DNA of 64,000 nucleotides from Pelagomonas calceolata (taxonomy: Eukaryota > Sar > Pelagophyceae > Pelagomonadales > Pelagomonadaceae). This document shows positions 1 to 64,000 of the stretch, piece after piece. The DNA lies in NCBI GenBank assembly GCA_918797485.1, contig CAKKNE010000001.1, positions 4,402,001-4,466,000 of the forward strand, read 5' to 3'. The translations under genes and the position numbers were made by a program. The stretch's first letter is position 1, and every line of letters starts with the position of its first letter. The notes beneath the pieces are model-generated. The model had not been told where the DNA came from. It worked only from the letters and a program-made list of their open reading frames with translations, and did no database searches.

Positions 1-525
1 AGTCCGGATTTACAAAGGCTCATGGGCGATGCCGACATCCGCAAGGCCTTCTTCGGCGATCCTCGACGAGAACGCCTGGGCTGCGCCATCCGAAATGGTG
101 TGGATACGCAAGTCGCGGAACGAGCGTCTTCCGGGCTAGAGGGCGACGCGCCGCAGCGCGGCCTCGCCGACGTCTGCGGGCGGCTCCTGCAGGGCGCGCC
201 CTACGCCAAGAGGAAACGGCTGCAGAAGTCCTTCGGCTTCTACCGGCAGCGCGCGGAGGCCTCGCTGCGCCACAGCCGCCACTGGCTGTCCACGGACCAG
301 CGGCGCTACGCGGCGGCGGACGCGTGGGCGACGCTGGCGGTCTATAAAAAGCTGGAGACTTGCGGGGCGACGTTCGAGCTCCACGACGTCGCGGCGGAGG
401 CGCCGTCGCCGGACCGGCAGCGCGGGCGGCCCGTCGCCCACACGTCGCGCGCCGACGACCTGCGGGCGTTTGTTAATAGAAGCCTCGCCGGCCAGACCGG
501 GACGCATACACGTTTCAATGAGTAA
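1..525 (+). CDS. 3'-5' exonuclease (RNase D / WRN-exonuclease type), C-terminal part
   Basis: The reading frame is open from base 1, so the gene starts left of the window and the ATG at 22 need not be its start. The visible residues match the second half of a DEDD exonuclease domain: CAIRNGVDTQ resembles the family's G-x-x-I-x-N-D-hxxL segment, GLADVCGRLLQG the central helix, and LSTDQRRYAAADAW the exo III motif (Y-x3-D), followed by a short helix LAVYKKL. Enzymes of this family remove nucleotides from RNA or DNA 3' ends with two metal ions. The last 50 residues have no recognisable domain. The stop lies only 20 bases from the stop of the convergent TCF25 gene. Family assignment is good; the exact substrate cannot be told. 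Confidence 0.6.
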   Translation, partial: SPDLQRLMGDADIRKAFFGDPRRERLGCAIRNGVDTQVAERASSGLEGDAPQRGLADVCGRLLQGAPYAKRKRLQKSFGFYRQRAEASLRHSRHWLSTDQRRYAAADAWATLAVYKKLETCGATFELHDVAAEAPSPDRQRGRPVAHTSRADDLRAFVNRSLAGQTGTHTRFNE

Positions 526-544
526 AGAACAACTGTTGACTTAA

Positions 545-2362
545 TCACATGACGAGCCGCATGAGCGCCTCCTCGAGCTCCTCCGGCGGCACCCCCGCGT
601 CAATTTGCCTCTGGAAGTCAGCTCTCAGGTCCGGCGGGAGCTGTGCCAGGATCTCCCCCACAACATCACCACCACCACCTCCACCCCGGAACACGACGCG
701 GCCCTGCTGCTGCTGTTGCGCGCGCTGATAAGCCTCAACAGTCAACAACGAATCATCAAACCCCTCGGCGGCGTCGGGCCCGAGCTGCGGGAGGTCGTCG
801 GCGAAGACTTCGACCGGCACGCGCGCGTACTTCACGAGCGCCGTCCGCGACCACGCGGCGTCGACGACCGCCAGCGTTTGCGTGGAGGCCTTGCCGGGCC
901 CCAGCCGCTTGATGAGTGCCGCGGCGCCGTCGTGGAGCAATTTCAGAGCGTCCGGCTCGGCCCACAATTTTCTCCCCCTGATACACGCGGCGTCCAACGC
1001 GAGCTCGTATGCGCCCACGGCGTAGGCCTGGGCTAAGCAATTTCTACGTGTCTGCTTCCGGAAGTGCTCGTGCAGCACGACCTCGCGGAAATCATAAGAA
1101 GTCGTGAAGTCCTGGTTCGGGTTCACGCCGCACGCGCCGAGCATGTTCGTCAGGAGGTGAGGATGTGCTGCTAACGCATCAGCGACGGCGTTCACCGCCC
1201 TGGTTCTTTTTGCTTTGCGGTCACCCGGCACTCTCAACAAAGCTAGCGCCCTATTTAACGCGAGGCCCGGCAGTAATCTTGTACTAGAATCGTGCGTGAC
1301 GTGCGGTGACATGTGTTTACGTGGCGCATCGTCAAACACGTCGGCCGGCGGCATGGATACTACAGTGAGCGGACTCTCGAACAAAGCCAGGACCGCTTCG
1401 GCGTCGCCCGCCTGCAGTAAATCCGCGTCCAACCTCAACAAAACGCCGCAGGGGTCGCCCCACGGATCCAGCGCGAGCAGGAAGCGTAGTAAATTCGCCG
1501 CCGTCTCCGGCGCGCCGCTCGACGATGCCACTCTAGCTCGGACATGCAAAGCCTTGAAGAATAGTGCTGACTCGCCGGCACAAGCATCAACACGTAATTT
1601 GACGCTCTTGACCAAATCTCTAGTTCGCTCGGAGCCCGCGTTGAGCGCGACCTCGTACGCCGTCGTCGCTCGCCGCAGAAGCGGCTCGGCGAGCTCCTTG
1701 CGCCCGACGCGGAGCGCAAAGGTCGCCAATGCTACGAGGGGCGGCGCGTGGTACGGCCGTTCGGCGACGCGCTGGGCGAGGTAGTTCGGGTCACCCGCGG
1801 TCGACTCGGCGGTAGCTTGGGCGTAGGCGTCGGAGGCCTCGAAGACGTGCCACTGTTCGTGCGGCCGCGCCCGGCCGGGACTCCGTTTGACGCAGCGCAG
1901 GCCGCCCTTGCCGTAGGTCGGAGCTATGCCGTAGCCGTCGGGCGGCGCGCCGAGCAGGCTCCGTCTTGTTTGTAAGCCGCGCCGCTTGCCGACGCTCGAG
2001 CCCAACGCGGCCGCGACCTCCTTCGCCGTGTCGACCCTTCCAAACTCGAAGCGCAGGTAGGGCGGCGCGGTTGTCGTTGTTGTTGTTGTGGCGCCGCCCT
2101 CCTTTCTTGTTTCCGCGATGGCTGCGTCCAACGCTGCCTCCGTGGCGTCGTCGTCCTCGGCTGGTGGTGCTGGCGGCTGCTTCTTCTTCTTCTTTTTGCG
2201 TTTTTGTTGCGCTTTTGGCGGCGGCGGCGGCGCCTTCGGTAGCACGGGCTCGTCGTCGTCGCTGCTGCTGCTTTCAGAGGAATCGTCGCCGAGCAGCGCG
2301 CCGAAGGATGGCTTTTGCTGCGGCGCTTCTTCTTCGCTCGAGTCGCTGTCGCTGTCTGACAT
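545..2362 (-). CDS. TCF25: TCF25 / Rqc1-family protein
   Basis: A 605-residue protein with the Tcf25 architecture. The first 90 residues are acidic and lysine-rich (a D/S/E run, then a K-rich patch). The Tcf25 core begins near residue 100 with YLRFEFGRVDTAKEV and continues through PYHAPPLVALATFA, ALFFKALHVRARVA, LLRFLLALDPWGDP and LLTNMLGACGVNPN, which follow the order of the human NULP1/TCF25 and yeast Rqc1 helical repeats. Rqc1 is a subunit of the ribosome quality control complex that works with Ltn1 on stalled 60S subunits. The start at 2362 is the first ATG and is followed directly by the acidic N-terminus usual in this family. It is a single exon. Confidence 0.85.
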   Translation of the reverse strand: MSDSDSDSSEEEAPQQKPSFGALLGDDSSESSSSDDDEPVLPKAPPPPPKAQQKRKKKKKKQPPAPPAEDDDATEAALDAAIAETRKEGGATTTTTTTAPPYLRFEFGRVDTAKEVAAALGSSVGKRRGLQTRRSLLGAPPDGYGIAPTYGKGGLRCVKRSPGRARPHEQWHVFEASDAYAQATAESTAGDPNYLAQRVAERPYHAPPLVALATFALRVGRKELAEPLLRRATTAYEVALNAGSERTRDLVKSVKLRVDACAGESALFFKALHVRARVASSSGAPETAANLLRFLLALDPWGDPCGVLLRLDADLLQAGDAEAVLALFESPLTVVSMPPADVFDDAPRKHMSPHVTHDSSTRLLPGLALNRALALLRVPGDRKAKRTRAVNAVADALAAHPHLLTNMLGACGVNPNQDFTTSYDFREVVLHEHFRKQTRRNCLAQAYAVGAYELALDAACIRGRKLWAEPDALKLLHDGAAALIKRLGPGKASTQTLAVVDAAWSRTALVKYARVPVEVFADDLPQLGPDAAEGFDDSLLTVEAYQRAQQQQQGRVVFRGGGGGGDVVGEILAQLPPDLRADFQRQIDAGVPPEELEEALMRLVM

Positions 2363-3021
2363 GACTTTGATCGCTGCGTGTAAGAGAGGCTGTCGCGGCG
2401 ATGTGAGAGCTGCTTTGACTAGGCGGCTCTACCACCAGAAGCGATTGTCCTCTGCCTTCGTAAGTACGAGTAGGTCCACTGACGACTTTCGCCTTATACT
2501 CAAATGTCGTATGCTCGTAGTAGAGCCGGCGCAAACGCTGTCGACGTAGAAACCCGCGAGCTCAGAGGCTCGGGGCTCAATCGCTAGTGATTTAGCTTTA
2601 GCTTTGTCTCGAGCCGGCGCGTCGGCAAAAACTGCAGCTAGCGTGCTGTAACACACTAGTAAGCACCTTGCGCTTAGTCCAGCGGACGGGTGGGCCCGGG
2701 GGGAGCGGGAGGGGTACGGGGAACCCCGCGACGTAACTAGCCTGAGCCTGAGCACCGCAATCGTCCACGCCATCGAGCAGGCGTTGTAGCCGTACGACGA
2801 TGACAGGTGACTAAGATTCCACATAACTTTACTACTACAAGCAGCGATTGGGAGTTGGAGTCAGCGTTGGCCAGCGATATGATCAGCGTTTTGGGAGGGG
2901 GAGGGGTGGATGTGAGATGCTCAGCGGCGCATGTCACACGTCCGAAGGGCGACTCGGAAACCGGGGGGAGGTTCGCAGGGTCGTGTTGATGGGATGTACC
3001 ATTGGAGTTTTCGATATGAAT
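2363..3021. other. intergenic: TCF25 upstream region and kinase 3' end
   Basis: No convincing gene. It must hold the TCF25 promoter. Bases 2765-2784 match exactly, in reverse complement, 20 bases of the introner core at 5418-5437, so an old introner or related element probably lies here. Confidence 0.5.
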
Positions 3022-4386
3022 TCAGGGCGCCTTGACGCCGAGGCCCGTGAGCGACGGCTTGACCGTGCACGCCTCGAGGAAGCTTGAGACCGACGCCGCC
3101 TTCGCGCGGTCGTCCGGGTTGAAGGCCCACATTTTTTCTATGAGCGCTCGGATGGCCTTGGGCGTCCGACTGAACGCGGGCCGCGCGCCGGAGTTGATGG
3201 CCGCGCGGTGCTCGTCTACATTCAAAGCGCCCTTGACGCTCGGCAGCTTGCGCTCCCAGACGTAGTAGAAGACGAGGCCCAGGCTGAAGATGTCGGCCTG
3301 TTCCCTGTATTTCCTTCTGGCCACGTCCGGCGCCGGGGACGCGACTTCCGGCGCCATGAAGCGCGCCGTGCCGCACTCGGTCGTGAGCTCGTACTCGCTT
3401 CCCGTAATGTCGAGGGGCCCGCGCGACGAGTCGAGGTCGCCCGCGGCCGCGCGCGCCTCCTTGGCCGACGCGGGGAAGTGGGTTTTCCCGCCCGGGGACG
3501 ACAGCTTCGACGACGACGAGACCCGCGGGATGCCGCCGCCCGATGCGTCGAGCCGCGCCCGTGGCGAGTTCAAATTGCGCGCGATGCCAAAGTCGCCCAA
3601 TTTGATGCGCAAACATTTACAGACCAGGAAGTTCGGCGGCTTGAGGTCGCGGTGGACGGTGATGTGTGGCTCTCGGCCGTGCAGGTACTCGACGGCGCGC
3701 GCCATGTCCCGGCAGAACTCCAACGTCGTGCGCACGCCCGGCCGCTCCTTGGGCACGTACTGCTCGAGCGACCCGTTCTCGAAGAGCTCGAGGACCAGGA
3801 CGAGCTCGTCGGGGCCCAGCTTCGCGTAGCCCAAAAATTGTGCGATGTTCGGGTGATGCAAGCGGGCCATGAGCCGGATCTCCTTGTGGAACATGTCGAC
3901 GTCGTCGCGCGAGCAGTCGTGGAAGAGCACCTTGACCGCGACGGGCGTGTTGCGCCATTTCGCCGTGTGGACCCTTCCAAACGCACCGGTGCCGATGACC
4001 TCGCGCAGGTCGAGGTCCCGGGCCGAGAGCCGGAAGGGGTCCTCCTCAAAACTCACGCCGTCGAACTTCTCCGACGCGTTGCTGGTTTGCTCGCGCAGCG
4101 CGGCGGGCGAGGCCGGCGGCGACCCCACGGCCCGGCTCGAGCCGGAGGCGCGGAAGTCGATCGGCGCCGCCTGGGGGAGCGGCAAGGAGGACAAGCTGTT
4201 GCTCGACCCGTACGTGAACTTGATGGGCTTCCGCAGCGTCCCGGGCGGGGTCCCGTCTTGTTTGCTGGGCGTCAGCACGTCGGACAGCGCCGGCTCGAGG
4301 CCGTCGATGTCGCCGTCGGCGCCGCGCGGCGTCTCCTTCGGTAACCTTGCATCCGTGGGTGGCGAGGGCGTGCGGATGCTCTCCAT
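3022..4386 (-). CDS. TKL-like protein kinase
   Basis: A 454-residue kinase. The first 120 residues are low-complexity and Ser/Pro-rich, likely disordered. The kinase domain runs from about 125 to 440. The visible motifs are the glycine loop GTGAFGRVH, VAVK with the ATP-anchoring lysine, HRDLKPPN in the catalytic loop, DFGIA, the GTARFMAPEV substrate loop, and QADIFSLGLVFYYVWERKLP. All catalytic residues are present, so it should be active on Ser/Thr. The insert between DFG and APE is long (about 80 residues, Ser- and Arg-rich). The glycine loop and HRDLKPPNFL are closest to the tyrosine-kinase-like (TKL/Raf-like) group. It is intronless. No membrane segment or receptor domain is visible, so the upstream signal cannot be inferred. 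Confidence 0.88.
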   Translation of the reverse strand: MESIRTPSPPTDARLPKETPRGADGDIDGLEPALSDVLTPSKQDGTPPGTLRKPIKFTYGSSNSLSSLPLPQAAPIDFRASGSSRAVGSPPASPAALREQTSNASEKFDGVSFEEDPFRLSARDLDLREVIGTGAFGRVHTAKWRNTPVAVKVLFHDCSRDDVDMFHKEIRLMARLHHPNIAQFLGYAKLGPDELVLVLELFENGSLEQYVPKERPGVRTTLEFCRDMARAVEYLHGREPHITVHRDLKPPNFLVCKCLRIKLGDFGIARNLNSPRARLDASGGGIPRVSSSSKLSSPGGKTHFPASAKEARAAAGDLDSSRGPLDITGSEYELTTECGTARFMAPEVASPAPDVARRKYREQADIFSLGLVFYYVWERKLPSVKGALNVDEHRAAINSGARPAFSRTPKAIRALIEKMWAFNPDDRAKAASVSSFLEACTVKPSLTGLGVKAP

Positions 4387-4860
4387 GGCGCCGCGGCGGC
4401 CGCGCGCGGCAAGTGATATGCACCCCTAAAAGCGTCAAAGCGCAGAAGATCGCTGCCACCAGGAAATTAGGTATAGCTCAGCAACACAACGCGCGGGGGT
4501 TTTACAATGGTGCGTGTGATTTTTGAGCGTTCCTGCGACCAACGCGCTGATCTGCTGCTGGCCGCGCCGCCCGTTAGGCCCCCTCGTAACAATCCGATGC
4601 GGACCCCGACGGCAGAGGTCGAGATGTCGAGGGGCCCCGCAACCAGGAATTGGGGGAAGTCAATGGTGCCGTACGGCGACCTCATAAAATCCACAAAAGA
4701 TGACTAAGGGGTGATGCTTCTCGGTGGCTCGCTCCGGAGGCGGCATGTTCCGCTTACACAGCCGCGAGCGGAGCGGGCGCGCGACGAAAGCACATACAAG
4801 CTCGTAGGCCCCGACGCCGTCGACGCGACGCAATTCACGGGCACATTACGAGGGCACTAC
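4387..4860. other. intergenic between kinase and amidohydrolase
   Basis: No supported gene; short open frames on both strands lack recognisable features. Bases 4814-4831 resemble the introner core (17 of 18 bases match 5404-5421). Confidence 0.4.
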
Positions 4861-6050
4861 CTAGATGCGGTAGAACGCCTCCGCCGTCCCCGCAAACACC
4901 ATAGCCTGCGCCTCCGCGTCCAAGCCGAGCGGCCCGTCGCACCAGCCCTGGAACTTTTCGTAGAGCTCCGTCATCGTCGGCTGGCACTCGTCGCAGTAGT
5001 CCGCGTTCGACGACGCCCCCGACCCGTGCCAGTTCGACGCGAACATGCAGCGCTCCGGCCCGAAGAGCGCCAGCAGCTCCTTGACGAGCCCGACCACGAT
5101 TGCCTCCTTGGCCGCGTCGTCGGTCCAGCCGGGCACGAGGAAGCCGAGCATGGACAGCTTGACGCGGACCTGGGGGAGCTTCGCGAGCTGCGTGACGCCC
5201 GCCCGCCACGCTTCAATTTTCGCGGCGTCCGCGCTGCCACCATCCAACTTCCTTACTTTCCCCGCGTGGTCGAGCACGACGGGAATGTCGGGGTGGCGCG
5301 CTAATAAAGCCGCGGCCGCCGGCAGCTGCGCCGGCGCGCACTGCAGGTCGTACCTGTGTGGAAATCAAAAGTTTACGGTGCGTTCATCGTCGCGTCGTCC
5401 TCCACGCCATCGACGCGACGCCTGCTCGATGGCGTGGTGGTGCTCGTTCCTCGCCGCTCGACCGAGCCAGGACGGCCGCGCCATCGCCGAGAAATCGCAC
5501 TGGTTGATTTCCACGCAGGGTCGTACGAGAGGCCATGTTTAGCTAATAAGGAGAAGCCGCGCTCGAAGTCCGAAGCCTCGGGCCCCCGCAAGTAGTCCTT
5601 GCCGTGGCGCGACACCTCGGGGTGCGTCCCGTTGTCTTCTCCCCACGGGCCGTCGTAATCGATGATGTAGCGCACGCCTTTCACTAAGTCTGATGTTTTC
5701 ACGAGCGCTTCGAGTTTTTGTGCAGCGTCGGGCGCCGCCAGATCTACCTTGCCCACGATGGCCTTGACCGTCGGGGCCCTTCCCTCCTTGATCAGCGACG
5801 CGACCCACGCGGCCTCGGCCACACCGTCGTCGGGCAGCGCCTCGACGTGGACGCTCTTCACAATGTTCAATTGTGATTTGTCCTTGACGTACTCCTCCGG
5901 CGGGTAGTCGGGCGCGCCCAGCTTTCTTAAAAATCCGGAGTGGCCGCCGGGGCCCGCTTCCACGGACGGCGTGTAGAAGTGGTGGTGCGGGTCCACGATT
6001 CTTTGTGGTACTTTCTTTGACATGCCGAAGCACTGGCGGATGAATTGCAT
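4861..6050 (-). CDS. amidohydrolase-2 family metal-dependent hydrolase, interrupted by an introner
   Basis: Two exons: complement of 5527-6050 and 4861-5353. Joining them at 5527/5353 gives an uninterrupted 338-residue frame (HGLS joined to YDLQCAPAQL). The protein is a TIM-barrel amidohydrolase of the ACMSD / 2-pyrone-4,6-dicarboxylate hydrolase type. VDPHHHFYTP supplies the first H-x-H metal ligands, VKSVHVEA and GVRYIID are strand ends, VVLDHAGK is the typical third-His/active-site strand, and RCMFASNWH is the C-terminal strand with N/H where many members have S/D-N-x-P. Translation may start at 6050 or at the second ATG at 6023 (MSKKVPQRIVD), which sits closer to the domain. The 173-base intron is the transposon described separately. 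Substrate unknown; relatives hydrolyse lactones or decarboxylate aromatics. Confidence 0.82.
5346..5526 (-). mobile_element. introner: transposon-derived intron with TIRs and 8-bp target duplication
   Basis: The element body is 5354-5518 (165 bp). Its ends are inverted repeats CTGTGTGGAAATCAA (5354-5368) and the complement of 5504-5518, matching at 14 of 15 positions. The 8-bp direct repeat GGTCGTAC flanks it at 5346-5353 and 5519-5526. Read on the gene's strand, one target copy supplies the GT donor and the terminal repeat supplies the CACAG acceptor, so the spliced message is restored to its pre-insertion sequence exactly. A hairpin core (11-bp inverted repeat around 5403-5436) sits in the middle. 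No coding capacity, so non-autonomous. Confidence 0.93.
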
Positions 6051-6540
6051 CTATTTGTGGGCTGCTCTCTTGTTTTTGCTCTCTCTCTACTGAGAGCTGC
6101 TGCGGCGGCGGCGAACGTTGGCTGCTGATTTATGCAGTGCGGATGGCTACTTTCGCGCCTCCAACGATGTGAATACGTCGTCGACGGGCGCGGGACGGCA
6201 GCCAATCTCTCGATCCGGCTCCAGAGTGTCGGGTTTCGTGTTTTTCCCGCGGACGGATCTCGTCGTTCGTCCGGGACAGACGACAGTTCCAGACCCCTCG
6301 CGCGCGCATGTAGGCGGGATTCAGCCGCGGCGACGGGAGAGCTTTGAGCTTTGCACAAGGCGAAAGAGCAGGCCTTAAGGAGGCCCCACGCTAACCCACC
6401 AGCTTCCCCAGCAGCACAGAAGACTTTACAGATTGCCACTGCCGCGACGCCGCGGTGCTTCACGCACTAGCAGGGCTAAAAGAGCTGGGTAGCAGTACAG
6501 CAAAACAAGCAAGACTCGCACGCAGCCGCGACAAGCTACG
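6051..6540. promoter_or_regulatory. divergent promoter region, amidohydrolase / HSF
   Basis: 490 bases between two divergently transcribed starts. No gene or clear TATA box recognised; presumed shared promoter and 5' UTRs. Confidence 0.35.
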
Positions 6541-7533
6541 ATGTCGCGCCGCACGCGCGCCTCCGCCGCGAAGAAGAAGGAGGCGCCGCCCGCGCCCAAG
6601 ATCGAGGAACCGGTGCCGGGGCCCGCGCCGAGCCCGACGCCCGAGGAGCAGGCGCAGCCGCCCGCGCGGCCGCGGCGGCGGCGCGAGCAGTCCGAGGCCT
6701 CGGCCTTCCTCTCGAAGACCTACGCCATGATCAGCGCGCTCGACGGCGTCGTCGGCGGCTGGTCGAAGAACGGCGACACGATGGTCATCTTCGACTCGGA
6801 GAAGTTCGCGGCCGAGATCATCCCGCAGTACTTCAAGCACAACAACTTCCGGAGCTTCGTGCGGCAGCTGAACTTCTACGGCTTCCGGAAACTGCGCGCC
6901 GACGCGAACGCGGGCCCGGCGGCGCAGGCGCGGTGGGAGTTCAAGCACCCGAATTTCAGGAGGGGCCGCCACGACCTGCTGGTGCTGATCCGCCGCGCGG
7001 AGCACTACGACCACGGCGGCCCCGACGCGGCGGCGCAGCGCGCGCGGCAGGCCGAACTCGAACGGGAGGTCGCGGACCTGCGGTCCAAGGTCGCGAACCT
7101 GACGGAGACGCTCGACAAGGTCGTGGGCGTGCTGGCGTCGCAAGGTCTAGGCTTGGACGGCGAGCACCTGCCGCCCCTCAAGAAGCCGCGCTACGACCGC
7201 CAGGACTCGGAGCAGCTCTTCCTGGAGCGGCTGCCGTCTTCCGTAAGAGGCGTGGCGCCGCTCGACTTCGCGCCGCACTCGCTCGACGGCCTCGCGACCT
7301 CGCCGCGGCTCGCGGACGCGCGGGGCCTCGAGGGCCAGCCGCTGCGGCGGTTCGGCGCCGAGGCCGTGCCGGGGCCGGCGCCGGCGGAGTCGACGCCGGC
7401 GCAGCAGGCGCGGAGCCTCGAGGGGCGGCCGCTCGGGCGGCTCCCGTCGGGCGACATCGCGCTGAACTCGTTCGAGGGCTCGCGCCTCGAGTCGCTGATC
7501 CGGACGCTGTCGGAGGAGCGGGCGCCGGCCTAG
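6541..7533 (+). CDS. heat shock factor-type transcription factor
   Basis: 330 residues. The HSF DNA-binding domain spans about 55-145: SAFLSKTYAMI, then VGGWSKNGDTMVIFD, then FAAEIIPQYFKHNNFRSFVR with QLNFYGFRKL, which is the family's recognition helix and wing with the invariant F-x-HNNF-S-F-RQLN-YGF. This is followed by WEFKHPNFRRG. A heptad-type segment around 165-195 (LEREVADLRSKVANLTETL) is a plausible trimerisation coiled coil (HR-A/B). The C-terminal third is rich in Ala, Leu, Pro and Arg and has no assigned domain. HSFs trimerise and bind nGAAn repeats upstream of chaperone genes; stramenopile genomes commonly hold expanded HSF families. Single exon; ATG at 6541 is the first in frame. 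Confidence 0.92.
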   Translation: MSRRTRASAAKKKEAPPAPKIEEPVPGPAPSPTPEEQAQPPARPRRRREQSEASAFLSKTYAMISALDGVVGGWSKNGDTMVIFDSEKFAAEIIPQYFKHNNFRSFVRQLNFYGFRKLRADANAGPAAQARWEFKHPNFRRGRHDLLVLIRRAEHYDHGGPDAAAQRARQAELEREVADLRSKVANLTETLDKVVGVLASQGLGLDGEHLPPLKKPRYDRQDSEQLFLERLPSSVRGVAPLDFAPHSLDGLATSPRLADARGLEGQPLRRFGAEAVPGPAPAESTPAQQARSLEGRPLGRLPSGDIALNSFEGSRLESLIRTLSEERAPA

Positions 7534-7621
7534 TTTTATGGGGCGGCCCTTGGCTAAGCTACCTAGTACTCTGACGCGCTCTAACTCCGACCGGGTCCTT
7601 CGCACTACAATCGTCCTCTTC

Positions 7622-8752
7622 TTACACCGGCAGCGGCGTTTCGCGGGCGCGGAGCGCGGCCCGGGCGTTTCGCAAGTTTTTCTCCAAAGCTGTCGTCTCT
7701 GGGTGCGAACCGCCAAAAACGCGCCGCGCGATCCGTTCCGTGTCCTCGAGCGTCGTCACGGCCTTACGGATATCGTCGAGCGTGGCGCCCCCGGGGTCAT
7801 TGCAGAGGGCCGCCGCGTAATTCTGTCTCATCTTGAGCGTGACCTCGTGACTCTCTCCGAGAACGCGTCGCGCCACGGGTATTGTCTTGCGCAGCAACGA
7901 TTTGGCTTCTGCGAAGCGTCTTACAGCAAAAAGGTCACTCGCGTAATTGTATGCTTCTCTGAGGGATTCTTTATGTTCATCGCCATAGATCTTCACAAAA
8001 CCAGAGTATACTACCTGTCGCAGTGACATGACCTCTTCAAGCCGTCCAAGCGCTCGATACGTGGTCGCAAGATTAGTCTGCACGAAGAGAATGTGTTCTT
8101 CTGTTCCCCCAAGGCGCCGCAGCATAGACAACTCGGCCTCCCTCACGGACAACGCGTCCTCGTGCTGGTTTGCAGCAATTAAACCGTTCCCAAGCTGGTT
8201 TATTGCACCTCTCCGACACCAGTTCTTCTCCGGCCGTCCTAGGTACGTTTTCCAGCAGCCCCATCCAAGCGCGCACTTTACGACGCTGTGATAGTCTTGT
8301 TTGCATAGGCTACATACATTCCATCGATCCCACCTCGCCTGTATCGCATCAACGCCCAAATTGTTCTCCACGGCCTCCGCGACCAAAATCTTCGCCTGCT
8401 CGGCCAAACACGACACGTGTGCGAAGCCCGCCGTCCCGCGGCACGCACACATGCGCACGAGTCCCTCCTTCGTCTTCCAATGGAGGGCCTGCGTGCAGAT
8501 GTAGCACGTCTGCCCTTTCACGTCGTCCGCGCACGCCTCGACCGCGACCGCGACGGCCTCCTTGTATTTTTTGTCTGCATTATACTGTTCTGCGTTGCCG
8601 CCGCGGTGTATTTTCTTGCACATCTGCTTGTGGCCGCGGCGCCAGTGGTCATGTTGGCAAGTCGAGTCACAATAGCGGGTCCAACATCTAACGCATCGCG
8701 GCGCGTTGTGGGCCAGTGGGGCGGCGCAGGCGGCGCAAGTTGTGAGGATCAT
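7622..8752 (-). CDS. MYND zinc finger / RING-CH-like / TPR protein (paralogue 1)
   Basis: 376 residues. Residues 5-45 form a MYND finger (CAACAAP, then CVRCWTRYCDSTCQ, HWRRGHKQMC). Residues about 80-130 form a second Cys/His cluster resembling RING-CH: CYIC, MCACRGT, HVSCLAEQ, with a later CSLC. From about 185 the protein is helical with kinesin-light-chain-like TPRs (ALSVREAELSMLRRLG, LATTYRALGRLEEVMSLR, YASDLFAVRRFAEAKSLLRK). A clear paralogue lies at 9842-10957 on the same strand, with a ClpP gene between them. MYND and RING-CH modules both mediate protein contacts, the second often ubiquitin transfer, but the function here is unknown. Confidence 0.8.
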   Translation of the reverse strand: MILTTCAACAAPLAHNAPRCVRCWTRYCDSTCQHDHWRRGHKQMCKKIHRGGNAEQYNADKKYKEAVAVAVEACADDVKGQTCYICTQALHWKTKEGLVRMCACRGTAGFAHVSCLAEQAKILVAEAVENNLGVDAIQARWDRWNVCSLCKQDYHSVVKCALGWGCWKTYLGRPEKNWCRRGAINQLGNGLIAANQHEDALSVREAELSMLRRLGGTEEHILFVQTNLATTYRALGRLEEVMSLRQVVYSGFVKIYGDEHKESLREAYNYASDLFAVRRFAEAKSLLRKTIPVARRVLGESHEVTLKMRQNYAAALCNDPGGATLDDIRKAVTTLEDTERIARRVFGGSHPETTALEKNLRNARAALRARETPLPV

Positions 8753-8995
8753 CTGCGTTTGGCCCGGAGGAACAGCGCGTTTTGTGAGTTGAAAAAAGCA
8801 GGTTTTGTCAGCTCACTTTGCCGCAGTCACACACGGGTTACGCGCCCTATAGGGATATAGAGGAAGGCACAGGCCTGGTCCGACTCCTGGACGTTCACGT
8901 TTGAACAGATAGCGCGCGCTCGGAGTAAAAAAATTGGACCTGACACCTGACTGCAATAGTCAATCGGAGACGCCGGCGTCACTCTCAGCTGAGGC

Positions 8996-9785
8996 ATGTC
9001 GCAATCGCTCGGACCCCCCGGGTCGGTCCAAGCGGCTGGGGCCGATAACCGCATGCTCCTCATCAATGGTACCATTGACGACGGCGTCACACAAACCGTG
9101 ATCAAATCCCTCTACGACTTGGCGGCGTTCAGATCCAAAGAAGCGCATCGAGCTGGTGTTGAACAGCCCCGGGGGCTCCGTCGAGGGCGCGTTCATGATT
9201 ATCAATGTGATGGAAACCATCGAGACGCCGGTGCACACGACCGCTCTCGGGAAATGCCATTCGTCCGCCGCGGTGATACTAGCCGCGGGCGAGCCCGGTT
9301 CTCGCGCGGTGCACCAGAACGCGCGCGTCATGATCCACGGCGTCAGGGCGACAGGTTCTATAAATACCACGATAAATAGCAACGCCGACCTCGTGGCCAG
9401 CGCCGACCGCATACAACATGAACTCGACGAAATGAAGCACACGGCCAAGGCGTGGGTCGAGATGCTGGCGCGGCTGACGGGTCAGGACGAGGCGAAGCTG
9501 ACCGAGGACCTGAAGCGCGACAAGTTTCTGACGGCCGCCGAGGCGGTCGATTACGGGCTCGCCGACCTGGTGCGGGCGCCAAATCCGCGCGAGAAGAAGC
9601 GCGCGCGGGAGGGCGACGGCGGCGTTTTTGGGAACGGCGGACGGCGCCTCGGCGGACGTGCGGAGTCCGACGGCAACGACGTCATCGACCTGACCAAGGT
9701 CAAGTCGGAGGCGCCGCCGCCCGCCGAGCCGAGCCCTTCGATCGCGGCTTCCCGGCCGAAACGCGCCGCGGCGCGCAAGAAGTAG
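8996..9785 (+). CDS. ClpP-like serine protease, with an apparent frameshift
   Basis: The Clp protease proteolytic-subunit fold is split between two frames. The first frame (from ATG 8996) gives the start through QTVIKSLYDLAAF. The second gives SDPKKRIELVLNSPGGSVEGA onward to 9785. The match to ClpP is continuous if one base near 9131 is skipped. Catalytic features are present: Ser in GKCHSSA (the usual G-x-A-x-S-M-G region), His in VMIHG, and Asp in the LKRDKFLTAAEAVDYGLAD segment. The C-terminal 60 residues are a basic, low-complexity tail ending KRAAARKK, possibly nuclear or simply disordered. It lies between two paralogous MYND genes on the opposite strand. Whether the shift is a real mutation, an unrecognised tiny intron or an assembly error cannot be told here. 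Confidence 0.75.
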
Positions 9786-9841
9786 CGCCGGGTGATTCGT
9801 GCCGCTCGCGCTCCGCCTAAAAATATTATGACTGTACTTTC

Positions 9842-10957
9842 TTACGCAGCTGATGCTTCGCACGCGCTGAGCGCTGCTCGCGACTCTCGCAGGGACTCCT
9901 CAATCGCCAGTGCTCTAGGGTGCGCACCGCCGAGCACGCGCCGCGCGGCCCGTGCCGTCTCCGTGAGAATCTTCACGGCCTCGCGAAGATCATCGGCCGT
10001 GGCGCGTGGAGCCATGTAGAGCGCCCGCGCGTAAATCATCCTGAGCACGAACTTAAGTTGCTCGCTCTCTCCGAGAACACGTTGCGCCGCGGGCGCCAAT
10101 TTGCGCAACAGTGACTTGGCTTCTGCGTAGTGCTGCAGTTCAATAAGAAAGTTCGCGTAGTTGTTGGCCGCCATGAGGGTGTCGCGATGTTCCTCGCCAA
10201 AGATCCTCAGCCGTCCGGAGTATACGTCTCGATACATATTGAGAGCAGCTTCAGCCCGTCCGAGCCTTTGATACGAATTCGCCAGATTACCCTGCGCGAT
10301 GAGTAAGTATTCTTCTGGCGAGTCGTGGTACCGCAGCATAGCCAACTCGGCCTCTCTCACACGCAACGCGCCCTCCTGGTCTTCGGCGCACAAGGCGCTC
10401 CCGAGCACCGTCATCGCACTCATTCGAGCTTTGTTGTTCTCCGCCCGACCCGCGTACGTCTTCCAGCACGCCCACCCCATCGCGCAGAACACGACGCCAT
10501 GGTAGCTTTGCTCGCACAGGCTGCACGTGTGCCACCGCACCCACCTCGGGCTCATATCCAAATGGTTCTCCGCGGCCTCATCACACAAAATCCTCACCTG
10601 CTCCGCCAGGCACGACACGTGCGCGACGCCTGCCGTCCCGCGACACGCGCACCCGCGCACGAGGCCTTCCTTCGTCTTCCAGTGGACGGCTTCCGTGCAG
10701 ATGTAGCACGTCTGGCCCTTCGTGTCCTCCGCGCACGCCTCCGCCGCGACCGCTACGGCCTCCGCGTACTTGGTGTTGGCGTGGTACTGCTCGGCGCCAC
10801 CGCTTTTCCTTATCTTCCTGCAGAGCTTGTCATGGCCTGCTTTCCAGTGCTGCACCTGGCAGGCCGGCCCGCAGTAGCGCGTCTTGCAGCGGCTGCATTG
10901 CTTCGCGGCCCGCGGCGGCAGAGGGGCAGCACAGGCAGGGCATTGAGTGAGGATCAT
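9842..10957 (-). CDS. MYND zinc finger / RING-CH-like / TPR protein (paralogue 2)
   Basis: 371 residues with the same layout as the gene at 7622-8752: MYND finger (CPACAAPLPPRAAKQCSRC, YCGPACQ, HWKAGHDKLC), a Cys/His cluster (CYICTEAVHWKTKEGL, CACRGTAGVAHVSCLAEQ, CSLC), then TPR helices (ALRVREAELAMLRY, NLANSYQRLGRAEAALNMY, YANFLIELQHYAEAKSLL). The two proteins align over their whole length with many substitutions, so the duplication is not recent. The start is the first ATG, giving the same MILT N-terminus as the paralogue. Function unknown. Confidence 0.8.
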   Translation of the reverse strand: MILTQCPACAAPLPPRAAKQCSRCKTRYCGPACQVQHWKAGHDKLCRKIRKSGGAEQYHANTKYAEAVAVAAEACAEDTKGQTCYICTEAVHWKTKEGLVRGCACRGTAGVAHVSCLAEQVRILCDEAAENHLDMSPRWVRWHTCSLCEQSYHGVVFCAMGWACWKTYAGRAENNKARMSAMTVLGSALCAEDQEGALRVREAELAMLRYHDSPEEYLLIAQGNLANSYQRLGRAEAALNMYRDVYSGRLRIFGEEHRDTLMAANNYANFLIELQHYAEAKSLLRKLAPAAQRVLGESEQLKFVLRMIYARALYMAPRATADDLREAVKILTETARAARRVLGGAHPRALAIEESLRESRAALSACEASAA

Positions 10958-12275
<1,318 letters not shown>

Positions 12276-12718
12276 ACGGAGATTGTGCTGTGGTCGTCCG
12301 TACCCCTTCCCCTTCCCCTCTCCCCCTTAAATTCACATATATAGAATAGAACTCTCGGTGCCGAGGCGCGAGCGTGATCCGTGGCGGAGCTTCACTGACG
12401 CCGACGCCTGCTCGACGGCGTGGGGGGTGGTGCGTTTTCCTCGAGGCCTGGGAACGTAAAGCGGTGGCGTAAAGCCCAATTTTTTGCCAGCTAGTGTCTT
12501 ACAGGCCGCTAGCTAATACTCAAGCTCCGTGCGGCAGCGAGTTGCCTCAGAGCGAGAGCAGCCTCCTGCACGGATTAAGCACAGATCTCATAAATAAGTT
12601 CAGGCGCAGCGCCCGACGACAAATCGCCAGTGCTGAGTGGCCCACAGTGGTAGCGCGCACTACATCAACCAAAGACAGCACCGCACGCCGCCGCCGCGGC
12701 GCAACAAACGCAGCAACC
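12276..12718. other. intergenic between ARF1 and J-protein
   Basis: No gene seen. Bases 12404-12423 match the introner core at 5418-5437 at 19 of 20 positions, so a decayed element lies here. Confidence 0.45.
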
Positions 12719-13978
12719 ATGGGCGACTCCGAAAGCAGTTTGTTCAGCTTCTTCTTCTACGTGCTCTTCGTGTATCCCGCGACGAACTGGCTCCTGAAAC
12801 CGGGCCGCTTCTCGCGGACGAAGGGCCTGACCTATGCCATTTCGCTGTTAGTAGCGATCGCGGCCGTAAAAACAGGTTTGGAGCTCAAGGAGCAGGGCCC
12901 GAACTACTACCAGCTGATGAAGGTCGGACGGTCCGCGACAGCTTTGGAGATCAAGAGATCCTACAAAAAGATGTCCCTGGAACTGCACCCGGACAAGAAC
13001 CCGTCGGCGACGGCGCTGGACGACTTCGCGACGCTCAAGAACGCCTACGACGTCCTGATGGACATGGACGCGCGGGAGGTCTACGACCGGTTCGGGCCGG
13101 AAAAATTGAAACAGAAGGTCGCCGTCATCGACGAGTACAAAGTTTTGGTCGAGGTGGCCATCTTCTACGCGGCCTGGGGCATCATGACCTGGATGCTTAC
13201 GTTAGGGAAGCACAACTCGAACGCGCGGCAGTGGGTCTTCACCGGTTCGATGCGGCGTCTATGGCGGCGACGGCGTGAAGGCGGTCGCGTCGATGGCGTG
13301 GGGGGCGGCGGAGAGCTCGCATCGCGTCGTCACGTCGACGGCGTGGCCGGTGGAGAGCTCAGAGCCGCCGTCGTCGCGCCCGTCGCTCGGGAGCGTGGGC
13401 TGGCGGAGAGATCAGATAATACCGTCACCGCGACGGGAGAGATCGCACGCCGTCGCCCGGAGATATAACATAACGCAAAACGCGCAGGCATGATCGCGAT
13501 GCTCGTCGTCGAGGTCATGATGCTCCTCAAGGAGATCGAGCTGCCGGCCTGGTTCCTGCCGGCGATGACGGCCCACGAACTGATACAGCTCGGGCACAAC
13601 CTGTTTCCCGCGTTCCTCAACGGCTGTCGGTGCATCGGCGCGTACCTGTTCGTGGATTTGGACGGCCACCAGCGCGCGCTGTTAGGAGCTTTACATGAAC
13701 AGAACAAGGAAGTATTAAGGGCACTGCGAGACATCCAGACTTCGATCCAGAACGGCGGCGGCGCCGGGCCGGCGCGGCCGATGAGCGTGGGAGACGCCAT
13801 GCGCAACCTCGAGGCCGAGCTCGAGGGCAAGGACATCAAGCACCCGTCGGAGGTCAACATCTTCAGCGACGGCTTCCCGGACGGGAAGAAGAAGTCGAAC
13901 GCGAACCTGTACCTCATGATCGGCGGCTACATCGTGCTCTACTACATCTTCGCCGGCAACCAGGCGGCCTCGGCGTAA
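12719..13978 (+). CDS. membrane-bound DnaJ (J-domain) protein with one intron
   Basis: Exons 12719-13244 and 13488-13978. The join (VFTG to MIAMLVVEVMM) keeps frame and completes a membrane segment; total 338 residues. Order: N-terminal hydrophobic segment (FSFFFYVLFVYPATNWLL), second hydrophobic segment about residues 39-55, J-domain about 65-130 with YYQLMKVGRSATALEIKRSY and the HPD motif in LELHPDKNPS, then further hydrophobic segments (VAIFYAAWGIMTWML, WVFTGMIAMLVVEVMMLL) and a C-terminal anchor NLYLMIGGYIVLYYIF. The layout suits an ER-membrane co-chaperone that stimulates Hsp70. The 243-base intron has GT-AG ends and is filled with repeats of the introner core (CGATGGCGTGG-type), so it is probably an old introner. 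Confidence 0.85.
13245..13487 (+). other. introner-like intron in the J-protein gene
   Basis: GT at 13245, AG at 13486-13487. Inside are several CGTCGATGGCGTGG / CGTCGACGGCGTGG units also seen in the intact introner at 5354-5518. Terminal inverted repeats and target duplication are no longer visible. Confidence 0.6.
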
Positions 13979-13988
13979 TATCTATGAG

Positions 13989-14093
13989 ACGTTTCGTCGA
14001 TGGCGTCTTGGGGGGGGCGCGATCCGTCGTCGCGGCTGCAGGACACGTTTCGTCGATGGCGTCTTGGGGGGCGCGATCCGTCGTCGCGGCTGC
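13989..14093 (+). repeat. two tandem 49-51 bp repeats of introner-core type
   Basis: Units 13989-14039 and 14045-14093 are nearly identical (difference: two G in a poly-G run) and contain the CGTCGATGGCGT core. They lie just after the J-protein stop. Confidence 0.85.
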
Positions 14094-14395
14094 GGCGCCG
14101 GGCTCTACTCCATCTTCGCTTAGCGGCGTTCGTCTCTGTCTGTATCAACCTTGTTCTTTCCTCGTCACCTGTGAGTCGCTCCGTACCCGCAGGCCCTCGT
14201 TCGCTTATGGCCAAAAATGCTAGTGTCCTTACATGCGCTAGCCAACTATTTATTTATCGACAAACTCTCACGCTGAATAGGCCTTGGCACACCACGCCAG
14301 GCGGCCCGCGAAGACACCTGGTTGTTGGGAAAGACCTCGCTCACTGCCCTGTGGCCTCGGCGCGAACGCAACTTGATAAAAAGGGCGTACTGACG
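14094..14395. other. intergenic upstream of small ORF
   Basis: About 300 bases; no feature recognised. Probably UTRs and promoter of the following small gene. Confidence 0.3.
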
Positions 14396-14761
14396 ATGGA
14401 GAGCCCACTAAGCTCCCTGCCACCAATAAGCGCCGTGCTGTCGCCCTCGCCGCCGGAGAGCGATGGGACAGAATCCACGGCGTCCTCCCAGCCCTACGAC
14501 GACGACGCCCTCGACGCGCTCATGGGCCGCTGCGAGCACCTGTCGGCGCGCCTCGCCGCCTACGAGCGCGAGCCCGCGGCGCGGCCGCGCGGCGCCGCGA
14601 CGTCATCGAACGAACCGGGGGACTCCGTCGCCTCCTCAATAACCAACGACTTCCCGGCGCCGGAGCCCGTCGAGATGCCGCCGAAGAAGCGGCAACGGCG
14701 GCGCCGCAAGGGCCGCAAGCACGCGCGCGACGCCGCCGGCTTCGAGGGCCGCTCGCCCTGA
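14396..14761 (+). CDS. hypothetical protein with basic C-terminus
   Basis: 121 residues from ATG 14396. Ser/Pro-rich N-terminus, a short helical stretch (DALDALMGRCEHLSARLAAYERE) and a strongly basic tail (PPKKRQRRRRKGRKHARD) that looks like a nuclear localisation or nucleic-acid-binding segment. No family recognised. Coding status rests on the frame, composition and lack of overlap with another gene. Confidence 0.5.
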   Translation: MESPLSSLPPISAVLSPSPPESDGTESTASSQPYDDDALDALMGRCEHLSARLAAYEREPAARPRGAATSSNEPGDSVASSITNDFPAPEPVEMPPKKRQRRRRKGRKHARDAAGFEGRSP

Positions 14762-14906
14762 GGGCTCTCCCACATCGTAGTAAACATTAGTGTCTTAATC
14801 CGGGCCTTTGAAAAACCCGCTCTGCTGAGCTCGAGTGGCTGCTCTCCGGCCACGCGACGAACGTACGTAATAAGCAGTTGCACAACAACACGAATAGCCA
14901 TAAACG

Positions 14907-15683
14907 ATGCTACGAGCAGCCGTGCGCACGGCGCCGCGCCTCGGCAGAGCCCACAGCACCGCTGCCGAGGCCTTCAGGCACGTGGTCATGCAGCGCCACG
15001 CGGCGGCGGCCTTCGATGCGACGCGCGACGTACCAGAAGCTATCCTTGAGGACATCATGCAGCTCACGCGGCGCGCACCTTCAAGCTTCAACATCCAGCC
15101 GTGGACGTGCGTCCTCGTGCGCAGCGCCGCGCAGCGCGAATTGGTCGGACGAGCCGCGTTGTCCGAGTCGAACCGGCGGCGTGTCATGGACGCACCACTC
15201 ACAGCGGTCTTCTGCGCGGACCTCGAGCCGGCCCACGCGCTCCCGCGCGTCAAGGCGGAGGCCATCGCGCGGGGCAAGGACGCGCGGCAGGTCGAAGATT
15301 TAGAACTGGCCGTGGGCTACTACGCGACGCACGGCAAGCTCGCGTCGCTCGTCAAGGGCGTCGCCGCGAACGCGCTCAGCCCCGTCGCGCCCGCGCCGCA
15401 GCCCGAGGGCCGCAGGGCCTGGGCCTACAAGTCCGCCATGCTCGCCGCGCAGACCTACCTCCTCGCGGCGACGGCGCACGGCCTCGCGACGGCGCCCATG
15501 GAGGGCTTCGACGCCGCGCGGCTCCGCGCGTACCTGGACGTGCCCGCGCGCTACGCGCTGCCGCTCGTCGTCGCGACGGGCTACGCGCCGCCCGAGGGCC
15601 CGGAGCCGCCGCCGTCGCCGCGGCTGGACGTGACCGACCTGTTCTTCGAGGACCGGTTCGGGGCGCGCCCCGCGGCAAGCTAA
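14907..15683 (+). CDS. nitroreductase-family flavoprotein
   Basis: 258 residues. The first 20-25 (MLRAAVRTAPRLGRAHSTA) look like a mitochondrial presequence: basic, no acids. The core has the nitroreductase pattern: MQRHAAAAFD in place of the RRS-R-F FMN phosphate site, LTRRAPSSFNIQPW (the family's A-PS-N-QPW motif), an FMN-binding central helix region, and YKSAMLAAQTYLLAATAHGLATAPMEGFD (the A-Q-LML-A-GL-t--m-gf motif). These enzymes bind FMN and reduce nitro groups, quinones or enones with NAD(P)H. Single exon. Confidence 0.88.
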   Translation: MLRAAVRTAPRLGRAHSTAAEAFRHVVMQRHAAAAFDATRDVPEAILEDIMQLTRRAPSSFNIQPWTCVLVRSAAQRELVGRAALSESNRRRVMDAPLTAVFCADLEPAHALPRVKAEAIARGKDARQVEDLELAVGYYATHGKLASLVKGVAANALSPVAPAPQPEGRRAWAYKSAMLAAQTYLLAATAHGLATAPMEGFDAARLRAYLDVPARYALPLVVATGYAPPEGPEPPPSPRLDVTDLFFEDRFGARPAAS

Positions 15684-15825
15684 GTCTCGATTGTGTGTAG
15701 TACTGCCGTTGCTTTGGTTAGAGCTAGGCCCTGCCTAGCCGCCACGACCGCAGCGGGGCTGCGTGACCGAACGCCGCTGTTACAACAGGTTGGGGAAAAG
15801 GAAATTAACCGTGCCACAGAAGCGC

Positions 15826-17440
15826 CTACTTCTTCTTGGCCGCGGATTTCGTCGTCTTGCCCTCCTTCTCGGACTTGTCGACCGACTTGATGACGCCGAC
15901 CGCGACCGTCTGGCGCATGTCGCGCACGGCGAAGCGCCCGAGCGGCGGGTACTCGGCGAACGACTCGACGCACAGCGGCTTCGTCGGCTCGAGCGTGACC
16001 ATGCACGCGTCGCCCGTCTTCACGAACTTCGGGTTCTCCTCGAGCACCTTGCCTGATCGCCTGTCCATCTTCTGGTCGATGTTCTTGAACTTGCACGCGA
16101 CGTGGGCCGTGTGGCAATCGAGGACGGGCGAGTAGCCCGACGAGATCTGGCCGGGGTGGTTCATGACGATGACCTGGGCGAAGAAGGTGCTCGCGCCCTT
16201 GGGCGGGTCCTTCTTGGAGTCGCCGCACACGTTGCCGCGGCGGATGTCCTTGACCGACACGTTCTTCACGTTGAAGCCGACGTTGTCGCCCGGCACGGCC
16301 TCGGGGAGCGACTCGTGGTGCATCTCGACGGACTTGACCTCAGTCGTGATCTGGACGGGCGCGAAGGTGCAGACCATGCCCGGCTTGATGATGCCCGTCT
16401 CGACGCGGCCGACCGGCACCGTGCCGATACCGCCGATCTTGTAGACGTCCTGGAGCGGGAGGCGCAGCGGCTTGTCCGAGGGGCGCTTCGGCGGGTTGGC
16501 GTTGTCGAGCGCCTCGAGGAGGTAGGGGCCCTTGTACCACGGCATGTTCGTCGACTTGTCGATCATGTTGTCGCCCATCCAGCCCGAGATCGGCACGAAC
16601 GGGATCTTCATCGGCTTGTAGCCGACCTTCTTCAGGTAGGTCGACACCTCGGCCTTGATCTCCTTGTAGCGGCCCTCGCCGTACTTGACCGACACGTCGT
16701 CCATCTTGTTGCACGCCACGATCATCTGCTTCACGCCGAGCGTGAACGCCAGCAGCGCGTGCTCGCGCGTCTGGCCGTCCTTGGAGATACCGGCCTCGAA
16801 GCCGCCCACCGACGAGTCAATCACCAGAATGGCGATATCGGCCTGGGACGTGCCCGTGATCATGTTCTTGATGAAGTCGCGGTGGCCCGGCGCGTCGATG
16901 ACCGTGAAGTAGAACTTCGGCGACTCGAACTTCCAGAGCGCAATGTCAATCGTGATACCGCGCTCGCGCTCGGCCTTGAGGTTGTCAAGCACCCACGCGT
17001 ACTTGAACGAGGCCTTGCCGAGCTCGGCCGCCTCCTTCTCGAACTTCTCGATCGTCCGCTTGTCGATGCCGCCGCATTTGTAGATCAAGTGACCCGTCGT
17101 CGTCGACTTGCCGGCGTCGACGTGGCCGATCACCACGAGGTTGATGTGCGTCTTCTCCTTCACCTGCGATGCGGGCGCGCCGGTCGTACAACGCTCTTTC
17201 CTCACCATAGGGCTTCACGTCGCGCGTGTGTGTGTCCGGGCCTGCTGACAGTGCCCGCCGCGGCGACCGACGGTCGTTCGCTGCGGCTGGCCGCTCGTCG
17301 GTCCGTGCTAGTGGCCAAGCAAAAATCTCGCATCGCCGAAGCTCCGCACGTCGCCGTCGCAGCGCGCGGGCCCGCAACGCGCGCCTCGCTGGACGCGGAT
17401 CGGCTGGAGGATTCTCAAACGTAACGCGGGTGCGCACCAT
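15826..17440 (-). CDS. EEF1A: translation elongation factor 1-alpha, copy 1
   Basis: EF-1alpha, 446 residues when spliced. The main exon is the complement of 15826-17163 and begins [26 protein letters not shown]. GTPase motifs [14 protein letters not shown] and NKMD and the full domains II and III are present, ending KSAAKKK. The most economical 5' end is a one-codon exon: ATG at 17438-17440, followed by GTGCGC as donor, with acceptor CGCATCGCAG ending at 17164 (274-base intron). The second copy has the same arrangement. A start at 17206-17208 without splicing would give an unusual 14-residue extension and is less likely. It delivers aminoacyl-tRNA to the ribosome. The protein is identical to copy 2. 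Confidence 0.95.
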
Positions 17441-18032
17441 CTTGCTTGCTGTGCTGTAGCTTTAGCTTACGATGAAATCGCTGCTGGCAAAAGTTAGTAG
17501 CGCTAGCACCCATGTACGCTAGCTAATGTGCTGAGAGATCGTATACATACGCGGACTGTTTTTTGCCGGGTACTCGTCTCCTCCGTGTCTTTCCCGCGCA
17601 TGTTCGCCTCCGCCGACGACGGCGTCACCACCGCTGGCCGCCGCGACCGTCGCTGCCCGAGGTGCGCGCCGAGTCTCGCACCGTGTGCGCGCCGCCTGAC
17701 GCAGGGCCTGCACGAACTCAATCAGGCAGGGCCCCGGAACCGTAAAGTTTCAATAGGGATAGTTAGGGGCGTATACGGAAGGGGGGCGGGTAGGAGGCGA
17801 ACACGCCGGTGAAGGCGCGGCCGCGCGGAAAGGGTGCGACCCCTCGGGATGGTGCTTGCAGCGGGCGTCGAGAGCACGGGCGGACCGGAGCCGCGTCGGC
17901 GCCGTCGCAGCCGCGGCGGGCGGGGCACACGATTCGCGTGCGCCGCCTCCGCGGTGCGACGGGCCGGCGCGTCCCGTCCCGCCGGAGCCTCGCGTGAGCG
18001 GCAGTAGAGCCGTTCAGGGCCGCGGCACACCA
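17441..18032. other. spacer between the two EF-1alpha genes
   Basis: Holds the promoter of copy 1 and the 3' end of copy 2. It is not alike to the region upstream of copy 2, in contrast with the near-identical coding parts. No other gene seen. Confidence 0.45.
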
Positions 18033-19644
18033 TCACTTCTTCTTAGCGGCGGACTTGGTCGTCTTGCCCTCCTTCTCGGACTTGTCGACCGACTTGATCA
18101 CGCCGACCGCGACCGTCTGGCGCATGTCGCGCACGGCGAAGCGTCCGAGCGGCGGGTACTCGGCGAACGACTCGACGCACAGCGGCTTCGTCGGCTCGAG
18201 CGTCACCATGCACGCGTCGCCCGTCTTCACGAACTTAGGGTTCTCCTCGAGCACCTTGCCCGAGCGGCGGTCCATCTTCTGGTCGATGTTCTTGAACTTG
18301 CACGCGACGTGGGCCGTGTGGCAATCGAGGACGGGCGAGTAGCCCGACGAGATCTGGCCGGGGTGGTTCATGACGATGACCTGGGCGAAGAAGGTGCTCG
18401 CGCCCTTGGGCGGGTCCTTCTTGGAGTCGCCGCACACGTTGCCGCGGCGGATGTCCTTGACCGACACGTTCTTCACGTTGAAGCCGACGTTGTCGCCCGG
18501 CACGGCCTCGGGGAGCGACTCGTGGTGCATCTCGACGGACTTGACCTCAGTCGTGATCTGGACGGGCGCGAAGGTGCAGACCATGCCCGGCTTGATGATG
18601 CCCGTCTCGACGCGGCCGACCGGCACCGTGCCGATACCGCCGATCTTGTAGACGTCCTGGAGCGGGAGGCGCAGCGGCTTGTCCGAGGGGCGCTTCGGCG
18701 GGTTGGCGTTGTCGAGCGCCTCGAGGAGGTAGGGGCCCTTGTACCACGGCATGTTCGTCGACTTGTCGATCATGTTGTCGCCCATCCAGCCCGAGATCGG
18801 CACGAACGGGATCTTCATCGGCTTGTAGCCGACCTTCTTCAGGTAGGTCGACACCTCGGCCTTGATCTCCTTGTAGCGGCCCTCGCCGTACTTGACCGAC
18901 ACGTCGTCCATCTTGTTGCACGCCACGATCATCTGCTTCACGCCGAGCGTGAACGCCAGCAGCGCGTGCTCGCGCGTCTGGCCGTCCTTGGAGATACCGG
19001 CCTCGAAGCCGCCCACCGACGAGTCAATCACCAGAATGGCGATATCGGCCTGGGACGTGCCCGTGATCATGTTCTTGATGAAGTCGCGGTGGCCCGGCGC
19101 GTCGATGACCGTGAAGTAGAACTTCGGCGACTCGAACTTCCAGAGCGCAATGTCAATCGTGATACCGCGCTCGCGCTCGGCCTTGAGGTTGTCAAGCACC
19201 CACGCGTACTTGAACGAGGCCTTGCCGAGCTCGGCCGCCTCCTTCTCGAACTTCTCGATCGTCCGCTTGTCGATGCCGCCGCATTTGTAGATCAAGTGAC
19301 CCGTCGTCGTCGACTTGCCGGCGTCGACGTGGCCGATCACCACGAGGTTGATGTGCGTCTTCTCCTTCACCTGCGATGCGGGGCGCGCTCGGTCTCGTAT
19401 AAATGCACCTCATGCGGGGTTTCAGGTGTTTGCGTGTTTGAGGGGTTGCTGCCGATGGCCGGTGCAATCGCTGCGGTTGCCACAACGTCCGCGCGGCCGC
19501 AAAAGGCGCCATCGCCGGCATGGGGGATATTTGGTGATTGCGCGCCACAGGCTTGCCGCGGTGCGTGATTGCTCGATCAGCGGCCGCGCGCAATATATAT
19601 TGGGAGCAGGTGTGCAAGCAGGATAGGTTGGAGAGACGCACCAT
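18033..19644 (-). CDS. EEF1A: translation elongation factor 1-alpha, copy 2
   Basis: Same protein as copy 1. The main exon is the complement of 18033-19370, opening with GTG AAG GAG and therefore lacking its own ATG. An ATG followed by GTGCGT lies at 19642-19644, so a one-codon first exon and a 271-base intron (19371-19641, acceptor CGCATCGCAG) give the normal MVKEKTHIN start. By eye, DNA of the two copies is identical from about 16063/18270 to the intron acceptor (over 1.1 kb), while the last 230 coding bases carry several silent differences and the flanks and introns differ. That pattern suggests recent gene conversion of an older tandem duplication. Confidence 0.94.
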
Positions 19645-19918
19645 GGTTGTTTATGGAGCCTGCAAAGTCGATGTCGCCGGCGGCCGCATTACGAACCCGT
19701 TTTGCGATTTTTAAAAACTAGACGGCTCACGGCCGCGGGGAAGTGCCTCTGTGGCCGGGATGAGGGCTGCTGTGCGTGTTTTCGTGCTTCAGTTGGGCCC
19801 AATAAACTCAAAAGCAAGCAAAGCACAGCCAAATAGCTCGGCCGCTGGGCCATAACGCCTGCGAAAAGTCTCTTTTCCAGTCGCATAGATCATAAGATCG
19901 ACCTGTGCGGCGGCCCGC

Positions 19919-20923
19919 ATGCTGAACCGAGCCCTACTGGCAGTCCTGGTGAATACAGGAGCAGCACTTCAGAGCACAGCCATGGTGGAGCCGCCCGTGC
20001 GGCCATTCTGCGGCTGCTACCTCTTAAGATCTTGCGACCCGGCGCACCCGCGCAGTTCGTACATCGGGTTCACCGTAAATCCCTTGAGGCGCGTGCGCCA
20101 GCACAACGGCGAGATCCAGGGCGGCGCCAGGAGAACGCGGCGCCACCGGCCGTGGGAGGCCGTGGCACTGGTCGACGGCTTCGCGTCGCAAGTCGAAGCG
20201 CTCCAGTTCGAGTGGGCCTGGCAGCACCCCGAGAAGTCCCTGGCCGTGCGCGGCGCGCTCGACGGCAAGAGGAAGGCGCGGACGGGCTGGAAGAGTAGGC
20301 TGGCGCTGCTCGAGGTCATGTGCGACGGCGTGGATGCCTGGCGCGGCGTCCAGGTGCGCGTTTGTATTGAGGACGCGCTCCCCGATTCAGACTTCTGGCG
20401 GTCGGCGCGCGTCTCGGTCGGCCCCTTGGACGCGTGGCCGCCGGCGGTCGCGGCGTCCCGCGTCGTGGCGCGGCGGCGCGTCGTCGACGAGGTCGCGGAT
20501 TGCGCGGCTTGTGGTCAGCCATGCGCGCCGACAACAACCGGCGCCTTTGTGGCGTGCGAGCGGTGCGGCGCGCCCACTCATTTAACCTGCCTCGCGGAGC
20601 AAGCCCTGCGGCGGCGCGGCGCCCCGGCCTGCGCCCTCGTGCCGCCGGCCGGCGCGTGCCCCGTCTGCGACCACGAGAGCGACTGGACGGTCGTCGTCCG
20701 CGCGGCGAAGCGATCGCTCCGCGAGGCGGCGCGGCCGCCACCGCCGCCCGTCGCGACGCCGGCGCCGCGGCGCGCGCGCGCGCCGGCGCCGGCGCCGGCC
20801 TCCGACGACGACGACGTCTTCGACCTCACGCAGACGCAGGCCACGCAGGAGACGGTCGCGCCGGAGGAGTCCGACGACGACGACGTGGTCGACCTGTGCT
20901 CGCCGGTACCACCCGCTCTGTAA
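19919..20923 (+). CDS. SLX1: SLX1 structure-specific endonuclease
   Basis: 334 residues. The GIY-YIG nuclease domain runs from about 30 to 120: FCGCYLLRSC, SSYIGFTVNPLRRVRQHNGE (catalytic Tyr and Arg), GGARRTRRHRPWEAVALVDGF, and ALQFEWAWQHP with the metal-binding Glu. The C-terminal zinc finger follows at about 195-260 (CAACGQPC, CERCGAPTHLTCLAEQ, CPVC), as in SLX1 of animals and fungi, where it binds the scaffold SLX4. The last 70 residues are Pro/Ala-rich and acidic (two DDDDV patches). SLX1-SLX4 cuts Holliday junctions and flaps. The ATG at 19919 precedes a hydrophobic stretch; the second Met (residue 22, MVEPPVRPF) is a plausible alternative start. Confidence 0.92.
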   Translation: MLNRALLAVLVNTGAALQSTAMVEPPVRPFCGCYLLRSCDPAHPRSSYIGFTVNPLRRVRQHNGEIQGGARRTRRHRPWEAVALVDGFASQVEALQFEWAWQHPEKSLAVRGALDGKRKARTGWKSRLALLEVMCDGVDAWRGVQVRVCIEDALPDSDFWRSARVSVGPLDAWPPAVAASRVVARRRVVDEVADCAACGQPCAPTTTGAFVACERCGAPTHLTCLAEQALRRRGAPACALVPPAGACPVCDHESDWTVVVRAAKRSLREAARPPPPPVATPAPRRARAPAPAPASDDDDVFDLTQTQATQETVAPEESDDDDVVDLCSPVPPAL

Positions 20924-22543
20924 TTGTATAAGATGTGTTTGTGGTGATAGATTGATAAGACGGCTGTTGGGCGGTAAAAAGAGCTTAAGGTCACTAGGGT
21001 TTTATGATGCGACATGCAGCCGTCTGAGTATCATTCCGTTAGCTACTGGTCCAAAGAGATCAATGGGACACTTACTGGGGGGCGAAAAAAATAATTTTTT
21101 TAATTCGCGATATTGACGGTCCCGCCATGACGGCCGCTTCGGTGGAATCCTGTCAATCCGTGGCCCCCAGGTCTCCCTGGGTGCGCTGAGGGATGGTACT
21201 AGACGTGCGCAAGCGCCTACGTCGTATGCGCGGGCGCTTCCATCGGTAGAGACATATGAGGCATTTCTCTCAGCCAGACATCGGGCCAGAGCCCAAGTCC
21301 CCCAGGTTTTCGATCCAGAGCTCTCTGGAGAGCACCAAGCGCCGCCGCATGCGCACTAGGCGACTATCCGACACCAGACCTATCTCGGAGGGAGTCCGGG
21401 AGCCGATCTGCATCCGAAAAAAGTAAATAATTTGGACCCGATGGCGCCCCGTTCCCGTCAAATACGTCAATTACCCGAGGGCCCCCAGGAATAGTAATAG
21501 CGGTCTCGTCGGACCCCATACTACCCCACCGATAGTCAACTACAAGTATATGACATCTACACGCCGAGAAGGGTACTTTGGACTGCCCACGCTCGGGACG
21601 TGAACATCTTGATCTGGACCTCGCGCAAGTCGGTCGATCATGGAACAAATGATCGTTTCATGGTCCATGGTGATGGTACACGGGCTGATGGTCGCAGGTC
21701 CAAGTAATTCGGCCCAATTAGCCAGATCGTGGGCTCGCGAGACCGACGACCCGCGCCGAGCATCTTGGGGTCTCGAGCAATGTAGGACCCACTCAGGCCG
21801 GTTAGATGGCCCGTCCCGTAACCGAAGCGCCTGAAACGCAAATTTATTTTATAACTCACCGGTCTGGGGCCTTTCCCGCCCTCCGTCTACGTACCGTCGT
21901 CCGCGGAGAACGGGCAAGTCGGTCGATTGTGAATAGAACAACGGCGTTATGGTCCATCTGGATGGTGCCGTCGCTGATACTCGCAGGTGTAGGTATCGAG
22001 CCCGCCTTTAAGTAAACGCGCGGTACCGAAGTCGTCGAATCCCGCGGCTCTAACGGGCCACCTTAAGTACCTCAGTAAGCGTTTATCCGGCCTAGATGGA
22101 CTCTACCACTAACAAACGGAAGGAAACGAACATAAACGCGAGAGTTGTCTAGTAGAATTCTTTTCCCGCCCTCCGAGCGCGGGCCGTCGACTCCGGTTCC
22201 GTCGATTATGTATGAAAACTGAGCTGGAGTTGATATAATGTACTATTTGGACGGTAGATGGCGGCGTCAATCGCTGGTGTATTTTGGCGAGCCGCAAGAC
22301 TCATCCGCGAATGTCGCTGGCGGTGCCTTCCGGGAGGCGCGAGGGTATGTTCCCGGGCCTCTACTCTGAAATATTTGGTCTCAGCGAACGACTAGGATGT
22401 ATTCTGAATTTGGGTCATTCTTTTGACGCTATCGAAGCGCATCTTTGAATTTGCTAGTGTGTCGGTTACGCTAGCTCCGAGTTTGGCACTTTGCACTGCT
22501 TCCGAAGCATAAGCGTACACCAACAAAAAACCACAAAACTATA
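20924..22543. other. 1.6 kb gene-poor stretch with degenerate repeats
   Basis: No supported gene on either strand. Composition is less GC-rich than the surrounding genes. Contains three diverged direct repeats (see repeat feature). Could be relic transposon or satellite DNA, or an unrecognised non-coding RNA. Confidence 0.6.
21600..22320 (+). repeat. three degenerate direct repeats, period about 280-290 bp
   Basis: The string AAGTCGGTCGAT occurs at 21627 and 21916, and a shorter GTCGAT version at 22201. CCCGCCCTCCG precedes the second and third at 21875 and 22165. Downstream of each, ATGGTCCAT- and CGCAGGT-like or related segments keep their order. Units are diverged, so the repeats are old. 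Confidence 0.65.
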
Positions 22544-24568
22544 TTACCCCTGGAGCTGCCCCTCGTCGCAGACGCGCTTCTCGGACGCCACGCGGCCCGG
22601 CCACGGCCGCACGTCCATCTCCGTGACCTGAAAGATCATCTTCCACCACTGGACGACGGCGTCCCTCAAATACCACGGCGTCGCCGCGCACTCGAGCACC
22701 GACTCCCTTATAAAAGCCTTGGCCACGTTCCGGTAGTAGGGGCCCTCCCGGTATATTTTCTTCGCGTCGTCGCGATACTCGATCCAGAACTTCTTCCCGA
22801 ACACGAAGCAAAAAACGCAGAAGACGAGGCAGGCCACGATCGTCCCCGTCGCCTCGCCAAAGCTCTGGAACTTCCAGGGCATGACGGGCCAGCCGTCGAT
22901 CTCGCACGGCCACCAGACGCCTAAATACGTGAGACCGCACTCCGTCGGCTGCTGCGTCGGCGCGCCCGTCGTCGGCGACGTCGTCGGCTTGTCCGTCGTC
23001 ACGGTCATGTCATAACATTGCTCCGCGCACCGCTCCGCATTCCAGTCCACGGTCTGGTTCTTGAGGACGACGGCGTCCTCGAAGATGTCAGAAGCCGTCG
23101 TGCCCGCTAATTGAGTTTGCACATCACTCAAAAATTGGCCACTTTTCACAGCTTTCGCCAGATCTATCAACGCTTGTTCCACGAAGGCGTCGGTCACGTT
23201 CTGCGCCTCGGTCGAGTCGGCGACCGTTAGAGTGGTCACGGCGCCGACCATGGTGACGTTGGGCAATACGGTGGGCGCGCGCGTCGGCGACCGCGTCGGC
23301 CAGAACATGTGCGTCGGCGGCTTCGAGGGCGCGGGCGACGGGACGGGCGACGGCGCGGGCGTGTAGGTCGGCGCGGCCGTGTGCCAGTCGAAGTGCTTTA
23401 GTTGGCGCTGTCGCAGCTCGTCGGCCAATGTCGCGACGGAGGGCGCCGTCGCCGGCGGCGTCGCCACAGCCACTGGCTCGACGACGGGCGCGTCGCCCCA
23501 CAGGAGCCGGCGCGCCGGCCGCGGCCGCGGCGGCGCTTCGTCCGACAAACGCCGCGCCGGGCGCGGGAACTCGTGCGAGAAGTACATGCTCCGCGCCTCG
23601 ATGGACACGATCCACTCGACGGGCACATCTAGTGCATTCGCGAAGGCCTGGGCCAGCGCCGCGCGCGCCGCGGCGCAGCGCGAACACCTTTCGGGGAGAT
23701 TGATCTCCGTCGCGTTGACGTACGCCATGATGGTGTTGAATTTGACGTCGATGATGGCCCGTCGGTGCGTCGGCGCGCTCGTGACCGTCGGGTAGGGCGA
23801 CGCCGAGGGCGAGATGGACGGCAGCGGCGAGGGCCGCGACGTGGGCACGCTCGTGGGGTAGCGCGTCGGGTGGTACGTCGAGGGGATCGGCGAGGGCGCC
23901 GGCGACGTCGAGGGCGCCGGCGTCGGGTAGGGCGACACCGTCGGCTCCAGCGAGACGGTCGGGTGCGCCGAGAGCGTGGGCGCATGTGTGGGCGCGACGC
24001 TGTGCGTCGGCTTGAACGTGCGGCTCGGCACCGGGCTCGGTAGCGGTGAAGGTGCCGCCGTCGACGGCGCGGGCGACGGCTCAAGGGACGGTGTCGACGA
24101 CGGCACGGCCGTCGGGATCGGCGACGGCGCCGGCGTCACGGTCGGCACGTCGGTCGGCTGGGCCGTCGTCGGGTGCGGCGTCAGCGTCGGACCCGGCGAA
24201 GGTAATGGAGACGGCACCGAGGACGGGCGCGGCGTCGGCGGCACGGACGGCGCGCCGCTGGGGCCCGCGGTCGGAGGTATGGAAGGCGCGCCGCTCGGTT
24301 GCGGCACGGGCACGCGCGTCGGGCTTGATGAAGGCACGGTCGTGGGTGTACGGCTCGGCACCGAGCTCGGCTGCGGCGTCAGCGTCGGCTTTGGAGTGAT
24401 CGTCGGCGCGGCCGTCGACGGGACCGCCGACGGCATCGGCGACGGCGCCGACGTCGGCACGGGCGTCGGGTGCCCCGCCGTCGGCGCCCACGTCTCGTAG
24501 GTCGGCGCGGCCGTCGGCGCCTGCGCCCGCGCGGCCGCCGCCGCGAGGAGCCAAGCTAGCGTCCTCAT
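22544..24568 (-). CDS. secreted/membrane protein with long P/S/T-rich stalk
   Basis: 674 residues. Signal peptide MRTLAWLLAAAAARAQA, then about 240 residues of P-T/S-x-x-P-type repeats (APT, PSP, VPS), like heavily O-glycosylated or hydroxyproline-rich cell-surface stalks. A folded segment about 270-330 (IIDVKFNTIMAYVNATEINL, with a Cys pair and Ala-rich helix) is followed by a second short P-T-rich linker (about 385-420) and an acidic/neutral segment with Cys pairs. One clear membrane span near 590 (TIVACLVFCVFCFVFG) leaves a cytoplasmic tail of about 75 residues with aromatic and basic residues. Likely a type I surface glycoprotein; no enzyme domain recognised. Repeats of this type are common in stramenopile surface proteins. 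Confidence 0.8.
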   Translation of the reverse strand: MRTLAWLLAAAAARAQAPTAAPTYETWAPTAGHPTPVPTSAPSPMPSAVPSTAAPTITPKPTLTPQPSSVPSRTPTTVPSSSPTRVPVPQPSGAPSIPPTAGPSGAPSVPPTPRPSSVPSPLPSPGPTLTPHPTTAQPTDVPTVTPAPSPIPTAVPSSTPSLEPSPAPSTAAPSPLPSPVPSRTFKPTHSVAPTHAPTLSAHPTVSLEPTVSPYPTPAPSTSPAPSPIPSTYHPTRYPTSVPTSRPSPLPSISPSASPYPTVTSAPTHRRAIIDVKFNTIMAYVNATEINLPERCSRCAAARAALAQAFANALDVPVEWIVSIEARSMYFSHEFPRPARRLSDEAPPRPRPARRLLWGDAPVVEPVAVATPPATAPSVATLADELRQRQLKHFDWHTAAPTYTPAPSPVPSPAPSKPPTHMFWPTRSPTRAPTVLPNVTMVGAVTTLTVADSTEAQNVTDAFVEQALIDLAKAVKSGQFLSDVQTQLAGTTASDIFEDAVVLKNQTVDWNAERCAEQCYDMTVTTDKPTTSPTTGAPTQQPTECGLTYLGVWWPCEIDGWPVMPWKFQSFGEATGTIVACLVFCVFCFVFGKKFWIEYRDDAKKIYREGPYYRNVAKAFIRESVLECAATPWYLRDAVVQWWKMIFQVTEMDVRPWPGRVASEKRVCDEGQLQG

Positions 24569-24949
24569 GGTGCCGGCCTCATCGTCTCCGTCGTCGTTCG
24601 CGCATGGTCAATTGGCTTCTTGGAGAGCGAGATGCCCCCAGATGTGGGCAAGAGGCAGCCCTTGGACTTGCGCAAGCCAGCCTTCGCGCTTAGCGCCGAT
24701 GCCAAACCACCTGCCCCGTTTATTTTTTTATTTTTGGACGCATCTCTCGACAGGCGCAGCCCTTCCCGTGCACGCGGAGGACTTTTCTGCGGCTATTGAT
24801 CGTAAAAAAAACTCGGGCAGCCGGCACCCAGCCCAGCACCGGAGCAGCAAAGGCTGCAAAGCCGGGCAGCCTCCGCGAACTCGTGAAGGTATACAACTCG
24901 TAGGACGAGGAGGAACCAAGGCTCAGCAGTGCGAACAGCAGCCCCAACA
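24569..24949. promoter_or_regulatory. divergent intergenic region
   Basis: 380 bases between two divergent starts; no gene. AT-rich stretches at 24719-24737 and 24802-24811. Confidence 0.35.
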
Positions 24950-25567
24950 ATGGGCTCGACGACATCGGTGGAGAAGCAGCCCCCGGAGGAGCCCCCGCCC
25001 CTCGACGTGCCCACGGAGCCGGCGCACCAGGAGGTCGCCGCGGCGGGCCTCTGGCAGCGCATGATGGAGCACGCCATCAGCGCGGCGGCGACGGTGCCGG
25101 AATTTATCGAGGCGCCCGACGACGATAGCGACGGAGACGGGCCCGTCGTCACGCTCCTCGCGCGCGCGCCGACAAGCCTCCACCTCGGCGTCGACGCGGA
25201 CGACGCGGTGTGGAGGGAGGCGGCGCGCACTGGCTCACCGCTATATGATGTCGAGATCCGCGCGGTCGGGGCAGCCTGGCGCGCCGTCGCGACGGGCAGC
25301 GCCGAGCGGCGCCACCGCGTCGAGGGGCTGCGGCCGAACGTCGCGTACTGCGCGCGGGCGCGGCGCGACAACGGAACCTGGGGCCCGCCGTCGCGCGTGC
25401 TCCGGTGCTCCGGGGGCGCGCCGTCGTGGTTCGAGGCCTGGCGCCACAAGCGACGCCGGAGGAAGGAGTCGAAGATAGAGGTCCTGTGCTTCGCCTGCGT
25501 CGCGAACCGCCTCGACGCCGACGTCCAGGACCTCCTGCGCCTCATCCACGAGTACCTGGCGCCCTAG
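24950..25567 (+). CDS. fibronectin type III domain protein, probably N-myristoylated
   Basis: 205 residues from ATG 24950. The N-terminus MGSTTS fits the N-myristoylation consensus (Gly-2, Ser-6), suggesting membrane attachment. Residues about 70-155 form an FN3-like beta sandwich: VVTLLARAPTSLHLGVD, YDVEIRAVGAAWRAVA, HRVEGLRPNVAYCARARRDNGTWGPPS, with the typical L-P-x-x-x-Y-x-x-R-A core. A basic stretch (RHKRRRRKESK) and a short helical tail follow. No enzymatic domain. The start is chosen because it creates the myristoylation site; the frame is open 21 bases further upstream. Confidence 0.72.
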   Translation: MGSTTSVEKQPPEEPPPLDVPTEPAHQEVAAAGLWQRMMEHAISAAATVPEFIEAPDDDSDGDGPVVTLLARAPTSLHLGVDADDAVWREAARTGSPLYDVEIRAVGAAWRAVATGSAERRHRVEGLRPNVAYCARARRDNGTWGPPSRVLRCSGGAPSWFEAWRHKRRRRKESKIEVLCFACVANRLDADVQDLLRLIHEYLAP

Positions 25568-25590
25568 TTGTCTGTAATAATGTCACAACA

Positions 25591-27096
25591 TTAACTCCAG
25601 CTCGCGCACCACGTCGCGTCCCAGGTCCAGGCGGCATGCGCTTGGACGGGCGCGGCGGAGAGGACGTGGGCGACAGCGCCCGGTTCCACTGACACGGCAA
25701 CAGTCATCGCGCCGGCGTGGCCCTCCAGATTCACGGAGCCCGTCCCGTCGAGGCGGAGGTCCAACGTTCGCGCCGCGTCGGTGTTTTCGACGACAGCCTC
25801 GACGCCGCTGCGGGACTGCGCGACGACGAGGCGCCCCGGGCCGTCGAGGTGGTGTGTCACACCCGCATACAAAACGCTGGTCAAGCCAGCGGCAGGGGCC
25901 GGCGCGGCGCTGGCTTTGACGGCGACATCTGAATGGACGACCAGGCCCACCTTTTGGCGCCCGTCCTTCGGGAGGAAGCGGCCGCCCGTCGGCACGACGG
26001 CGTATACGCCAGGGCCAACGGTGACGCCGACGTCCGCGGTCCGCGCCTTGCCGGCGACCGTAGCCGCCACGATTGCGTCCGTCGAGAGATCAAGCACGGC
26101 TACTCCGAGGTCAGTAAGGTCCTCCTCCTGGTGGACGGCGCAGCGCAAAAGTGCCGCTCGGTCGCACTCGACGCGGAGCGCTTTAGTAGTCGGTCCGCCG
26201 CCGGCAAGCGCTGCCCGCGTGCGTGCCACGCGCCACGGCGCGCCGCGCGGCGACGACAGACGTGCCAAACTGACAGCTGAGTGCGCGGCAAAGAGCTCGG
26301 AGAACGGCACCCAGAGCTCGCCGCGCGCGAGGGGCGCGTCGCCCGCGAGCGCCGCGCCGGCGGCCGTCGCCGGCCGGCCGCCGCGCGGGTCGCGGAGCCG
26401 GCAGTAGCGCTCGCCGTTGAGCGAGCGGCCGTCGACGACCGCGTAGGCGTGGCCCGGCGCGAGGCTCGTGTCGTCGACGCGTCGCGTGGAAACGACGACG
26501 GGGTCCTTGCGTCGCACCGCCTCGGCCACCCAGGACCAGAGCGCCTCCGCGTCGCGTTCGCCGGAGCGGACCACGTCGACGGGGCAGCCCGTCAGCACCG
26601 ATAAGGCGTCGTGTGCGTGGCCCCGACGCGTCGCTCCGGCGAGCGCCCGGTCCGGAGCGAGCGTCGTCGTGGTCCAGAGGCCGCCGACGCAGAGGCGATC
26701 GCGCGGCCCGACCGCTATCAAACCAGCGAGCAGCCAGCAGTTGTCGTGGCGGCCCTGCTCGACGACGTCCTCGACCACGGTCTGCGGCGAGCGAGGCCGC
26801 AGCTGATGTACGGCGTACTCGAAGCGCGGGCGCAGCGTCGGCCCGACGGCAGCGCCGAGCACCGTCGTGCCGCGTGTTGATATGGCGCGCAGGACTCGCG
26901 CGCCGTCGGCATCGACGACTTCGCAGTCGCTCCCGCTCAGGTCAAGCGTGAAGTCGACGCAGTCGTCTCTTTTGACTTCCAGCGCGAAGGTCGTGCCCTT
27001 GTCTTGTTTGTTTGATATTAATGCTACGCCGGGCAGCCCCGGGATGGTGGTGCGCGTGGTACGCTGCCCCATTTTACTGCTTGAGAGGCTGCACAT
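25591..27096 (-). CDS. calpain-like cysteine protease with altered catalytic Asn
   Basis: 501 residues. The calpain catalytic core is recognisable: QGRHDNCWLLAGL with the nucleophile Cys at about 120, SVLTGCPVDVV in the PC1-PC2 connection, APGHAYAVVDG with the catalytic His at about 216, and GELWVPFSELFAAHSAVSLARL as the end of the PC2 domain. The third triad residue, normally Asn in RNPWG, is Asp here (RLRDPRGG, residue 236), and the Trp after it is also lost. This may weaken or abolish activity. The N-terminal 100 and C-terminal 200 residues look like beta-sandwich domains of the calpain C2L type. A start at residue 9 (MGQRTT) is possible. Intronless. Confidence 0.75.
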   Translation of the reverse strand: MCSLSSSKMGQRTTRTTIPGLPGVALISNKQDKGTTFALEVKRDDCVDFTLDLSGSDCEVVDADGARVLRAISTRGTTVLGAAVGPTLRPRFEYAVHQLRPRSPQTVVEDVVEQGRHDNCWLLAGLIAVGPRDRLCVGGLWTTTTLAPDRALAGATRRGHAHDALSVLTGCPVDVVRSGERDAEALWSWVAEAVRRKDPVVVSTRRVDDTSLAPGHAYAVVDGRSLNGERYCRLRDPRGGRPATAAGAALAGDAPLARGELWVPFSELFAAHSAVSLARLSSPRGAPWRVARTRAALAGGGPTTKALRVECDRAALLRCAVHQEEDLTDLGVAVLDLSTDAIVAATVAGKARTADVGVTVGPGVYAVVPTGGRFLPKDGRQKVGLVVHSDVAVKASAAPAPAAGLTSVLYAGVTHHLDGPGRLVVAQSRSGVEAVVENTDAARTLDLRLDGTGSVNLEGHAGAMTVAVSVEPGAVAHVLSAAPVQAHAAWTWDATWCASWS

Positions 27097-27541
27097 CAGC
27101 TGCTGTACGATGCCATACCGAGCGGCGTTGGAGAGAGAGTACTTAAGCGGTCACGAACGCTAGACTAACCCTTGCGTCGGCGAAGCTGTGTACGCGGTTG
27201 GACCATAGCGCCGCTACAGTTTGCTTCGTGGGTCCAAACCTGGAGCTCCGCTGTCCGCAAGACTTCTGCTTAGACGAGGTACCCATGGTATAGCTCTGCT
27301 GCTTCCCGAGACCGTGTGTGCTTGGGGCTAGAGGGGCTACCTAGATGCTAGGCCTCTCGATTCACAAGAGGGTCAGACGCGGGCGCTGCTCTTCTGCGCG
27401 GCACTTTGGCACCCGTGGCGCATACGTTTCCGTGTTTCCGCAGCGCGCGGCGCAACGAAACTGTGCAACTGCGGCTCCCTCCAGGGTTTACCCTAGTCTC
27501 TACAGCTCCTGCAGTCTCTACAGCTCCTGCACAGCATAAGC
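27097..27541. promoter_or_regulatory. divergent intergenic region, calpain / PARP-fold gene
   Basis: 445 bases without a gene. An 18-bp perfect tandem duplication (27495-27512 and 27513-27530, CT-rich) sits just before the ATG at 27542. Confidence 0.4.
27495..27530 (+). repeat. 18-bp tandem duplication in 5' UTR
   Basis: AGTCTCTACAGCTCCTGC occurs twice head to tail, ending 11 bases before the start codon at 27542. Confidence 0.95.
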
Positions 27542-28483
27542 ATGGCGGAGATCCTGGATAGCGACGACGATTCCGTCTGCGACCTGACCGAGCCCGAGGT
27601 CATCGACCTGTCAGCAGACGACAATGATCTCGCGGCCCAACTCAACGCCCAGCTCGACGAGTACATCGTGATCGACAGCGACAGCGACGACGACGACGTC
27701 CAGTTCGTGTCGCAGTCCCCGCCGAAGCGGCGCAAGGTCGACGAGGAGGAGGTTACGTTCGTGAAATCGACGCCGGCGCGGCCGGTGGTCGACGTCGACG
27801 CCGACGAGGCCCTCGCGCGCAAGCTCCACGAGCAAATTAATGCAGACGTCGAGGTCGTCGCGCGGCCGACGCCAAAGCCGAGCGCCAAGAAGCCGTCGAG
27901 CAAGAAGCGGCCCAAGAACGAAGGGCCCTTCAGCGGCCGCGACGTGCTCAAGAAGCAGCGGACAGGACTGTTTGACTTCTTGAGCAAGAAGGCGAAGTCG
28001 CTGCGCATCGTGGACGTCGTGCCGAACCCGCACAGCGAGCCCGGAAAACCCCTTTATGAGCGATTTTTATCGGCCTACACGTTCGCGACGACGAAGAAGG
28101 TCAAGCTGTTATTCCACGGATCGCCGCCGCAAAACATCCCGAACATTTTGGCCAACGGTCTGGACCCCAACCGCCGCGGCGCGTCGTCGGGGCAGCGGCT
28201 CGGCAGCGGCGAGTATTTCGGGACCCACGCCGAGGTGTCCACGGAGTACTGCGGCGGCGGGCGGCAAATGATCGTGTTCGCGGTCTTGACGGATCCGCGG
28301 TCGACGCGCGAGGGGGGCAAGATCGTCGTGTCGAGCGACGTGTCGCACCAGCTCCCGCTCTGCACCGTGCACATTGCGAACCGGACGCCGCCCCGGCCGA
28401 CGGAGCGCGCGCTCAAGGTGACGAACGCGGCGGAGCGAGCACTTATCCGCAAGGAGCGCAAGCGCGGCTGGCCCTTCGGGTGA
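27542..28483 (+). CDS. small PARP-fold ADP-ribosyltransferase-like protein with SUMO-binding motifs
   Basis: 313 residues. The N-terminal 150 are acidic/basic and disordered. They contain two hydrophobic-acidic motifs typical of SUMO-interacting motifs (VIDLSADD and YIVIDSDSDDDD) and a nuclear-localisation-like PPKRRK. The C-terminal 150 residues match the PARP catalytic fold: LLFHGSPPQNIPNIL with the NAD-binding HG, NGLDPNRRGASSGQRLGSGEYFG, then STEYC as the S-x-x-Y strand, and QLPLCTVHI as the final strand. Where poly-ADP-ribosylating enzymes have a catalytic Glu before the last strand, this protein has Gly-Lys (EGGKIVV), so it is more likely mono-ADP-ribosylating or inactive. Probably nuclear. 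Confidence 0.75.
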   Translation: MAEILDSDDDSVCDLTEPEVIDLSADDNDLAAQLNAQLDEYIVIDSDSDDDDVQFVSQSPPKRRKVDEEEVTFVKSTPARPVVDVDADEALARKLHEQINADVEVVARPTPKPSAKKPSSKKRPKNEGPFSGRDVLKKQRTGLFDFLSKKAKSLRIVDVVPNPHSEPGKPLYERFLSAYTFATTKKVKLLFHGSPPQNIPNILANGLDPNRRGASSGQRLGSGEYFGTHAEVSTEYCGGGRQMIVFAVLTDPRSTREGGKIVVSSDVSHQLPLCTVHIANRTPPRPTERALKVTNAAERALIRKERKRGWPFG

Positions 28484-28528
28484 GGCTACTATTGTGTGAA
28501 AGAAGTAACAACATGTCAACATTAAAAA

Positions 28529-29434
28529 CTACAGTGTCCGGAGCCGCTTGTCGAGGTCCTCGAAGAGCGCCCAGATGAGCGTCGTCTGGAGCGGTCTTTT
28601 GGCCAGGCGCGGGACGAACCCGGCAAACAGGCCCTGGAGGCTCCGCGGCATCGGCAGGTCCAGCATGGCCCGCGCGCGCAGCGCGTCGAAGGGCTGCGTC
28701 GCGACCGTCGCCGCCGTCGACGCGAGGCTGCCCGCCACGAGGTTCAGCGTCCAGCCGTCGGCGTAGTCTCGTCCTAGCGCCTGCAACCGGCGGTACGACG
28801 CGTAGTGGATCGCCGCGAAGGGAACATTCGTCAACAAGAGCGGCGGCAGGCCGCGCACGAGCGCCCCCGCGCCCTGGGTCCGTACGATCGTCACCAGCGC
28901 GTCCCCCACGCCTCGGTACTGCCGCGCGCCGACGTGCGAGGCCTCCATGCGCGTCTTGACCGTCGTGATGGGACACATGACGACGACCGAGGCGCCGCGC
29001 GCGGCCGCGCCGATGAATGCATCATTGACGGCGTCCGGCGGGCTCCGCGTCCGCAGGAAGCGCAGCGACCCGAACTGAATGGCCGCGCCGCCGCCGACCC
29101 TTAACGCCGCCGCCGAGGTGCCGCGCCACAATCGAGCCGCGCCGCCCTCCGCCGCAATCTCGCGGACGGCGTTGACGGCGGTGCGCGGGCGCCCGGCCGC
29201 GGCGCAAGCTTGGAGTCTCGTCCTCACGACGTCGAACGGCTGCAGCGCTACGGCGACTGCTGTGCCCGAGATCGCGCCGGCGGCGGCTGCTGTGCCTCCC
29301 ATGAGGCCTGTCTTTGCACAGTGCTGCAGCGGTGCTGGGCACAGCTTGCACAGCTGTCGAGTGGTCCGCAGTCGGCCCAATACAATCGTTTGCGAGCCAC
29401 AGGCGACGCGTACGACGTGCAGCACCTGCGCCAA
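28529..29434 (-). CDS. mitochondrial carrier (SLC25) protein
   Basis: Three tandem carrier modules with the P-x-[DE]-x-x-[KR]-x-[RK] signature: LQPFDVVRTRLQ, MCPITTVKTRME and TQPFDALRARAM, each followed by a second helix, giving six transmembrane segments. The second signature with Ile-Thr in place of the acid residue (PITTVKTR) and RGLPPLLLTNVPFAAIHYASY recall SLC25A38/Hem25, the glycine carrier for haem synthesis, but this assignment is tentative. The open frame begins at 29434; the start at 29302 (MGGTAAAAGAISGTAVAVALQ) fits the first transmembrane helix better and would give about 257 residues, slightly short for the family. Confidence 0.82.
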   Translation of the reverse strand: MAQVLHVVRVACGSQTIVLGRLRTTRQLCKLCPAPLQHCAKTGLMGGTAAAAGAISGTAVAVALQPFDVVRTRLQACAAAGRPRTAVNAVREIAAEGGAARLWRGTSAAALRVGGGAAIQFGSLRFLRTRSPPDAVNDAFIGAAARGASVVVMCPITTVKTRMEASHVGARQYRGVGDALVTIVRTQGAGALVRGLPPLLLTNVPFAAIHYASYRRLQALGRDYADGWTLNLVAGSLASTAATVATQPFDALRARAMLDLPMPRSLQGLFAGFVPRLAKRPLQTTLIWALFEDLDKRLRTL

Positions 29435-29514
29435 AAACTAGTGTGTCTCACTTAGCTACGGCATCGCAAGACGCCGTCGCCGCACCCCCTCTGGACAAAT
29501 AAAGAGATCTAAAG

Positions 29515-30834
29515 TTAGTCGCGCATGTTTCCCTGCTGCCTACGAACAAGAGCGATGCACCCGCGCTTGTCGCACTTCAGGACCGCGCCCGCCTGCGAGC
29601 CCGGCGCGAAGGGGATCGTCTCGTGCGACAGGAGCTTCCATGCCCCATCGACGAGTGTCCACTTCTGGTACGCCAGCAGCGTCGCCCCGTTGCCCGTCTC
29701 CTCCACACAAGTAGTGTACGCGTTGTCGCCATTCACAAACTCGTCGGCGTCGCCCACTTTTAGTGAAGACGGCCGCGCGTCGGCCCGCAGTTGACTTTCC
29801 CAGGGGTCGAGGCGGGCGCCGGCCTCCAAGGCCGCCGAGACGCGCGGCGCCGCGCCGTCGCTTAACACAGAGCGCATCGCGGCGAGGTCGCCCGACGTCA
29901 ACGCATCATAAAAAACCTTCTGCGCGTCGAGCGGCCCCGTGCCGCCCTGCAGCGGCGGCAGGGGCTCGACGAAGTCCCGCGGCGGCAGGAGACTCCCGAG
30001 CAGCTCCAGGAAGTCGGGCGCGCCGGTGCCCGAGCCGACGGACCGCCCCGCATAGGACAAAGCGAACCAGGCGGCCTTCTTTTCTTGAAATTCGAAGTCG
30101 CCCCAGGACGCGTCTTCGTTCAACAGTTCGCCGAAGGTTTTGAGCAGATCGGAACCGCGCCGCGGGACGAAGGACGCGTCTTGGTCCGTGGCGCCGTCTC
30201 CTCTGACACCGAGGACGATCGTCGAACTCAGCTTGAGGCGTCTTCGTAAAGCGCGGCACTCGTCCGTGAAGGCCGTAAAACTACTTTCGTCGGGGCAGAG
30301 GACCGCGAGGACGCGCGCCGACCGTCGCAAACTCCGCAGCGACGCCGTCTCGGACAGGCCGGGGAAGACGCGCGCCGCCGCGGGCTTCATCGATATTTCT
30401 AAATCCCCGACGGCCGCCTCGCGCTCGATCTTGGTTAACCGTCTTGTCCGCTTGTTGCGCTGGTCCTGGAAGCCCGCGGCCGCGGCGAGCCCGCCCAGTA
30501 AATACGCGGGGTACGGCTCCGGCGGCGGCGCGCCGACGGCGTCGGCGAGCTGGTTCGAACCCAGTAAAGCCAGCGCGAGCAAAAAGAAGAGCACGACCCG
30601 CAGCGGTTCGGACTGGTTCGCGTTGTTGTACCGCACCAGCGTCTCGCGGCGCCACTGCCTTAATGAAACGGCGTCGAACTCGGGTTCTGCTAAATACGCC
30701 TCTTTTTGCGCGTCGTAGGGCGTCGAGCGCAGCAGCGTTTTTTGGATGCGTCGCCGCGGTGCCGTGAAGGCGCCACTACTGGCTACTAGTATCACGACGG
30801 CTTGCCTCATTTTGCAGCGTTTCGCGTCTCGCAC
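29515..30834 (-). CDS. LPA1-like plastid protein (PSII assembly type)
   Basis: 439 residues; the likely start is the second Met (30810, MRQAVVILVASSGAFTAP). That gives a signal peptide followed by an ASAFAP-type junction (SGAF-TAP), the targeting signal of secondary red plastids. Two hydrophobic segments follow (EPLRVVLFFLLALALLGSN and PAYLLGGLAAAAGF). The block after them (KIEREAAVGDLEISMKP, then ARVLAVLCPDES) resembles the C-terminal half of Arabidopsis LOW PSII ACCUMULATION 1. The last 130 residues (VFYDALTSGDLAAMRSVLSDG to TLVDGAWKLLSHE) look like an NTF2/SnoaL fold. Role in photosystem II assembly is inferred from the resemblance only. Confidence 0.65.
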   Translation of the reverse strand: MRDAKRCKMRQAVVILVASSGAFTAPRRRIQKTLLRSTPYDAQKEAYLAEPEFDAVSLRQWRRETLVRYNNANQSEPLRVVLFFLLALALLGSNQLADAVGAPPPEPYPAYLLGGLAAAAGFQDQRNKRTRRLTKIEREAAVGDLEISMKPAAARVFPGLSETASLRSLRRSARVLAVLCPDESSFTAFTDECRALRRRLKLSSTIVLGVRGDGATDQDASFVPRRGSDLLKTFGELLNEDASWGDFEFQEKKAAWFALSYAGRSVGSGTGAPDFLELLGSLLPPRDFVEPLPPLQGGTGPLDAQKVFYDALTSGDLAAMRSVLSDGAAPRVSAALEAGARLDPWESQLRADARPSSLKVGDADEFVNGDNAYTTCVEETGNGATLLAYQKWTLVDGAWKLLSHETIPFAPGSQAGAVLKCDKRGCIALVRRQQGNMRD

Positions 30835-31260
30835 TGTCAGAGAGCCTGATGCACAGCAATGCTGGATGCTGGCACACAGTGATTATTAGACCTCACTCCG
30901 GCGTCACAGCGCTGCAGGATCTATCAAATATGTCCGTTTCCAGCGCCGTGCAGCAGCAATAGTGCAGCGTTCGACGACTGCGCGTGTGCTGGATCCACTT
31001 TGGCTTGTGACTGTGCCTCCAGCAAGCCTGAGCAAAACCAGACAATGGATCCTCCCGCCGTGGCCATCGCTCCCGACGGTCGCACGTCTGCACTGAAGGG
31101 CCACCCCACCACGTGCGGGTTCAGAGCTGGTTTTGGCCGCCGCTAGCTGTGGCTGCCCATCACCCGCTCCGGGTCCGAGCCAGGCAGAGACGCTGCCCCA
31201 GCATCTCTCGCGGGCGCGTCGACGGCGCGACGGAGCGCTTCGTCGACGCGGCCCCATAGA
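30835..31260. promoter_or_regulatory. divergent intergenic region
   Basis: 426 bases between divergent starts. No gene supported on either strand. Confidence 0.35.
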
Positions 31261-31728
31261 ATGCGGCGCCTGCTCATAATAGCATGGGCAGCTCAAGCAT
31301 CACTCATCCCGAAGGACCCCGACGAGGGCGTCACCGTAGTGGTAGCAAGGGACCAGAGCGACTGCCCCATCTGTATCAAACCGCACCACTGGTGGACCTT
31401 CACCGAGTGCCCGCTGCTCTGGACGCCGAACGAGAACACGGTAGGACGGTGGAAGATCGTGCAAGATGCAAACAACACGGTGGGCTGCCACCCAAAACAA
31501 AAACGGGCGAAGGACGACACGTGGCCCGTCTGCAACATGTGTTATGAAGAGCGGTGCTGCGCGCTCGACGCGGAGAAGTGCTGCGTGTTCGATCGAAGGT
31601 TGGTACTGAACGTGTCCTTCCTGGTCTTTCTGGTGCTGGTGAGCTGCTGCTGGGGCTGCTGGAAGGGCGAGAAGGAGGCCGCGCGGAAGGCGCGGTTGTT
31701 GGCGGCCGTGTCGCACAGCGACGCGTAG
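31261..31728 (+). CDS. small Cys-rich type I membrane protein, unknown
   Basis: 155 residues. Signal peptide MRRLLIIAWAAQASLI, a lumenal/extracellular part with nine Cys, many in pairs (CPIC, TECPLLW, NMCYEERCCALDAEKCCVF), and one membrane span (VLNVSFLVFLVLVSCCWGCW) with a basic cytoplasmic tail. The arrangement indicates a disulphide-stabilised surface or endomembrane protein. No family recognised. Confidence 0.65.
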   Translation: MRRLLIIAWAAQASLIPKDPDEGVTVVVARDQSDCPICIKPHHWWTFTECPLLWTPNENTVGRWKIVQDANNTVGCHPKQKRAKDDTWPVCNMCYEERCCALDAEKCCVFDRRLVLNVSFLVFLVLVSCCWGCWKGEKEAARKARLLAAVSHSDA

Positions 31729-32097
31729 TCGGCCCCTTGTGTCTGTGTGTAACTCCGTCTTTTTTTCATGATGGCCTACGTCCGTGTGACGAATTGCCTG
31801 CCGCCTTGGATGACGGCCTTCTATTGTACATGAGGCTGGGTAGGGTAAGGTATCGGTCTTTTGTATCGGTACCTTTTTGCGCGCAGTTTTGCCCGCGTCG
31901 CGCTTTAAAACTGCGCCTCGGGCCAAAGCGTTGAACTGCGGCCTGGAAAAGGGCTACACGTCATTGCAGAATCGGCACGACGTAGAGACTTGCGTGGGAG
32001 GTGCGCAGGACATAGCACACCAAGCAGATCCGCGCGGCGCCGGCAAGCAGATCCGCGCGGCACCGATAAATTTGCGTGGGAGGCCGCAGGGTAGAGC
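31729..32097. other. intergenic
   Basis: 369 bases; no gene. A near-direct repeat around 32024-32062 (AAGCAGATCCGCGCGGC twice: 32024-32040 and 32045-32061). Confidence 0.4.
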
Positions 32098-32868
32098 ATG
32101 CTCCGCCCAGCGGTGGCCGGCTCTTTGGCCTTGTTATCAGCAGCACAAAACGACGATATGAACGACGACGACGACGAACAACCCCCTTTCATTGCCAGGC
32201 TCTTAATCAAAAAGGAGGAATGGCTGGGCGACCTGCCGTGGTACTACGTGATAGGGGCCGTCGTAATAGCGCTGTGGGTGACAAAGAAAATGCTGGCATG
32301 TATCAGGAGGCGCAGCGAACAGAACAGCATCGGCGCGACGAAGCGCCGCGCCGACGGCTTCGACCGCTGGAACCCGCGGCCCTCGTCGGTCGTGCCGTCC
32401 TACGCGTCGACGGCGCTGCCGCCGACGATCAAGCGCTATGCGGCCCAGGGCGAGGAGCGGCCCGTCTTGCAGTGGCTCGCGTCGAACCGCGGCCGGCCCG
32501 ACGCCGCCGACGCGGACGGGCGGACCGCGCTCCACCACGCGTGCGAGCACGGCCGCTCGAAGCTCGCGCGGCAACTGCTGGAGGGCGGGTGCGGGCCCGA
32601 CGCGGCGGACTCGCGCGGCGCGACACCCCTGCACGCGGCCTGCGCGGCCGGCGCGGCCGCCGCAGTCCGCGTCTTGCTCGACGCGGGCGCAGACGTCGCG
32701 CGGCAGGACGCCGACGGCTACACCCCGTCCGCGCTGGCGGCGGCGCGGGGCCACGCGGGCTGCGCGCGGCTCGTGAGAAGGAGGGAACGCGACATGCGCG
32801 CGGGCGCGACCATCGGCGCGAGCCCGACGCTCCTGCGGAGCCGCAACGCGACGTCGGACGCTGTATGA
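32098..32868 (+). CDS. membrane-anchored ankyrin-repeat protein
   Basis: 256 residues. A weak N-terminal signal (MLRPAVAGSLALLSAA), an acidic run, then a membrane span about residues 50-65 (WYYVIGAVVIALWVTK). Three ankyrin repeats follow from about 115 to 220: DADGRTALHHACEHGRSKLARQLLEGG, then a second starting DSRGATPLHAACAAGA, then DADGYTPSALAAARGHAGCARL. Ankyrin repeats bind other proteins; the partner is unknown. The ATG at 32098 is the first in frame after a stop. Confidence 0.75.
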   Translation: MLRPAVAGSLALLSAAQNDDMNDDDDEQPPFIARLLIKKEEWLGDLPWYYVIGAVVIALWVTKKMLACIRRRSEQNSIGATKRRADGFDRWNPRPSSVVPSYASTALPPTIKRYAAQGEERPVLQWLASNRGRPDAADADGRTALHHACEHGRSKLARQLLEGGCGPDAADSRGATPLHAACAAGAAAAVRVLLDAGADVARQDADGYTPSALAAARGHAGCARLVRRRERDMRAGATIGASPTLLRSRNATSDAV

Positions 32869-32984
32869 TGTCGTCGCGGCGATGGCGAGCGCGAGTCGCG
32901 TGCACGGCATACGCCATCGACGCGACGCAGCCCCCGGCGAGGGGGCAGGAAACTGTCTAGAAGTAACTTGTAACACACACAATC

Positions 32985-33602
32985 TTAGAGCGACGCGTCA
33001 TACGCCGCGCGCCTCGACCGGTCGCCGAGCGTCGCGTAGGCCTCCTGGACCGCCTTGAAGCGCTCGTTCGCCGTTGGCGAGGCGCACTTGTCCGGGTGGA
33101 GCCGCAGGGCGAGCGCGCGGTAGGCCGCCTTGACGTCCGAGCGGGGCGCTTTGATAGAGACGCCGAGGACGTCGTAGAGCGTCTTCCGCTTTGACGATGG
33201 TGGCGGCCGTCGTCGTTGCGGTTGGCGGTCACCACCGTCGAAGGGACCCTCCCAGCGCGCGTCGTCCTGGCGGTCGGCCGCGGCCGGCCGGTTCCGGGCC
33301 GCCGGCGCCGGGGCGTCGACGGCGGCGGCGCCGTGCTCGCGGCGCCACCAGGCCGCGGCCTCGCCGTCGTCGTCCGAGTCCGAGGCCGACGCGTCGTCTT
33401 CCGTCGACGACGGCGGCGACCGCGTTGGCTCTAGCTCCTCAAGGACACTGCGGAAGCCCTCCCAGCCGCTGCCCTCCGGGCTTCTTGCTTGATTTAGTAA
33501 ATTCTTGATATTTCTGGGGCTGGCTTGGGCTTCTTCCAATCGTTGGGCTGCCGCGCCGGCCATAATGGCTGCCCCAATTTGCCCCAGTTGGCACTGCCCC
33601 AT
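32985..33602 (-). CDS. J-domain protein with C-terminal DnaJ domain
   Basis: 205 residues. The C-terminal 65 form a J-domain: TLYDVLGVSIKAPRSDVKAAYRALAL with HPDK (catalytic HPD motif) and FKAVQEAYATLGDRSRRAAYD. The N-terminal 135 residues are charged and disordered (EDDASASDSDDDGEAAAW). HPD is needed to stimulate Hsp70 ATPase. No zinc finger or substrate-binding C-terminal domain, so a class III J-protein. Cell location not evident. Confidence 0.85.
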   Translation of the reverse strand: MGQCQLGQIGAAIMAGAAAQRLEEAQASPRNIKNLLNQARSPEGSGWEGFRSVLEELEPTRSPPSSTEDDASASDSDDDGEAAAWWRREHGAAAVDAPAPAARNRPAAADRQDDARWEGPFDGGDRQPQRRRPPPSSKRKTLYDVLGVSIKAPRSDVKAAYRALALRLHPDKCASPTANERFKAVQEAYATLGDRSRRAAYDASL

Positions 33603-34136
33603 TCGTGGGCGGGCGCGCGCGGCCTCCCTCTATCCGTCCGCAAATGCCCGCGCGGAGACTCCTCGAAGTGGCGCTTTGGAGTAGTGGCGCTCTAGGTCGC
33701 ATGGTTGCCCGCGTTTGAATTCAGAGACCCGAGAGCGGGCAAACAGAGGTACGGGGGTTTCGTAATGGAGTGTTTTCAGAGCCCTGGCCCGTGTTTGAAG
33801 TTGGCCTTCCGATTCCGCACGGGGGGTATGCACCGAGTGTGATGCTCGAGTGAGGTACGCTCGTCGCTGCTCACCAAACTAAGCTACGAAGAACTCGAGA
33901 GGCACGAGTGTTGCAAAACCTATTGTCCTCCCGAAACCCAGCTTTTTTCGGCGAGCGGAGCGTATTCAAAAACGCTCTCGGGCGCCAAGTGCAAATAGGC
34001 TGCCAAGCGCAAGTTCGCGCCGCCGCGGGACGCAAGCCACCGCCGGCGCAGGACTCCCAAGACCAGAAAAAAGCTGCCGAGCCGGCCTACTGCCGCCGCG
34101 GGACTGCCTCGGTAGTCTAACCCCGCGGCACGAGCC
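33603..34136. promoter_or_regulatory. divergent intergenic region
   Basis: 534 bases; no gene recognised. Expected to hold promoters of the J-domain gene (left) and the small unknown gene (right). Confidence 0.35.
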
Positions 34137-34664
34137 ATGGCCGACGAAAAACAAACCCCGGCGGAACAACAACCGCCCCAGAGCCCGGCGCGCGTCACCT
34201 GGCCCGACGACCAAAGGCCCTGGGGCTCGCCGCCGCGACGAGCGGGCGCCATCGACCTGAAGCCCCACTCGCCGCCGCGATTGGGAACGTCGACACCAAC
34301 AGAAAACGTCCTGAACCCGGTCGCGTCGCCGTCCGTCGTCGGCATGTACGACTTCGCCTGGGACGAGTCGCCGGCCGTGCGCGCGTCGCCGCGCAACGAC
34401 GCGTTCAACCACCGCTCCCTATTCCTGCGGCGCATGCGCGCGAACTCCGACGACGGCTCCTTCTCGTCGCGCAAGCGGCCGCGCGACGACGACGCCATGA
34501 CGGACTCGCCGCCGACGCGCACGCGCTTGGACTTCGACGTCGGCTTCGACAACGACGCGACGGATGCGCGGCCGCCGCAGCCACCACAAAGGGCGCCGCG
34601 CGACGCGTCGAGCCCCTGCCCCCACGGCAAGCTGCTCTCCATCTTGTGGGGCAGCGGCACCTGA
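34137..34664 (+). CDS. hypothetical Ser/Pro-rich protein
   Basis: 175 residues from ATG 34137. Low complexity: rich in Pro, Ser, Asp and Arg with several SP/TP sites (SPARV, SPPRR, SPSVV, SPPTR) that are candidate phosphorylation sites, and SRKRPRDDD resembling a nuclear localisation signal. WDESPAVRASPRNDAFNHRSLFLRRM may be a short conserved motif. No domain recognised. Followed by a 13-base poly-A at 34677-34689. Confidence 0.55.
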   Translation: MADEKQTPAEQQPPQSPARVTWPDDQRPWGSPPRRAGAIDLKPHSPPRLGTSTPTENVLNPVASPSVVGMYDFAWDESPAVRASPRNDAFNHRSLFLRRMRANSDDGSFSSRKRPRDDDAMTDSPPTRTRLDFDVGFDNDATDARPPQPPQRAPRDASSPCPHGKLLSILWGSGT

Positions 34665-34786
34665 CGATGCGTGGACAAAAAAAAAAAAAGCCCCCTGCTT
34701 TCTTGTTACATCATCTCGATCGATCCCCATATCGGCGGCAACGCCGTGAGTAATAATTGTTTGCATACGCGTACACCACAAAACAT

Positions 34787-35509
34787 TTACACAACCAGCC
34801 CCGCGAGCGACTCCGGCGGCGGCGCGTCGCTCGCGACGGCCTCCGCGGCGATGAGCTCCGCGAGCTCCGCCGCGGGCACGAAGGCGGCGAGTCCCGCAAG
34901 CGGATGGCCCGCCGGGACGATCCCCTCGACGACGCCGACGCACGCCGAGCCGGACAGGATCACGGGCGCGCCGCACTGGCCCTGCTCGAGCCGGGAGTCG
35001 GTCCGTAAGAAATGCTGCGGGCCTCCGGCCACCCGCCCGACGTACGCGCCGGCGACGACCTCTGGAATGACCAGGTCGTCGTCTTCGCCCGCGTCGTGGA
35101 TGTTGTGACCATCGACAGTCAGCGCCGCGTTTTCGTCCAACGCCCCCAGGGCCAGATCAAGCGCCGGCACGCCGAGCGCATCCAGCGCGCCAGCGTCGAT
35201 GGGCGTCAGGACCGCCGCGTCCCGATCAGCGTGGCAGACCGGCGCGCACGCCTCGGTGCAGGCCTCGACGACGCCGGCGGCGGATCGCCGCTCCAGAAAG
35301 TACCTCGTGTGCTCCGGTCCTACTGATTTCACCCATTCCTCGGGGAAGTAGTTCGGAAACCGCCACGGCGCAAGGACGTGCGCACTCGCGACGACGCCGC
35401 CCGACGCGAGCCGGAACGCGCTACCGCGGCTCAGGATCTCGAGGCGCTCCATGTACTCGGGCAATCTAAACCACGTCGACACCGCGAGGGACGACGACGC
35501 GCGCTGCAT
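34787..35509 (-). CDS. trypsin-fold protease with Cys nucleophile
   Basis: 240 residues from the ATG at 35509 (an open frame continues upstream to 35737, but its content is not protease-like). A chymotrypsin-type arrangement is visible: His44 in VVASAHVL, Asp97 in HADRDAAVL, and the nucleophile position in LEQGQCGAPVI, where the usual GDSGGP serine is Cys179. The spacing of the three residues (53 and 82) is normal for a small PA-clan protease. VVEGIVPAGHPLAGLAAFVPA then matches the last strands and the C-terminal helix. No signal peptide. A Cys at this position is usual in 3C-like proteases and rare in cellular ones, so it is either a thiol protease or inactive. Confidence 0.68.
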   Translation of the reverse strand: MQRASSSLAVSTWFRLPEYMERLEILSRGSAFRLASGGVVASAHVLAPWRFPNYFPEEWVKSVGPEHTRYFLERRSAAGVVEACTEACAPVCHADRDAAVLTPIDAGALDALGVPALDLALGALDENAALTVDGHNIHDAGEDDDLVIPEVVAGAYVGRVAGGPQHFLRTDSRLEQGQCGAPVILSGSACVGVVEGIVPAGHPLAGLAAFVPAAELAELIAAEAVASDAPPPESLAGLVV

Positions 35510-35861
35510 CGCTCGTACGCAGACGAGTGATATGTCCTCTGGGTGCAGTGCTGTGGCTGGGTAGCGCCCGCAATTGCGTTGCCTCTGAACGCCTGCAACA
35601 CGTCGCAGTGATCGATCAAACGAGCTTTCGCGTCGGCAATTTGCCTGACGGGCATTTATGCCGATGCTGAGTGCGAGGTGCTGCTGCAGAGCTGGAGCAC
35701 GAAGCAGCACCGGTCGCTGAGCGTGCAGGGACGGCACAAGAACGCCGTAGCAGTCGTGCCAGGAGCGCGTGAGGACGCCAGCAAGGAGACCAGCAGCTGG
35801 GCCGCGGCAGGCGCCGCAGCAGAGTGGTGCAGCAGTGGGCAGGCTTCATCTGCACGCAGCG
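35510..35861. promoter_or_regulatory. divergent intergenic region
   Basis: About 350 bases between two divergent starts; no separate gene supported. Frames are open on both strands but low in recognisable content. Confidence 0.3.
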
Positions 35862-37274
35862 ATGCGACCCCTGCTCGCCGTCGCCGCGCTGGCATCGAAC
35901 GCAGTAGCACTGGCACCGTACGCCAAGCAGATCAAACTCGCACAGCCAGAGCTGCAGTCGTGGCTCGCGCGCGACGTCGGCCGCCGCCGCCAGGAGCTGC
36001 AAGCGCTGGCGTGGCTTGGCCGCGCGCACCGCGTGCTCCCGAATCTGTTCGACAAAGTGTTCACGATCGACCGCTACGCCAACGCGCCGTGGTACGCGTG
36101 CGACGACGGCAGGACTTATGGCACGCTCAAGACGGGCACGGCAGTCGTCGCCCGCGGCGTGCCCGTGTCCTTCTCGCTCTCGGGCGACGGCGCGAAGATG
36201 ACGGTCTCGGGGCTGGGCTGCGACATCCTGCCGCGCATACCGGCGAACGCGTCAGTAATGGAAGAACGCGATGCGGAGCGCCTCTGCCAGCAGCTGGTCG
36301 CGTCGAAGCGCATATTGATTGACGCCATCGAAACGGCGGTCTTCGACGTCCTCGAGCCCGCGCTCGCGGGAGGGCCGACGTTCGAGGCGACGGGAGATGT
36401 GGTGGAGTTCACGCCACGACGCGACCTCTTCGCCCGCGAGGGAAGTAGCGAGAAGTGGCTCCAGTGCGTCTCTGAGTACTACTTCGCGGCGGCGTCGCTG
36501 CAGGAGGTTGTAGCTGTTGGTAGCGACGTGCGGTTTGTGTTCTACTACGACGCGACCGAACCGCTGAATTCCGAGGATCTGCGAAGAAACGTCAATCCCG
36601 AGATCATCTGCTGTCGCCTGCCGGAGGCCGACGGCGCGGCGCGGGCGTCACTCTCCTGCGTGTTTGTAGTGCTGCTGGTGCTGCTGGTGCTGCTCGAGCC
36701 CTCGAGCGCGACGCGATCCACACGTCGAGCACCAGTCGCAAGACGAGGCCGCCTCCTCGTCTTCGCGTCGATTCTCGCTTCCAGCAGCGCGCTTAAACCA
36801 CTAACGACGCCGCCGCGCCTCGTCATCCTCGCCGGCCTCCCGGGCAGCGGCAAGAGCAGTCTCGCCGCGGCGCTGGAAAAAAGAGGCTGGGCCGTCGTGA
36901 ACCAGGATTCCCTCGGAAATCGGAGGAAATGCGAGCGGGCCTGCGCGCGCGCGTTCGAGCGCGGCGACCGCGTCGTTATTGATAGATGCAACCACGACCG
37001 GGCGCAGCGGGCGCACTGGACGCGGATTCTGGAAAGGGCGGGCGGCGGTTACAAAGTTGCGGTCTGGCTGACGACGCCCGTCGATTCTTGTGTGGAGCGC
37101 GTCCTCGCACGGCCCGCGCACCCGACGCTGGCCGGGCCCGGCGCCGAGAAGGTCGTGCGGAATTTTGAAAAAAGCTTCGACCCGCCCGGTGAGGACGAGG
37201 TCGACGCGATCATCAAACTCGCGCCAACGGACGACTACGACGCCGTCGCCGCGGCGCTCGACCCGTGTATGTGA
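35862..37274 (+). CDS. secreted/organellar protein fused to a P-loop polynucleotide-kinase-like domain
   Basis: 470 residues from ATG 35862. The signal peptide MRPLLAVAALASNAVALA is followed by about 240 residues of unrecognised sequence. A second hydrophobic stretch (CVFVVLLVLLVLL, about 265-280) and another (LLVFASILASSSALKP) precede the kinase domain at about 325-470. The kinase domain contains VILAGLPGSGKSSL (Walker A), VVNQDSLGNRRKC, DRVVIDRCNHDRAQRAHW (Walker B/lid region as in the kinase domain of PNK and plant aprataxin-like bHLH140 proteins), and KVAVWLTTPVDSCVERVLAR. The internal hydrophobic-plus-SSALKP segment looks like the start of a second targeted protein, so this may be two genes fused, or two genes with an unseen boundary. 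Confidence 0.65.
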   Translation: MRPLLAVAALASNAVALAPYAKQIKLAQPELQSWLARDVGRRRQELQALAWLGRAHRVLPNLFDKVFTIDRYANAPWYACDDGRTYGTLKTGTAVVARGVPVSFSLSGDGAKMTVSGLGCDILPRIPANASVMEERDAERLCQQLVASKRILIDAIETAVFDVLEPALAGGPTFEATGDVVEFTPRRDLFAREGSSEKWLQCVSEYYFAAASLQEVVAVGSDVRFVFYYDATEPLNSEDLRRNVNPEIICCRLPEADGAARASLSCVFVVLLVLLVLLEPSSATRSTRRAPVARRGRLLVFASILASSSALKPLTTPPRLVILAGLPGSGKSSLAAALEKRGWAVVNQDSLGNRRKCERACARAFERGDRVVIDRCNHDRAQRAHWTRILERAGGGYKVAVWLTTPVDSCVERVLARPAHPTLAGPGAEKVVRNFEKSFDPPGEDEVDAIIKLAPTDDYDAVAAALDPCM

Positions 37275-37337
37275 TACTAGTAACCCAGCTTGTTACCCTA
37301 TATCATATTCTTGGCAAGGGGGGATGGTGGGATCTCT

Positions 37338-38825
37338 CTAGTCGTCGAAGCCGCCCGGCGGCCCCTTGTTCTTCTGCCCCGGCAGGAATGGTAAATCAGG
37401 CAGCTTCAGGTCTCCCGGCAGCTTCGGCGCGTCGGGCAGCTTGAGGTCGCCGCCCGCCGCGCCCGACGCCGCGCGCCCGGCGAGGACGCCGACGCTCGCG
37501 ACCGTGTTCCCCAGCGCCGTGAAGGCGTCGCCGAGCGCGGCGCCGACCTCGGCGTCATTGGCCGCGTTCGACGCCGCCTTCGCCGCCGACGACGCCGCGC
37601 CGCCCAGGTTCGAGACGATCTGCCCCGTCGACGACGCGGCGTCGCGCGCGATCGCCGCGGCCTCGGACTGGGAGACCTCTCCACTATCGGCGAGCTCGCG
37701 CGTCAAAGCCGACGTGGTATTGGTCGCCTCGCTCAGCAATTTCGAGGCCTCGGCCCGATCGGCAGAAGCCTGGAAGTTGCCCGCGAACGCTAATAAAGAT
37801 TTCCCGACGTTCTGGAAGGCGTTGATCGTGGCTTTGGCCGACGACGCGGCGGCGTCCTTGAGCGCGGCGTCGTCGAGCGACTCCACGTCTATTTGTTGGA
37901 CCGCGCTTCTCGAAGGAGGCGGCACGGCCGGGCCCGCATTCACAGAAGGTGCTACGGGCTGCGCGGCACCGAGCGGCGCCGCACCTAAAACAGCGTCGCG
38001 CTGGTCGAGGGCGTCGTTGATGCGCTGACGCAAGGCCGCCACGGAAGCCTCGGTCTCGGCGATGGCGATGGCCGACTCGGCGAGTTGGGCCTGCAGCGCC
38101 TCGACCTGCTGCCAGGAGTACAATCGCAACGCTTCGCCGTCGTCCGTCGCCGGCAACGACGCCAACGTCGTCTCCATGGCCTCGATGCGCGCATTTATTT
38201 GGTCCTGTTCCACCTTGATCTGCCCGGAGCACTCGTCGACGTCCTCTATTAACACAAGTTCAATGGCAACTAAACCAGCCTTCGTCTCGATGGCCGCAGC
38301 TAAAGATGCGGCGACGGCGTCCTCGGACGTCCGCTGCCTGACATCTTGCAGCTGCACCAATAACTGCTCCTCCCTCCGACACCGCTCCATTTTTTGCGCT
38401 TTGGCATCGGCGAGCTGCTGCTGGAGCTGCGCGGCCGACGCGGCGCGGTCCCGTTCCGCGGCCATTTCCCGTTCGAGTTGGAACCGTAGGGCGGCGACCT
38501 CCTCGCCGATGACCTCCTCGACCTGCTTCCTTCGCAATTGAGACCTTTCAAGCTGCGTCTGCAATCTAGCGACCTCCAAATTCCTTTCACTTCGTGCCGA
38601 GAACTCTCCTAACACACTCTCGGAGAGGGACATCGGCGCCGGCGGCGCCGGCTCCTCGATCACCTCGGCCTCAGGCGCGGCCTCCTCGGGCGCGGCGGCG
38701 GCGGGCGGCGCCATGGAGTCCAAGTAGTCACTCCTAACTGATACGGAGTGTTTCGCGCACTGCGGCGGTGCGACGAGAGCATTGCTGACGGCGAGGGCCA
38801 GCGCTAGTGTGCGAAACTGCAGCAT
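37338..38825 (-). CDS. plastid-targeted coiled-coil protein, unknown
   Basis: 495 residues. Signal peptide MLQFRTLALALAVSNALVAP ends in an ASAFAP-like junction (SNA-LVAP), so plastid import is likely. Residues about 75-175 and 200-285 are long coiled coils (LEVARLQTQLERSQLRRKQVEEVIGEE, LQQQLADAKAQKMERC). The C-terminal 170 residues are Ala/Ser-rich and helical (SAKATINAFQNVG, ASSAAKAASNAANDAEVGAA), ending with Leu-Pro-Asp repeats (LKLPDAPKLPGDLKLPDLP). Structural or thylakoid-associated role possible; no family recognised. Confidence 0.7.
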   Translation of the reverse strand: MLQFRTLALALAVSNALVAPPQCAKHSVSVRSDYLDSMAPPAAAAPEEAAPEAEVIEEPAPPAPMSLSESVLGEFSARSERNLEVARLQTQLERSQLRRKQVEEVIGEEVAALRFQLEREMAAERDRAASAAQLQQQLADAKAQKMERCRREEQLLVQLQDVRQRTSEDAVAASLAAAIETKAGLVAIELVLIEDVDECSGQIKVEQDQINARIEAMETTLASLPATDDGEALRLYSWQQVEALQAQLAESAIAIAETEASVAALRQRINDALDQRDAVLGAAPLGAAQPVAPSVNAGPAVPPPSRSAVQQIDVESLDDAALKDAAASSAKATINAFQNVGKSLLAFAGNFQASADRAEASKLLSEATNTTSALTRELADSGEVSQSEAAAIARDAASSTGQIVSNLGGAASSAAKAASNAANDAEVGAALGDAFTALGNTVASVGVLAGRAASGAAGGDLKLPDAPKLPGDLKLPDLPFLPGQKNKGPPGGFDD

Positions 38826-39400
38826 CGCCTAGGGAGAGTGGTATCCGTCGATCAGTGGTTTTTGCTGACTCTAGCCGTGCTGAGGCCGAGTTGTGCGCAC
38901 TGGATTGAATATAGGAAGACGTCAGCCAGTCGCCGGCTTGCAGACCACGGGGCTAGCCGCGTATTATGCCAAATCAATCTACCTTGATCACTTGTGTGAG
39001 AGAGATAATACCCGCACGCACGTACGCGGCTTCTGTGATGGGTCACCGACAAGAGGAGTAGTCCCTTGCCCCCGTGACGGAATCCCGGCCTGTTTGCGAG
39101 GCGCGACGAGCGCCAACAAAAGCAGTCCCCTGGACTGCTTTTTGGTGACCTCTAACTCCTCGCCCGGCTGCCTTCAGCGCTTCATACGCTGTGATTGTGA
39201 AGCATTTATACGGCTCTCAATCTCAACGAGCGCAGACGCCGTGTCGTGACTCCTACGGGGCAGCACCAGGGGCGCCAGCACCAGCACTGCGCCAAAGCAC
39301 TGCCAAAAACCGCGCGCGACATCGCTCGCAACCGTCGGCGACTCGGCTTCAACCCTCGCCACACTGTCAGCAGGATCGCAAGACCGTCCTCACAGCAGAA
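38826..39400. promoter_or_regulatory. divergent intergenic region
   Basis: 575 bases between divergent starts (38825 minus, 39401 plus). No gene recognised. Confidence 0.35.
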
Positions 39401-41176
39401 ATGGCAGCACCCGACGCCGCGCCCGCGCCCGTCGCGGTCAAGTCAATCAAAGGAGAAAAAAAAAAGCAAGTGCGCGACGCGACCGCCGACCTCTACGCCC
39501 AGCACGCGCCGACGACGCCCGACGGGGCCATGCGCGCCATCTGGCAGAAACCGTCCGAGATAAGACGCCACGAGCGCGAGCTGTTTAAGAGGTTTGCGTC
39601 CGACGTCAAGCCCAAGGAGACCATGGGCCTCTCTCCAAAACACGCGCCGTTATCAAACTGCTACGGCTGGACGCAGAGCCGCGACTTTGTCATTGTTGTT
39701 GTTTGGTTGCAGGGTCCTTCGGATGATGTTACTGTGGAGATCAATAATAATAAAATGCTGGTGCAGACCGAGGGCTATACGCCAGTGATTGATCGACAAC
39801 TCTTCTCCCAGGTAGATGAGAGAGTAGACGTCGAGACTGTCGCGTGGGACAAGCTTGATTTAATGGCCCTCAAGCTTACTAAGAAGGATACAGGAATCAT
39901 CTGGGACGCGTTATTTGCGGGCGACTGGCGCTTGTTACGGGCGGTCGACGCGGCGTCGTACGAGGCTTTGCCCGATCCTAGCGACCCTCTGACCTACTGC
40001 ATCTCGGTCTTCGTGCCCGAGCACTGCTTGCGGAGCGACATCGACGTAGACGTCACGGCGCAGTACGTTTCTGTACGTATAAGGGAATGGACGGAATGGC
40101 GAAGGCACTTCAAGTACCCCTGCCGCGCCACAGAGGCCGTCTGGGAGCTGGGCTGGGAGAAACCGATCGAAGAGGAGCAGGAGCAGCGATGGTCGGTCGG
40201 CGAGGACGCCTACCGGCCCACGTCATTACATAGGCGGCGCCGCGTCGTGCAGATCACCGTGGGTTTTGCGGACCTGCCGCGGAAGCGTGTCGTGTACGAC
40301 CGCCGTCATGGCGAGCTCGTCGAGCTCGGGCTTGATAGTGATGTGAAGGACGCGCCACCGTCGGCGTTCCGAGCGGATGTGATAGATGGCGACCTCGCAA
40401 CTAGAACGTTGTTCGTCGAGCACGAGGACGGCATGCTCTGCGGCGCCGTCGCCGAGGTCGCTTCTCATTTAGACGCGCCGGAGGCGTACCCTTTGCCAAG
40501 GTTGTCGGCCGTGGCCCAAGCTCTCTTATCTCACATCCCCGCCGCTGATAGAAACTTATATGAATTCGGGGGTGAAAATCAGGTGGAGCCCGTCGACCAG
40601 TGGCGCGCCGCGGCGTCGTATGATGCCGAGCTCGCGTGGTGCGAACGCGTGGGGCGCGACTTTGACAACGGCGACGAGCGTCGTATTGAAGAGGAATCAG
40701 AGGACGAGGACACGGTCGTCGTCGAGGAGCTCCCGCCGCCGCCGTTGCAACGTCCAAAATGCGGCATGCTCGGCGCCGAGCCCGTGCGCGTCCTCACAGG
40801 AAGGCGTGCCTCTGAGAAAGCCTGGCCGCTGACGCGGTCCCTCGCTTCAGGTAGAGACGCGTGGCCCGCTGAAAGATTAGCGGACTACGCCTTCGACGCG
40901 GGCAAGAAGACTGTGAAAGTGTACGTGAGGGTGCCGTTCGCGGTCACTGATGAATCAGTGTTCGCCGAGTTCGACGACGAGCTGCGCCTCGAGGTCGTGG
41001 ATGTGGCGGCGTCGACGCGGTACTACTTCCGCGTCGCGCTCGCGCACGCCGTCTCCAAACAACACTGCAAGGCCGCGGCGAAGCGCGGCGACGTCGTCGT
41101 GACGCTGCGGAAAGCCGACCCCGAGGACGCCTGGCTTACTCTAGCGTCGACAGAGGTCGCGGGTAACTATTTTTAA
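39401..41176 (+). CDS. protein with several CS (p23/NudC-like) domains
   Basis: 591 residues from ATG 39401. At least two, probably three CS-type beta sandwiches are visible: about 80-155 (NCYGWTQSRDFVIVVVWLQGPS, then WDKLDLMALKLTKKD, close to NudC), about 195-260 (LTYCISVFVPEHCLRSDIDVDVTAQYVSVRI), and about 495-580 (AFDAGKKTVKVYVRVPFAVTDESVFAEFDDELRLEV). CS domains bind Hsp90 or dynein-associated partners. Between the second and third lie acidic linkers (ERRIEEESEDEDTVVVEE). Multi-CS proteins are uncommon; its closest named relative is not clear. Intronless. Confidence 0.7.
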   Translation: MAAPDAAPAPVAVKSIKGEKKKQVRDATADLYAQHAPTTPDGAMRAIWQKPSEIRRHERELFKRFASDVKPKETMGLSPKHAPLSNCYGWTQSRDFVIVVVWLQGPSDDVTVEINNNKMLVQTEGYTPVIDRQLFSQVDERVDVETVAWDKLDLMALKLTKKDTGIIWDALFAGDWRLLRAVDAASYEALPDPSDPLTYCISVFVPEHCLRSDIDVDVTAQYVSVRIREWTEWRRHFKYPCRATEAVWELGWEKPIEEEQEQRWSVGEDAYRPTSLHRRRRVVQITVGFADLPRKRVVYDRRHGELVELGLDSDVKDAPPSAFRADVIDGDLATRTLFVEHEDGMLCGAVAEVASHLDAPEAYPLPRLSAVAQALLSHIPAADRNLYEFGGENQVEPVDQWRAAASYDAELAWCERVGRDFDNGDERRIEEESEDEDTVVVEELPPPPLQRPKCGMLGAEPVRVLTGRRASEKAWPLTRSLASGRDAWPAERLADYAFDAGKKTVKVYVRVPFAVTDESVFAEFDDELRLEVVDVAASTRYYFRVALAHAVSKQHCKAAAKRGDVVVTLRKADPEDAWLTLASTEVAGNYF

Positions 41177-41231
41177 CTTTGTTTTGGAGTGGTCCTCGTC
41201 GGCGCGGACATACGTTTAAATATTAGAAATA

Positions 41232-42939
41232 CTAGTGCCGCGCCGCCGCGACGCGCTCCCGGATTTCGGCCTTTACAACTAAATCGCCGACCGGCGGCCG
41301 CTCGTGCTCGTCGACCTCGAAGTACTCGCCGTCGCCGAAGACGGGTGCTAGCGACCTTAACAGCCCGAGGCCGTGGTTCAACGAGTAGTCCGCGACGAAG
41401 GCCGCGAGCTTCAAAGCCACCGACGGTGGTAATCGGGGTAATAACGCCAGCCCGAATAATAGCCTCCCGAGCCGAGTCTCGTGGTGGTGGTTTCCGGGAA
41501 GCCCGGGCCAGCCGCCGAGGAAGCCGCCCCAGACGTCCTCGTCGACTGCGAAGAAGGCGGCGAACCATGCCCGCAGATCTTTGGCGCCGAGCGTCAAGAG
41601 GAACTCTCCCCCGAACAACGCGAACTCGCGCTGCAGCACCGTTTCGCGCGACCTGCGCGGGGAACCGCCTCGGGCGGGTTGGCTAGAGTTCGTCGCGACT
41701 CGGGGACGCACCAGACCGCCGCGTACGCCGCGCGCGCCGCCGCGTCCGGCGTCCTCTTCTCCCGGTGGGCGGTAATCAACGCATCGGCCACACTTGGCGC
41801 CGCAGCGAGCATTCTACAGAGTTGGTAGCCCGTCGCCGGGTGTACGAGTGCCGCCGCGGCGCCGAACGCGACGACGCGCTGCCGCGGGTCCGGCGGCGGC
41901 CCGCCCATGGGTATGTACGAAAGTTCGTCGGGCTCGTCGGGGTGCTTGCCTTTCAGTTCGACGCCTAGATGTTCCAACCGCAGGTAGGTCCGTCGCTCCA
42001 GCTCCTTCAGGGGCAGCCCTGGGCGCGCGACGAGACTCGTCTCCTCAAAGAAGACCTGTGTGGTCACGCCATCGACGTCGCCACGTGACGTTCTCTGATG
42101 ACGCCGCGCGAGACGGTCCGCAGGCCCGTGGCCTCGTCGAGGTCGAGCGGCATCGCGTACATGAACGACGGCGAGGCGTCCCGCTCCTTCACAGGTAGAT
42201 GGTCATCCCTATAGTCGAAGAGCAGCATCGCGTCGGCGTCGTACGGCGCGAGCGAAGCCTCCTCGACCAGCCCGTAGATGCCATAGGCGACCTGGAACGT
42301 GGGCGGCGGGCCAGTGCCCGTGCCTTGCCGCGACGTCAATGATGATTCGAAGCCCGTGCAGTCGACGACCGAGGTCGCACGGAGCGTCCGCCCGTCGTCG
42401 AATTCGAGCGTCGAGCCCGCGGCGTCGTGCCGGATGCCGTCGACGATGTTCGCGCACCACGACGCCGCGTCGCCCCGGACCTTGGCCTGTATCCGTCTTA
42501 CTCCAACCGCGTCGGAACGCGTCCGGAGCGTTTCTTGCAGCCGTCCTCGATGCACCCTGCAGTAGGGACTGTCGAGCGTCGTTCGCCTTTCATCAGTCTC
42601 GAAGAAGCAGTCCGTGACCGGCCACGTGTGGTCGACGCAGTCCTTGAGCTTTAATTCGGGCATCATGGCATGTAGCGCGTCGAATTCACTCTCCCATACG
42701 CCGTAATTGTTAGGCCAAGGTTTGTCGAGGTTCGGATCGACCAGCGCGACCTCCAGGCCGCCGCGCTCCGCCAGTAGCCACGCAATAACCGAGCCCGCCG
42801 GGCCCGCGCCGATGACGGCGCAGTCGCAGCTCATGTCTGCCGCGGCCACGGTGACGCGTGACCTTCCTGGTGCTGCCGCCATGAAAGCTCCGGCTTCCAG
42901 GGTCGAAAGCGCCGCCGCCAGCAGCGCTAGAGGTGCCAT
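41232..42939 (-). CDS. LCYB: lycopene beta-cyclase, three exons
   Basis: Exons on the complement: 42115-42939, 41712-42055, 41232-41652; both introns are 59 bases with GT-AG ends and give a 529-residue protein. N-terminus MAPLALLAAALSTLEAGAFMAAAPG is a signal peptide plus plastid junction (AGAF-MAAAP). The FAD site CAVIGAGPAGSVIAWLL, the cyclase segments VALVDPNLDKPWPNNYGVWESEF, FQVAYGIYG and MLLFDYRD, then FFEETSLVARPGLPL, AFGAAAALVHPATGYQL and FGGEFLLTLGAKDLRAWFAAFFAV follow the family order. It closes the beta rings of lycopene to make beta-carotene in the plastid. The first intron keeps the introner terminal sequence. The start at 42939 is chosen for its targeting signal. Confidence 0.92.
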
Positions 42940-43279
42940 AATTGGGCTTCGGCTCGTTATGCGTGTTGTTGCTGCTCTTGTTTGAAGTCGTTGCTCGCTT
43001 GGGGTAATAGTGCGTTCAGTGGCAGGTACTTGCTTCGGCTGCTGCGATATATTGCGATCAGCAGCCTCGTTTGGCAAAAGAGCAGATCCATGAGGGCAGA
43101 TTTGCTATTATTTGCAATTAATCGATTGCGCCGCGACGGACCGGGTAAGCAGCCTTCTCATCGTTGCTCCGAGCCGTGCGCGGGCGTTGTGCCAAAACCC
43201 GCCGCGCAGCTAACGCGCAAGGAGAGCGTCGCCGCTCTGCGTGAGTAGGGCTGCCCCTCGACGCCGTCGACGCGCCAGG
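42940..43279. promoter_or_regulatory. divergent region, lycopene cyclase / WD40
   Basis: 340 bases, no gene. Bases 43261-43274 again carry the introner-core word ACGCCGTCGACGCG just before the WD40 start. Confidence 0.35.
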
Positions 43280-44302
43280 ATGGGCCCGCCGGCCTACGAC
43301 GGGACGCGCCACGCCGCCGGGACCCACGGCCTGCGCTGGGGCCCCAACAATGTCGTGAGCAGTGGGTGCCGCGACGGCAGCGTGGCCCTCTGGGACCCAA
43401 ACACCAAGACCAACATGATATTAGGGGGAGGCCACGACGGCGACGCGGATCCGACGGGGCGCTGGGTGCGCTGCACGGCCTGGAGCCCGGACGGGAGCTT
43501 GCTGGCCTCGGGCGGGCCGCGACGCGTCTGCGTCTGGACGGCCGAAGGCGAGTTGAAGTGTTCCCTCAACCTGGCCTCGGCGACGGCCGTCGCTGAGAAT
43601 GAAGACGACCCCGAGCCCTACTACGTCTTAGGGTTGTGCTGGGTCGACGAGACCACGCTGGCCATCGGCGGCGGCTCGCACGACGTGGCCGTCTGGAAGC
43701 TCGAGGAGGGCAATCTCCGGTTTTCCCTCGCGTGCCACGACCACGAGGATTCCATCAGGTGCCTCGCGGCGTGCAACGGGCGGTTGGCGTCCGGTTCTGA
43801 TGATTGCACCGTGAGGGTCTGGGACGGCACGCCCGCGCCGTCCGATATTATTACAAGGGGCTTCGGCGCCGCCGTGACGTGCGTCTGCTGGTCGCCGGAC
43901 GGCGCGCTGCTGGCGGCGGGTTCCGCGGACTCGTCTGTTCGCGTCGCGCGCGCGGAGGCGGGCCGCCAATTCGGCGCCGTGGCCTGGGTCTGGCGCGGCA
44001 ACGCTGAAAAAGTGACGGCGGGCGTCGCTTCCATTGATTTCAGCCGGGACGGCACGCGTTTAGCTGTGGCGGCCGAGGGCCGCGTTTTTGTCTTCGGGGG
44101 TGTCCTGGACGCGACGTTAGGTGATATGATGGCCTGTATCGACGCGCCGGGTTTACGTTATGATGTCCAGTTCGCGCCGGACGGCCGCCAGTTAGTTTAT
44201 GGGAGGTCGCTGAAGCGCGAGCCGGTCGCGTCGGACAACGTCGGCGACGAGTGGCCCGTGGCGTTCGTCGACGCGCCGCTGATCGACGATGATCCGTACT
44301 GA
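43280..44302 (+). CDS. WD40-repeat protein
   Basis: 340 residues from ATG 43280. Six to seven WD repeats are recognisable by GH/SPDG...VxVW patterns: SSGCRDGSVALWDP, AWSPDGSLLASGGPRRVCVWTAE, DETTLAIGGGSHDVAVWKLEEG, DHEDSIRCLAACNGRLASGSDDCTVRVWDG, CWSPDGALLAAGSADSSVRVARAE, DFSRDGTRLAVAAEGRVFVFGG, FAPDGRQLVYGRS. It should fold as a single seven-bladed propeller and act as a scaffold. No specific orthologue recognised. The frame is open upstream to 43241, but this is the first ATG. Confidence 0.85.
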   Translation: MGPPAYDGTRHAAGTHGLRWGPNNVVSSGCRDGSVALWDPNTKTNMILGGGHDGDADPTGRWVRCTAWSPDGSLLASGGPRRVCVWTAEGELKCSLNLASATAVAENEDDPEPYYVLGLCWVDETTLAIGGGSHDVAVWKLEEGNLRFSLACHDHEDSIRCLAACNGRLASGSDDCTVRVWDGTPAPSDIITRGFGAAVTCVCWSPDGALLAAGSADSSVRVARAEAGRQFGAVAWVWRGNAEKVTAGVASIDFSRDGTRLAVAAEGRVFVFGGVLDATLGDMMACIDAPGLRYDVQFAPDGRQLVYGRSLKREPVASDNVGDEWPVAFVDAPLIDDDPY

Positions 44303-44783
44303 ACGACGACCCGTACTGAAGCAGGCTTGGTGGGGAGTAAGTTGCGGGGATGCAGCTTCTCTGTCGGACTCTATGCTCGATTGCTCGTCCCGCGCGTCGT
44401 TCGTGTGCTGTGGTCGTAGTGATGCCCCCGTCGCCCCCCCCGCAGCTTGCCCTGGAGCTGCCCTCCTGTCCCGGACCGGTAGCAGGGCTAGGCAGAGGGC
44501 TATTCGGATGCTGGCCAGCTTCATCCTTAGGGCAAGCCGCGAAGGAGGCCCAGCACGAACAAGCCGGCGGAAGATAAGCGGGTCCGCACGCCGCGCACAA
44601 CGAATCTCACGAAAGTCGAGTGCTCGAAAAGTACTCAAGGCTCTGCCTTACCGTCCGGCGCAGCTTTTTCCAGCTCTCCGCGCCGCCTCGGATTCAAAAA
44701 TAAGCTCTGACACGACAAACAGGGCTAAAGCACGCGGCTACCACCCTCCAACAAGCCCACTTCTCTCCACTCGCCGCCACGTG
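44303..44783. other. intergenic
   Basis: 480 bases. A frame continuous with the next small gene is open here, but its composition is not protein-like and it overlaps the WD40 end; I read it as non-coding. Confidence 0.3.
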
Positions 44784-45104
44784 ATGACCATGAACACCAC
44801 CGCGCTCACGCCAGCCGACGCTAAAAGCGGCGCGGCGCAGACGCCGCCCCTGGCCGAGGCCTGCCGCGGCCCGGCGACGATGCCGCTGGGAATCCTCGAC
44901 GGCGCCGCGCGTCAGCCCGTCTACACGATGGCCCGACAGCCGAGGCCGCTCGCGCGCGACGGGACGCCGCTGTCCCGACGGTTCTCTCCGCCAATCCCAG
45001 CGCCGGCGCCGGCCGATACGAGCATGACGATCCCGCCGGCCCAAATACCGAGCTCCGCCGAGGTCACGCCCAACGTGGCGTATAGAGGCCTCGGCGACGA
45101 CTGA
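44784..45104 (+). CDS. hypothetical small protein
   Basis: 106 residues from ATG 44784 (a second ATG follows at 44790). Pro/Ala-rich with ARQPVYTMARQPRPLARDG, and the tail SAEVTPNVAYRGLGDD. No family. Support is only an open frame with coding-like composition. Confidence 0.35.
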   Translation: MTMNTTALTPADAKSGAAQTPPLAEACRGPATMPLGILDGAARQPVYTMARQPRPLARDGTPLSRRFSPPIPAPAPADTSMTIPPAQIPSSAEVTPNVAYRGLGDD

Positions 45105-45281
45105 AAAATTGAAAGATGTTGCCCGCGCGCGGCCCAAGGCCGACGCGACGCGCCCCAATTCGCATGAGAAATCCCCTGAAAATCCCCCCTGTGGTCCTGT
45201 AAGAAGAGACATGTTACTCTAAGCCCAAATCGCATGGGAACTCATAAACCCCCAGTAGTGTCTTGTAGTAGAGAAGACATG

Positions 45282-46226
45282 TTACTTTTGCACGCTGACC
45301 GACGCCTCGCCCTGACGGGCCAGGTTCGCGCCGCGAAACGCGGAGAGCCACTCGTAGGAAGCCCCGCGCGGGTACCGCTGCCCGCCGTGCGTCTCCGCCC
45401 ACTTTTCGAGGTACTGCGGTTTGTAGCCCCAGGGATACGTCGTCTTCGCGTTCTCCGTCACGTAGGGCGCGTTCGAATCTCCTGACCGCAGCAGGCGCCA
45501 GGCGTCGCCCTTCGCGTCGCGGGCGAAGACGTACGCGCCGCACGGGGCGAATTTGAGGTCCACCGTGAGCTCGACCCCGAGGAGACGGGAGACAAGTGCA
45601 ACGCTCGCCGCATGGCTAGTGAGGACAACCGTCGACCGCCCTCGTCCTAGCTCGGCGTCGAGCAGCTCCGTCAAGTTCCACTCCGTCGCGGCCATGCGCT
45701 CCAGGTATCCCAACGGCCACGTCTCCTCGTCGTCGCCGGTGTGCGGGTCGGCCCGGTCAACAAGCCGAGGAAAATACTGGAAGCGCTCGGCGTAGGGCGC
45801 CACGTTCCGCGGGTGGTGGAGCACCTCCGCGATCTCCGGATATAGCTCCAAAGGCACGTCCAACGCGTCGCAGAGCGGCGTAATCGTCTGCAGACACCGT
45901 AGGTAGGGCGAGCTGAGCACGCGCACCGCGCCGCCTCGCCGTTTTAGTGTTGCGGCCGCAGCAGTCCCGAGCTGCCGCGCCTGCCGGTGCCCGAGCGTAG
46001 AGAGCGGCGGGTCGCGCGGGTAGCGCCCGAGGGCCTGGATGCGGGCCCTCCACGCCGGCATGGCGTAGTCCATGCGGTCGCCGTGGCGCACGAGCACGAG
46101 CCACTGCGTTGCCTCGGCGCCGTCGCAGCCGAGCGCTTCCTTTTTTGATTTATAAATGCCCAGTGCCGCTATTACCACTCCCGCGATGGCCGTGGCGAGG
46201 ACGGTCGGCCACTGGCGCTCCATCAT
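45282..46226 (-). CDS. histidine phosphatase-family protein, membrane-anchored
   Basis: 314 residues from ATG 46226. An N-terminal span (WPTVLATAIAGVVIAALGIY) anchors it. The phosphoglycerate-mutase-like fold has VLVRHGDRMD (phospho-acceptor His in RHG), STLGHRQARQLG, VLSSPYLRCLQT, and STVVLTSHAASVALVSRLLG with the second catalytic His. It resembles the UBASH3/TFC7 branch more than true mutases. Substrate unknown. The frame stays open upstream to 46478, but the Met-Met start places the membrane segment at the N-terminus. Confidence 0.85.
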   Translation of the reverse strand: MMERQWPTVLATAIAGVVIAALGIYKSKKEALGCDGAEATQWLVLVRHGDRMDYAMPAWRARIQALGRYPRDPPLSTLGHRQARQLGTAAAATLKRRGGAVRVLSSPYLRCLQTITPLCDALDVPLELYPEIAEVLHHPRNVAPYAERFQYFPRLVDRADPHTGDDEETWPLGYLERMAATEWNLTELLDAELGRGRSTVVLTSHAASVALVSRLLGVELTVDLKFAPCGAYVFARDAKGDAWRLLRSGDSNAPYVTENAKTTYPWGYKPQYLEKWAETHGGQRYPRGASYEWLSAFRGANLARQGEASVSVQK

Positions 46227-46631
46227 TGTTGCGTCGGCGGCGTTGCTGCGGTGAGTTGCTGCTGCAGTGGCACGCAGCGTGGTGCCAGGAGATGCTGCGC
46301 GTGTAGAAGTTGGGTTTTGCAGTCTACGACCACTGTCGATGCCAAACGCGTTGTGCAAGCGCTGGCGCGTGTAAACGATCGCTAGGCGAGCCTGAGCAGT
46401 CAAAATTACAGGTGGCAAAGAGAGCGCCTCAGCCTCGAGTTTTGAAAGCGGTGTACGCGCCGACGTAACGTGATTCAAGCTTTGCGTGCAAGCACGTGTG
46501 GCCCGCGGTCAGGAGCAGACAAATCAAATCTCACAGTCACGCCGTCGCGCGCGCAGCACTCCACCAGTGGCACACCAGGTAGTTTTGCAGCAATAACTCG
46601 CCGCAGCGCGAAGCATTGCTGGAAATAAGCT
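46227..46631. promoter_or_regulatory. divergent intergenic region
   Basis: 405 bases between divergent starts; no gene seen. Confidence 0.35.
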
Positions 46632-47357
46632 ATGATGCTACTCAGCACGCTCAAACTGCTCGCATGCATCGCACCGCTGCACGCCCTGACGCCGCCGAAG
46701 TCGCATGCCGCGCCGACGCCGTCGGTGCGACGACGGACAGCAGCAATGCGCGTGCGCGGCGGCGACAACGCGACGGATGCGCTACGCGTCCGCGGCGGAA
46801 CCGGCAAGAAAGCCAAGAAACCGAGGAAGAGAGGGACACGTCGATGGCCTACTTACGGTAGGAGTAGTCGAGACCGGTCTCGCCGCGAGAGTCGAGTCGA
46901 GTCGAAGCCTGCGGACGCCCCAGTCGTCGAAACGCCCGTCGCAAAGGATTTCAACCAGCTCAAAGAAGTACCACAGGGTTGGATCGACCGCACCTGTGAA
47001 GAATCAAATTTCGCGGCGCTTCGAATCATGACGATGCACCCGACTCACTGGTTGATTTCCACACAGGACCGCACGATCAACTTCCTCGAGGCGCCCGTCA
47101 CGGAGCTGTTGATCGGCGCCACGGCCGTGTCGTTGAGTTTGATGGAGATCCAACGACAAATTATCGAGCTCGGCACGCGGGAAGCCGACTACTCCGTGCT
47201 GTTTCTCGCGGCGACGCGGATGCTCAAGGCATTCCTCGCTGTGTTGCGCTCGACGCGCATGGCTCTGCGCGGCTACAAGTCCTACGCGGTCATCAAGAAA
47301 GGAGAAAACGTCTACCTCAAGAAACTACCGGCGACCGACGATGACGGTGTTGTGTAA
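46632..47357 (+). CDS. secretory/plastid-directed protein of unknown family carrying an in-frame introner remnant
   Basis: 241 residues if read straight through. The N-terminus MMLLSTLKLLACIAPLHALTPP is a signal peptide with a plastid-like junction (HAL-TPP), followed by a very basic segment (KKAKKPRKRGTRRW). The C-terminal 100 residues are helical and hydrophobic (FLEAPVTELLIGATAVSLSLMEIQ, YSVLFLAATRMLKAFLAVL) and may be the mature domain. Bases 46986-47074 hold a target duplication and introner end sequences; the 81-base insertion is in frame without stops and adds 27 residues unless spliced. It ends 15 bases from the stop of the convergent RNase H1 gene. Confidence 0.6.
   Translation: MMLLSTLKLLACIAPLHALTPPKSHAAPTPSVRRRTAAMRVRGGDNATDALRVRGGTGKKAKKPRKRGTRRWPTYGRSSRDRSRRESRVESKPADAPVVETPVAKDFNQLKEVPQGWIDRTCEESNFAALRIMTMHPTHWLISTQDRTINFLEAPVTELLIGATAVSLSLMEIQRQIIELGTREADYSVLFLAATRMLKAFLAVLRSTRMALRGYKSYAVIKKGENVYLKKLPATDDDGVV
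46986..47074 (+). mobile_element. short introner remnant inside a reading frame
   Basis: GACCGCAC is repeated at 46986-46993 and 47067-47074. The right end TTGATTTCCACACAG (47052-47066) is identical to one end of the introner at 5354-5518; the left end CTGTGAAGAATCAA (46995-on, shifted by one base) is a degenerate copy of the other end. Body 73 bases. No GT lies in the target copy, so it cannot be spliced out as precisely as the 5.4 kb element. Confidence 0.75.
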
Positions 47358-47372
47358 TAACATAGTTCTAAT

Positions 47373-48260
47373 TTATGCTGCCGCCTTCTTCTTCGATGGC
47401 GCCTCCCCACCACTCGCGGCTGCGGCGCGCTTCTTGCTGTCGCGCCGCGCGACGGCCGCGAGCCGCCGTTCTTCGATCGCCGCGGCCGTCGCCGCATCAA
47501 TTGTAGAAGAGGGCAGCTCGAACTCGGGCGCCGGCGCCGCGCTCCCCCTACCAGACGCCTCGCCCGCGACGCCGCGCTGCACGAGCGCGTCCGCGCGCTC
47601 GTTCAGCGCGTCGCCGCTGTGGCCCTTGACGTGCTCCAACGCGAGTTTCCGCTTCCGCCGCGTGCCCTCGGAACAGTACAGGTCCCTACACGTCTTCGCG
47701 AGGTCGACGTTCTTGTGGGCCCGGAACGCGCCGGACGTGATGTTCGCCGCGTACGTGGAATCATAACATAAAGCCGCCGGCCCGTCGCTCCCCTCCTCGT
47801 CGCGCAGCCACAGCAGGGCTTCGGCGACGCCGCTGAGCTCGCCCGTGTTGTTCGATTTTTTCTCCGCGCCGAGGTAGTGCGCGTGTCCCGAGTCGATCAC
47901 GACCGGCCCCCACCGCTCCGCCAGCACCTTGCCGTCGCGGACCGCGATGAACCCCCAGCCCGCCGGCTGGTCCCGCTTACTGTCGACGTTCTGGTTGCCG
48001 CGGCAGCCGCCGTCCGTGTAGACGGCGACGGTGCCCTTCGGCGGCTTGTACGTTGTACGCTTCGGCTTCGTCGTGGACGAAGCGCGCGTGGCGGGCGCGG
48101 GGCTCCCGCGCACAAACGCCGCGGCCTCGGACTGGCTCTTGAACTTCTTGAACCGCGCGCCCGCGAAGCCGCTCACGAGTCTCTCGGCCTCGGGCCAGGA
48201 CCCGAAGACGCCCGTTGCTCTTCCTCTAGCTACGGCGTAGAACATGCGCTGGGCGGACAT
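47373..48260 (-). CDS. RNASEH1: ribonuclease H1
   Basis: 295 residues from ATG 48260 (MSAQRMFYAVARGRATGVFGSW). Residues 5-50 are the hybrid-binding domain (FYAVARGRATGVFGSWPEAERLVSGFAGARFKKF). The RNase H domain is about 77-225: YTDGGCRGNQN (first Asp), NNTGELSGVAEALLWL (Glu), ALCYDSTYAANI (second Asp), HVKGHSGDALNERADALV (His and last Asp). All catalytic residues are present. It degrades RNA in RNA-DNA hybrids. The C-terminus is Lys/Ala-rich and disordered. The frame continues open upstream to 48404, but this ATG fits the family N-terminus. Confidence 0.93.
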   Translation of the reverse strand: MSAQRMFYAVARGRATGVFGSWPEAERLVSGFAGARFKKFKSQSEAAAFVRGSPAPATRASSTTKPKRTTYKPPKGTVAVYTDGGCRGNQNVDSKRDQPAGWGFIAVRDGKVLAERWGPVVIDSGHAHYLGAEKKSNNTGELSGVAEALLWLRDEEGSDGPAALCYDSTYAANITSGAFRAHKNVDLAKTCRDLYCSEGTRRKRKLALEHVKGHSGDALNERADALVQRGVAGEASGRGSAAPAPEFELPSSTIDAATAAAIEERRLAAVARRDSKKRAAAASGGEAPSKKKAAA

Positions 48261-48917
48261 TGTCGTCGCGTCGGCGGCGCGTCGGCTTCCTGTAATGCCT
48301 GGCGCGTCGGCGGCGCGTCGGTGCTGCCCGTTGACTCTGCACAGTGCAGCCTCAGCAGGAGTGCGCACGGCGGCGGCGTCGGTCTGCGCGCGCGCAGTTC
48401 TCAATGAAACGAAGTCGCAGCAGCCCTGCGACGAAGCGTGAATGTCGCAAAGGGTTTTTACCGCGCGTCTTAGCGCCGCTTCGCAGGTGCACCAACGACA
48501 AGGTACCTTACCCTATAAGTATAGTACCTCTTGCCAACGAGGCCCGCCAACCGGCGAACTTCCGTCAACAGAGCGGTCCAGAGGCGTCTCGCAGCAGTGC
48601 TCGTCTGGACCTTTGATCCGTTCCCAGGAGGAGCTAACCGGCGCCGTGCCGAGCTCCATAGACTCGCGCCACACCCGAGAAAATCACCCATCAGTCATGG
48701 CGAACCCTATTGTTTGCATCAGCGTCTTAGTACGTCAAAGTGACAGCGCTCTGCGATTTTCGTGCAACCGCGGCAATCAGCGACCGAGGAAAGGCCAGGA
48801 GGCCTGCCTCGCTGATGCTCTGCGCGCGTGACGCGCGGCGGCGCCCTGCAGCAAGCGAGCAGCCACGAGTGGAGCACGCCCGTCGCCGCCGCAGCCCTGC
48901 ACGCATCCACATAAAAC
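48261..48917. promoter_or_regulatory. divergent region, RNase H1 / cyclophilin
   Basis: 657 bases without a supported protein gene. TTACCCTATA at 48503-48512 recurs in similar form after the genes at 37296 and 51064; meaning unknown. Confidence 0.35.
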
Positions 48918-51031
48918 ATGCAAAAAATCCGCCGCGACCGCCGACCGCCAAAACGCGCGCAGGTCTTCTTCGACATGTCCATCGGCGGCCAGCCGGCGGG
49001 GCGCATCGAGATGACGCTCCGCGCGGACGTCGTCCCGAAGACGGCCGAGAACTTCCGCTGCCTCTGCACGGGCGAGAAGGGTGCCGCGGCCGCGTCCCTC
49101 TTTTCTCAAACAACTCCGTGGCGCAATGGATAGCGTATCAGACTTCGAATCTGGGGGTTGCGGGTTCGAGTCCCGTCGGAGTTGTTTCGCCGATCGCGCG
49201 GCGGCCGTTCAGTATCCGTGGCCGAGTTGGTCTTTCATCTATGATGAACCATGAAGGCGTTGGATTTAAGCCCCAATCTCTTCGGAGGCGTGGGTTCGAA
49301 CCCCACCGGATGCACACATGAACGCCGTCGACGCGACACCGGACGGACTGGAAAATCTGAAGGTCGCGGGTTCGACTCCCGCATCGGTCTCTCCGCGGAT
49401 TGGACTTTGTGCAAGATAGTGTGGCCGAGTGGTTAAGGCGGTAGACTTGAAATCTACTCCCGTAAGGGTCGCAGGATCGATTCTCACAAAATCGATGCGC
49501 GTTCGAACCCTGTCACTATCGCGCACGTTGATGATGTGGCCGAGTGGTCTAAGCTCCTGTGAGCGACCAGAGGCGCTGGTTTTAGGCACCAGTCTTCGGG
49601 CGTGGGTTCGAACCCCACCATCATCACGACAAGTCCTTTCCGCACATTTGTATCCGTGGCCGAGTTGGTCTAAGGCGTTGGATTTAAGCCCCAATCTCTT
49701 CGGAGGCGTGGGTTCGAACCCCACCGGATGCATTTGGACCGATTGGCGCAACGGTAGCGCGTCAGATTCCAGTCCTGAAGGTTACGCGTTCGAATCGCGT
49801 ATCGGTCATAGAGCGCGTGTCGACGGTACGTTCCTACGCAGGCACGGGCCGCTCGGGCAAGCCGCTCTACTTCAAGGGCTCCACCTTCCACCGCGTCATC
49901 ACGGACTTCATGTGCCAGGGCGGCGACTTCACGCGCGGCAACGGTGCCGCGGCCGCGTCCTATGCATATTTGGGGGTGTAGCTCAGTGGCAGAGCGTCCG
50001 CTTTGCATGCGGAAAGCCCAGGGTTCAAACCCCTGCTCCTCCACACACACACAACTCCGTGGCGCAATGGATAGCGTATCAGACTTCGAATCTGGGGGTT
50101 GCGGGTTCGAGTCCCGTCGGAGTTGTTGCTGCTCGACGGCGCGGAGGTGGAGCCTCGCACGCCGAGACCGGGCCGGTCACGCGCGCACGCGCAGGCACGG
50201 GCGGCGAGTCCATCTACGGCGAGAAGTTCGCCGACGAGAACTTCCAGCTCCGCCACACGGGCCCCGGCGTGCTCTCGATGGCCAACGCCGGCCCGGGCAC
50301 GAACGGCTCCCAGTACCGCGGCCGCGTCCTTTCATTCAACTCCGTGGCGCAATGGATAGCGTATCAGACTTCGAATCTGGGGGTTGCGGGTTCGAGTCCC
50401 GTCGGAGTTGTTGCTCGATAGCGTGGTGCGTCTCGACGCACCACGATCTGGACGGACTGGAAATCTGAAGGTCGCGGGTTCGACTCCCGCATCGGTCTTG
50501 CTTGCGGATTGGACTACGATAGTGTGGCCGAGTGGTTAAGGCGGTAGACTTGAAATCTACTCCCGCAAGGGTCGCAGGATCGATTCTCACAAAATCGATG
50601 CGCGTTCGAACCCTGTCACTATCGCGCACAAAGTCCTTTCTGCACATTTGTATCCGTGGCCGAGTTGGTCTTTCGTCTATGACGAGCCACGAAGGCGTTG
50701 GATTTAAGCCCCAATCTCTCCGGAGGCGTGGGTTCGAACCCCACCGGATGCATTTGATACATTTGACCGATGGGCGCCACGGTGGCGCGTCAGACTCCAG
50801 TCCGATGTCAGATTCCAGTCCTCCGAGAGAGCATACAAGGGCAATGTCGACGGTACAATCACACGCAGGTTCTTCCTCTGCACGGTCAAGACCGACTGGC
50901 TCGACGGCAAGCACGTCGTCTTCGGCTCCGTGACCAAGGGCATGGACGTCGTCAAGAAGATCGAGGCCGTCGGCTCGGGGTCCGGCGCGACGGCCAAGCC
51001 GGTCGTCATCACCGACTGCGGCCAGCTCTAA
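48918..51031 (+). CDS. cyclophilin (peptidyl-prolyl isomerase) with tRNA-bearing introns
   Basis: Exons 48918-49080, 49842-49943, 50195-50312, 50869-51031 (546 bases, 181 residues). Joined, they read as a cyclophilin A-type domain: [35 protein letters not shown], then [22 protein letters not shown] (catalytic Arg in [12 protein letters not shown]), [53 protein letters not shown], ending VVITDCGQL. All active-site residues are present. The three introns (761, 251 and 556 bases) start GTGCCGCGGCCGCGTCC, the same, and GTACCGCGGCCGCGTCC, and end in CGCAG; each carries tRNA genes on the coding strand. Confidence 0.93.
49112..49184 (+). tRNA. tRNA-Arg(TCG), copy 1, in cyclophilin intron 1
   Basis: Complete cloverleaf of 73 bases. 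Acceptor AACTCCG pairs with CGGAGTT, anticodon loop CTTCGAA gives TCG, T-loop TTCGAGT. No intron. Identical to the copies at 50053 and 50338. Confidence 0.93.
49212..49314 (+). tRNA. tRNA-Leu(TAA) with 20-base D-loop insertion, copy 1
   Basis: Acceptor GTATCCG/CGGATGC, anticodon TAA in loop TTTAAGC, long variable arm, T-loop TTCGAAC. Compared with the copy at 49650, 20 bases (49234-49253) are inserted in the D-loop. With flanks they fold as TGGT/ACCA (4 bp) with 3-nt bulges CTT and TGA and an inner TCAT/ATGA hairpin. Cutting between bulge bases 2 and 3 restores the intronless sequence exactly. Confidence 0.88.
49344..49390 (+). tRNA. tRNA-Trp-like 3' half, copy 1 (no adjoining 5' half)
   Basis: From the anticodon stem 3' strand (TCTGA) through variable loop, T-arm (GCGGG/CCCGC) and acceptor strand ATCGGTC, ending 49389. 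Preceded by CGGACTGG (49344-49351), complementary to the anticodon region of the tRNA-Trp 5' pieces. A 5' half directly upstream is absent. Confidence 0.6.
49415..49521 (+). tRNA. tRNA-Ser(TGA) with 26-base T-loop insertion, copy 1
   Basis: Acceptor GATAGTG/CACTATC, anticodon loop CTTGAAA, variable arm CCC-GTAA-GGG. Between T-stem base 53 and T-loop base 54, 26 bases are inserted. They form CGCA/TGCG (4 bp) with 3-nt bulges GGA and CGT and an inner 6-bp hairpin TCGATT/AATCGA: an exact bulge-helix-bulge. Removal gives a normal T-arm GCAGG-TTCGAAC-CCTGT. Confidence 0.9.
49530..49626 (+). tRNA. tRNA-Leu(TAG) with 19-20-base D-arm insertion
   Basis: Acceptor GATGATG/CATCATC, anticodon loop TTTAGGC (TAG), T-loop TTCGAAC. 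The D-arm holds an insertion that folds as TGGTC/GACCA (5 bp) with 3-nt bulges TAA and GAG and inner hairpin GCTC-CTGT-GAGC. Single copy; no intronless relative in the window, so the exact ends are uncertain by one base. Confidence 0.85.
49650..49732 (+). tRNA. tRNA-Leu(TAA) without insertion
   Basis: 83 bases, same body as the copies at 49212 and 50650 but with the D-loop joined directly (GGTCTAAGGCG). Serves as the reference for the insertion boundaries. Confidence 0.93.
49737..49808 (+). tRNA. tRNA-Trp(CCA), contiguous
   Basis: 72 bases. Acceptor GACCGAT/ATCGGTC, D-stem GCGC/GCGC, anticodon CCA in loop TTCCAGT, T-stem ACGCG/CGCGT. Anticodon stem closes with an A-C mismatch at 31-39. No intron. 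Confidence 0.85.
49972..50043 (+). tRNA. tRNA-Ala(TGC), in cyclophilin intron 2
   Basis: 72 bases, acceptor GGGGGTG paired with CTCCTCC (one T-T mismatch), anticodon stem CCGC with TGC, T-loop TTCAAAC. No intron. Confidence 0.9.
50053..50125 (+). tRNA. tRNA-Arg(TCG), copy 2, in cyclophilin intron 2
   Basis: Identical over 73 bases to the copies at 49112 and 50338. Confidence 0.93.
50338..50410 (+). tRNA. tRNA-Arg(TCG), copy 3, in cyclophilin intron 3
   Basis: Identical over 73 bases to copies 1 and 2; begins 25 bases after the intron donor, much as copy 1 does in intron 1. Confidence 0.93.
50453..50498 (+). tRNA. tRNA-Trp-like 3' half, copy 2
   Basis: Starts CGGACTGG (50453-50460), then AAA and TCTGA, variable loop, T-arm GCGGG/CCCGC and acceptor ATCGGTC ending 50497. 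Its acceptor, anticodon-stem and flanking CGGACTGG are perfectly complementary to the 5' half at 50765-50804. The discriminator base would be T, unlike the A of the contiguous tRNA-Trp. A perfect 8-bp hairpin (GTGGTGCG/CGCACCAC) lies just upstream at 50423-50444. Confidence 0.6.
50518..50624 (+). tRNA. tRNA-Ser(TGA) with 26-base T-loop insertion, copy 2
   Basis: Same as the gene at 49415 including the identical 26-base insertion; one difference in the variable arm loop (CAA for TAA). Confidence 0.9.
50650..50752 (+). tRNA. tRNA-Leu(TAA) with D-loop insertion, copy 2
   Basis: Same layout as 49212. The insertion differs at several bases, but the changes keep the fold: the inner helix TCAT/ATGA becomes TCGT/ACGA, and TGGT/ACCA becomes TGGT/GCCA (G-U pair). 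Predicted splicing again gives GGTCTAAGGCG. Confidence 0.88.
50765..50804 (+). tRNA. tRNA-Trp 5' half (no adjoining 3' half)
   Basis: Acceptor strand GACCGAT, intact D-arm (GCGC/GCGC), anticodon-stem 5' strand TCAGA and CTCCAG to position 37, then TCCG. Downstream sequence repeats an anticodon-arm-like piece (50808-50822) instead of a 3' half. Together with 50463-50497 it would make a canonical tRNA-Trp with loop CTCCAGA. Confidence 0.6.
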
Positions 51032-51108
51032 GCGTCGTGGAGCGCGCGACGCGCACCGACTAGCTACCCTATAAGATTCGTCAAAACTTACTCACCCTTG
51101 ATCACTCG

Positions 51109-51402
51109 CTACTTGACGTTCTCCTGGACGACGATGAGCAGATACTCGGGGTCCGGCGCGACCATGATCTCGTGCTTGTTGCTTCGAATCCGGAAGAAGG
51201 CGAGCTCGTCCTGATCATCTAAAACGCGCACGACGTTCCTTGCTTTGGTGGCTAATTGTGAGAGTAGAGCGGCGTACGTTTGCGTTTCGTCGTCGTCGAG
51301 GTTCGATCTTATCGGTACGCCGTCGGCGGAGACGATGAGCACGCCCTTGACGCCGCGGTGGGACTGGATCCTCTTCAGGGTCTCCTCGACCTCGGACGAC
51401 AT
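51109..51402 (-). CDS. DYNLRB: dynein light chain, roadblock/LC7 type
   Basis: 97 residues from the ATG at 51402 ([36 protein letters not shown]), the usual family length; four codons upstream another Met (51414) is possible. The whole Roadblock/LC7 fold is present, ending [10 protein letters not shown]. It dimerises and binds dynein intermediate chain, in cytoplasmic or flagellar dynein. Confidence 0.95.
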
Positions 51403-51414
51403 GGCGCGGTCCAA

Positions 51415-51780
51415 AGGCTGCCTGTCCGCTTACAGCTCCCGGTCCCTGGTGGTACTGGTTCCTGCCTTGCGCTTCCGAAAACTAGTTGCCCAGAGACGTT
51501 CTAAGGCAGCGGCGCTGTCCCGAGATCGATTACCCCGCAGACGCGTTTGGTTTTGCGCGGCGCTGGACTGTATAATATTAGCGTGGAGAGGTACTAGCGA
51601 GCCACGGAGGAAGCGACTTCTCGTAGCAGGACAGCTCGGACCCGCCCGGCGACGGATCCCTGCGAAAACACAGGCGCCATCGGGCTCGAGATCGTCGTCG
51701 TTGGGCTGCCCGCGCTCTTGGAGTCCGCGCGCCCGTCGCAGCAGCGCAAGAACGCGCACGGAACGCGTGTCGCCCCCTGC
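51415..51780. promoter_or_regulatory. divergent region, roadblock / PDZ protein
   Basis: 366 bases between divergent starts; no gene. Confidence 0.35.
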
Positions 51781-52653
51781 ATGGACGCGGAGGCTGCCCC
51801 GTCGCCGCGAGCACCCATGGCGGCCCTGGAGAGCACGCTCAACGCCGAGGCCGAGGACGCCGTCGTCGTCAAGCCCGAGACGGCCCTGACAACGACGGAG
51901 GACGCCGCAGAAGACAATGACGCCGTCGGGCCCCTGGAAGCCTGGGGCGAGACGAAAGAACCTGAGAAGGAAGAAAAAAAGCTCCACCAGTGCGTCTTCG
52001 ACACGAATCGGAAGCTTGGGTTACATCTGAAGCGCGGCGACGACGGACGGGCCGTCGTGACGAAGGTCGACGAGGAGGGCCAGGCGGCGGCCGGTCGGCT
52101 CAAGGCGGGTTATATACTTGCGACCTTCGACGACGAACCATGTGACGAGTACGATCTCTTCCTAGAATGCTTCGCTGGTGCAAAGGAGCACCAGGCACTT
52201 ATTAGACTAGGCTTCGAGAAGGTCAAGAGTCAGAAGACCAACGAAGAGGAAGAATTGGTGGAAAATGAGTGCGAGGTCCAGGAGGCGATCGTCGAACGAG
52301 CCCCCCCGGAGAAGCGCGACATGCTCGCGCGGAAGATTAAAGATAGATTACGCATATTGGACGCCGAGGCCGACGGCGACGAAGCGGGAGACGCGGCCTT
52401 CGCGGCGTACATGGCGCGCGAGCGCCACGAGGCCGACGCAAAACTGAAATCGCTGCAGGAGGCCTGGCGCAAGGAGTCGAACGCGAAGGACCGGTCGACG
52501 AATAGGAGAGTGGCGGAGTTGAAAGCCGAGAATGATAGACTGAGGGGCTTGTATTCTTCCACTCAAGTGAAGGAGCTGCCGACGGACAAAGGTCTGGCCA
52601 AGGTCAAGGAAGCGCGGGCCGAGTTGGAGCGGCTCCGGGCGCTCCACGGCTAG
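51781..52653 (+). CDS. PDZ-like domain protein with coiled coil
   Basis: 290 residues from ATG 51781. Acidic N-terminus; a PDZ-like segment at about 72-140 (KLGLHLKRGDDGRAVVTKVDEEGQAAAGRLKAGYILATFDDEP) with the carboxylate-binding loop as LGLHL. From about 165 to the end it is charged and helical, including a long coiled coil (DAKLKSLQEAWRKESNAKDRS, RRVAELKAENDRLRGLY). No enzymatic domain. Probably a scaffold or adaptor. The frame is open upstream to 51718. Confidence 0.72.
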   Translation: MDAEAAPSPRAPMAALESTLNAEAEDAVVVKPETALTTTEDAAEDNDAVGPLEAWGETKEPEKEEKKLHQCVFDTNRKLGLHLKRGDDGRAVVTKVDEEGQAAAGRLKAGYILATFDDEPCDEYDLFLECFAGAKEHQALIRLGFEKVKSQKTNEEEELVENECEVQEAIVERAPPEKRDMLARKIKDRLRILDAEADGDEAGDAAFAAYMARERHEADAKLKSLQEAWRKESNAKDRSTNRRVAELKAENDRLRGLYSSTQVKELPTDKGLAKVKEARAELERLRALHG

Positions 52654-52713
52654 TTCTTCGCGGGTTTCACTTGATGCGTAATTCCAAGTCAAAAATTAGG
52701 TGGGGGGAGATAT

Positions 52714-54054
52714 CTACATCATGTCGTCGCCCTCCTCGTCCTCGTCGAACTCGCCCTCCTCCTCGGCCGTCGCGTCCTGGTACTGCTGGTACTCGGAGAC
52801 GAGGTCGTTCATGTTGGACTCGGCCTCGGTGAACTCCATCTCGTCCATGCCCTCGCCCGTGTACCAGTGGAGGAACGCCTTGCGGCGGAACATGGCCGTG
52901 AACTGCTCGGCGACGCGCTTCCACGTCTCCTGGACGGCCGTCGTGTTGCCGATGAACGTCGTCGCCATCTTGAGGCCCTTGGGCGGGATGTCGCAGATGG
53001 CCGACTTGACGTTGTTCGGGATCCACTCGACGAAGTACGACGAGTTCTTGTTGACGACGTTGAGCATCTGCTCGTCGACCTCCTTCGTGGACATGCGGCC
53101 GCGGAAGAGGCACGAGCACGTGAGGTAGCGGCCGTGGCGCGGGTCGGCGGCGCACATCATGTTCTTGGCGTCGAACTGCTGCTGCGTGAGCTCCGGCACC
53201 GTGAGCGCGCGGTACTGCTGCGAGCCGCGCGACGTGAGCGGCGCGAAGCCGACCATGAAGAAGTGGAGCCGGGGGAACGGGACCATGTTGACCGCGAGCT
53301 TGCGGAGGTCGCAGTTGAGCTGGCCCGGGAAGCGGAGCGAGCACGTCGTGCCGCAGACCGCCGCCGCGATGAGGTGGTTTAGGTCACCGTACGTCGGCGT
53401 CGTGAGCTTGAGCGTGCGGAAGCAGATGTCGTAGAGCGCCTCGTTGTCGAGCGTGAAGCACTGGTCCGAGTTCTCGACGAGCTGGTGCACCGAGAGCGTC
53501 GCGTTGTAGGGCTCGACGACCGTGTCCGACACCTTGGGCGACGGGATCACGGAGTACGTCGACATGACGCGGTCGGGGTACTCCTCGCGGATCTTGGAGA
53601 TGAGGAGCGTGCCCATGCCGGCGCCCGTGCCGCCGCCCATGGAGTGGACGAGCTGGAAGCCCTGGAGGCAGTCGCAGGACTCGGCCTCCTTGCGCACGAC
53701 GTCGAGGACGGAGTCGATGAGCTCCGCGCCTTCCGTGTAGTGGCCCTTGGCCCAGTTGTTGCCCGCGCCCGTCTGGCCGAAGACGAAGTTGTCCGGGCGG
53801 AAGAGCTGGCCGAAGGGGCCCGCGCGGACGGAGTCCATGGTGCCGGGCTCGAGGTCCATGAGGATGGCGCGCGGCACGTAGCGGCCGCCCGTCGCCTCGT
53901 TGTAGTAGACGTTGATGCGCTCGAGCTGGAGGTCCGAGTCGCCGTGGTACGTGCCCGTCGGGTCGACGCCGTGCTCGTCGGAGATGACCTCCCAGAACTT
54001 GGCGCCGATCTGGTTGCCGCACTGGCCGCCCTGGATGTGGACGATCTCGCGCAT
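52714..54054 (-). CDS. TUBB: beta-tubulin
   Basis: 446 residues, nearly identical to other beta-tubulins. [21 protein letters not shown] at the start (MREI autoregulatory motif), the GTP-binding GGGTGAGMG, and an acidic tail ending EDEEGDDMM. Intronless. Assembles with alpha-tubulin into microtubules. Confidence 0.98.
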
Positions 54055-54640
54055 GGTTGCTAGAGTAGTTGTTGTTGCTGAAACCTGCGGGAGAGGCGGC
54101 GTGATTCCCTGTGCTCGCGGGCGCTTCTAAATCCCTGGAAGCGAATTATTTGGTGGGCAGCCCGCCGCGGCGGCGCCGCGCAACGGCGCCGCGCCGCGCG
54201 CGAGCGGCGGTCGGCTCTGTGACGGCGCGCGCGCTGCGTTTGCGCAAAATAAAGGCGGGCGCAGGCGCAAACGCGATGCTAATATGCGTTTGGCAGTTTT
54301 CAAAAGGCACAGCTTCGTGCGGGCTGCCCGGGCAGCCCTTCGCTTCCGGCTTGTGTGTGCGAGGGGTCAGAGGCGTGACGGGCGGATACGTTGGTTGTGA
54401 GCTTCGAAAAACCCGCACGTACTCCTGAATCGAGCAATGTGGCCCGAAATCACGCTGATTCACAGGCGTGACTACCGCGCATCTGCTCGAAAAGAAGCTT
54501 CTGACCTTGTCGCACCACTGCGCCCCATCTATAACCTCAAAAGCGCTCAGCCGGCAGCCCAGGAGCAGCACCAAGTAAGGAGTGGCTGATAAAGCGCGCA
54601 GGAACGGAGCCGGGCGCCCAAAGCTAACACAAAACGAACC
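54055..54640. promoter_or_regulatory. divergent region, beta-tubulin / membrane protein
   Basis: 586 bases; no gene. Contains a very GC-rich block of alternating GCGCC units (54160-54230). Confidence 0.35.
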
Positions 54641-55942
54641 ATGCAGTCCCCCGCCGGCACCAACGCGCCCGAGGCCGACCTCGCGGAAGTCGAGATGCAC
54701 AAGGCGACCATCGACGCGGCCAACAACGCGAGCGACCCGCGCGCCGCGCAGCTTTCGATGGAGGCGAAGACCATCCAGGGCCAGCTCTACAAATTGAAAC
54801 CGTGGACCTACGCGCAGCTCGCATTACTCGGGCTCATCCTTTTGTTGTTCTTGACGTGGCACTGGCAGCTCGTGCTCGTCGTGCTGGCTCTACTCATTCC
54901 GACGCTAGGGAAGCTGCTCCTGTGGTGGCAGAAAAATCCAGAGAGATGTCCTCTAGATCACGTCCTGTCGAGCTACTGCCTCGGGCTGTTCGTGCTCGCG
55001 GTGCCGGCCATGGCGACGGCCCTGATCGCGTTCGTCCTCGCGTTCTGGATCTTGGTCATCATATTTTTCTCGTTGCCGCTACCCGAGGCGTTATCATTAC
55101 TCCTCGTCTTCCTGGGCTGCTGGGGCGTCTTCTGCTTGATCGAAGATTTGTGGCACGTATCAGCCCTCCGGAGGCAGAATAGAAGGAGGGCGCACCACCA
55201 CCGCGGCCCGACGGCTCAGCGAAAAGCGGGGGCAGCCTACGCCGCGGCTACCGCGGTAGGCTACGCGACGGCGCAGTGCGTCGCATTGACGTGCATCGTC
55301 ACGGCGTTCATGGACGGCCACTCGGCCTTCGAGCTCCACGACGAGCGACGCCACTCCAAGTACGGGACCATCACGCCGAACGAAGGATTCTTTTTGTTCG
55401 TGCTAGCGCTGATCTTCACGTGGTACTGGCTGCCCCTGCGGTTGATGTGCAGCCACCTGCTCGCGTTGGAAGTGGCGCGGAACGACGCCGCGGCGCAGCA
55501 GGCCGGCAACGCCCAACCGCCGGCGTGCTGCTCCTGCGACGATGTTTGTCCGGCGACGGCTGCGGGCCAGATGTGCGGCCACCGATGTTCTGGATTTTGG
55601 ACGGTCATCGCCTGGCCGCTCACGTTACGGACGCTGCACATGACGTCATTTCTATATATTACTATATGGCTGTTGGGCGTGAGCTTCTGGCTCTGGCTCG
55701 CCGTCGTGGTCGTGGCCGGCGCGCTACTCATGTACGGCGCGTGGCGGCGCGTCCTGTACGTCGAGGACACGATCGACCCGAACGCGCGCGAGGCGGCGGG
55801 GCTGCGGGAGCTCTATGGGTTTTCCCTGCTCGCGGGCGACGCCGAAGAGGCCGCCGTCGCGCCGCCCGCCGCGACCCTCGCGCCGCCCGTGGTGGCGGCG
55901 GAGCCCTATATTGCGGCGGAGCCGACGGTCGCCGTCGTCTAG
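54641..55942 (+). CDS. multipass membrane protein, unknown
   Basis: 433 residues with about eight hydrophobic spans: residues about 57-72 and 76-92 (LALLGLILLLFLTW, LVLVVLALLIPTLG), 107-130, 132-150, 155-170, one near 205-225, one near 255-275 (GFFLFVLALIFTWYWLPL), and two near 335-370 (FLYITIWLLGVSFWLWLAVVVVAGALL). A Cys-rich loop (CCSCDDVCPATAAGQMCGHRC) lies between spans at about 300-320 and may bind metal. N- and C-termini are hydrophilic. No family recognised. Confidence 0.75.
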   Translation: MQSPAGTNAPEADLAEVEMHKATIDAANNASDPRAAQLSMEAKTIQGQLYKLKPWTYAQLALLGLILLLFLTWHWQLVLVVLALLIPTLGKLLLWWQKNPERCPLDHVLSSYCLGLFVLAVPAMATALIAFVLAFWILVIIFFSLPLPEALSLLLVFLGCWGVFCLIEDLWHVSALRRQNRRRAHHHRGPTAQRKAGAAYAAATAVGYATAQCVALTCIVTAFMDGHSAFELHDERRHSKYGTITPNEGFFLFVLALIFTWYWLPLRLMCSHLLALEVARNDAAAQQAGNAQPPACCSCDDVCPATAAGQMCGHRCSGFWTVIAWPLTLRTLHMTSFLYITIWLLGVSFWLWLAVVVVAGALLMYGAWRRVLYVEDTIDPNAREAAGLRELYGFSLLAGDAEEAAVAPPAATLAPPVVAAEPYIAAEPTVAVV

Positions 55943-56031
55943 GCCCCTCCCAGACGCCATCGCCGCGAGGCGCTATTTTTTTCTCCCCCCAAAGTACGTA
56001 CTAATAATTCGCCAACAAACTCCTACGCACC

Positions 56032-56880
56032 CTAGTTGAAGTTCAGGATCCGGCCGAACTTCTCCCCGTCGAGCGACGCGCCGCCGACGAGGCACCCGTC
56101 GATGTCCGGCATGGACATGAGCTCGTCGACGGAGTCCGGCGTGACCGACCCGCCGTACTGGATGCGCACGGCGTCGGCCGTCGCCTGATCGTACATGGAC
56201 GCGAGCTTGGCCCTCAAAAACTTGTGGACCTTTTGCGCGGTTTCGGAGGGGCACACGAGGCCCGTGCCGATGGCCCAGACGGGCTCATACGCAATAATCA
56301 TGGTCTTGACGTCCGCCGCCGACACGCCCGCTAAATCCTTGGCGAGCTGGATCGCGCAGACGGACTCGCACAAGTTGGCGTCGAACTCTTCCTTCGTCTC
56401 GCCGATGCATAGGACGGGGATCATGCCCCCTTCAATGATCTTTAATACTTTCTTGTTGATCGCGGCATCATTATCTTTGAAGAGGGTTCTACGTTCCGAA
56501 TGGCCCGCGAGGACGTACTTGACGCCGAGAGACTTAACCATCGACGCGCTGACGGCACCGGTGTAGGCGCCCTTATCTTCAAAAAAGATGGACTGGCTTC
56601 CTAAGTTTAATTTGGTGTCCTTGATGATCTCTCCGACGGGGCCGATGAACGGGTACGGGGGAAAGACGATGCCCTCGGCGGCGCTCGAGCCGGCGGCGGC
56701 CGCGACGCTCTTCGCCAGCTCGCGCGCGTCGTCTAGGCTCGTGGGATTCATCTTCCAGTTGCCGCCCGTGATCGGCTGCCTGGCTGCCAGTGCCGTCGAC
56801 GGCCGGACGGGCGCCGCGGGTGCCACCAAGGCGCTCGCCGGCATCAGGGCCAGGGACGCGATAACTGCTGCAGTTTTCAT
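56032..56880 (-). CDS. TPI: triosephosphate isomerase, plastid-targeted
   Basis: 282 residues. The first 35 are a bipartite plastid signal: signal peptide MKTAAVIASLALMPASA, then LVAPAAPVRPSTALAAR. The mature enzyme starts QPITGGNWKMN with catalytic Lys43, then YVLAGHSERR with the electrophilic His, and YEPVWAIGTG with the base Glu; the phosphate loop near the C-terminus (YGGSV) is present. It interconverts DHAP and glyceraldehyde-3-phosphate in the Calvin cycle or plastid glycolysis. Confidence 0.96.
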   Translation of the reverse strand: MKTAAVIASLALMPASALVAPAAPVRPSTALAARQPITGGNWKMNPTSLDDARELAKSVAAAAGSSAAEGIVFPPYPFIGPVGEIIKDTKLNLGSQSIFFEDKGAYTGAVSASMVKSLGVKYVLAGHSERRTLFKDNDAAINKKVLKIIEGGMIPVLCIGETKEEFDANLCESVCAIQLAKDLAGVSAADVKTMIIAYEPVWAIGTGLVCPSETAQKVHKFLRAKLASMYDQATADAVRIQYGGSVTPDSVDELMSMPDIDGCLVGGASLDGEKFGRILNFN

Positions 56881-57233
56881 TATGGCTGCTGGCGAAATAT
56901 GAAATATAGATCCGACAGCAACTGGTGTTGCAATAGGTGCAGCAGGCGTCGCGACAGCCTATGCCTCGTCGATGCCTGTGATGATGCAGCCTTTCGAGCA
57001 TTTTGTTTCAGGGCGCTCGCGCACCGGTATGGAGAGTAGGAGTCCCTCCTCGAGACGCGTGAGAGCCATCCTCGCGGTCGCGCGTGGCGCCCCGCCGGGA
57101 CCATGCCCTCTCCACAGGCGGCAGTGAAGTTACTCGCGGGCACTCAACAGCGACGGAACAGCAAGTCTGGCAATTCCGACATTTGTATATACCACTACAC
57201 GACCATCTCAAAATATACAGCAAGTAGAACATA
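56881..57233. promoter_or_regulatory. divergent region, TPI / lipid fusion gene
   Basis: 353 bases between divergent starts; no gene. AT-rich just before 57234. Confidence 0.35.
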
Positions 57234-60200
57234 ATGGGGCGTGGTGGCCAGAGGCCCCCGAGCCCTGCCACCCTGGCTGCTATAGTGCCGCCGCTGCGCG
57301 ACGACGAGCTACAGCACTACACGGTCTTAGAAGGAGCGGCCTATGACCTACGAAAGCTCGGCGACCGCCACCCCGGCGGCGCTTTGGCACTAACCTTCGC
57401 GGGCGGCCGGGACCTGAGTCGGACGTGGGCGGGCCTCCACGGCTTCGCGGACCCGCAGAAAACTAGAGCGTGGTTGACGCATATGAGGGTCAGAGACAAG
57501 GAGCTCGAGCGACGCATCGTGCGACGAGCAAAACCAGACGCGTACAGCGAGGGCGATAATGTATCAGCACATCTCGCGCGCATCGAGCGGGAAGCATCGA
57601 GCTTCAATGAATTATCGCAGAAAGGCCGCGTGCCTCCATCAGAACCTCCGTCCCATTTAATAGAGCGCGACTTGGGCGGCGAACTCGGGACGAGGGTGCG
57701 GTGGTTGTTCCGCAGGAAAGCTCATGCATCAAAAACATCATTGAATGCAGCCACGAAGGCGCCCACGGCGTACTGGCCCTGGTTAATTGTAGTAGTGACG
57801 GCCTTCCTCGCGTCCTATGTTTCATGGTGTCGAGGGAGCTACGTCGGGTTGATAGCACTCGGCCCGCTCGGCCAGTTACTAGCCTTCGCGGTGATGCACG
57901 ACGCGTCGCACTACGCCATCTCGACCAAGCGCTGGGTCAACGTCGCGCTGGCCTACGCGGGCGTCGCCTACACGTCGCCGCACGAGTGGACGCTGCAGCA
58001 CGTCCTCGGCCACCACGTCGCGCCGAACGTGGAAGGCGAGGACCCGGACGTCGTCCACGCGCGGCGCTACATGAAAGCATTAACTGGCGTCGGGAAAGCT
58101 TTTGATGCGCTGCTCGTGTGGCTCGTGGCTCTACCGGCAGCCATAACTTTACTGGCACCGGTACGCGTGCGCAAGAACGACGGCGTCTACCCCGCCTCGA
58201 CGGTGCACGAGGGCGAACGAAGTATGATAAGGCACGTGGCGCACTTCGCCGGACGGTTAATACATGCGCTGGCATTCTTCCTCTGGCCCTTCTACGTCTA
58301 CTCACCACTCACAGCGGTAACGTGGGTCTTGATTCCGGCCTGCTCTGGTTCTTTAGTTTTTATGGCCGTGACGCAGGTGGCGCATTTACTGGAGGCCACG
58401 ATCGAGGGGCCCTCGAATGCGCCTCGATCCTGGGCCTCGCAGCAAATTGCGAATGCGTGCGATTTCGCGCCGGACTCGCCGTTAGTTGCGAGATTGACGG
58501 GCGGCCTCAATAGACAAGTGGAGCACCACCTCTTTCCGACCGTGCACCACTCGCACCTACCGGAGCTATCATCTATAGTACAAGATGTCACAAAAAGAAG
58601 AGGCCTGGACCACCACGTCCTGCCGTCCGCCACAAAAGCTCTGGGGGACCACCTCGCGTTCTTGCGGAGCCTCGAGGAGGCGCCTCCATTACCTGTCGTG
58701 TACGACGGTACTGTGGTGCACGCGCGCGCGCCGATTGCCAACGAACCTAGACATCGCTTCTCCGCGTCGCATGCCATGTGGTTATTGCCCTTGGATGATC
58801 CCGAGGCCATGCGCACCCTTGAGAAAGGATGTATCCGGTGGCGCGCCGCGGACCATCTGAGGTCGAGGCCCGGGGAGAGGAAGACACCAAAAGACGTCGC
58901 GGACGCCGTCCGATCTCTCTGTCGGGAACGAGGAGGCTCTTTAAAAAGAGTGGACTCGCCCGATAGTGTGATCAAGCACTTTCAAGGTAGTAGACGTACG
59001 GGCCTCGGTTCGGTCTCACTATTGACGATGCCTCGGACCTTCGGCTACGTCTTCAACCCCATCTCCGTCTACTACGTGAGGGATGCGAATGACAAGCCGG
59101 CCTATGTTGTTTTTGAAGTGTCGAATACGCCTTGGCTGGAAGAAACGCTCTACGTACATCCCGTTAATACAAAAGATACATATGAAGATATGAAGAAGAT
59201 GCACGTGTCGCCCTTCCAGCCCATGGGCCAAATGTACAAGTGGACGGCGCCGTTTCCTTCTGAGAATGTGTCTCTAAGGGTCGACGTGTCGAGAAATGAT
59301 AAGCCGTATTTCGTGGCCACGTTCGACGGTGCCGCGTCGACGGCGCCTTCCACAACATTAGGGAGAGTGCGTACGGCTCTCAAACTGACCCCACATACCG
59401 CCGTCTTGTTAATCCACGCGCACGCCGCCCTCTTACTAGCAAAAGGTGCAAAATTCTACCCTCATCCAAGCGGCGTGAAGACGGCCATGTCGCGATGTAT
59501 CGAGGTGATCTATCATTCGCGGTATCGCTTGTTGGCCTACTACTTGTTGAGACGGTTGCATGCGCCTCAGTACCTCATCGCGACGGCGGCCGTCAGCGTC
59601 TTACAGCGCGCCGCGTCTGTATTGTCAAGGAAAAGTTCATCGAAGAACGTGTCATCAAAGGATACCAAAGATGTACCTTTCGAGATGGTCGAGTCCCCGA
59701 AAAATAACAGTACGCCGATGCTGGCTACTGAGGAGAATTTAGCCGGTAATGCTACTGGAAAGCGCGTCGCCATCATCGGTAGTGGCATTGCGGGCAACGG
59801 TGCTGCTTACTTACTAAAAAAGCGCGGCGTCGACGTCACGGTCTTCGAGGCCTCATCAATACCGGGCGGCCACGCGCTTACGGTCGAGGTCGAGGGCCGT
59901 GCTGTCGACGTGGGCTTCCAGGTCTTCAACCTCGCGAACTACCCGAGACTGTCAAAACTGTTCGATGAACTAGGCGTGCAGCACGTCCAGAGCGACATGA
60001 GCCTGTCGTGTGAGGGCACGCAGTGCTGGTCCTCGAAGAACCCGTTAGTTGGTTGTTTGTTGTCACCAAGCAAACTCTGGCAGCGGTTGTCTTTACTCAT
60101 GGAGATCCTCAAGTTCGAGAAAAAGTGCAAACAGCTCTTGCAGAGTGAAGAAGATCCGTCTTTGTCCATACAAGAATGGTTAAACGAAAATAACTTCTCG

Positions 60201-63200
60201 GAAAGGCTAGCTCGAGAATACTGCGAGCCCATGGTCGGGGCCATCTGGTCGCGTACGCAGGGCGATGTGTTAGATGAGTTTCCGATCTTGGGCGTGGCCC
60301 AGTTTCTGGCGAACCACTACATGCTCGACCGGTCGCGGCCGGCGTGGCGAACGCCGCGGTTAAGATCGCAGGACTACGTTACGAAGTTAGTCGAGAAGGT
60401 CGGGCGGGACGCGTATCGACTATCATCGAGGGTGCGCGCTGTACATAAGGATCGCTCCAATAAGTGGTTAATAGAGTCCGATTCACCGACGGCCCTGGCC
60501 TTCGACGCTGTTATACTCGCGTGCGACGCGCCGACGGCTTCTACCATACTAGGGGACCAGGCGCCGGACCTACTCAAGCAGCTCAAGGTAACGCAAAATG
60601 ATGTCTGTGTCCACCGCGACGCGTCGCTCATGCCTTCTGACAGAAACGCGTGGGCGGCCTGGAACTGCCGGCCGAACGGCGTGTTGACCTACTGGGCGAA
60701 TGTGCTACAGCCCGGTGTCGATGATCAGGACCTGTTTATTACCTTGAATGGATCTACGCCAGCCCCCTTATGGCGGCGGACGTTACAACATCCCGTGCTC
60801 GATGCGGCGTCGCAGAAATGGAGGGAGTCATTACCATCACTCCAGGGGAACGAGGGTATTTATTTTGCCGGCGCCTGGTGCGGCTTCGGCTTCCACGAGG
60901 ACGGCCTCAAATCGGCCTACGATGCTGTGGATGCTTTGTGTGGTACGACGACCCCTATCGCTCGATCACCATTTGTAGCCAGTTCATCCTTGACGAAGAC
61001 GGCTTTAAGATGTGTCTGTCGCGGCGCTCGAGCGCTAGCAGCAAGGACTGCTGATAAAACGAGACCGCGGCCGGAGATCGTCCTGACTTTACCGGAAGGT
61101 CTCGACTTAATAGCGGCCGACGCCGTCTCTAGTAAAGAGAGAGTTGAGGTAAGAATCCTAGACGGACGAGCGGCCTGGCGGTTATTAGCTGATCCGTCGA
61201 TGGGGCTGGCCGAGGGGTACATGGAGGGGAGCCTCGACCTGAAGCCGTCTATTCGAGCTGTGTTACATGCCGCCCTGAAATGTAAAAATAAGGATGCGGG
61301 CGATAGTCCCCAGAACGTGGCGTCGCGATCACTCCTCACAGTCGGCAAGCGGTTCACCGACGTCATCCAACACGCGTTCAACGCCAATACTAAGTCAGGT
61401 AGCTTGAAGAACATCGCGGCGCACTATGATTTGTCCAATGCCTTTTATGAGCTGTGGTTGGATGAAACCCTCACCTACTCCTCAGCTTTGTATGATGACC
61501 ACGAGCCCTACTTACGAAGGGAAGGTTTACTGGTAGATGACGGTCGGAGAGGTACTGTGGACGAAGACGCATCAGACGACGTGTTAGCGGCAGCGCAACG
61601 TAGGAAACTAGATTCATTACTGGACAAGGCCGGCGTGCGCGATGGTGATAGAATACTAGAGATCGGGTGCGGCTGGGGTAGTCTAGCGTTGCGGTGTACG
61701 GAACGCTTCCCGAACTGTGAGTACGTGGCCATCACTATTTCCCGGGAACAGTTGAACGAAGCCTCGCAACGGTTGGAAGGTAAGAGCAATGCCAGGGTCG
61801 TCTTCTGCGACTATCGCGACGCGCGAGACAAGCTGGGCTTGTTCGATCGCGTGCTGTCCTGTGAGATGATCGAGGCCGTCGGCCACGCCTTTTTACCGTC
61901 CTATTTCTCGGCGATCCACGCCTGTCTGAAGGGCGGTGGGTCGGCCTCCCTACAGATCATCACGGTGCCCGACGAACGGTACGCTTCATATATCAAGGGT
62001 AGCGATTTCATCCGGAAGCACGTCTTTCCTGGTTCTTCATTGGTATGTCTGGAAGCCGTAAAAAAAGCCCTGCCGAAGCTAGGCTCTTTAGCTTTAAGGT
62101 TGGACGACGCGGCTACTTTAAGCATGGGCGTATCTTATGCTCGTACCTTACGGGCGTGGCGCGTCCGTTTCGACGCTGTCGAAGACCAGGTATCTAAGCT
62201 CGGTTTTGATGACGTCTTCGTCAGGAAGTGGAGGTATTATCTGGACTACTGCGAGGCGGGCTTCGCGTGTGGTCATATCGACGTGAAGCAGATACGACTC
62301 GAGAAGACGGACGAAAGCCTTGCGAGAGAAGCGACGGAGGGCGCCCATGGTTCGAAACCCATCTCGGTGAAGGATATGACTATCAAGGCCGTGAAGGGCG
62401 TGGCCACTACGGCCTTTGAGCGAGGCTTACTGCCGGATTTCGTGACGCGGTATGGGATAAGACAGCTCTCGGCGCAGCAACTGAGGCACTGCGACGACGC
62501 CGGTCGCGCAGCCAACAACGGCGAGGCGGGCTTGGCTGGTAGTCAAGAGAAGCTCCGGGAGACCATCCAGGCTTTGTTGGAAGCGCCGGTAGCAGTATGT
62601 ACGTCCGAGGCGAACGAGCAGCACTACGAAGTCGACGCGCGCTTCTACGGGCTGTGTCTGGGGCCCCATAGGAAGTACTCTGCTTGTTTATATGAAGGGG
62701 CGGAGCCGAAGTGGCCCGGGAACAAACTGCAAAAAGACGCGGCTCGGTTACTGCCAAAGGCGGAAAAGGATTCATTAGATCAAGTCGCGGCTCGCGGCGA
62801 CATCACGCAGGCCACGAAAGCTATCTTAGATTGCGGCTGCGGCTGGGGGTCGGCCTCGCTGTACTTGGCGGATAGATTCCGGAACGCCCAGGTGGTAGGT
62901 GTCTCGAATTCTCATTCCCAGAGAAGGTACATCATGGGCCAGGCTCAAGAACGAGGATTGACGAACCTGCAGATTGTGACACTGGATTTGTCGAAGGAGC
63001 CTCTCACAAAAGCCTTGGACGCGTTGCAGAGTCGACTGCCGGGCCAGTATTTCGAGCGCGGCGTCTCGATAGAGATGTTCGAGCACATGAAGAATTATAA
63101 GGCATTATTTGAGAAGATCACGGCGGTACTACAGGACCAGGGCCGCTTCTTCGTGCACGTGTTCTGCCACCGGCAGTACGCGTACCACTTCGTGGCCAAG

Positions 63201-63542
63201 TCCGACGCGGACTGGATGGCCAAGTACTTCTTCGCGGGCGGTACCATGCCTTCGGCCGATTTATTTGTTCATTTTGCGGCGCGGAAAGATGCGCCCGTCG
63301 CGCTCGTGGACCACTGGCGGAACAGCGGCGTGCATTACGCGTTGACGGCGGAAGGCTGGCTCCAGAACATGGACGCCAACGCGGCGGAAGTCAGAGAGAT
63401 ATTAAAGGAGGCCTACCCTGAAAATGAGACGGAGCTCTGGTTCCACCGCTGGCGCGCCTTTTACCTCGCGTGCGTCGAACTCTTCGGCTACGACGGCGGC
63501 CAGGAGTGGTGCATCGGGCACTACCTCTTCGAGAAGCGGTGA
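57234..63542 (+). CDS. 2102-residue fusion: cytochrome b5, desaturase, DUF1365, flavin amine oxidase, CFA-synthase-like and CNMT-like methyltransferases
   Basis: One intronless frame. Cytochrome b5 about 25-95 (haem site HPGGALALT). Front-end fatty-acid desaturase about 175-470 with all histidine boxes (HDASH at 222, HVLGHH near 255, QVEHH at 428) and hydrophobic spans. DUF1365 about 485-760 (VYDGTVVHARAP to SLLTMPRTFGYVFNPISVYY). FAD amine oxidase about 840-1240 (KRVAIIGSGIAGNGAAYLL, IPGGHALTVEV, DVGFQVFNL). Cyclopropane-fatty-acyl-phospholipid-synthase-like methyltransferase about 1270-1700 (HYDLSNAFYELWL, LEIGCGWGSL). Coclaurine-N-methyltransferase-like domain about 1785-2102 (DCGCGWGSASLYL, SIEMFEHMKN, ending GHYLFEKR). 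DUF1365, the oxidase and the CFA-type enzyme are separate neighbouring genes in many bacteria. The product is probably a methylated, cyclised or otherwise modified unsaturated fatty acid; which one is unknown. Confidence 0.93.
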   Translation: MGRGGQRPPSPATLAAIVPPLRDDELQHYTVLEGAAYDLRKLGDRHPGGALALTFAGGRDLSRTWAGLHGFADPQKTRAWLTHMRVRDKELERRIVRRAKPDAYSEGDNVSAHLARIEREASSFNELSQKGRVPPSEPPSHLIERDLGGELGTRVRWLFRRKAHASKTSLNAATKAPTAYWPWLIVVVTAFLASYVSWCRGSYVGLIALGPLGQLLAFAVMHDASHYAISTKRWVNVALAYAGVAYTSPHEWTLQHVLGHHVAPNVEGEDPDVVHARRYMKALTGVGKAFDALLVWLVALPAAITLLAPVRVRKNDGVYPASTVHEGERSMIRHVAHFAGRLIHALAFFLWPFYVYSPLTAVTWVLIPACSGSLVFMAVTQVAHLLEATIEGPSNAPRSWASQQIANACDFAPDSPLVARLTGGLNRQVEHHLFPTVHHSHLPELSSIVQDVTKRRGLDHHVLPSATKALGDHLAFLRSLEEAPPLPVVYDGTVVHARAPIANEPRHRFSASHAMWLLPLDDPEAMRTLEKGCIRWRAADHLRSRPGERKTPKDVADAVRSLCRERGGSLKRVDSPDSVIKHFQGSRRTGLGSVSLLTMPRTFGYVFNPISVYYVRDANDKPAYVVFEVSNTPWLEETLYVHPVNTKDTYEDMKKMHVSPFQPMGQMYKWTAPFPSENVSLRVDVSRNDKPYFVATFDGAASTAPSTTLGRVRTALKLTPHTAVLLIHAHAALLLAKGAKFYPHPSGVKTAMSRCIEVIYHSRYRLLAYYLLRRLHAPQYLIATAAVSVLQRAASVLSRKSSSKNVSSKDTKDVPFEMVESPKNNSTPMLATEENLAGNATGKRVAIIGSGIAGNGAAYLLKKRGVDVTVFEASSIPGGHALTVEVEGRAVDVGFQVFNLANYPRLSKLFDELGVQHVQSDMSLSCEGTQCWSSKNPLVGCLLSPSKLWQRLSLLMEILKFEKKCKQLLQSEEDPSLSIQEWLNENNFSERLAREYCEPMVGAIWSRTQGDVLDEFPILGVAQFLANHYMLDRSRPAWRTPRLRSQDYVTKLVEKVGRDAYRLSSRVRAVHKDRSNKWLIESDSPTALAFDAVILACDAPTASTILGDQAPDLLKQLKVTQNDVCVHRDASLMPSDRNAWAAWNCRPNGVLTYWANVLQPGVDDQDLFITLNGSTPAPLWRRTLQHPVLDAASQKWRESLPSLQGNEGIYFAGAWCGFGFHEDGLKSAYDAVDALCGTTTPIARSPFVASSSLTKTALRCVCRGARALAARTADKTRPRPEIVLTLPEGLDLIAADAVSSKERVEVRILDGRAAWRLLADPSMGLAEGYMEGSLDLKPSIRAVLHAALKCKNKDAGDSPQNVASRSLLTVGKRFTDVIQHAFNANTKSGSLKNIAAHYDLSNAFYELWLDETLTYSSALYDDHEPYLRREGLLVDDGRRGTVDEDASDDVLAAAQRRKLDSLLDKAGVRDGDRILEIGCGWGSLALRCTERFPNCEYVAITISREQLNEASQRLEGKSNARVVFCDYRDARDKLGLFDRVLSCEMIEAVGHAFLPSYFSAIHACLKGGGSASLQIITVPDERYASYIKGSDFIRKHVFPGSSLVCLEAVKKALPKLGSLALRLDDAATLSMGVSYARTLRAWRVRFDAVEDQVSKLGFDDVFVRKWRYYLDYCEAGFACGHIDVKQIRLEKTDESLAREATEGAHGSKPISVKDMTIKAVKGVATTAFERGLLPDFVTRYGIRQLSAQQLRHCDDAGRAANNGEAGLAGSQEKLRETIQALLEAPVAVCTSEANEQHYEVDARFYGLCLGPHRKYSACLYEGAEPKWPGNKLQKDAARLLPKAEKDSLDQVAARGDITQATKAILDCGCGWGSASLYLADRFRNAQVVGVSNSHSQRRYIMGQAQERGLTNLQIVTLDLSKEPLTKALDALQSRLPGQYFERGVSIEMFEHMKNYKALFEKITAVLQDQGRFFVHVFCHRQYAYHFVAKSDADWMAKYFFAGGTMPSADLFVHFAARKDAPVALVDHWRNSGVHYALTAEGWLQNMDANAAEVREILKEAYPENETELWFHRWRAFYLACVELFGYDGGQEWCIGHYLFEKR

Positions 63543-63961
63543 CGCTTTTTTCTCGTGGGGTCTAAGTTTACATATTGTACTTCTTGTCGCGGCGCGCGTG
63601 ACCAACGAAAAACGGAGAACTGCGTTCCGCCGACCTCACGAAGCTTCCGTAGACGGCCTGGGACGTCCGGAGACCTCGCGATAGCCTCGTGATAGTGTGC
63701 GGGATTTAATTGTTTGATTTGACCCGAGGGCCGAGACTGCCGTGACCGCGCTGTGTGCCGTGACCGCGGCGCGCATTTGGAATTGATTCTAATCAGGGCC
63801 ACCGCGCACCTGTCCGCACCTCACGCAGCCCGCGTGCGGCATCGCTGTCGCACCTTCTGGGCGCTGTGATCCTCGGAGCCCCAGAGCCCAGTTTGACCTA
63901 CAAACTGCTGCGTATTTGCAACGAGCAGGCATCGCGCAACACGAGCGCAGCCACATTCACA
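63543..63961. other. intergenic downstream of the fusion gene
   Basis: About 420 bases; no gene recognised. Likely 3' UTR of the fusion gene and promoter of the gene starting near 63962. Confidence 0.35.
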
Positions 63962-64000
63962 ATGCGGCGCGTCGCCCCCAATTACGCCTTCCTGGCAGCC
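63962..64000 (+). CDS. possible start of a gene running off the window
   Basis: ATG at 63962 opens a frame to the window end (MRRVAPNYAFLAA). Thirteen residues are too few for any assignment. Confidence 0.2.
   Translation, partial: MRRVAPNYAFLAA

Follow-up and report, generated by a model that had tools for sequence, protein, structure and literature searches.

An array of tRNA genes lies entirely within three introns of a cyclophilin A-type gene in the window analysed here, a 64,000-nucleotide stretch (C1:4402001-4466000) of the 32.4 Mb, 8-contig genome assembly of Pelagomonas calceolata. The published RCC100 genome consists of six nuclear contigs totalling 32.4 Mb, a 90-kb plastid genome and a 39-kb mitochondrial genome, with duplicated ends on contigs 1 and 5; the paper makes no mention of tRNAs (PMC9481584). 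Consistent with duplicated ends, B-box matches recur at equal offsets close to where C1 and C5 begin. Run on the window, a finder that allows strict bulge-helix-bulge (BHB) introns recognised 11 tRNA genes, five of them with predicted ectopic introns (two Ser(UGA), one Leu(UAG) and two Leu(UAA)), so that the two intron-bearing genes noted in the preliminary description of this DNA are both genuine members of the set but not the full count. When joined, the exons of the cyclophilin gene encode a full Pro_isomerase domain. The features, with introns as predicted from their BHB geometry, are:

48963..51031, + strand: cyclophilin A-type gene (48963 is the first traced base, not an assigned 5' start)
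48963-49080, 49842-49943, 50195-50312 and 50869-51031, + strand: cyclophilin exons
49081-49841, 49944-50194 and 50313-50868: cyclophilin introns, holding the whole tRNA array
49112-50752: tRNA array
49212..49314, + strand: tRNA-Leu(UAA) with a 20-nt D-loop BHB intron at 49234-49253, helix TGGT/ACCA
49415-49521, + strand: tRNA-Ser(UGA) gene 1 (Rfam tRNA, 48.2 bits)
49415..49475, + strand: Ser(UGA) gene 1, exon 1, tRNA positions 1-53, ending ...CGCAGG (positions 48-53)
49476..49501, + strand: Ser(UGA) gene 1, ectopic 26-nt intron at site 53/54, sequence ATCGATTCTCACAAAATCGATGCGCG
49502..49521, + strand: Ser(UGA) gene 1, exon 2, tRNA positions 54-73, beginning TTCGAAC (position 54)
49470..49502, + strand: Ser(UGA) gene 1, whole BHB motif
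49470-49473 (CGCA) and 49496-49499 (TGCG), + strand: Ser(UGA) gene 1, 4-bp central helix of the BHB
49474-49476 (GG|A) and 49500-49502 (CG|T), + strand: Ser(UGA) gene 1, bulges of the BHB
49477-49482 (TCGATT) and 49490-49495 (AATCGA), + strand: Ser(UGA) gene 1, 6-bp inner stem of the BHB
49530..49626, + strand: tRNA-Leu(UAG) with a 19-nt D-loop BHB intron at 49552-49570, helix GGTC/GACC
49650..49732, + strand: intronless tRNA-Leu(UAA), equal to the spliced 49212 copy and thus an internal control
50518..50624, + strand: tRNA-Ser(UGA) gene 2, intron 50579-50604 identical to that of gene 1
50650..50752, + strand: tRNA-Leu(UAA) with a 20-nt D-loop BHB intron at 50672-50691, helix TGGT/GCCA

The two Ser(UGA) genes differ by a single base change in the variable arm, and the Rfam match to each leaves the T-arm insert unmatched. 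As the preliminary description had it, 26 bases separate positions 53 and 54 in the gene at 49415-49521, and every element that it named is present: the 4-bp CGCA/TGCG helix, the bulges GGA and CGT, the 6-bp inner hairpin and the copy at 50518-50624 with an identical insert. It placed the insert in the T-loop, which is correct as to the T-arm but not as to the loop, the true site being the stem-loop border at 53/54 rather than the canonical intron location at 37/38. Its claim that cuts between the second and third bases of each bulge leave a normal T-arm also held, in that the gene without its insert is an ordinary tRNA-Ser with T-stem GCAGG/CCTGT, recognised as such by ARAGORN.

By similarity search we found six Ser(UGA) genes in the genome, on two chromosomes; a search with the Ser/Leu A-box pattern, which is exact and not exhaustive, returned no further nuclear copies. 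All six carry the intron and its CGCA/TGCG helix, and their exons vary at one variable-arm base alone. The intron loop, on the other hand, drifts in sequence and ranges from 6 to 10 nt in length, while the inner stem stays paired: at one locus (L010) a compensatory double change from C-G to T-A converts TCGATT/AATCGA to TTGATT/AATCAA, and the second bulge reads CT|T instead of CG|T. No intronless Ser(UGA) or Leu(UAG) gene was present among those found in this partial survey. Ser(AGA) with inosine might decode UCA, and Ser(UGA) is therefore perhaps not strictly essential.

Strict BHB introns outside 37/38 were identified in 22 of 86 tRNA genes, representing seven anticodons, in a partial survey that covered the window and genome regions picked by B-box and A-box patterns. 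These comprise Ser(UGA) (6 genes), Leu(UAG) (6), Leu(UAA) (4), Pro(CGG) (3) and one each of Leu(AAG), Leu(CAA) and Val(UAC), with sites including 53/54, the D-loop, 12/13, 13/14 and 27/28. Introns at 12/13 or 13/14 break the Pol III A-box in Leu(AAG), Leu(CAA), Val(UAC) and Pro(UGG) (L038, L049, L099, L097). Every Leu(UAG) gene found (6/6) is intron-bearing, and these paralogues keep the helix GGTC/GACC while the inner stem has been replaced whole (GCTC/GAGC, TAACC/GGTTA, ACCC/GGGT). Among Leu(UAA) paralogues one inner pair switches from A-T to G-C or T-A, the change to G-C being the compensatory difference between the inner stems of the 50650 and 49212 copies, and the exons of the intron-bearing genes match those of intronless paralogues. 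Similarly, spliced Pro(CGG) has the length of its intronless paralogue (L076). Genes for Glu (L057), Tyr (L064), Gln (L075) and Pro(UGG) (L097) apparently contain two or three introns each, some of which pair only once another intron has been removed; recognising these candidates needs looser rules, and they are left out of the 22. A scan of viral contigs found no related introns.

The exact geometry is rarely matched by chance. When the letters of the Ser insert were shuffled, a 4-bp in-register helix together with an inner stem at least as long as that observed arose at a frequency of about 5e-6, and the per-gene chance of the exact in-register motif with shuffled intron letters ranged from 5e-6 (Ser) to 2e-3 (Pro). 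Applied to 19.9 Mb of dinucleotide-shuffled sequence, the tRNA-plus-BHB finder returned a single hit scoring at least 60 (score 62), compared to scores of 68-74 for the real strict-BHB intron genes. After excision ARAGORN recognised 20 of 20 genes with the expected anticodon, while in default mode it found no intact full-length gene among the unspliced sequences and a partial one for Leu(AAG) only. For Leu(UAA), Leu(AAG) and Val, folding of the isolated precursor segment gives the BHB as the minimum-energy structure, and for Leu(UAG) the BHB comes close to that minimum. With Ser, on the other hand, another register is 3-7 kcal/mol lower than the BHB (-11.0 compared to -7.6 kcal/mol in the naked precursor segment), and the proposed Ser geometry therefore rests on covariation and exact excision, not on stability.

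We consider it very probable that the inserts are genuine BHB introns excised by the tRNA-splicing endonuclease. This reading is supported by the anatomy of the insert, by its fixation in the six Ser(UGA) copies found with covarying stems and drifting loops, by independent exact BHBs in other tRNAs, by an intronless Leu(UAA) gene that matches the spliced product, by the rescue of tRNA folding and recognition upon excision, and by genes encoding Sen2-, Sen34-, Sen54- and RtcB-like proteins. In the precursor, exon CGCA would pair with TGCG at the 3' end of the intron, leaving two 3-nt bulges; the catalytic subunits Sen2 and Sen34, with Sen54, would cut after the second base of each bulge, and the exon ends would be joined, probably by RtcB, to give the standard T-arm GCAGG-TTCGAAC-CCTGT. 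From this we infer that the genes are transcribed, their precursors cleaved and ligated, and the spliced product a working tRNA, Ser(UGA) being one case of what would be a genome-wide set with the same intron geometry.

Two loci match the endonuclease domain PF01974. At one (L029) the N-terminal domain PF02778 is present as well, and its matches to solved structures include Sen2 chains; the other (L030) combines a SAP domain with weaker matches, Sen34 among them; on these grounds we provisionally assign the two as Sen2-like and Sen34-like, respectively. A third locus (L150) is Sen54-like and a fourth (L089) is RtcB-like (E 4e-164). Homology points to Sen2, Sen34, Sen54 and RtcB as the enzymes likely to act on the BHB introns. 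A search with PF09631 gave no match for Sen15, which is weak as negative evidence given an exon-by-exon search for a weakly conserved family.

The setting of these genes is a separate matter that our main reading leaves aside. Like those of the window, tRNA genes at many other loci (L001, L002, L005, L007, L009-L012, L014-L019, L022) lie in spliceosomal introns of protein genes. At many tRNA loci a related motif (e.g. GTACCGCGGCC-GCGTCC) is found upstream at the presumed 5' end of the host intron, and a CGGTAC-type inverted end downstream, shortly before the splice-site AG, which suggests that the host introns resemble introner elements with tRNA genes as cargo. A run of four or more T within 40 nt downstream was present at 12/12 genes from seven apparently stand-alone loci (L021, L023, L024, L038, L049, L070, L099) compared to 2/74 others, a contrast that is descriptive only since the seven loci were grouped after the result was seen. 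The scarcity of T-runs suggests possible Pol II expression from introns rather than from Pol III units. Ser(UGA) and Leu(UAG) lie 8 nt apart (49521-49530) with no terminator between them, and the same order recurs in other arrays; this spacing and conserved order suggest a joint precursor.

Isolated D- or T-arm insertions in eukaryotes, affecting one of many synonymous genes, are usually read as pseudogenes (PMC4090602), and the same arrays do include genuine tRNA fragments (49341-49391, 50447-50498 and from 50768 on), so that the inserts could be hairpins in dead or degenerating copies. However, the intron is present in 6/6 Ser(UGA) and 6/6 Leu(UAG) genes found, with no intronless copy found, and the exons are near-invariant and the stems covary. 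The expected mark of a tRNA pseudogene, decayed exons alongside an intact synonymous gene elsewhere, was not seen for the six Ser(UGA) genes found. We therefore reject this reading, given the intron in all copies found and the covarying stems, and regard it as improbable.

That the insert instead escapes splicing and enlarges the T-arm or D-arm of the mature tRNA seems to us highly improbable: downstream of the insert there is indeed the T54-A58 loop, with a near B-box (CGTTCGAACCC), the hairpin of the insert would lengthen the stem, and the Ser precursor segment reaches its minimum energy in a fold other than the BHB, but retention sits poorly with exact BHBs in seven isoacceptors at varied sites, some of which break the D-stem, and with intronless paralogues alongside the intron-bearing form. 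The inserts might also be removed by a route other than the Sen endonuclease, for example during processing of the host protein-gene introns, as the Ser(UGA), Leu(UAG) and Leu(UAA) genes lie within spliceosomal introns and are without T4 terminators. Yet the same BHB introns occur in stand-alone Pro(CGG), Leu(AAG), Leu(CAA) and Val(UAC) genes followed by strong T-runs, and the inserts do not have GT-AG ends, which makes such a route most improbable. Excision of BHB introns by the tRNA-splicing endonuclease thus remains the reading that we adopt.

Introns of this kind have precedents. Non-canonical BHB introns in nuclear tRNAs of the red alga Cyanidioschyzon merolae were reportedly described by Soma in 2007 and 2013, and nuclear tRNAs of Chondrus crispus are said, in PlantRNA 2.0, to have non-canonical splice sites in the D- and T-regions, like those of Pelagomonas, although Chondrus too is a red alga. 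The C. merolae system resembles that of Pelagomonas in having short BHB introns, lodged in D-arms, anticodon arms or T-arms, in the tRNA genes of a eukaryotic nucleus, and Sen2, Sen34 and Sen54 but no Sen15 found (for Pelagomonas this is weak negative evidence); it differs in that introns interrupt more than 62% of its tRNA genes and some genes are permuted (PMC9602550), whereas no permuted gene is established in Pelagomonas and its paralogue families display intron presence/absence and stem turnover. Non-canonical intron positions in archaea (Crenarchaeota) include 20/21, 25/26, 53/54 and 56/57 (PMC4090602), and the Pelagomonas Ser intron shares with archaeal ones the site 53/54, the 4-bp central helix, 3-nt bulges with 2|3 cuts and a removable inner hairpin, but belongs to a different domain of life with a heteromeric eukaryotic Sen complex and multicopy gene families. 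Nucleomorphs of Guillardia theta and chlorarachniophytes likewise supply eukaryotic cases in which introns occupy non-canonical sites of the D- and T-arms, with excision confirmed by RT-PCR in Guillardia (PMC4090602, PMC3978253); in Guillardia, however, many introns have no BHB that can be defined and some measure just 3 nt, in contrast to the strict motif in a normal nucleus seen here.

In reviews, ectopic tRNA introns are recorded for archaea (at 53/54 among other sites), C. merolae and nucleomorphs, with the caution that a lone insertion in a D- or T-arm usually marks a pseudogene (PMC4090602, PMC3978253, PMC4033280). The preliminary description had named archaea and Cyanidioschyzon as hosts, rightly in each case but incompletely, since cryptophyte and chlorarachniophyte nucleomorphs belong with them (PMC4090602). 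Its statement that no description from stramenopiles was known holds in the open-access text searched, where we found no report of ectopic tRNA introns in a stramenopile, diatom or Aureococcus. In the tRNAscan-SE 2.0 paper the search for non-canonical introns is set out for archaeal tRNAs, and eukaryotic tRNA genes are said to have one intron at most (PMC8450103); introns of the present kind may have escaped notice for this reason.

The kind of intron is already known, then, and the lineage and extent appear to be new, Pelagomonas being apparently the first stramenopile found with tRNA genes interrupted in this way. We tentatively propose, as a single joint claim that is possible but falls short of probable, that this stramenopile nucleus has a broadly disrupted tRNA set in which BHB introns are still being gained, lost and remodelled among paralogues, that its Sen enzyme operates in BHB mode and may, like that of C. 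merolae, lack Sen15, and that many tRNA genes, including all those for Ser(UGA), lie in introner-like spliceosomal introns and are released from Pol II transcripts, not Pol III units. Until now, ectopic BHB introns in eukaryotic tRNAs have been regarded as peculiar to red algae and reduced nucleomorphs. Their spread through the tRNA genes of Pelagomonas, which ranks among the ocean's most abundant eukaryotic algae, would imply that an ordinary eukaryotic Sen complex is capable of BHB-guided cuts at varied sites, and that needed tRNA genes can escape standard annotation in such genomes. Paralogue families with and without introns and with remodelled stems would offer a direct view of the birth, change and loss of tRNA introns.

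Two further classes of tRNA-like sequence accompany these genes. A 3'-half fragment resembling elongator Met, with an intact B-box and an unrelated 5' side, occupies the same place in several arrays (49341-49391 and 50447-50498 in the window, and L007); a permuted or split tRNA was considered, and because no matching 5' half lies nearby it is kept as a fragment. Genes with stop anticodons (CUA, UUA) are found at L070, L072 and L046, the latter two apparently inside protein-gene introns, and are candidates for either suppressor tRNAs or tRNA-derived repeats.

Follow-up and report, generated by a model that had tools for sequence, protein, structure and literature searches.

The inserts found in tRNA-Leu(UAA), tRNA-Leu(UAG) and tRNA-Ser(UGA) genes of the pelagophyte Pelagomonas calceolata are very probably genuine tRNA introns in ectopic positions, with bulge-helix-bulge (BHB) motifs that a Sen-type endonuclease would cut prior to ligation of the exons. 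The genes were studied in a 64,000-nucleotide stretch of the nuclear genome (the window) and, for the same families, across the genome. On the mechanism proposed here, the pre-tRNA would fold into a BHB with a 4-bp central helix formed between exon bases of the D-loop or T-stem and the intron's end. Each 3-nt bulge would then be cut after its second base by a Sen-type tRNA splicing endonuclease, and a ligase (RtcB is encoded) would join the exons. We infer from the sequence that the genes are transcribed, that cutting and ligation take place and that the resulting tRNAs function.

Interrupted tRNA genes in the window and in the genome

An earlier note on this DNA had described 20 extra bases in the D-loop of two tRNA-Leu(UAA) genes, and these bases were indeed read in both copies and are absent from the third Leu(UAA) gene of the window (Table 1). 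The fold predicted in that note, TGGT[CTT]..ACCA[TGA], is present at positions 49228-49254. Splicing by the bulge rule was said to recreate the intronless sequence to the base, which holds for copy 1; spliced copy 2 departs from the intronless window gene by one V-arm base (TTCGGA/TCCGGA), a base that varies among intronless copies too (L056). Beyond the earlier claim, the neighbouring Leu(UAG) gene and both Ser(UGA) genes are interrupted as well.

Table 1. Features of the tRNA arrays in the window; tRNA introns and BHB elements are predictions
Feature	Position	Strand	Remarks
tRNA-Leu(UAA) copy 1, D-loop intron	49212..49314	+	
Copy 1 intron, 20 nt, between 20b and 21	49234..49253	+	strict BHB; restores intronless sequence
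Copy 1 BHB central helix	49228-49231/49248-49251	+	
Copy 1 BHB bulges	49232-49234 and 49252-49254	+	
Copy 1 BHB inner helix	49235-49239/49243-49247	+	
tRNA-Leu(UAA) copy 2, D-loop intron	50650..50752	+	
Copy 2 intron, 20 nt	50672..50691	+	strict BHB; two-sided change relative to copy 1
tRNA-Leu(UAA) without intron	49650..49732	+	
tRNA-Leu(UAG), D-loop intron	49530..49626	+	
Leu(UAG) intron, 19 nt, between 21 and 22	49552..49570	+	strict BHB GGTC[TAA]GCTC..GAGC-GACC[AGA]
tRNA-Ser(UGA) copy 1, T-arm intron	49415..49521	+	
Ser(UGA) copy 1 intron, 26 nt, 53/54	49476..49501	+	strict BHB CGCA[GGA]TCGATT..AATCGA-TGCG[CGT]
tRNA-Ser(UGA) copy 2, T-arm intron	50518..50624	+	intron as in copy 1 (50579-50604)
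tRNA-Trp(CCA), intact	49737..49808	+	
tRNA-Arg(UCG)	49112..49184, 50053-50125, 50338-50410	+	
tRNA-Ala(UGC)	49972..50043	+	
Orphan tRNA 3' half, Trp-like	49345..49389; second copy 50454-50497	+	
Cyclophilin gene spliceosomal intron	49081..49841	+	GT..AG; six tRNA genes and orphan tRNA 3' half
Next cyclophilin intron	49944..50194	+	tRNA-Ala, tRNA-Arg
Third cyclophilin intron	50313..50868	+	tRNA-Arg, orphan 3' half, Ser(UGA), Leu(UAA), degenerate Trp

Across the genome, the insert was found in four of ten Leu(UAA) copies and is lacking from the other six, and the intron is optional at the level of the gene family. The D-loop insert is present in all six Leu(UAG) copies found and the T-arm insert (53/54) in all six Ser(UGA) copies found; these copy counts are lower bounds, and the tally is no complete tRNA census since whole-genome Rfam scored only 63 of 492 candidates. 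Intron removal is probably required for Leu(UAG) and Ser(UGA), because every copy found is interrupted and an exact pattern scan (no mismatch allowed) gave no intronless Leu(UAG) (60-nt span) or Ser(UGA) (63-nt span) among its 49 matches. Three 65-nt matches of the scan (C1:4376917, C1:6108402 and C2:5907284) are possibly further class II tRNAs. A check for relatives returned no match in viral and genome contig collections, from which near records may have been left out.

In total, 16 otherwise normal tRNA genes carry inserts at positions other than 37/38, namely 20b/21, 21/22 and 53/54. A strict BHB (hBHBh'), an exact fit to the splicing signal of archaeal type and defined by an explicit rule as a 4-bp central helix with two 3-nt bulges and a flanking inner helix, cut after the second bulge base, was identified in all 16, and rule-based splicing yields the expected mature tRNA. 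Spliced Leu(UAA) genes equal their intronless copies except at one V-arm site that is variable among the latter also, the Leu(UAG) genes give a single mature sequence apart from two acceptor-stem bases in L070, and the Ser(UGA) genes do likewise apart from a T/C variant in the V arm. The introns measure 19-29 nt and diverge in sequence, with near-identical exons around them, and changes in the bulges (e.g. AGA to CTA) leave the junction unchanged. Other strict motifs, which do not restore a tRNA, also occur in 11 of the 16 insert-bearing stretches.

With default settings ARAGORN named none of the interrupted genes; with introns allowed it named them inconsistently (Arg, Thr, Ala, Gln, Gly) and called one Leu(UAG) gene (L056) with a 19-nt intron. 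At the gathering score, Rfam listed the Leu(UAG) and Ser(UGA) genes of the window, the two interrupted Leu(UAA) genes not being listed.

Chance, covariation, folding and splicing enzymes

When the two window Leu(UAA) inserts were shuffled with their composition preserved, 450 and 434 of 200000 trials yielded a strict BHB that restored the tRNA. Shuffles of 14 inserts from the three families succeeded at rates of 7e-5 to 2.6e-3, and those of a Lys insert at 5e-5; all 15 real inserts in this test restore the tRNA. The combination of fold and restoration in the window Leu(UAA) copies is not a product of chance.

The paired inner-helix change between the two window copies (TCAT/ATGA to TCGT/ACGA) reported in the earlier note was confirmed, as was the change from ACCA to GCCA, which keeps a wobble pair. 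As covariation, the window copies alone amount to one two-sided change, and the genome's other copies were needed for a more persuasive case; the formal test on Leu(UAA) only is weak. Alignment of tRNA-Leu loci across the genome, a check that had been asked for, brought further paired changes in small sets, and each of the three families (4-6 sequences each) shows paired changes in the inner helix. Two-sided changes affect one of five inner-helix pairs in Leu(UAA) (three pair types), one of six in Ser(UGA) and three of four in Leu(UAG), the last counted without a shuffle control and on hand-set segments, because MAFFT misregistered its inner helix. The covariation score of the four Leu(UAA) sequences (0.241, or 0.204 with the structure slid by -3 columns) was reached by 30 of 500 shuffles and that of Ser(UGA) by 101 of 500.

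In thermodynamic folding, RNAfold disfavours the BHB in some copies. The central helix has a probability of at least 0.80 in all six Leu(UAG) genes, and in the window copy the BHB lies in the MFE fold with central pairs at 0.92. Two of the four Leu(UAA) genes also reach at least 0.80, the two window copies scoring 0.08-0.23. For Ser(UGA) the central helix is at about 0 in five of the six copies and at 0.40-0.45 in the sixth; in window copy 1 another pairing is favoured, with BHB central pairs at about 0. Inner-helix values are low in the Leu(UAA) gene of L053 (0.19-0.20) and in part of the Leu(UAG) gene of L054.

The genome is predicted to encode two Sen-type catalytic domains (PF01974 in both cases), a Sen54-type domain (PF12928) and a full-length RtcB (PF01139); Sen15 (PF09631), the subunit missing from a C. 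merolae-like Sen complex, gave no match in P. calceolata, nor in any of 14 control genomes. The D-loop intron reading of Leu(UAA) thus draws support from the family tally, the other tRNA families, the shuffle test and the Sen and RtcB homologues.

Alternative readings of the inserts

If the inserts were retained in the mature tRNAs, they would enlarge the D-loop or form a hairpin in the T-arm, which the tRNA either tolerates or uses in some role. Insert hairpins are predicted by RNAfold to form in most copies, and class II tRNAs tolerate extra stems, as their long V arms show. However, a hairpin alone needs neither 3-nt bulges nor a central helix between exon and intron, and the insert is dispensable given the intronless Leu(UAA) genes. 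Furthermore, in Ser(UGA) the insert falls between base 53 of the stem and base 54 of the loop, where it would disturb the T-loop/D-loop contacts of established tRNA structure; we regard retention as extremely unlikely. That the insert-bearing genes are pseudogenes, inactivated by hairpin insertions and kept in the arrays by duplication, would suit the six uninterrupted Leu(UAA) copies and the degenerate tRNAs present in the arrays, such as the broken Trp near 50769. Additionally, an intron-bearing gene beside intronless siblings is usually taken for a pseudogene according to PMC4090602, a description that Leu(UAA) fits. Against this, exons are near-identical while inserts diverge, and every insert has preserved a strict BHB from which splicing recovers the tRNA. 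This very unlikely reading was rejected as the main explanation because no uninterrupted Leu(UAG) or Ser(UGA) gene turned up among the copies found or in the exact pattern scan.

It is barely credible that the hairpins represent a small element, mobile or introner-like, whose targets happen to be tRNA arms, although they recur across several tRNAs and an intron-length peak in P. calceolata has been attributed to Introner Elements (PMC9481584). By inspection, the inserts of the three families have no sequence in common and share BHB geometry alone. Since mobility and splicing are compatible, this proposal concerns the origin of the inserts more than their function.

Nesting in spliceosomal introns and comparison with known systems

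The tRNA arrays are nested in spliceosomal introns of protein genes, in the window those of a cyclophilin gene whose exons join in frame to give a PF00160 domain covering positions 1-158 of the 159 in the profile. A T-run terminator is absent from 64 of 66 intron-nested tRNAs. Given this location and the general lack of terminators, it may be asked which polymerase transcribes the tRNAs. Judged from the sequence, they could plausibly be released from the introns of Pol II pre-mRNAs. A broader scheme, which we put forward tentatively and rate at somewhat less than even, is that the tRNAs are cut from the Pol II pre-mRNA or the excised intron and need no internal Pol III boxes or terminator; the D- and T-arms, being freed from promoter duty, could then accept BHB introns. 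The spliceosome and the tRNA endonuclease would both act on one precursor, and tRNA genes may be spread by introner-like introns. Many host introns begin with a recurrent, GTACCGCGGCCGCGTCC-like sequence and finish in ...CGCAG, and in this they resemble the introner-type introns of pelagophytes, to which the peak mentioned above, at 210 bp, was attributed (PMC9481584); they differ in carrying tRNA genes, and that paper's main text does not contain the word tRNA.

The orphan 3' halves contain GGACTGG, complementary to CCAGTCC of tRNA-Trp, and their T-stem covaries. A circularly permuted tRNA would have its 5' half close downstream and a BHB at the junction; inspection placed a Trp-type 5' sequence about 300-400 nt downstream, beyond other tRNAs, and showed no strict BHB. 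A permuted or split tRNA-Trp was rejected on these grounds and on the varying length of the 3' bulge (AAA, AAAA or longer).

Ectopic tRNA introns are described from archaea, Cyanidioschyzon and nucleomorphs, and the corresponding reviews place eukaryotic tRNA gene disruption outside 37/38 in a red alga, nucleomorphs and prasinophytes (permuted genes) (PMC4090602, PMC9602550, PMC3978253); our literature search found no ectopic BHB tRNA introns in a stramenopile. The tRNA-Ile(UAU) of Cyanidioschyzon merolae has introns at 12/13, 37/38 and 53/54 (PMC9602550), so that D- and T-arm introns of nuclear eukaryotic tRNA genes are common to both algae and 53/54 is the Ser(UGA) position of P. calceolata. 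The latter differs in its supergroup (stramenopile), in the D-loop positions 20b/21 and 21/22 and in the coexistence of intronless copies of the same tRNA; moreover, its genes lie within spliceosomal introns and for the most part lack T-runs, whereas those of C. merolae have a TATA-like box upstream and a T-stretch downstream (PMC3978253). Cryptophyte and chlorarachniophyte nucleomorphs (Guillardia theta) likewise possess D- and T-arm introns, excision in G. theta being confirmed by sequencing of RT-PCR products (PMC4090602), but many G. theta introns are described as having no defined BHB (PMC3978253), in contrast to the strict BHB of all 16 P. calceolata genes. The noncanonical tRNA introns of Crenarchaeota share the BHB motif and positions such as 20/21 and 53/54 (PMC4090602), although host and endonuclease types are archaeal.

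P. calceolata thus adds 16 clear stramenopile cases, in which one tRNA occurs both with and without its intron and two others seem to rely on splicing. Endonuclease specificity, the gain and loss of introns, and how promoter type is linked to the disruption of tRNA genes become directly testable in an open-ocean alga.

Interrupted tRNA genes and a proposed splicing rule

The genome searched comprises 32,445,274 bases on eight contigs (window: C1:4402001-4466000), and PMC9481584 describes strain RCC100 as having a nuclear genome of 32.4 Mb in six contigs, organelle genomes of 90 kb (plastid) and 39 kb (mitochondrion) and a GC content of 63%. The two tRNA-Leu(UAA) copies with a 20-base insert and the third without, as claimed in the earlier note, are all present in the window sequence. 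Querying the genome at the DNA level with the 49212 copy identified at least four insert-bearing copies (inserts of 20, 20, 21 and 24 nt) and at least six insert-free copies, these counts being lower bounds. Additionally, the window carries two near-identical, EF-1alpha-like open reading frames approximately 0.8 kb apart, which may reflect recent tandem duplication or gene conversion, and a frame of 2104 codons in which a desaturase, an amine oxidase-like part and two parts similar to cyclopropane synthases appear to be fused.

Features of the window (plain coordinates), of numbered contigs (C) and of tRNA-bearing loci (L) of the same genome
Feature	Location	Observation
tRNA-Leu(UAA)	49212-49314	20 extra bases
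tRNA-Leu(UAA)	50650-50752	20 extra bases
tRNA-Leu(UAA)	49650-49732	without extra bases
tRNA-Leu(UAA)	C2:1776982	insert-bearing
tRNA-Leu(UAA)	C1:5680352	insert-bearing
tRNA-Lys(UUU)	L073 with upstream flank (C2:5800001-5806000), 3274-3369 (-)	V-loop insert, strict BHB at 43/44
Trp-like orphan tRNA 3' half	49345-49389; 50454-50497; one each in L052, L054, L055, L056	precedes Ser(UGA)
Organelle-like tRNAs	L068 3634-3894 (C5, ~33 kb from contig end)	three, on a nuclear contig
Catalytic Sen domain (PF01974)	C5:536022	profile match
Catalytic Sen domain (PF01974)	C2:3400105	profile match
Sen54-type (PF12928)	C3:2957188	profile match
Sen54-type (PF12928)	C5:536319	weak match
RtcB	C5:639988	426/426 positions matched
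SBF transporter	L056	Pfam match at residues 119-294 spans the junction (near 155)
Cold-shock-type protein	L057	OB_RNB match at residues 138-160 spans the junction that follows residue 154
EF-1alpha-like frames	15826-17214 and 18033-19409 (-)
2104-codon frame	57228-63542 (+)

For 16 genes (four Leu(UAA), six Leu(UAG) and six Ser(UGA)) and for the Lys insert of L073, a script listed every strict bulge-helix-bulge structure (BHB, hBHBh'), defined by a 4-bp central helix, 3-nt bulges and three or more inner-helix pairs, and placed the cuts between the second and third bases of the bulges. One strict structure restored the expected mature sequence in all 16 genes, and 11 of these (12 of 17 counting Lys) also contained strict motifs whose cleavage would not regenerate the tRNA. 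The claim that splicing recreates the intronless Leu(UAA) held by the bulge rule for all four copies, apart from one V-arm T/C difference in two of the four, a difference also present in an intronless copy. Leu(UAG) genes of the same arrays (GGTC[TAA]GCTC..GAGC-GACC[AGA], with variants [TAT]TAACC..GGTTA-GACC[CTA] and [TAA]ACCC..GGGT-GACC[AGA]) and Ser(UGA) genes, interrupted in the T-arm at 53/54 (CGCA[GGA]TCGATT..AATCGA-TGCG[CGT]), obey the same rule with unrelated insert sequences. When inserts were shuffled (200000 trials each, inner helix of at least 4 required), the rule was satisfied in 14 to 512 trials for 14 inserts drawn from Leu(UAA), Leu(UAG) and Ser(UGA), and in 10 for Lys; all 15 real inserts supplied satisfied it. 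This set did not include the L055 insert of Ser(UGA), and the second Ser(UGA) insert of the window is identical to the first. The Lys gene is free-standing, and a second intron is possibly present in its acceptor stem (TGCC/GGCA, a 4-bp helix found by eye).

Paired changes and predicted folds

The argument of the earlier note from compensatory change was sustained in part: two-sided changes at inner pairs occur in all three families across genome copies, but each set is weak alone. Among the five inner pairs of Leu(UAA), one occurs as three pair types (GC 2, AU 1, UA 1), and one central pair varies between UG and UA (paired cells 36/36); the covariation score was matched by 30 of 500 shuffles, and shifting the structure by -3 columns gave 0.204 versus 0.241 in place. 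In Ser(UGA), one inner pair changes from CG to UA and another is UA or UG (paired cells 50/50), with 101 of 500 shuffles scoring equally high, while two-sided changes at three of four inner pairs across six Leu(UAG) copies come from hand-set segments without a shuffle control. Combined with the rule test, these paired changes support selection on the structure. For the central helix, RNAfold gave at least 0.80 in each of the six Leu(UAG) copies and in two copies of Leu(UAA), and less than 0.80 in both window Leu(UAA) copies and in Ser(UGA); inner-helix values were low for Leu(UAA) of L053 and in part for Leu(UAG) of L054. Such low predicted support is a real weakness of the BHB reading, most of all for Ser. 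The best reading is that the inserts are very probably BHB introns, in which the motif would be recognised in the pre-tRNA and the insert excised by the Sen endonuclease.

Candidate machinery and a probable requirement for splicing

Profile searches of the genome returned candidate Sen proteins and a full-length RtcB match (see table); Sen15 was not found by a profile search run without a positive control. A first pattern scan, built on TGGCCGAG-type class II tRNAs, the gap range of which excludes intronless Leu(UAG) and Ser(UGA), gave 21 nuclear matches, one plastid match and none in the control. A second scan able to catch these genes gave 49 matches on all contigs and seven in the control, and none of the 49 has the length of an intronless Leu(UAG) (60) or Ser(UGA) (63). 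All six Leu(UAG) and all six Ser(UGA) genes found are interrupted (partial-match counts were likewise six and six). Splicing of both is therefore likely to be essential on the sequence evidence, with the limits that the scans would miss genes with altered boxes, that three 65-nt matches of the second scan could be further class II tRNAs and that I34 tRNAs might read the same codons.

Host introns, transcription and known systems

The window tRNAs sit in three GT-AG introns of a cyclophilin gene. With these introns removed, after the exon ends at 49080, 49943 and 50312, the reading frame is kept and the predicted protein aligns with PF00160 over profile positions 1-158 of 159. Seven further loci (L052, L053, L054, L056, L057, L065 and L070) likewise keep an open frame when joined across their tRNA-bearing introns, although in DNA so rich in G+C open frames alone are weak evidence for introns. 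Pfam domains crossed an exon junction in three of four proteins submitted (cyclophilin, the SBF transporter and the cold-shock-type protein), and the joined L052 protein had no Pfam match. Borders were set by eye only in L055 (where the large-array intron lacks a clear GT donor), L058-L064, L066, L067 and L071. Downstream T runs were counted for 69 nuclear tRNAs: the four interrupted Leu(UAA) together with those that Rfam listed in the window, in L052-L067 and in L069-L073, excluding the three organelle-like tRNAs of L068. On Pfam-, frame- or eye-based borders, 66 of the 69 lie within such introns, and for 64 of these 66 the 40 nt after the gene contain no TTTT; T runs of 9, 9 and 7 follow the free-standing Thr (L069), Ile (L072) and Lys (L073) genes, respectively. 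Since T runs are missing, the genes lie inside introns and the Ser intron splits the B-box region, release of the arrays' tRNAs from Pol II transcripts is tentatively suggested, at somewhat less than even odds. According to the review PMC3978253, the disrupted tRNA genes of C. merolae similarly appear freed from internal promoters, as suggested here for the P. calceolata arrays, with a TATA-like box upstream and TFC1/TFC3 not identified.

Near-identical tRNA-Arg(UCG)-bearing introns with different flanks (L064 and L067) look like products of joint copying, which suggests that a tRNA can be spread along with its intron. In introns that hold a single tRNA-Arg(CCU) (L061, L062, L063 and L071), the ends close to the two splice sites are complementary (e.g. 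GGACC ... GGTCC), and their pairing could draw the splice sites together. The six orphan Trp-like 3' halves show two-sided changes at three of five T-stem pairs in five distinct sequences (covariation score matched by 0 of 500 shuffles, count of two-sided pairs by 11 of 500), and their leader sequence complements the anticodon arm of tRNA-Trp; no 5' half was found nearby. The tRNA trio of L068 is perhaps an insertion of organelle DNA.

Ectopic or permuted tRNA genes are described for archaea, nucleomorphs, C. merolae and prasinophytes in PMC4090602, PMC3978253, PMC9602550 and PMC4033280. At the level of titles and abstract openings, no report of ectopic tRNA introns in stramenopiles was found; most subscription literature lies outside this coverage, so earlier reports may exist. 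As eukaryotic tRNA genes are described as limited to one intron, and the noncanonical-intron search is described for archaeal candidates, in PMC8450103, the interrupted tRNA genes of P. calceolata may be misread by standard annotation.
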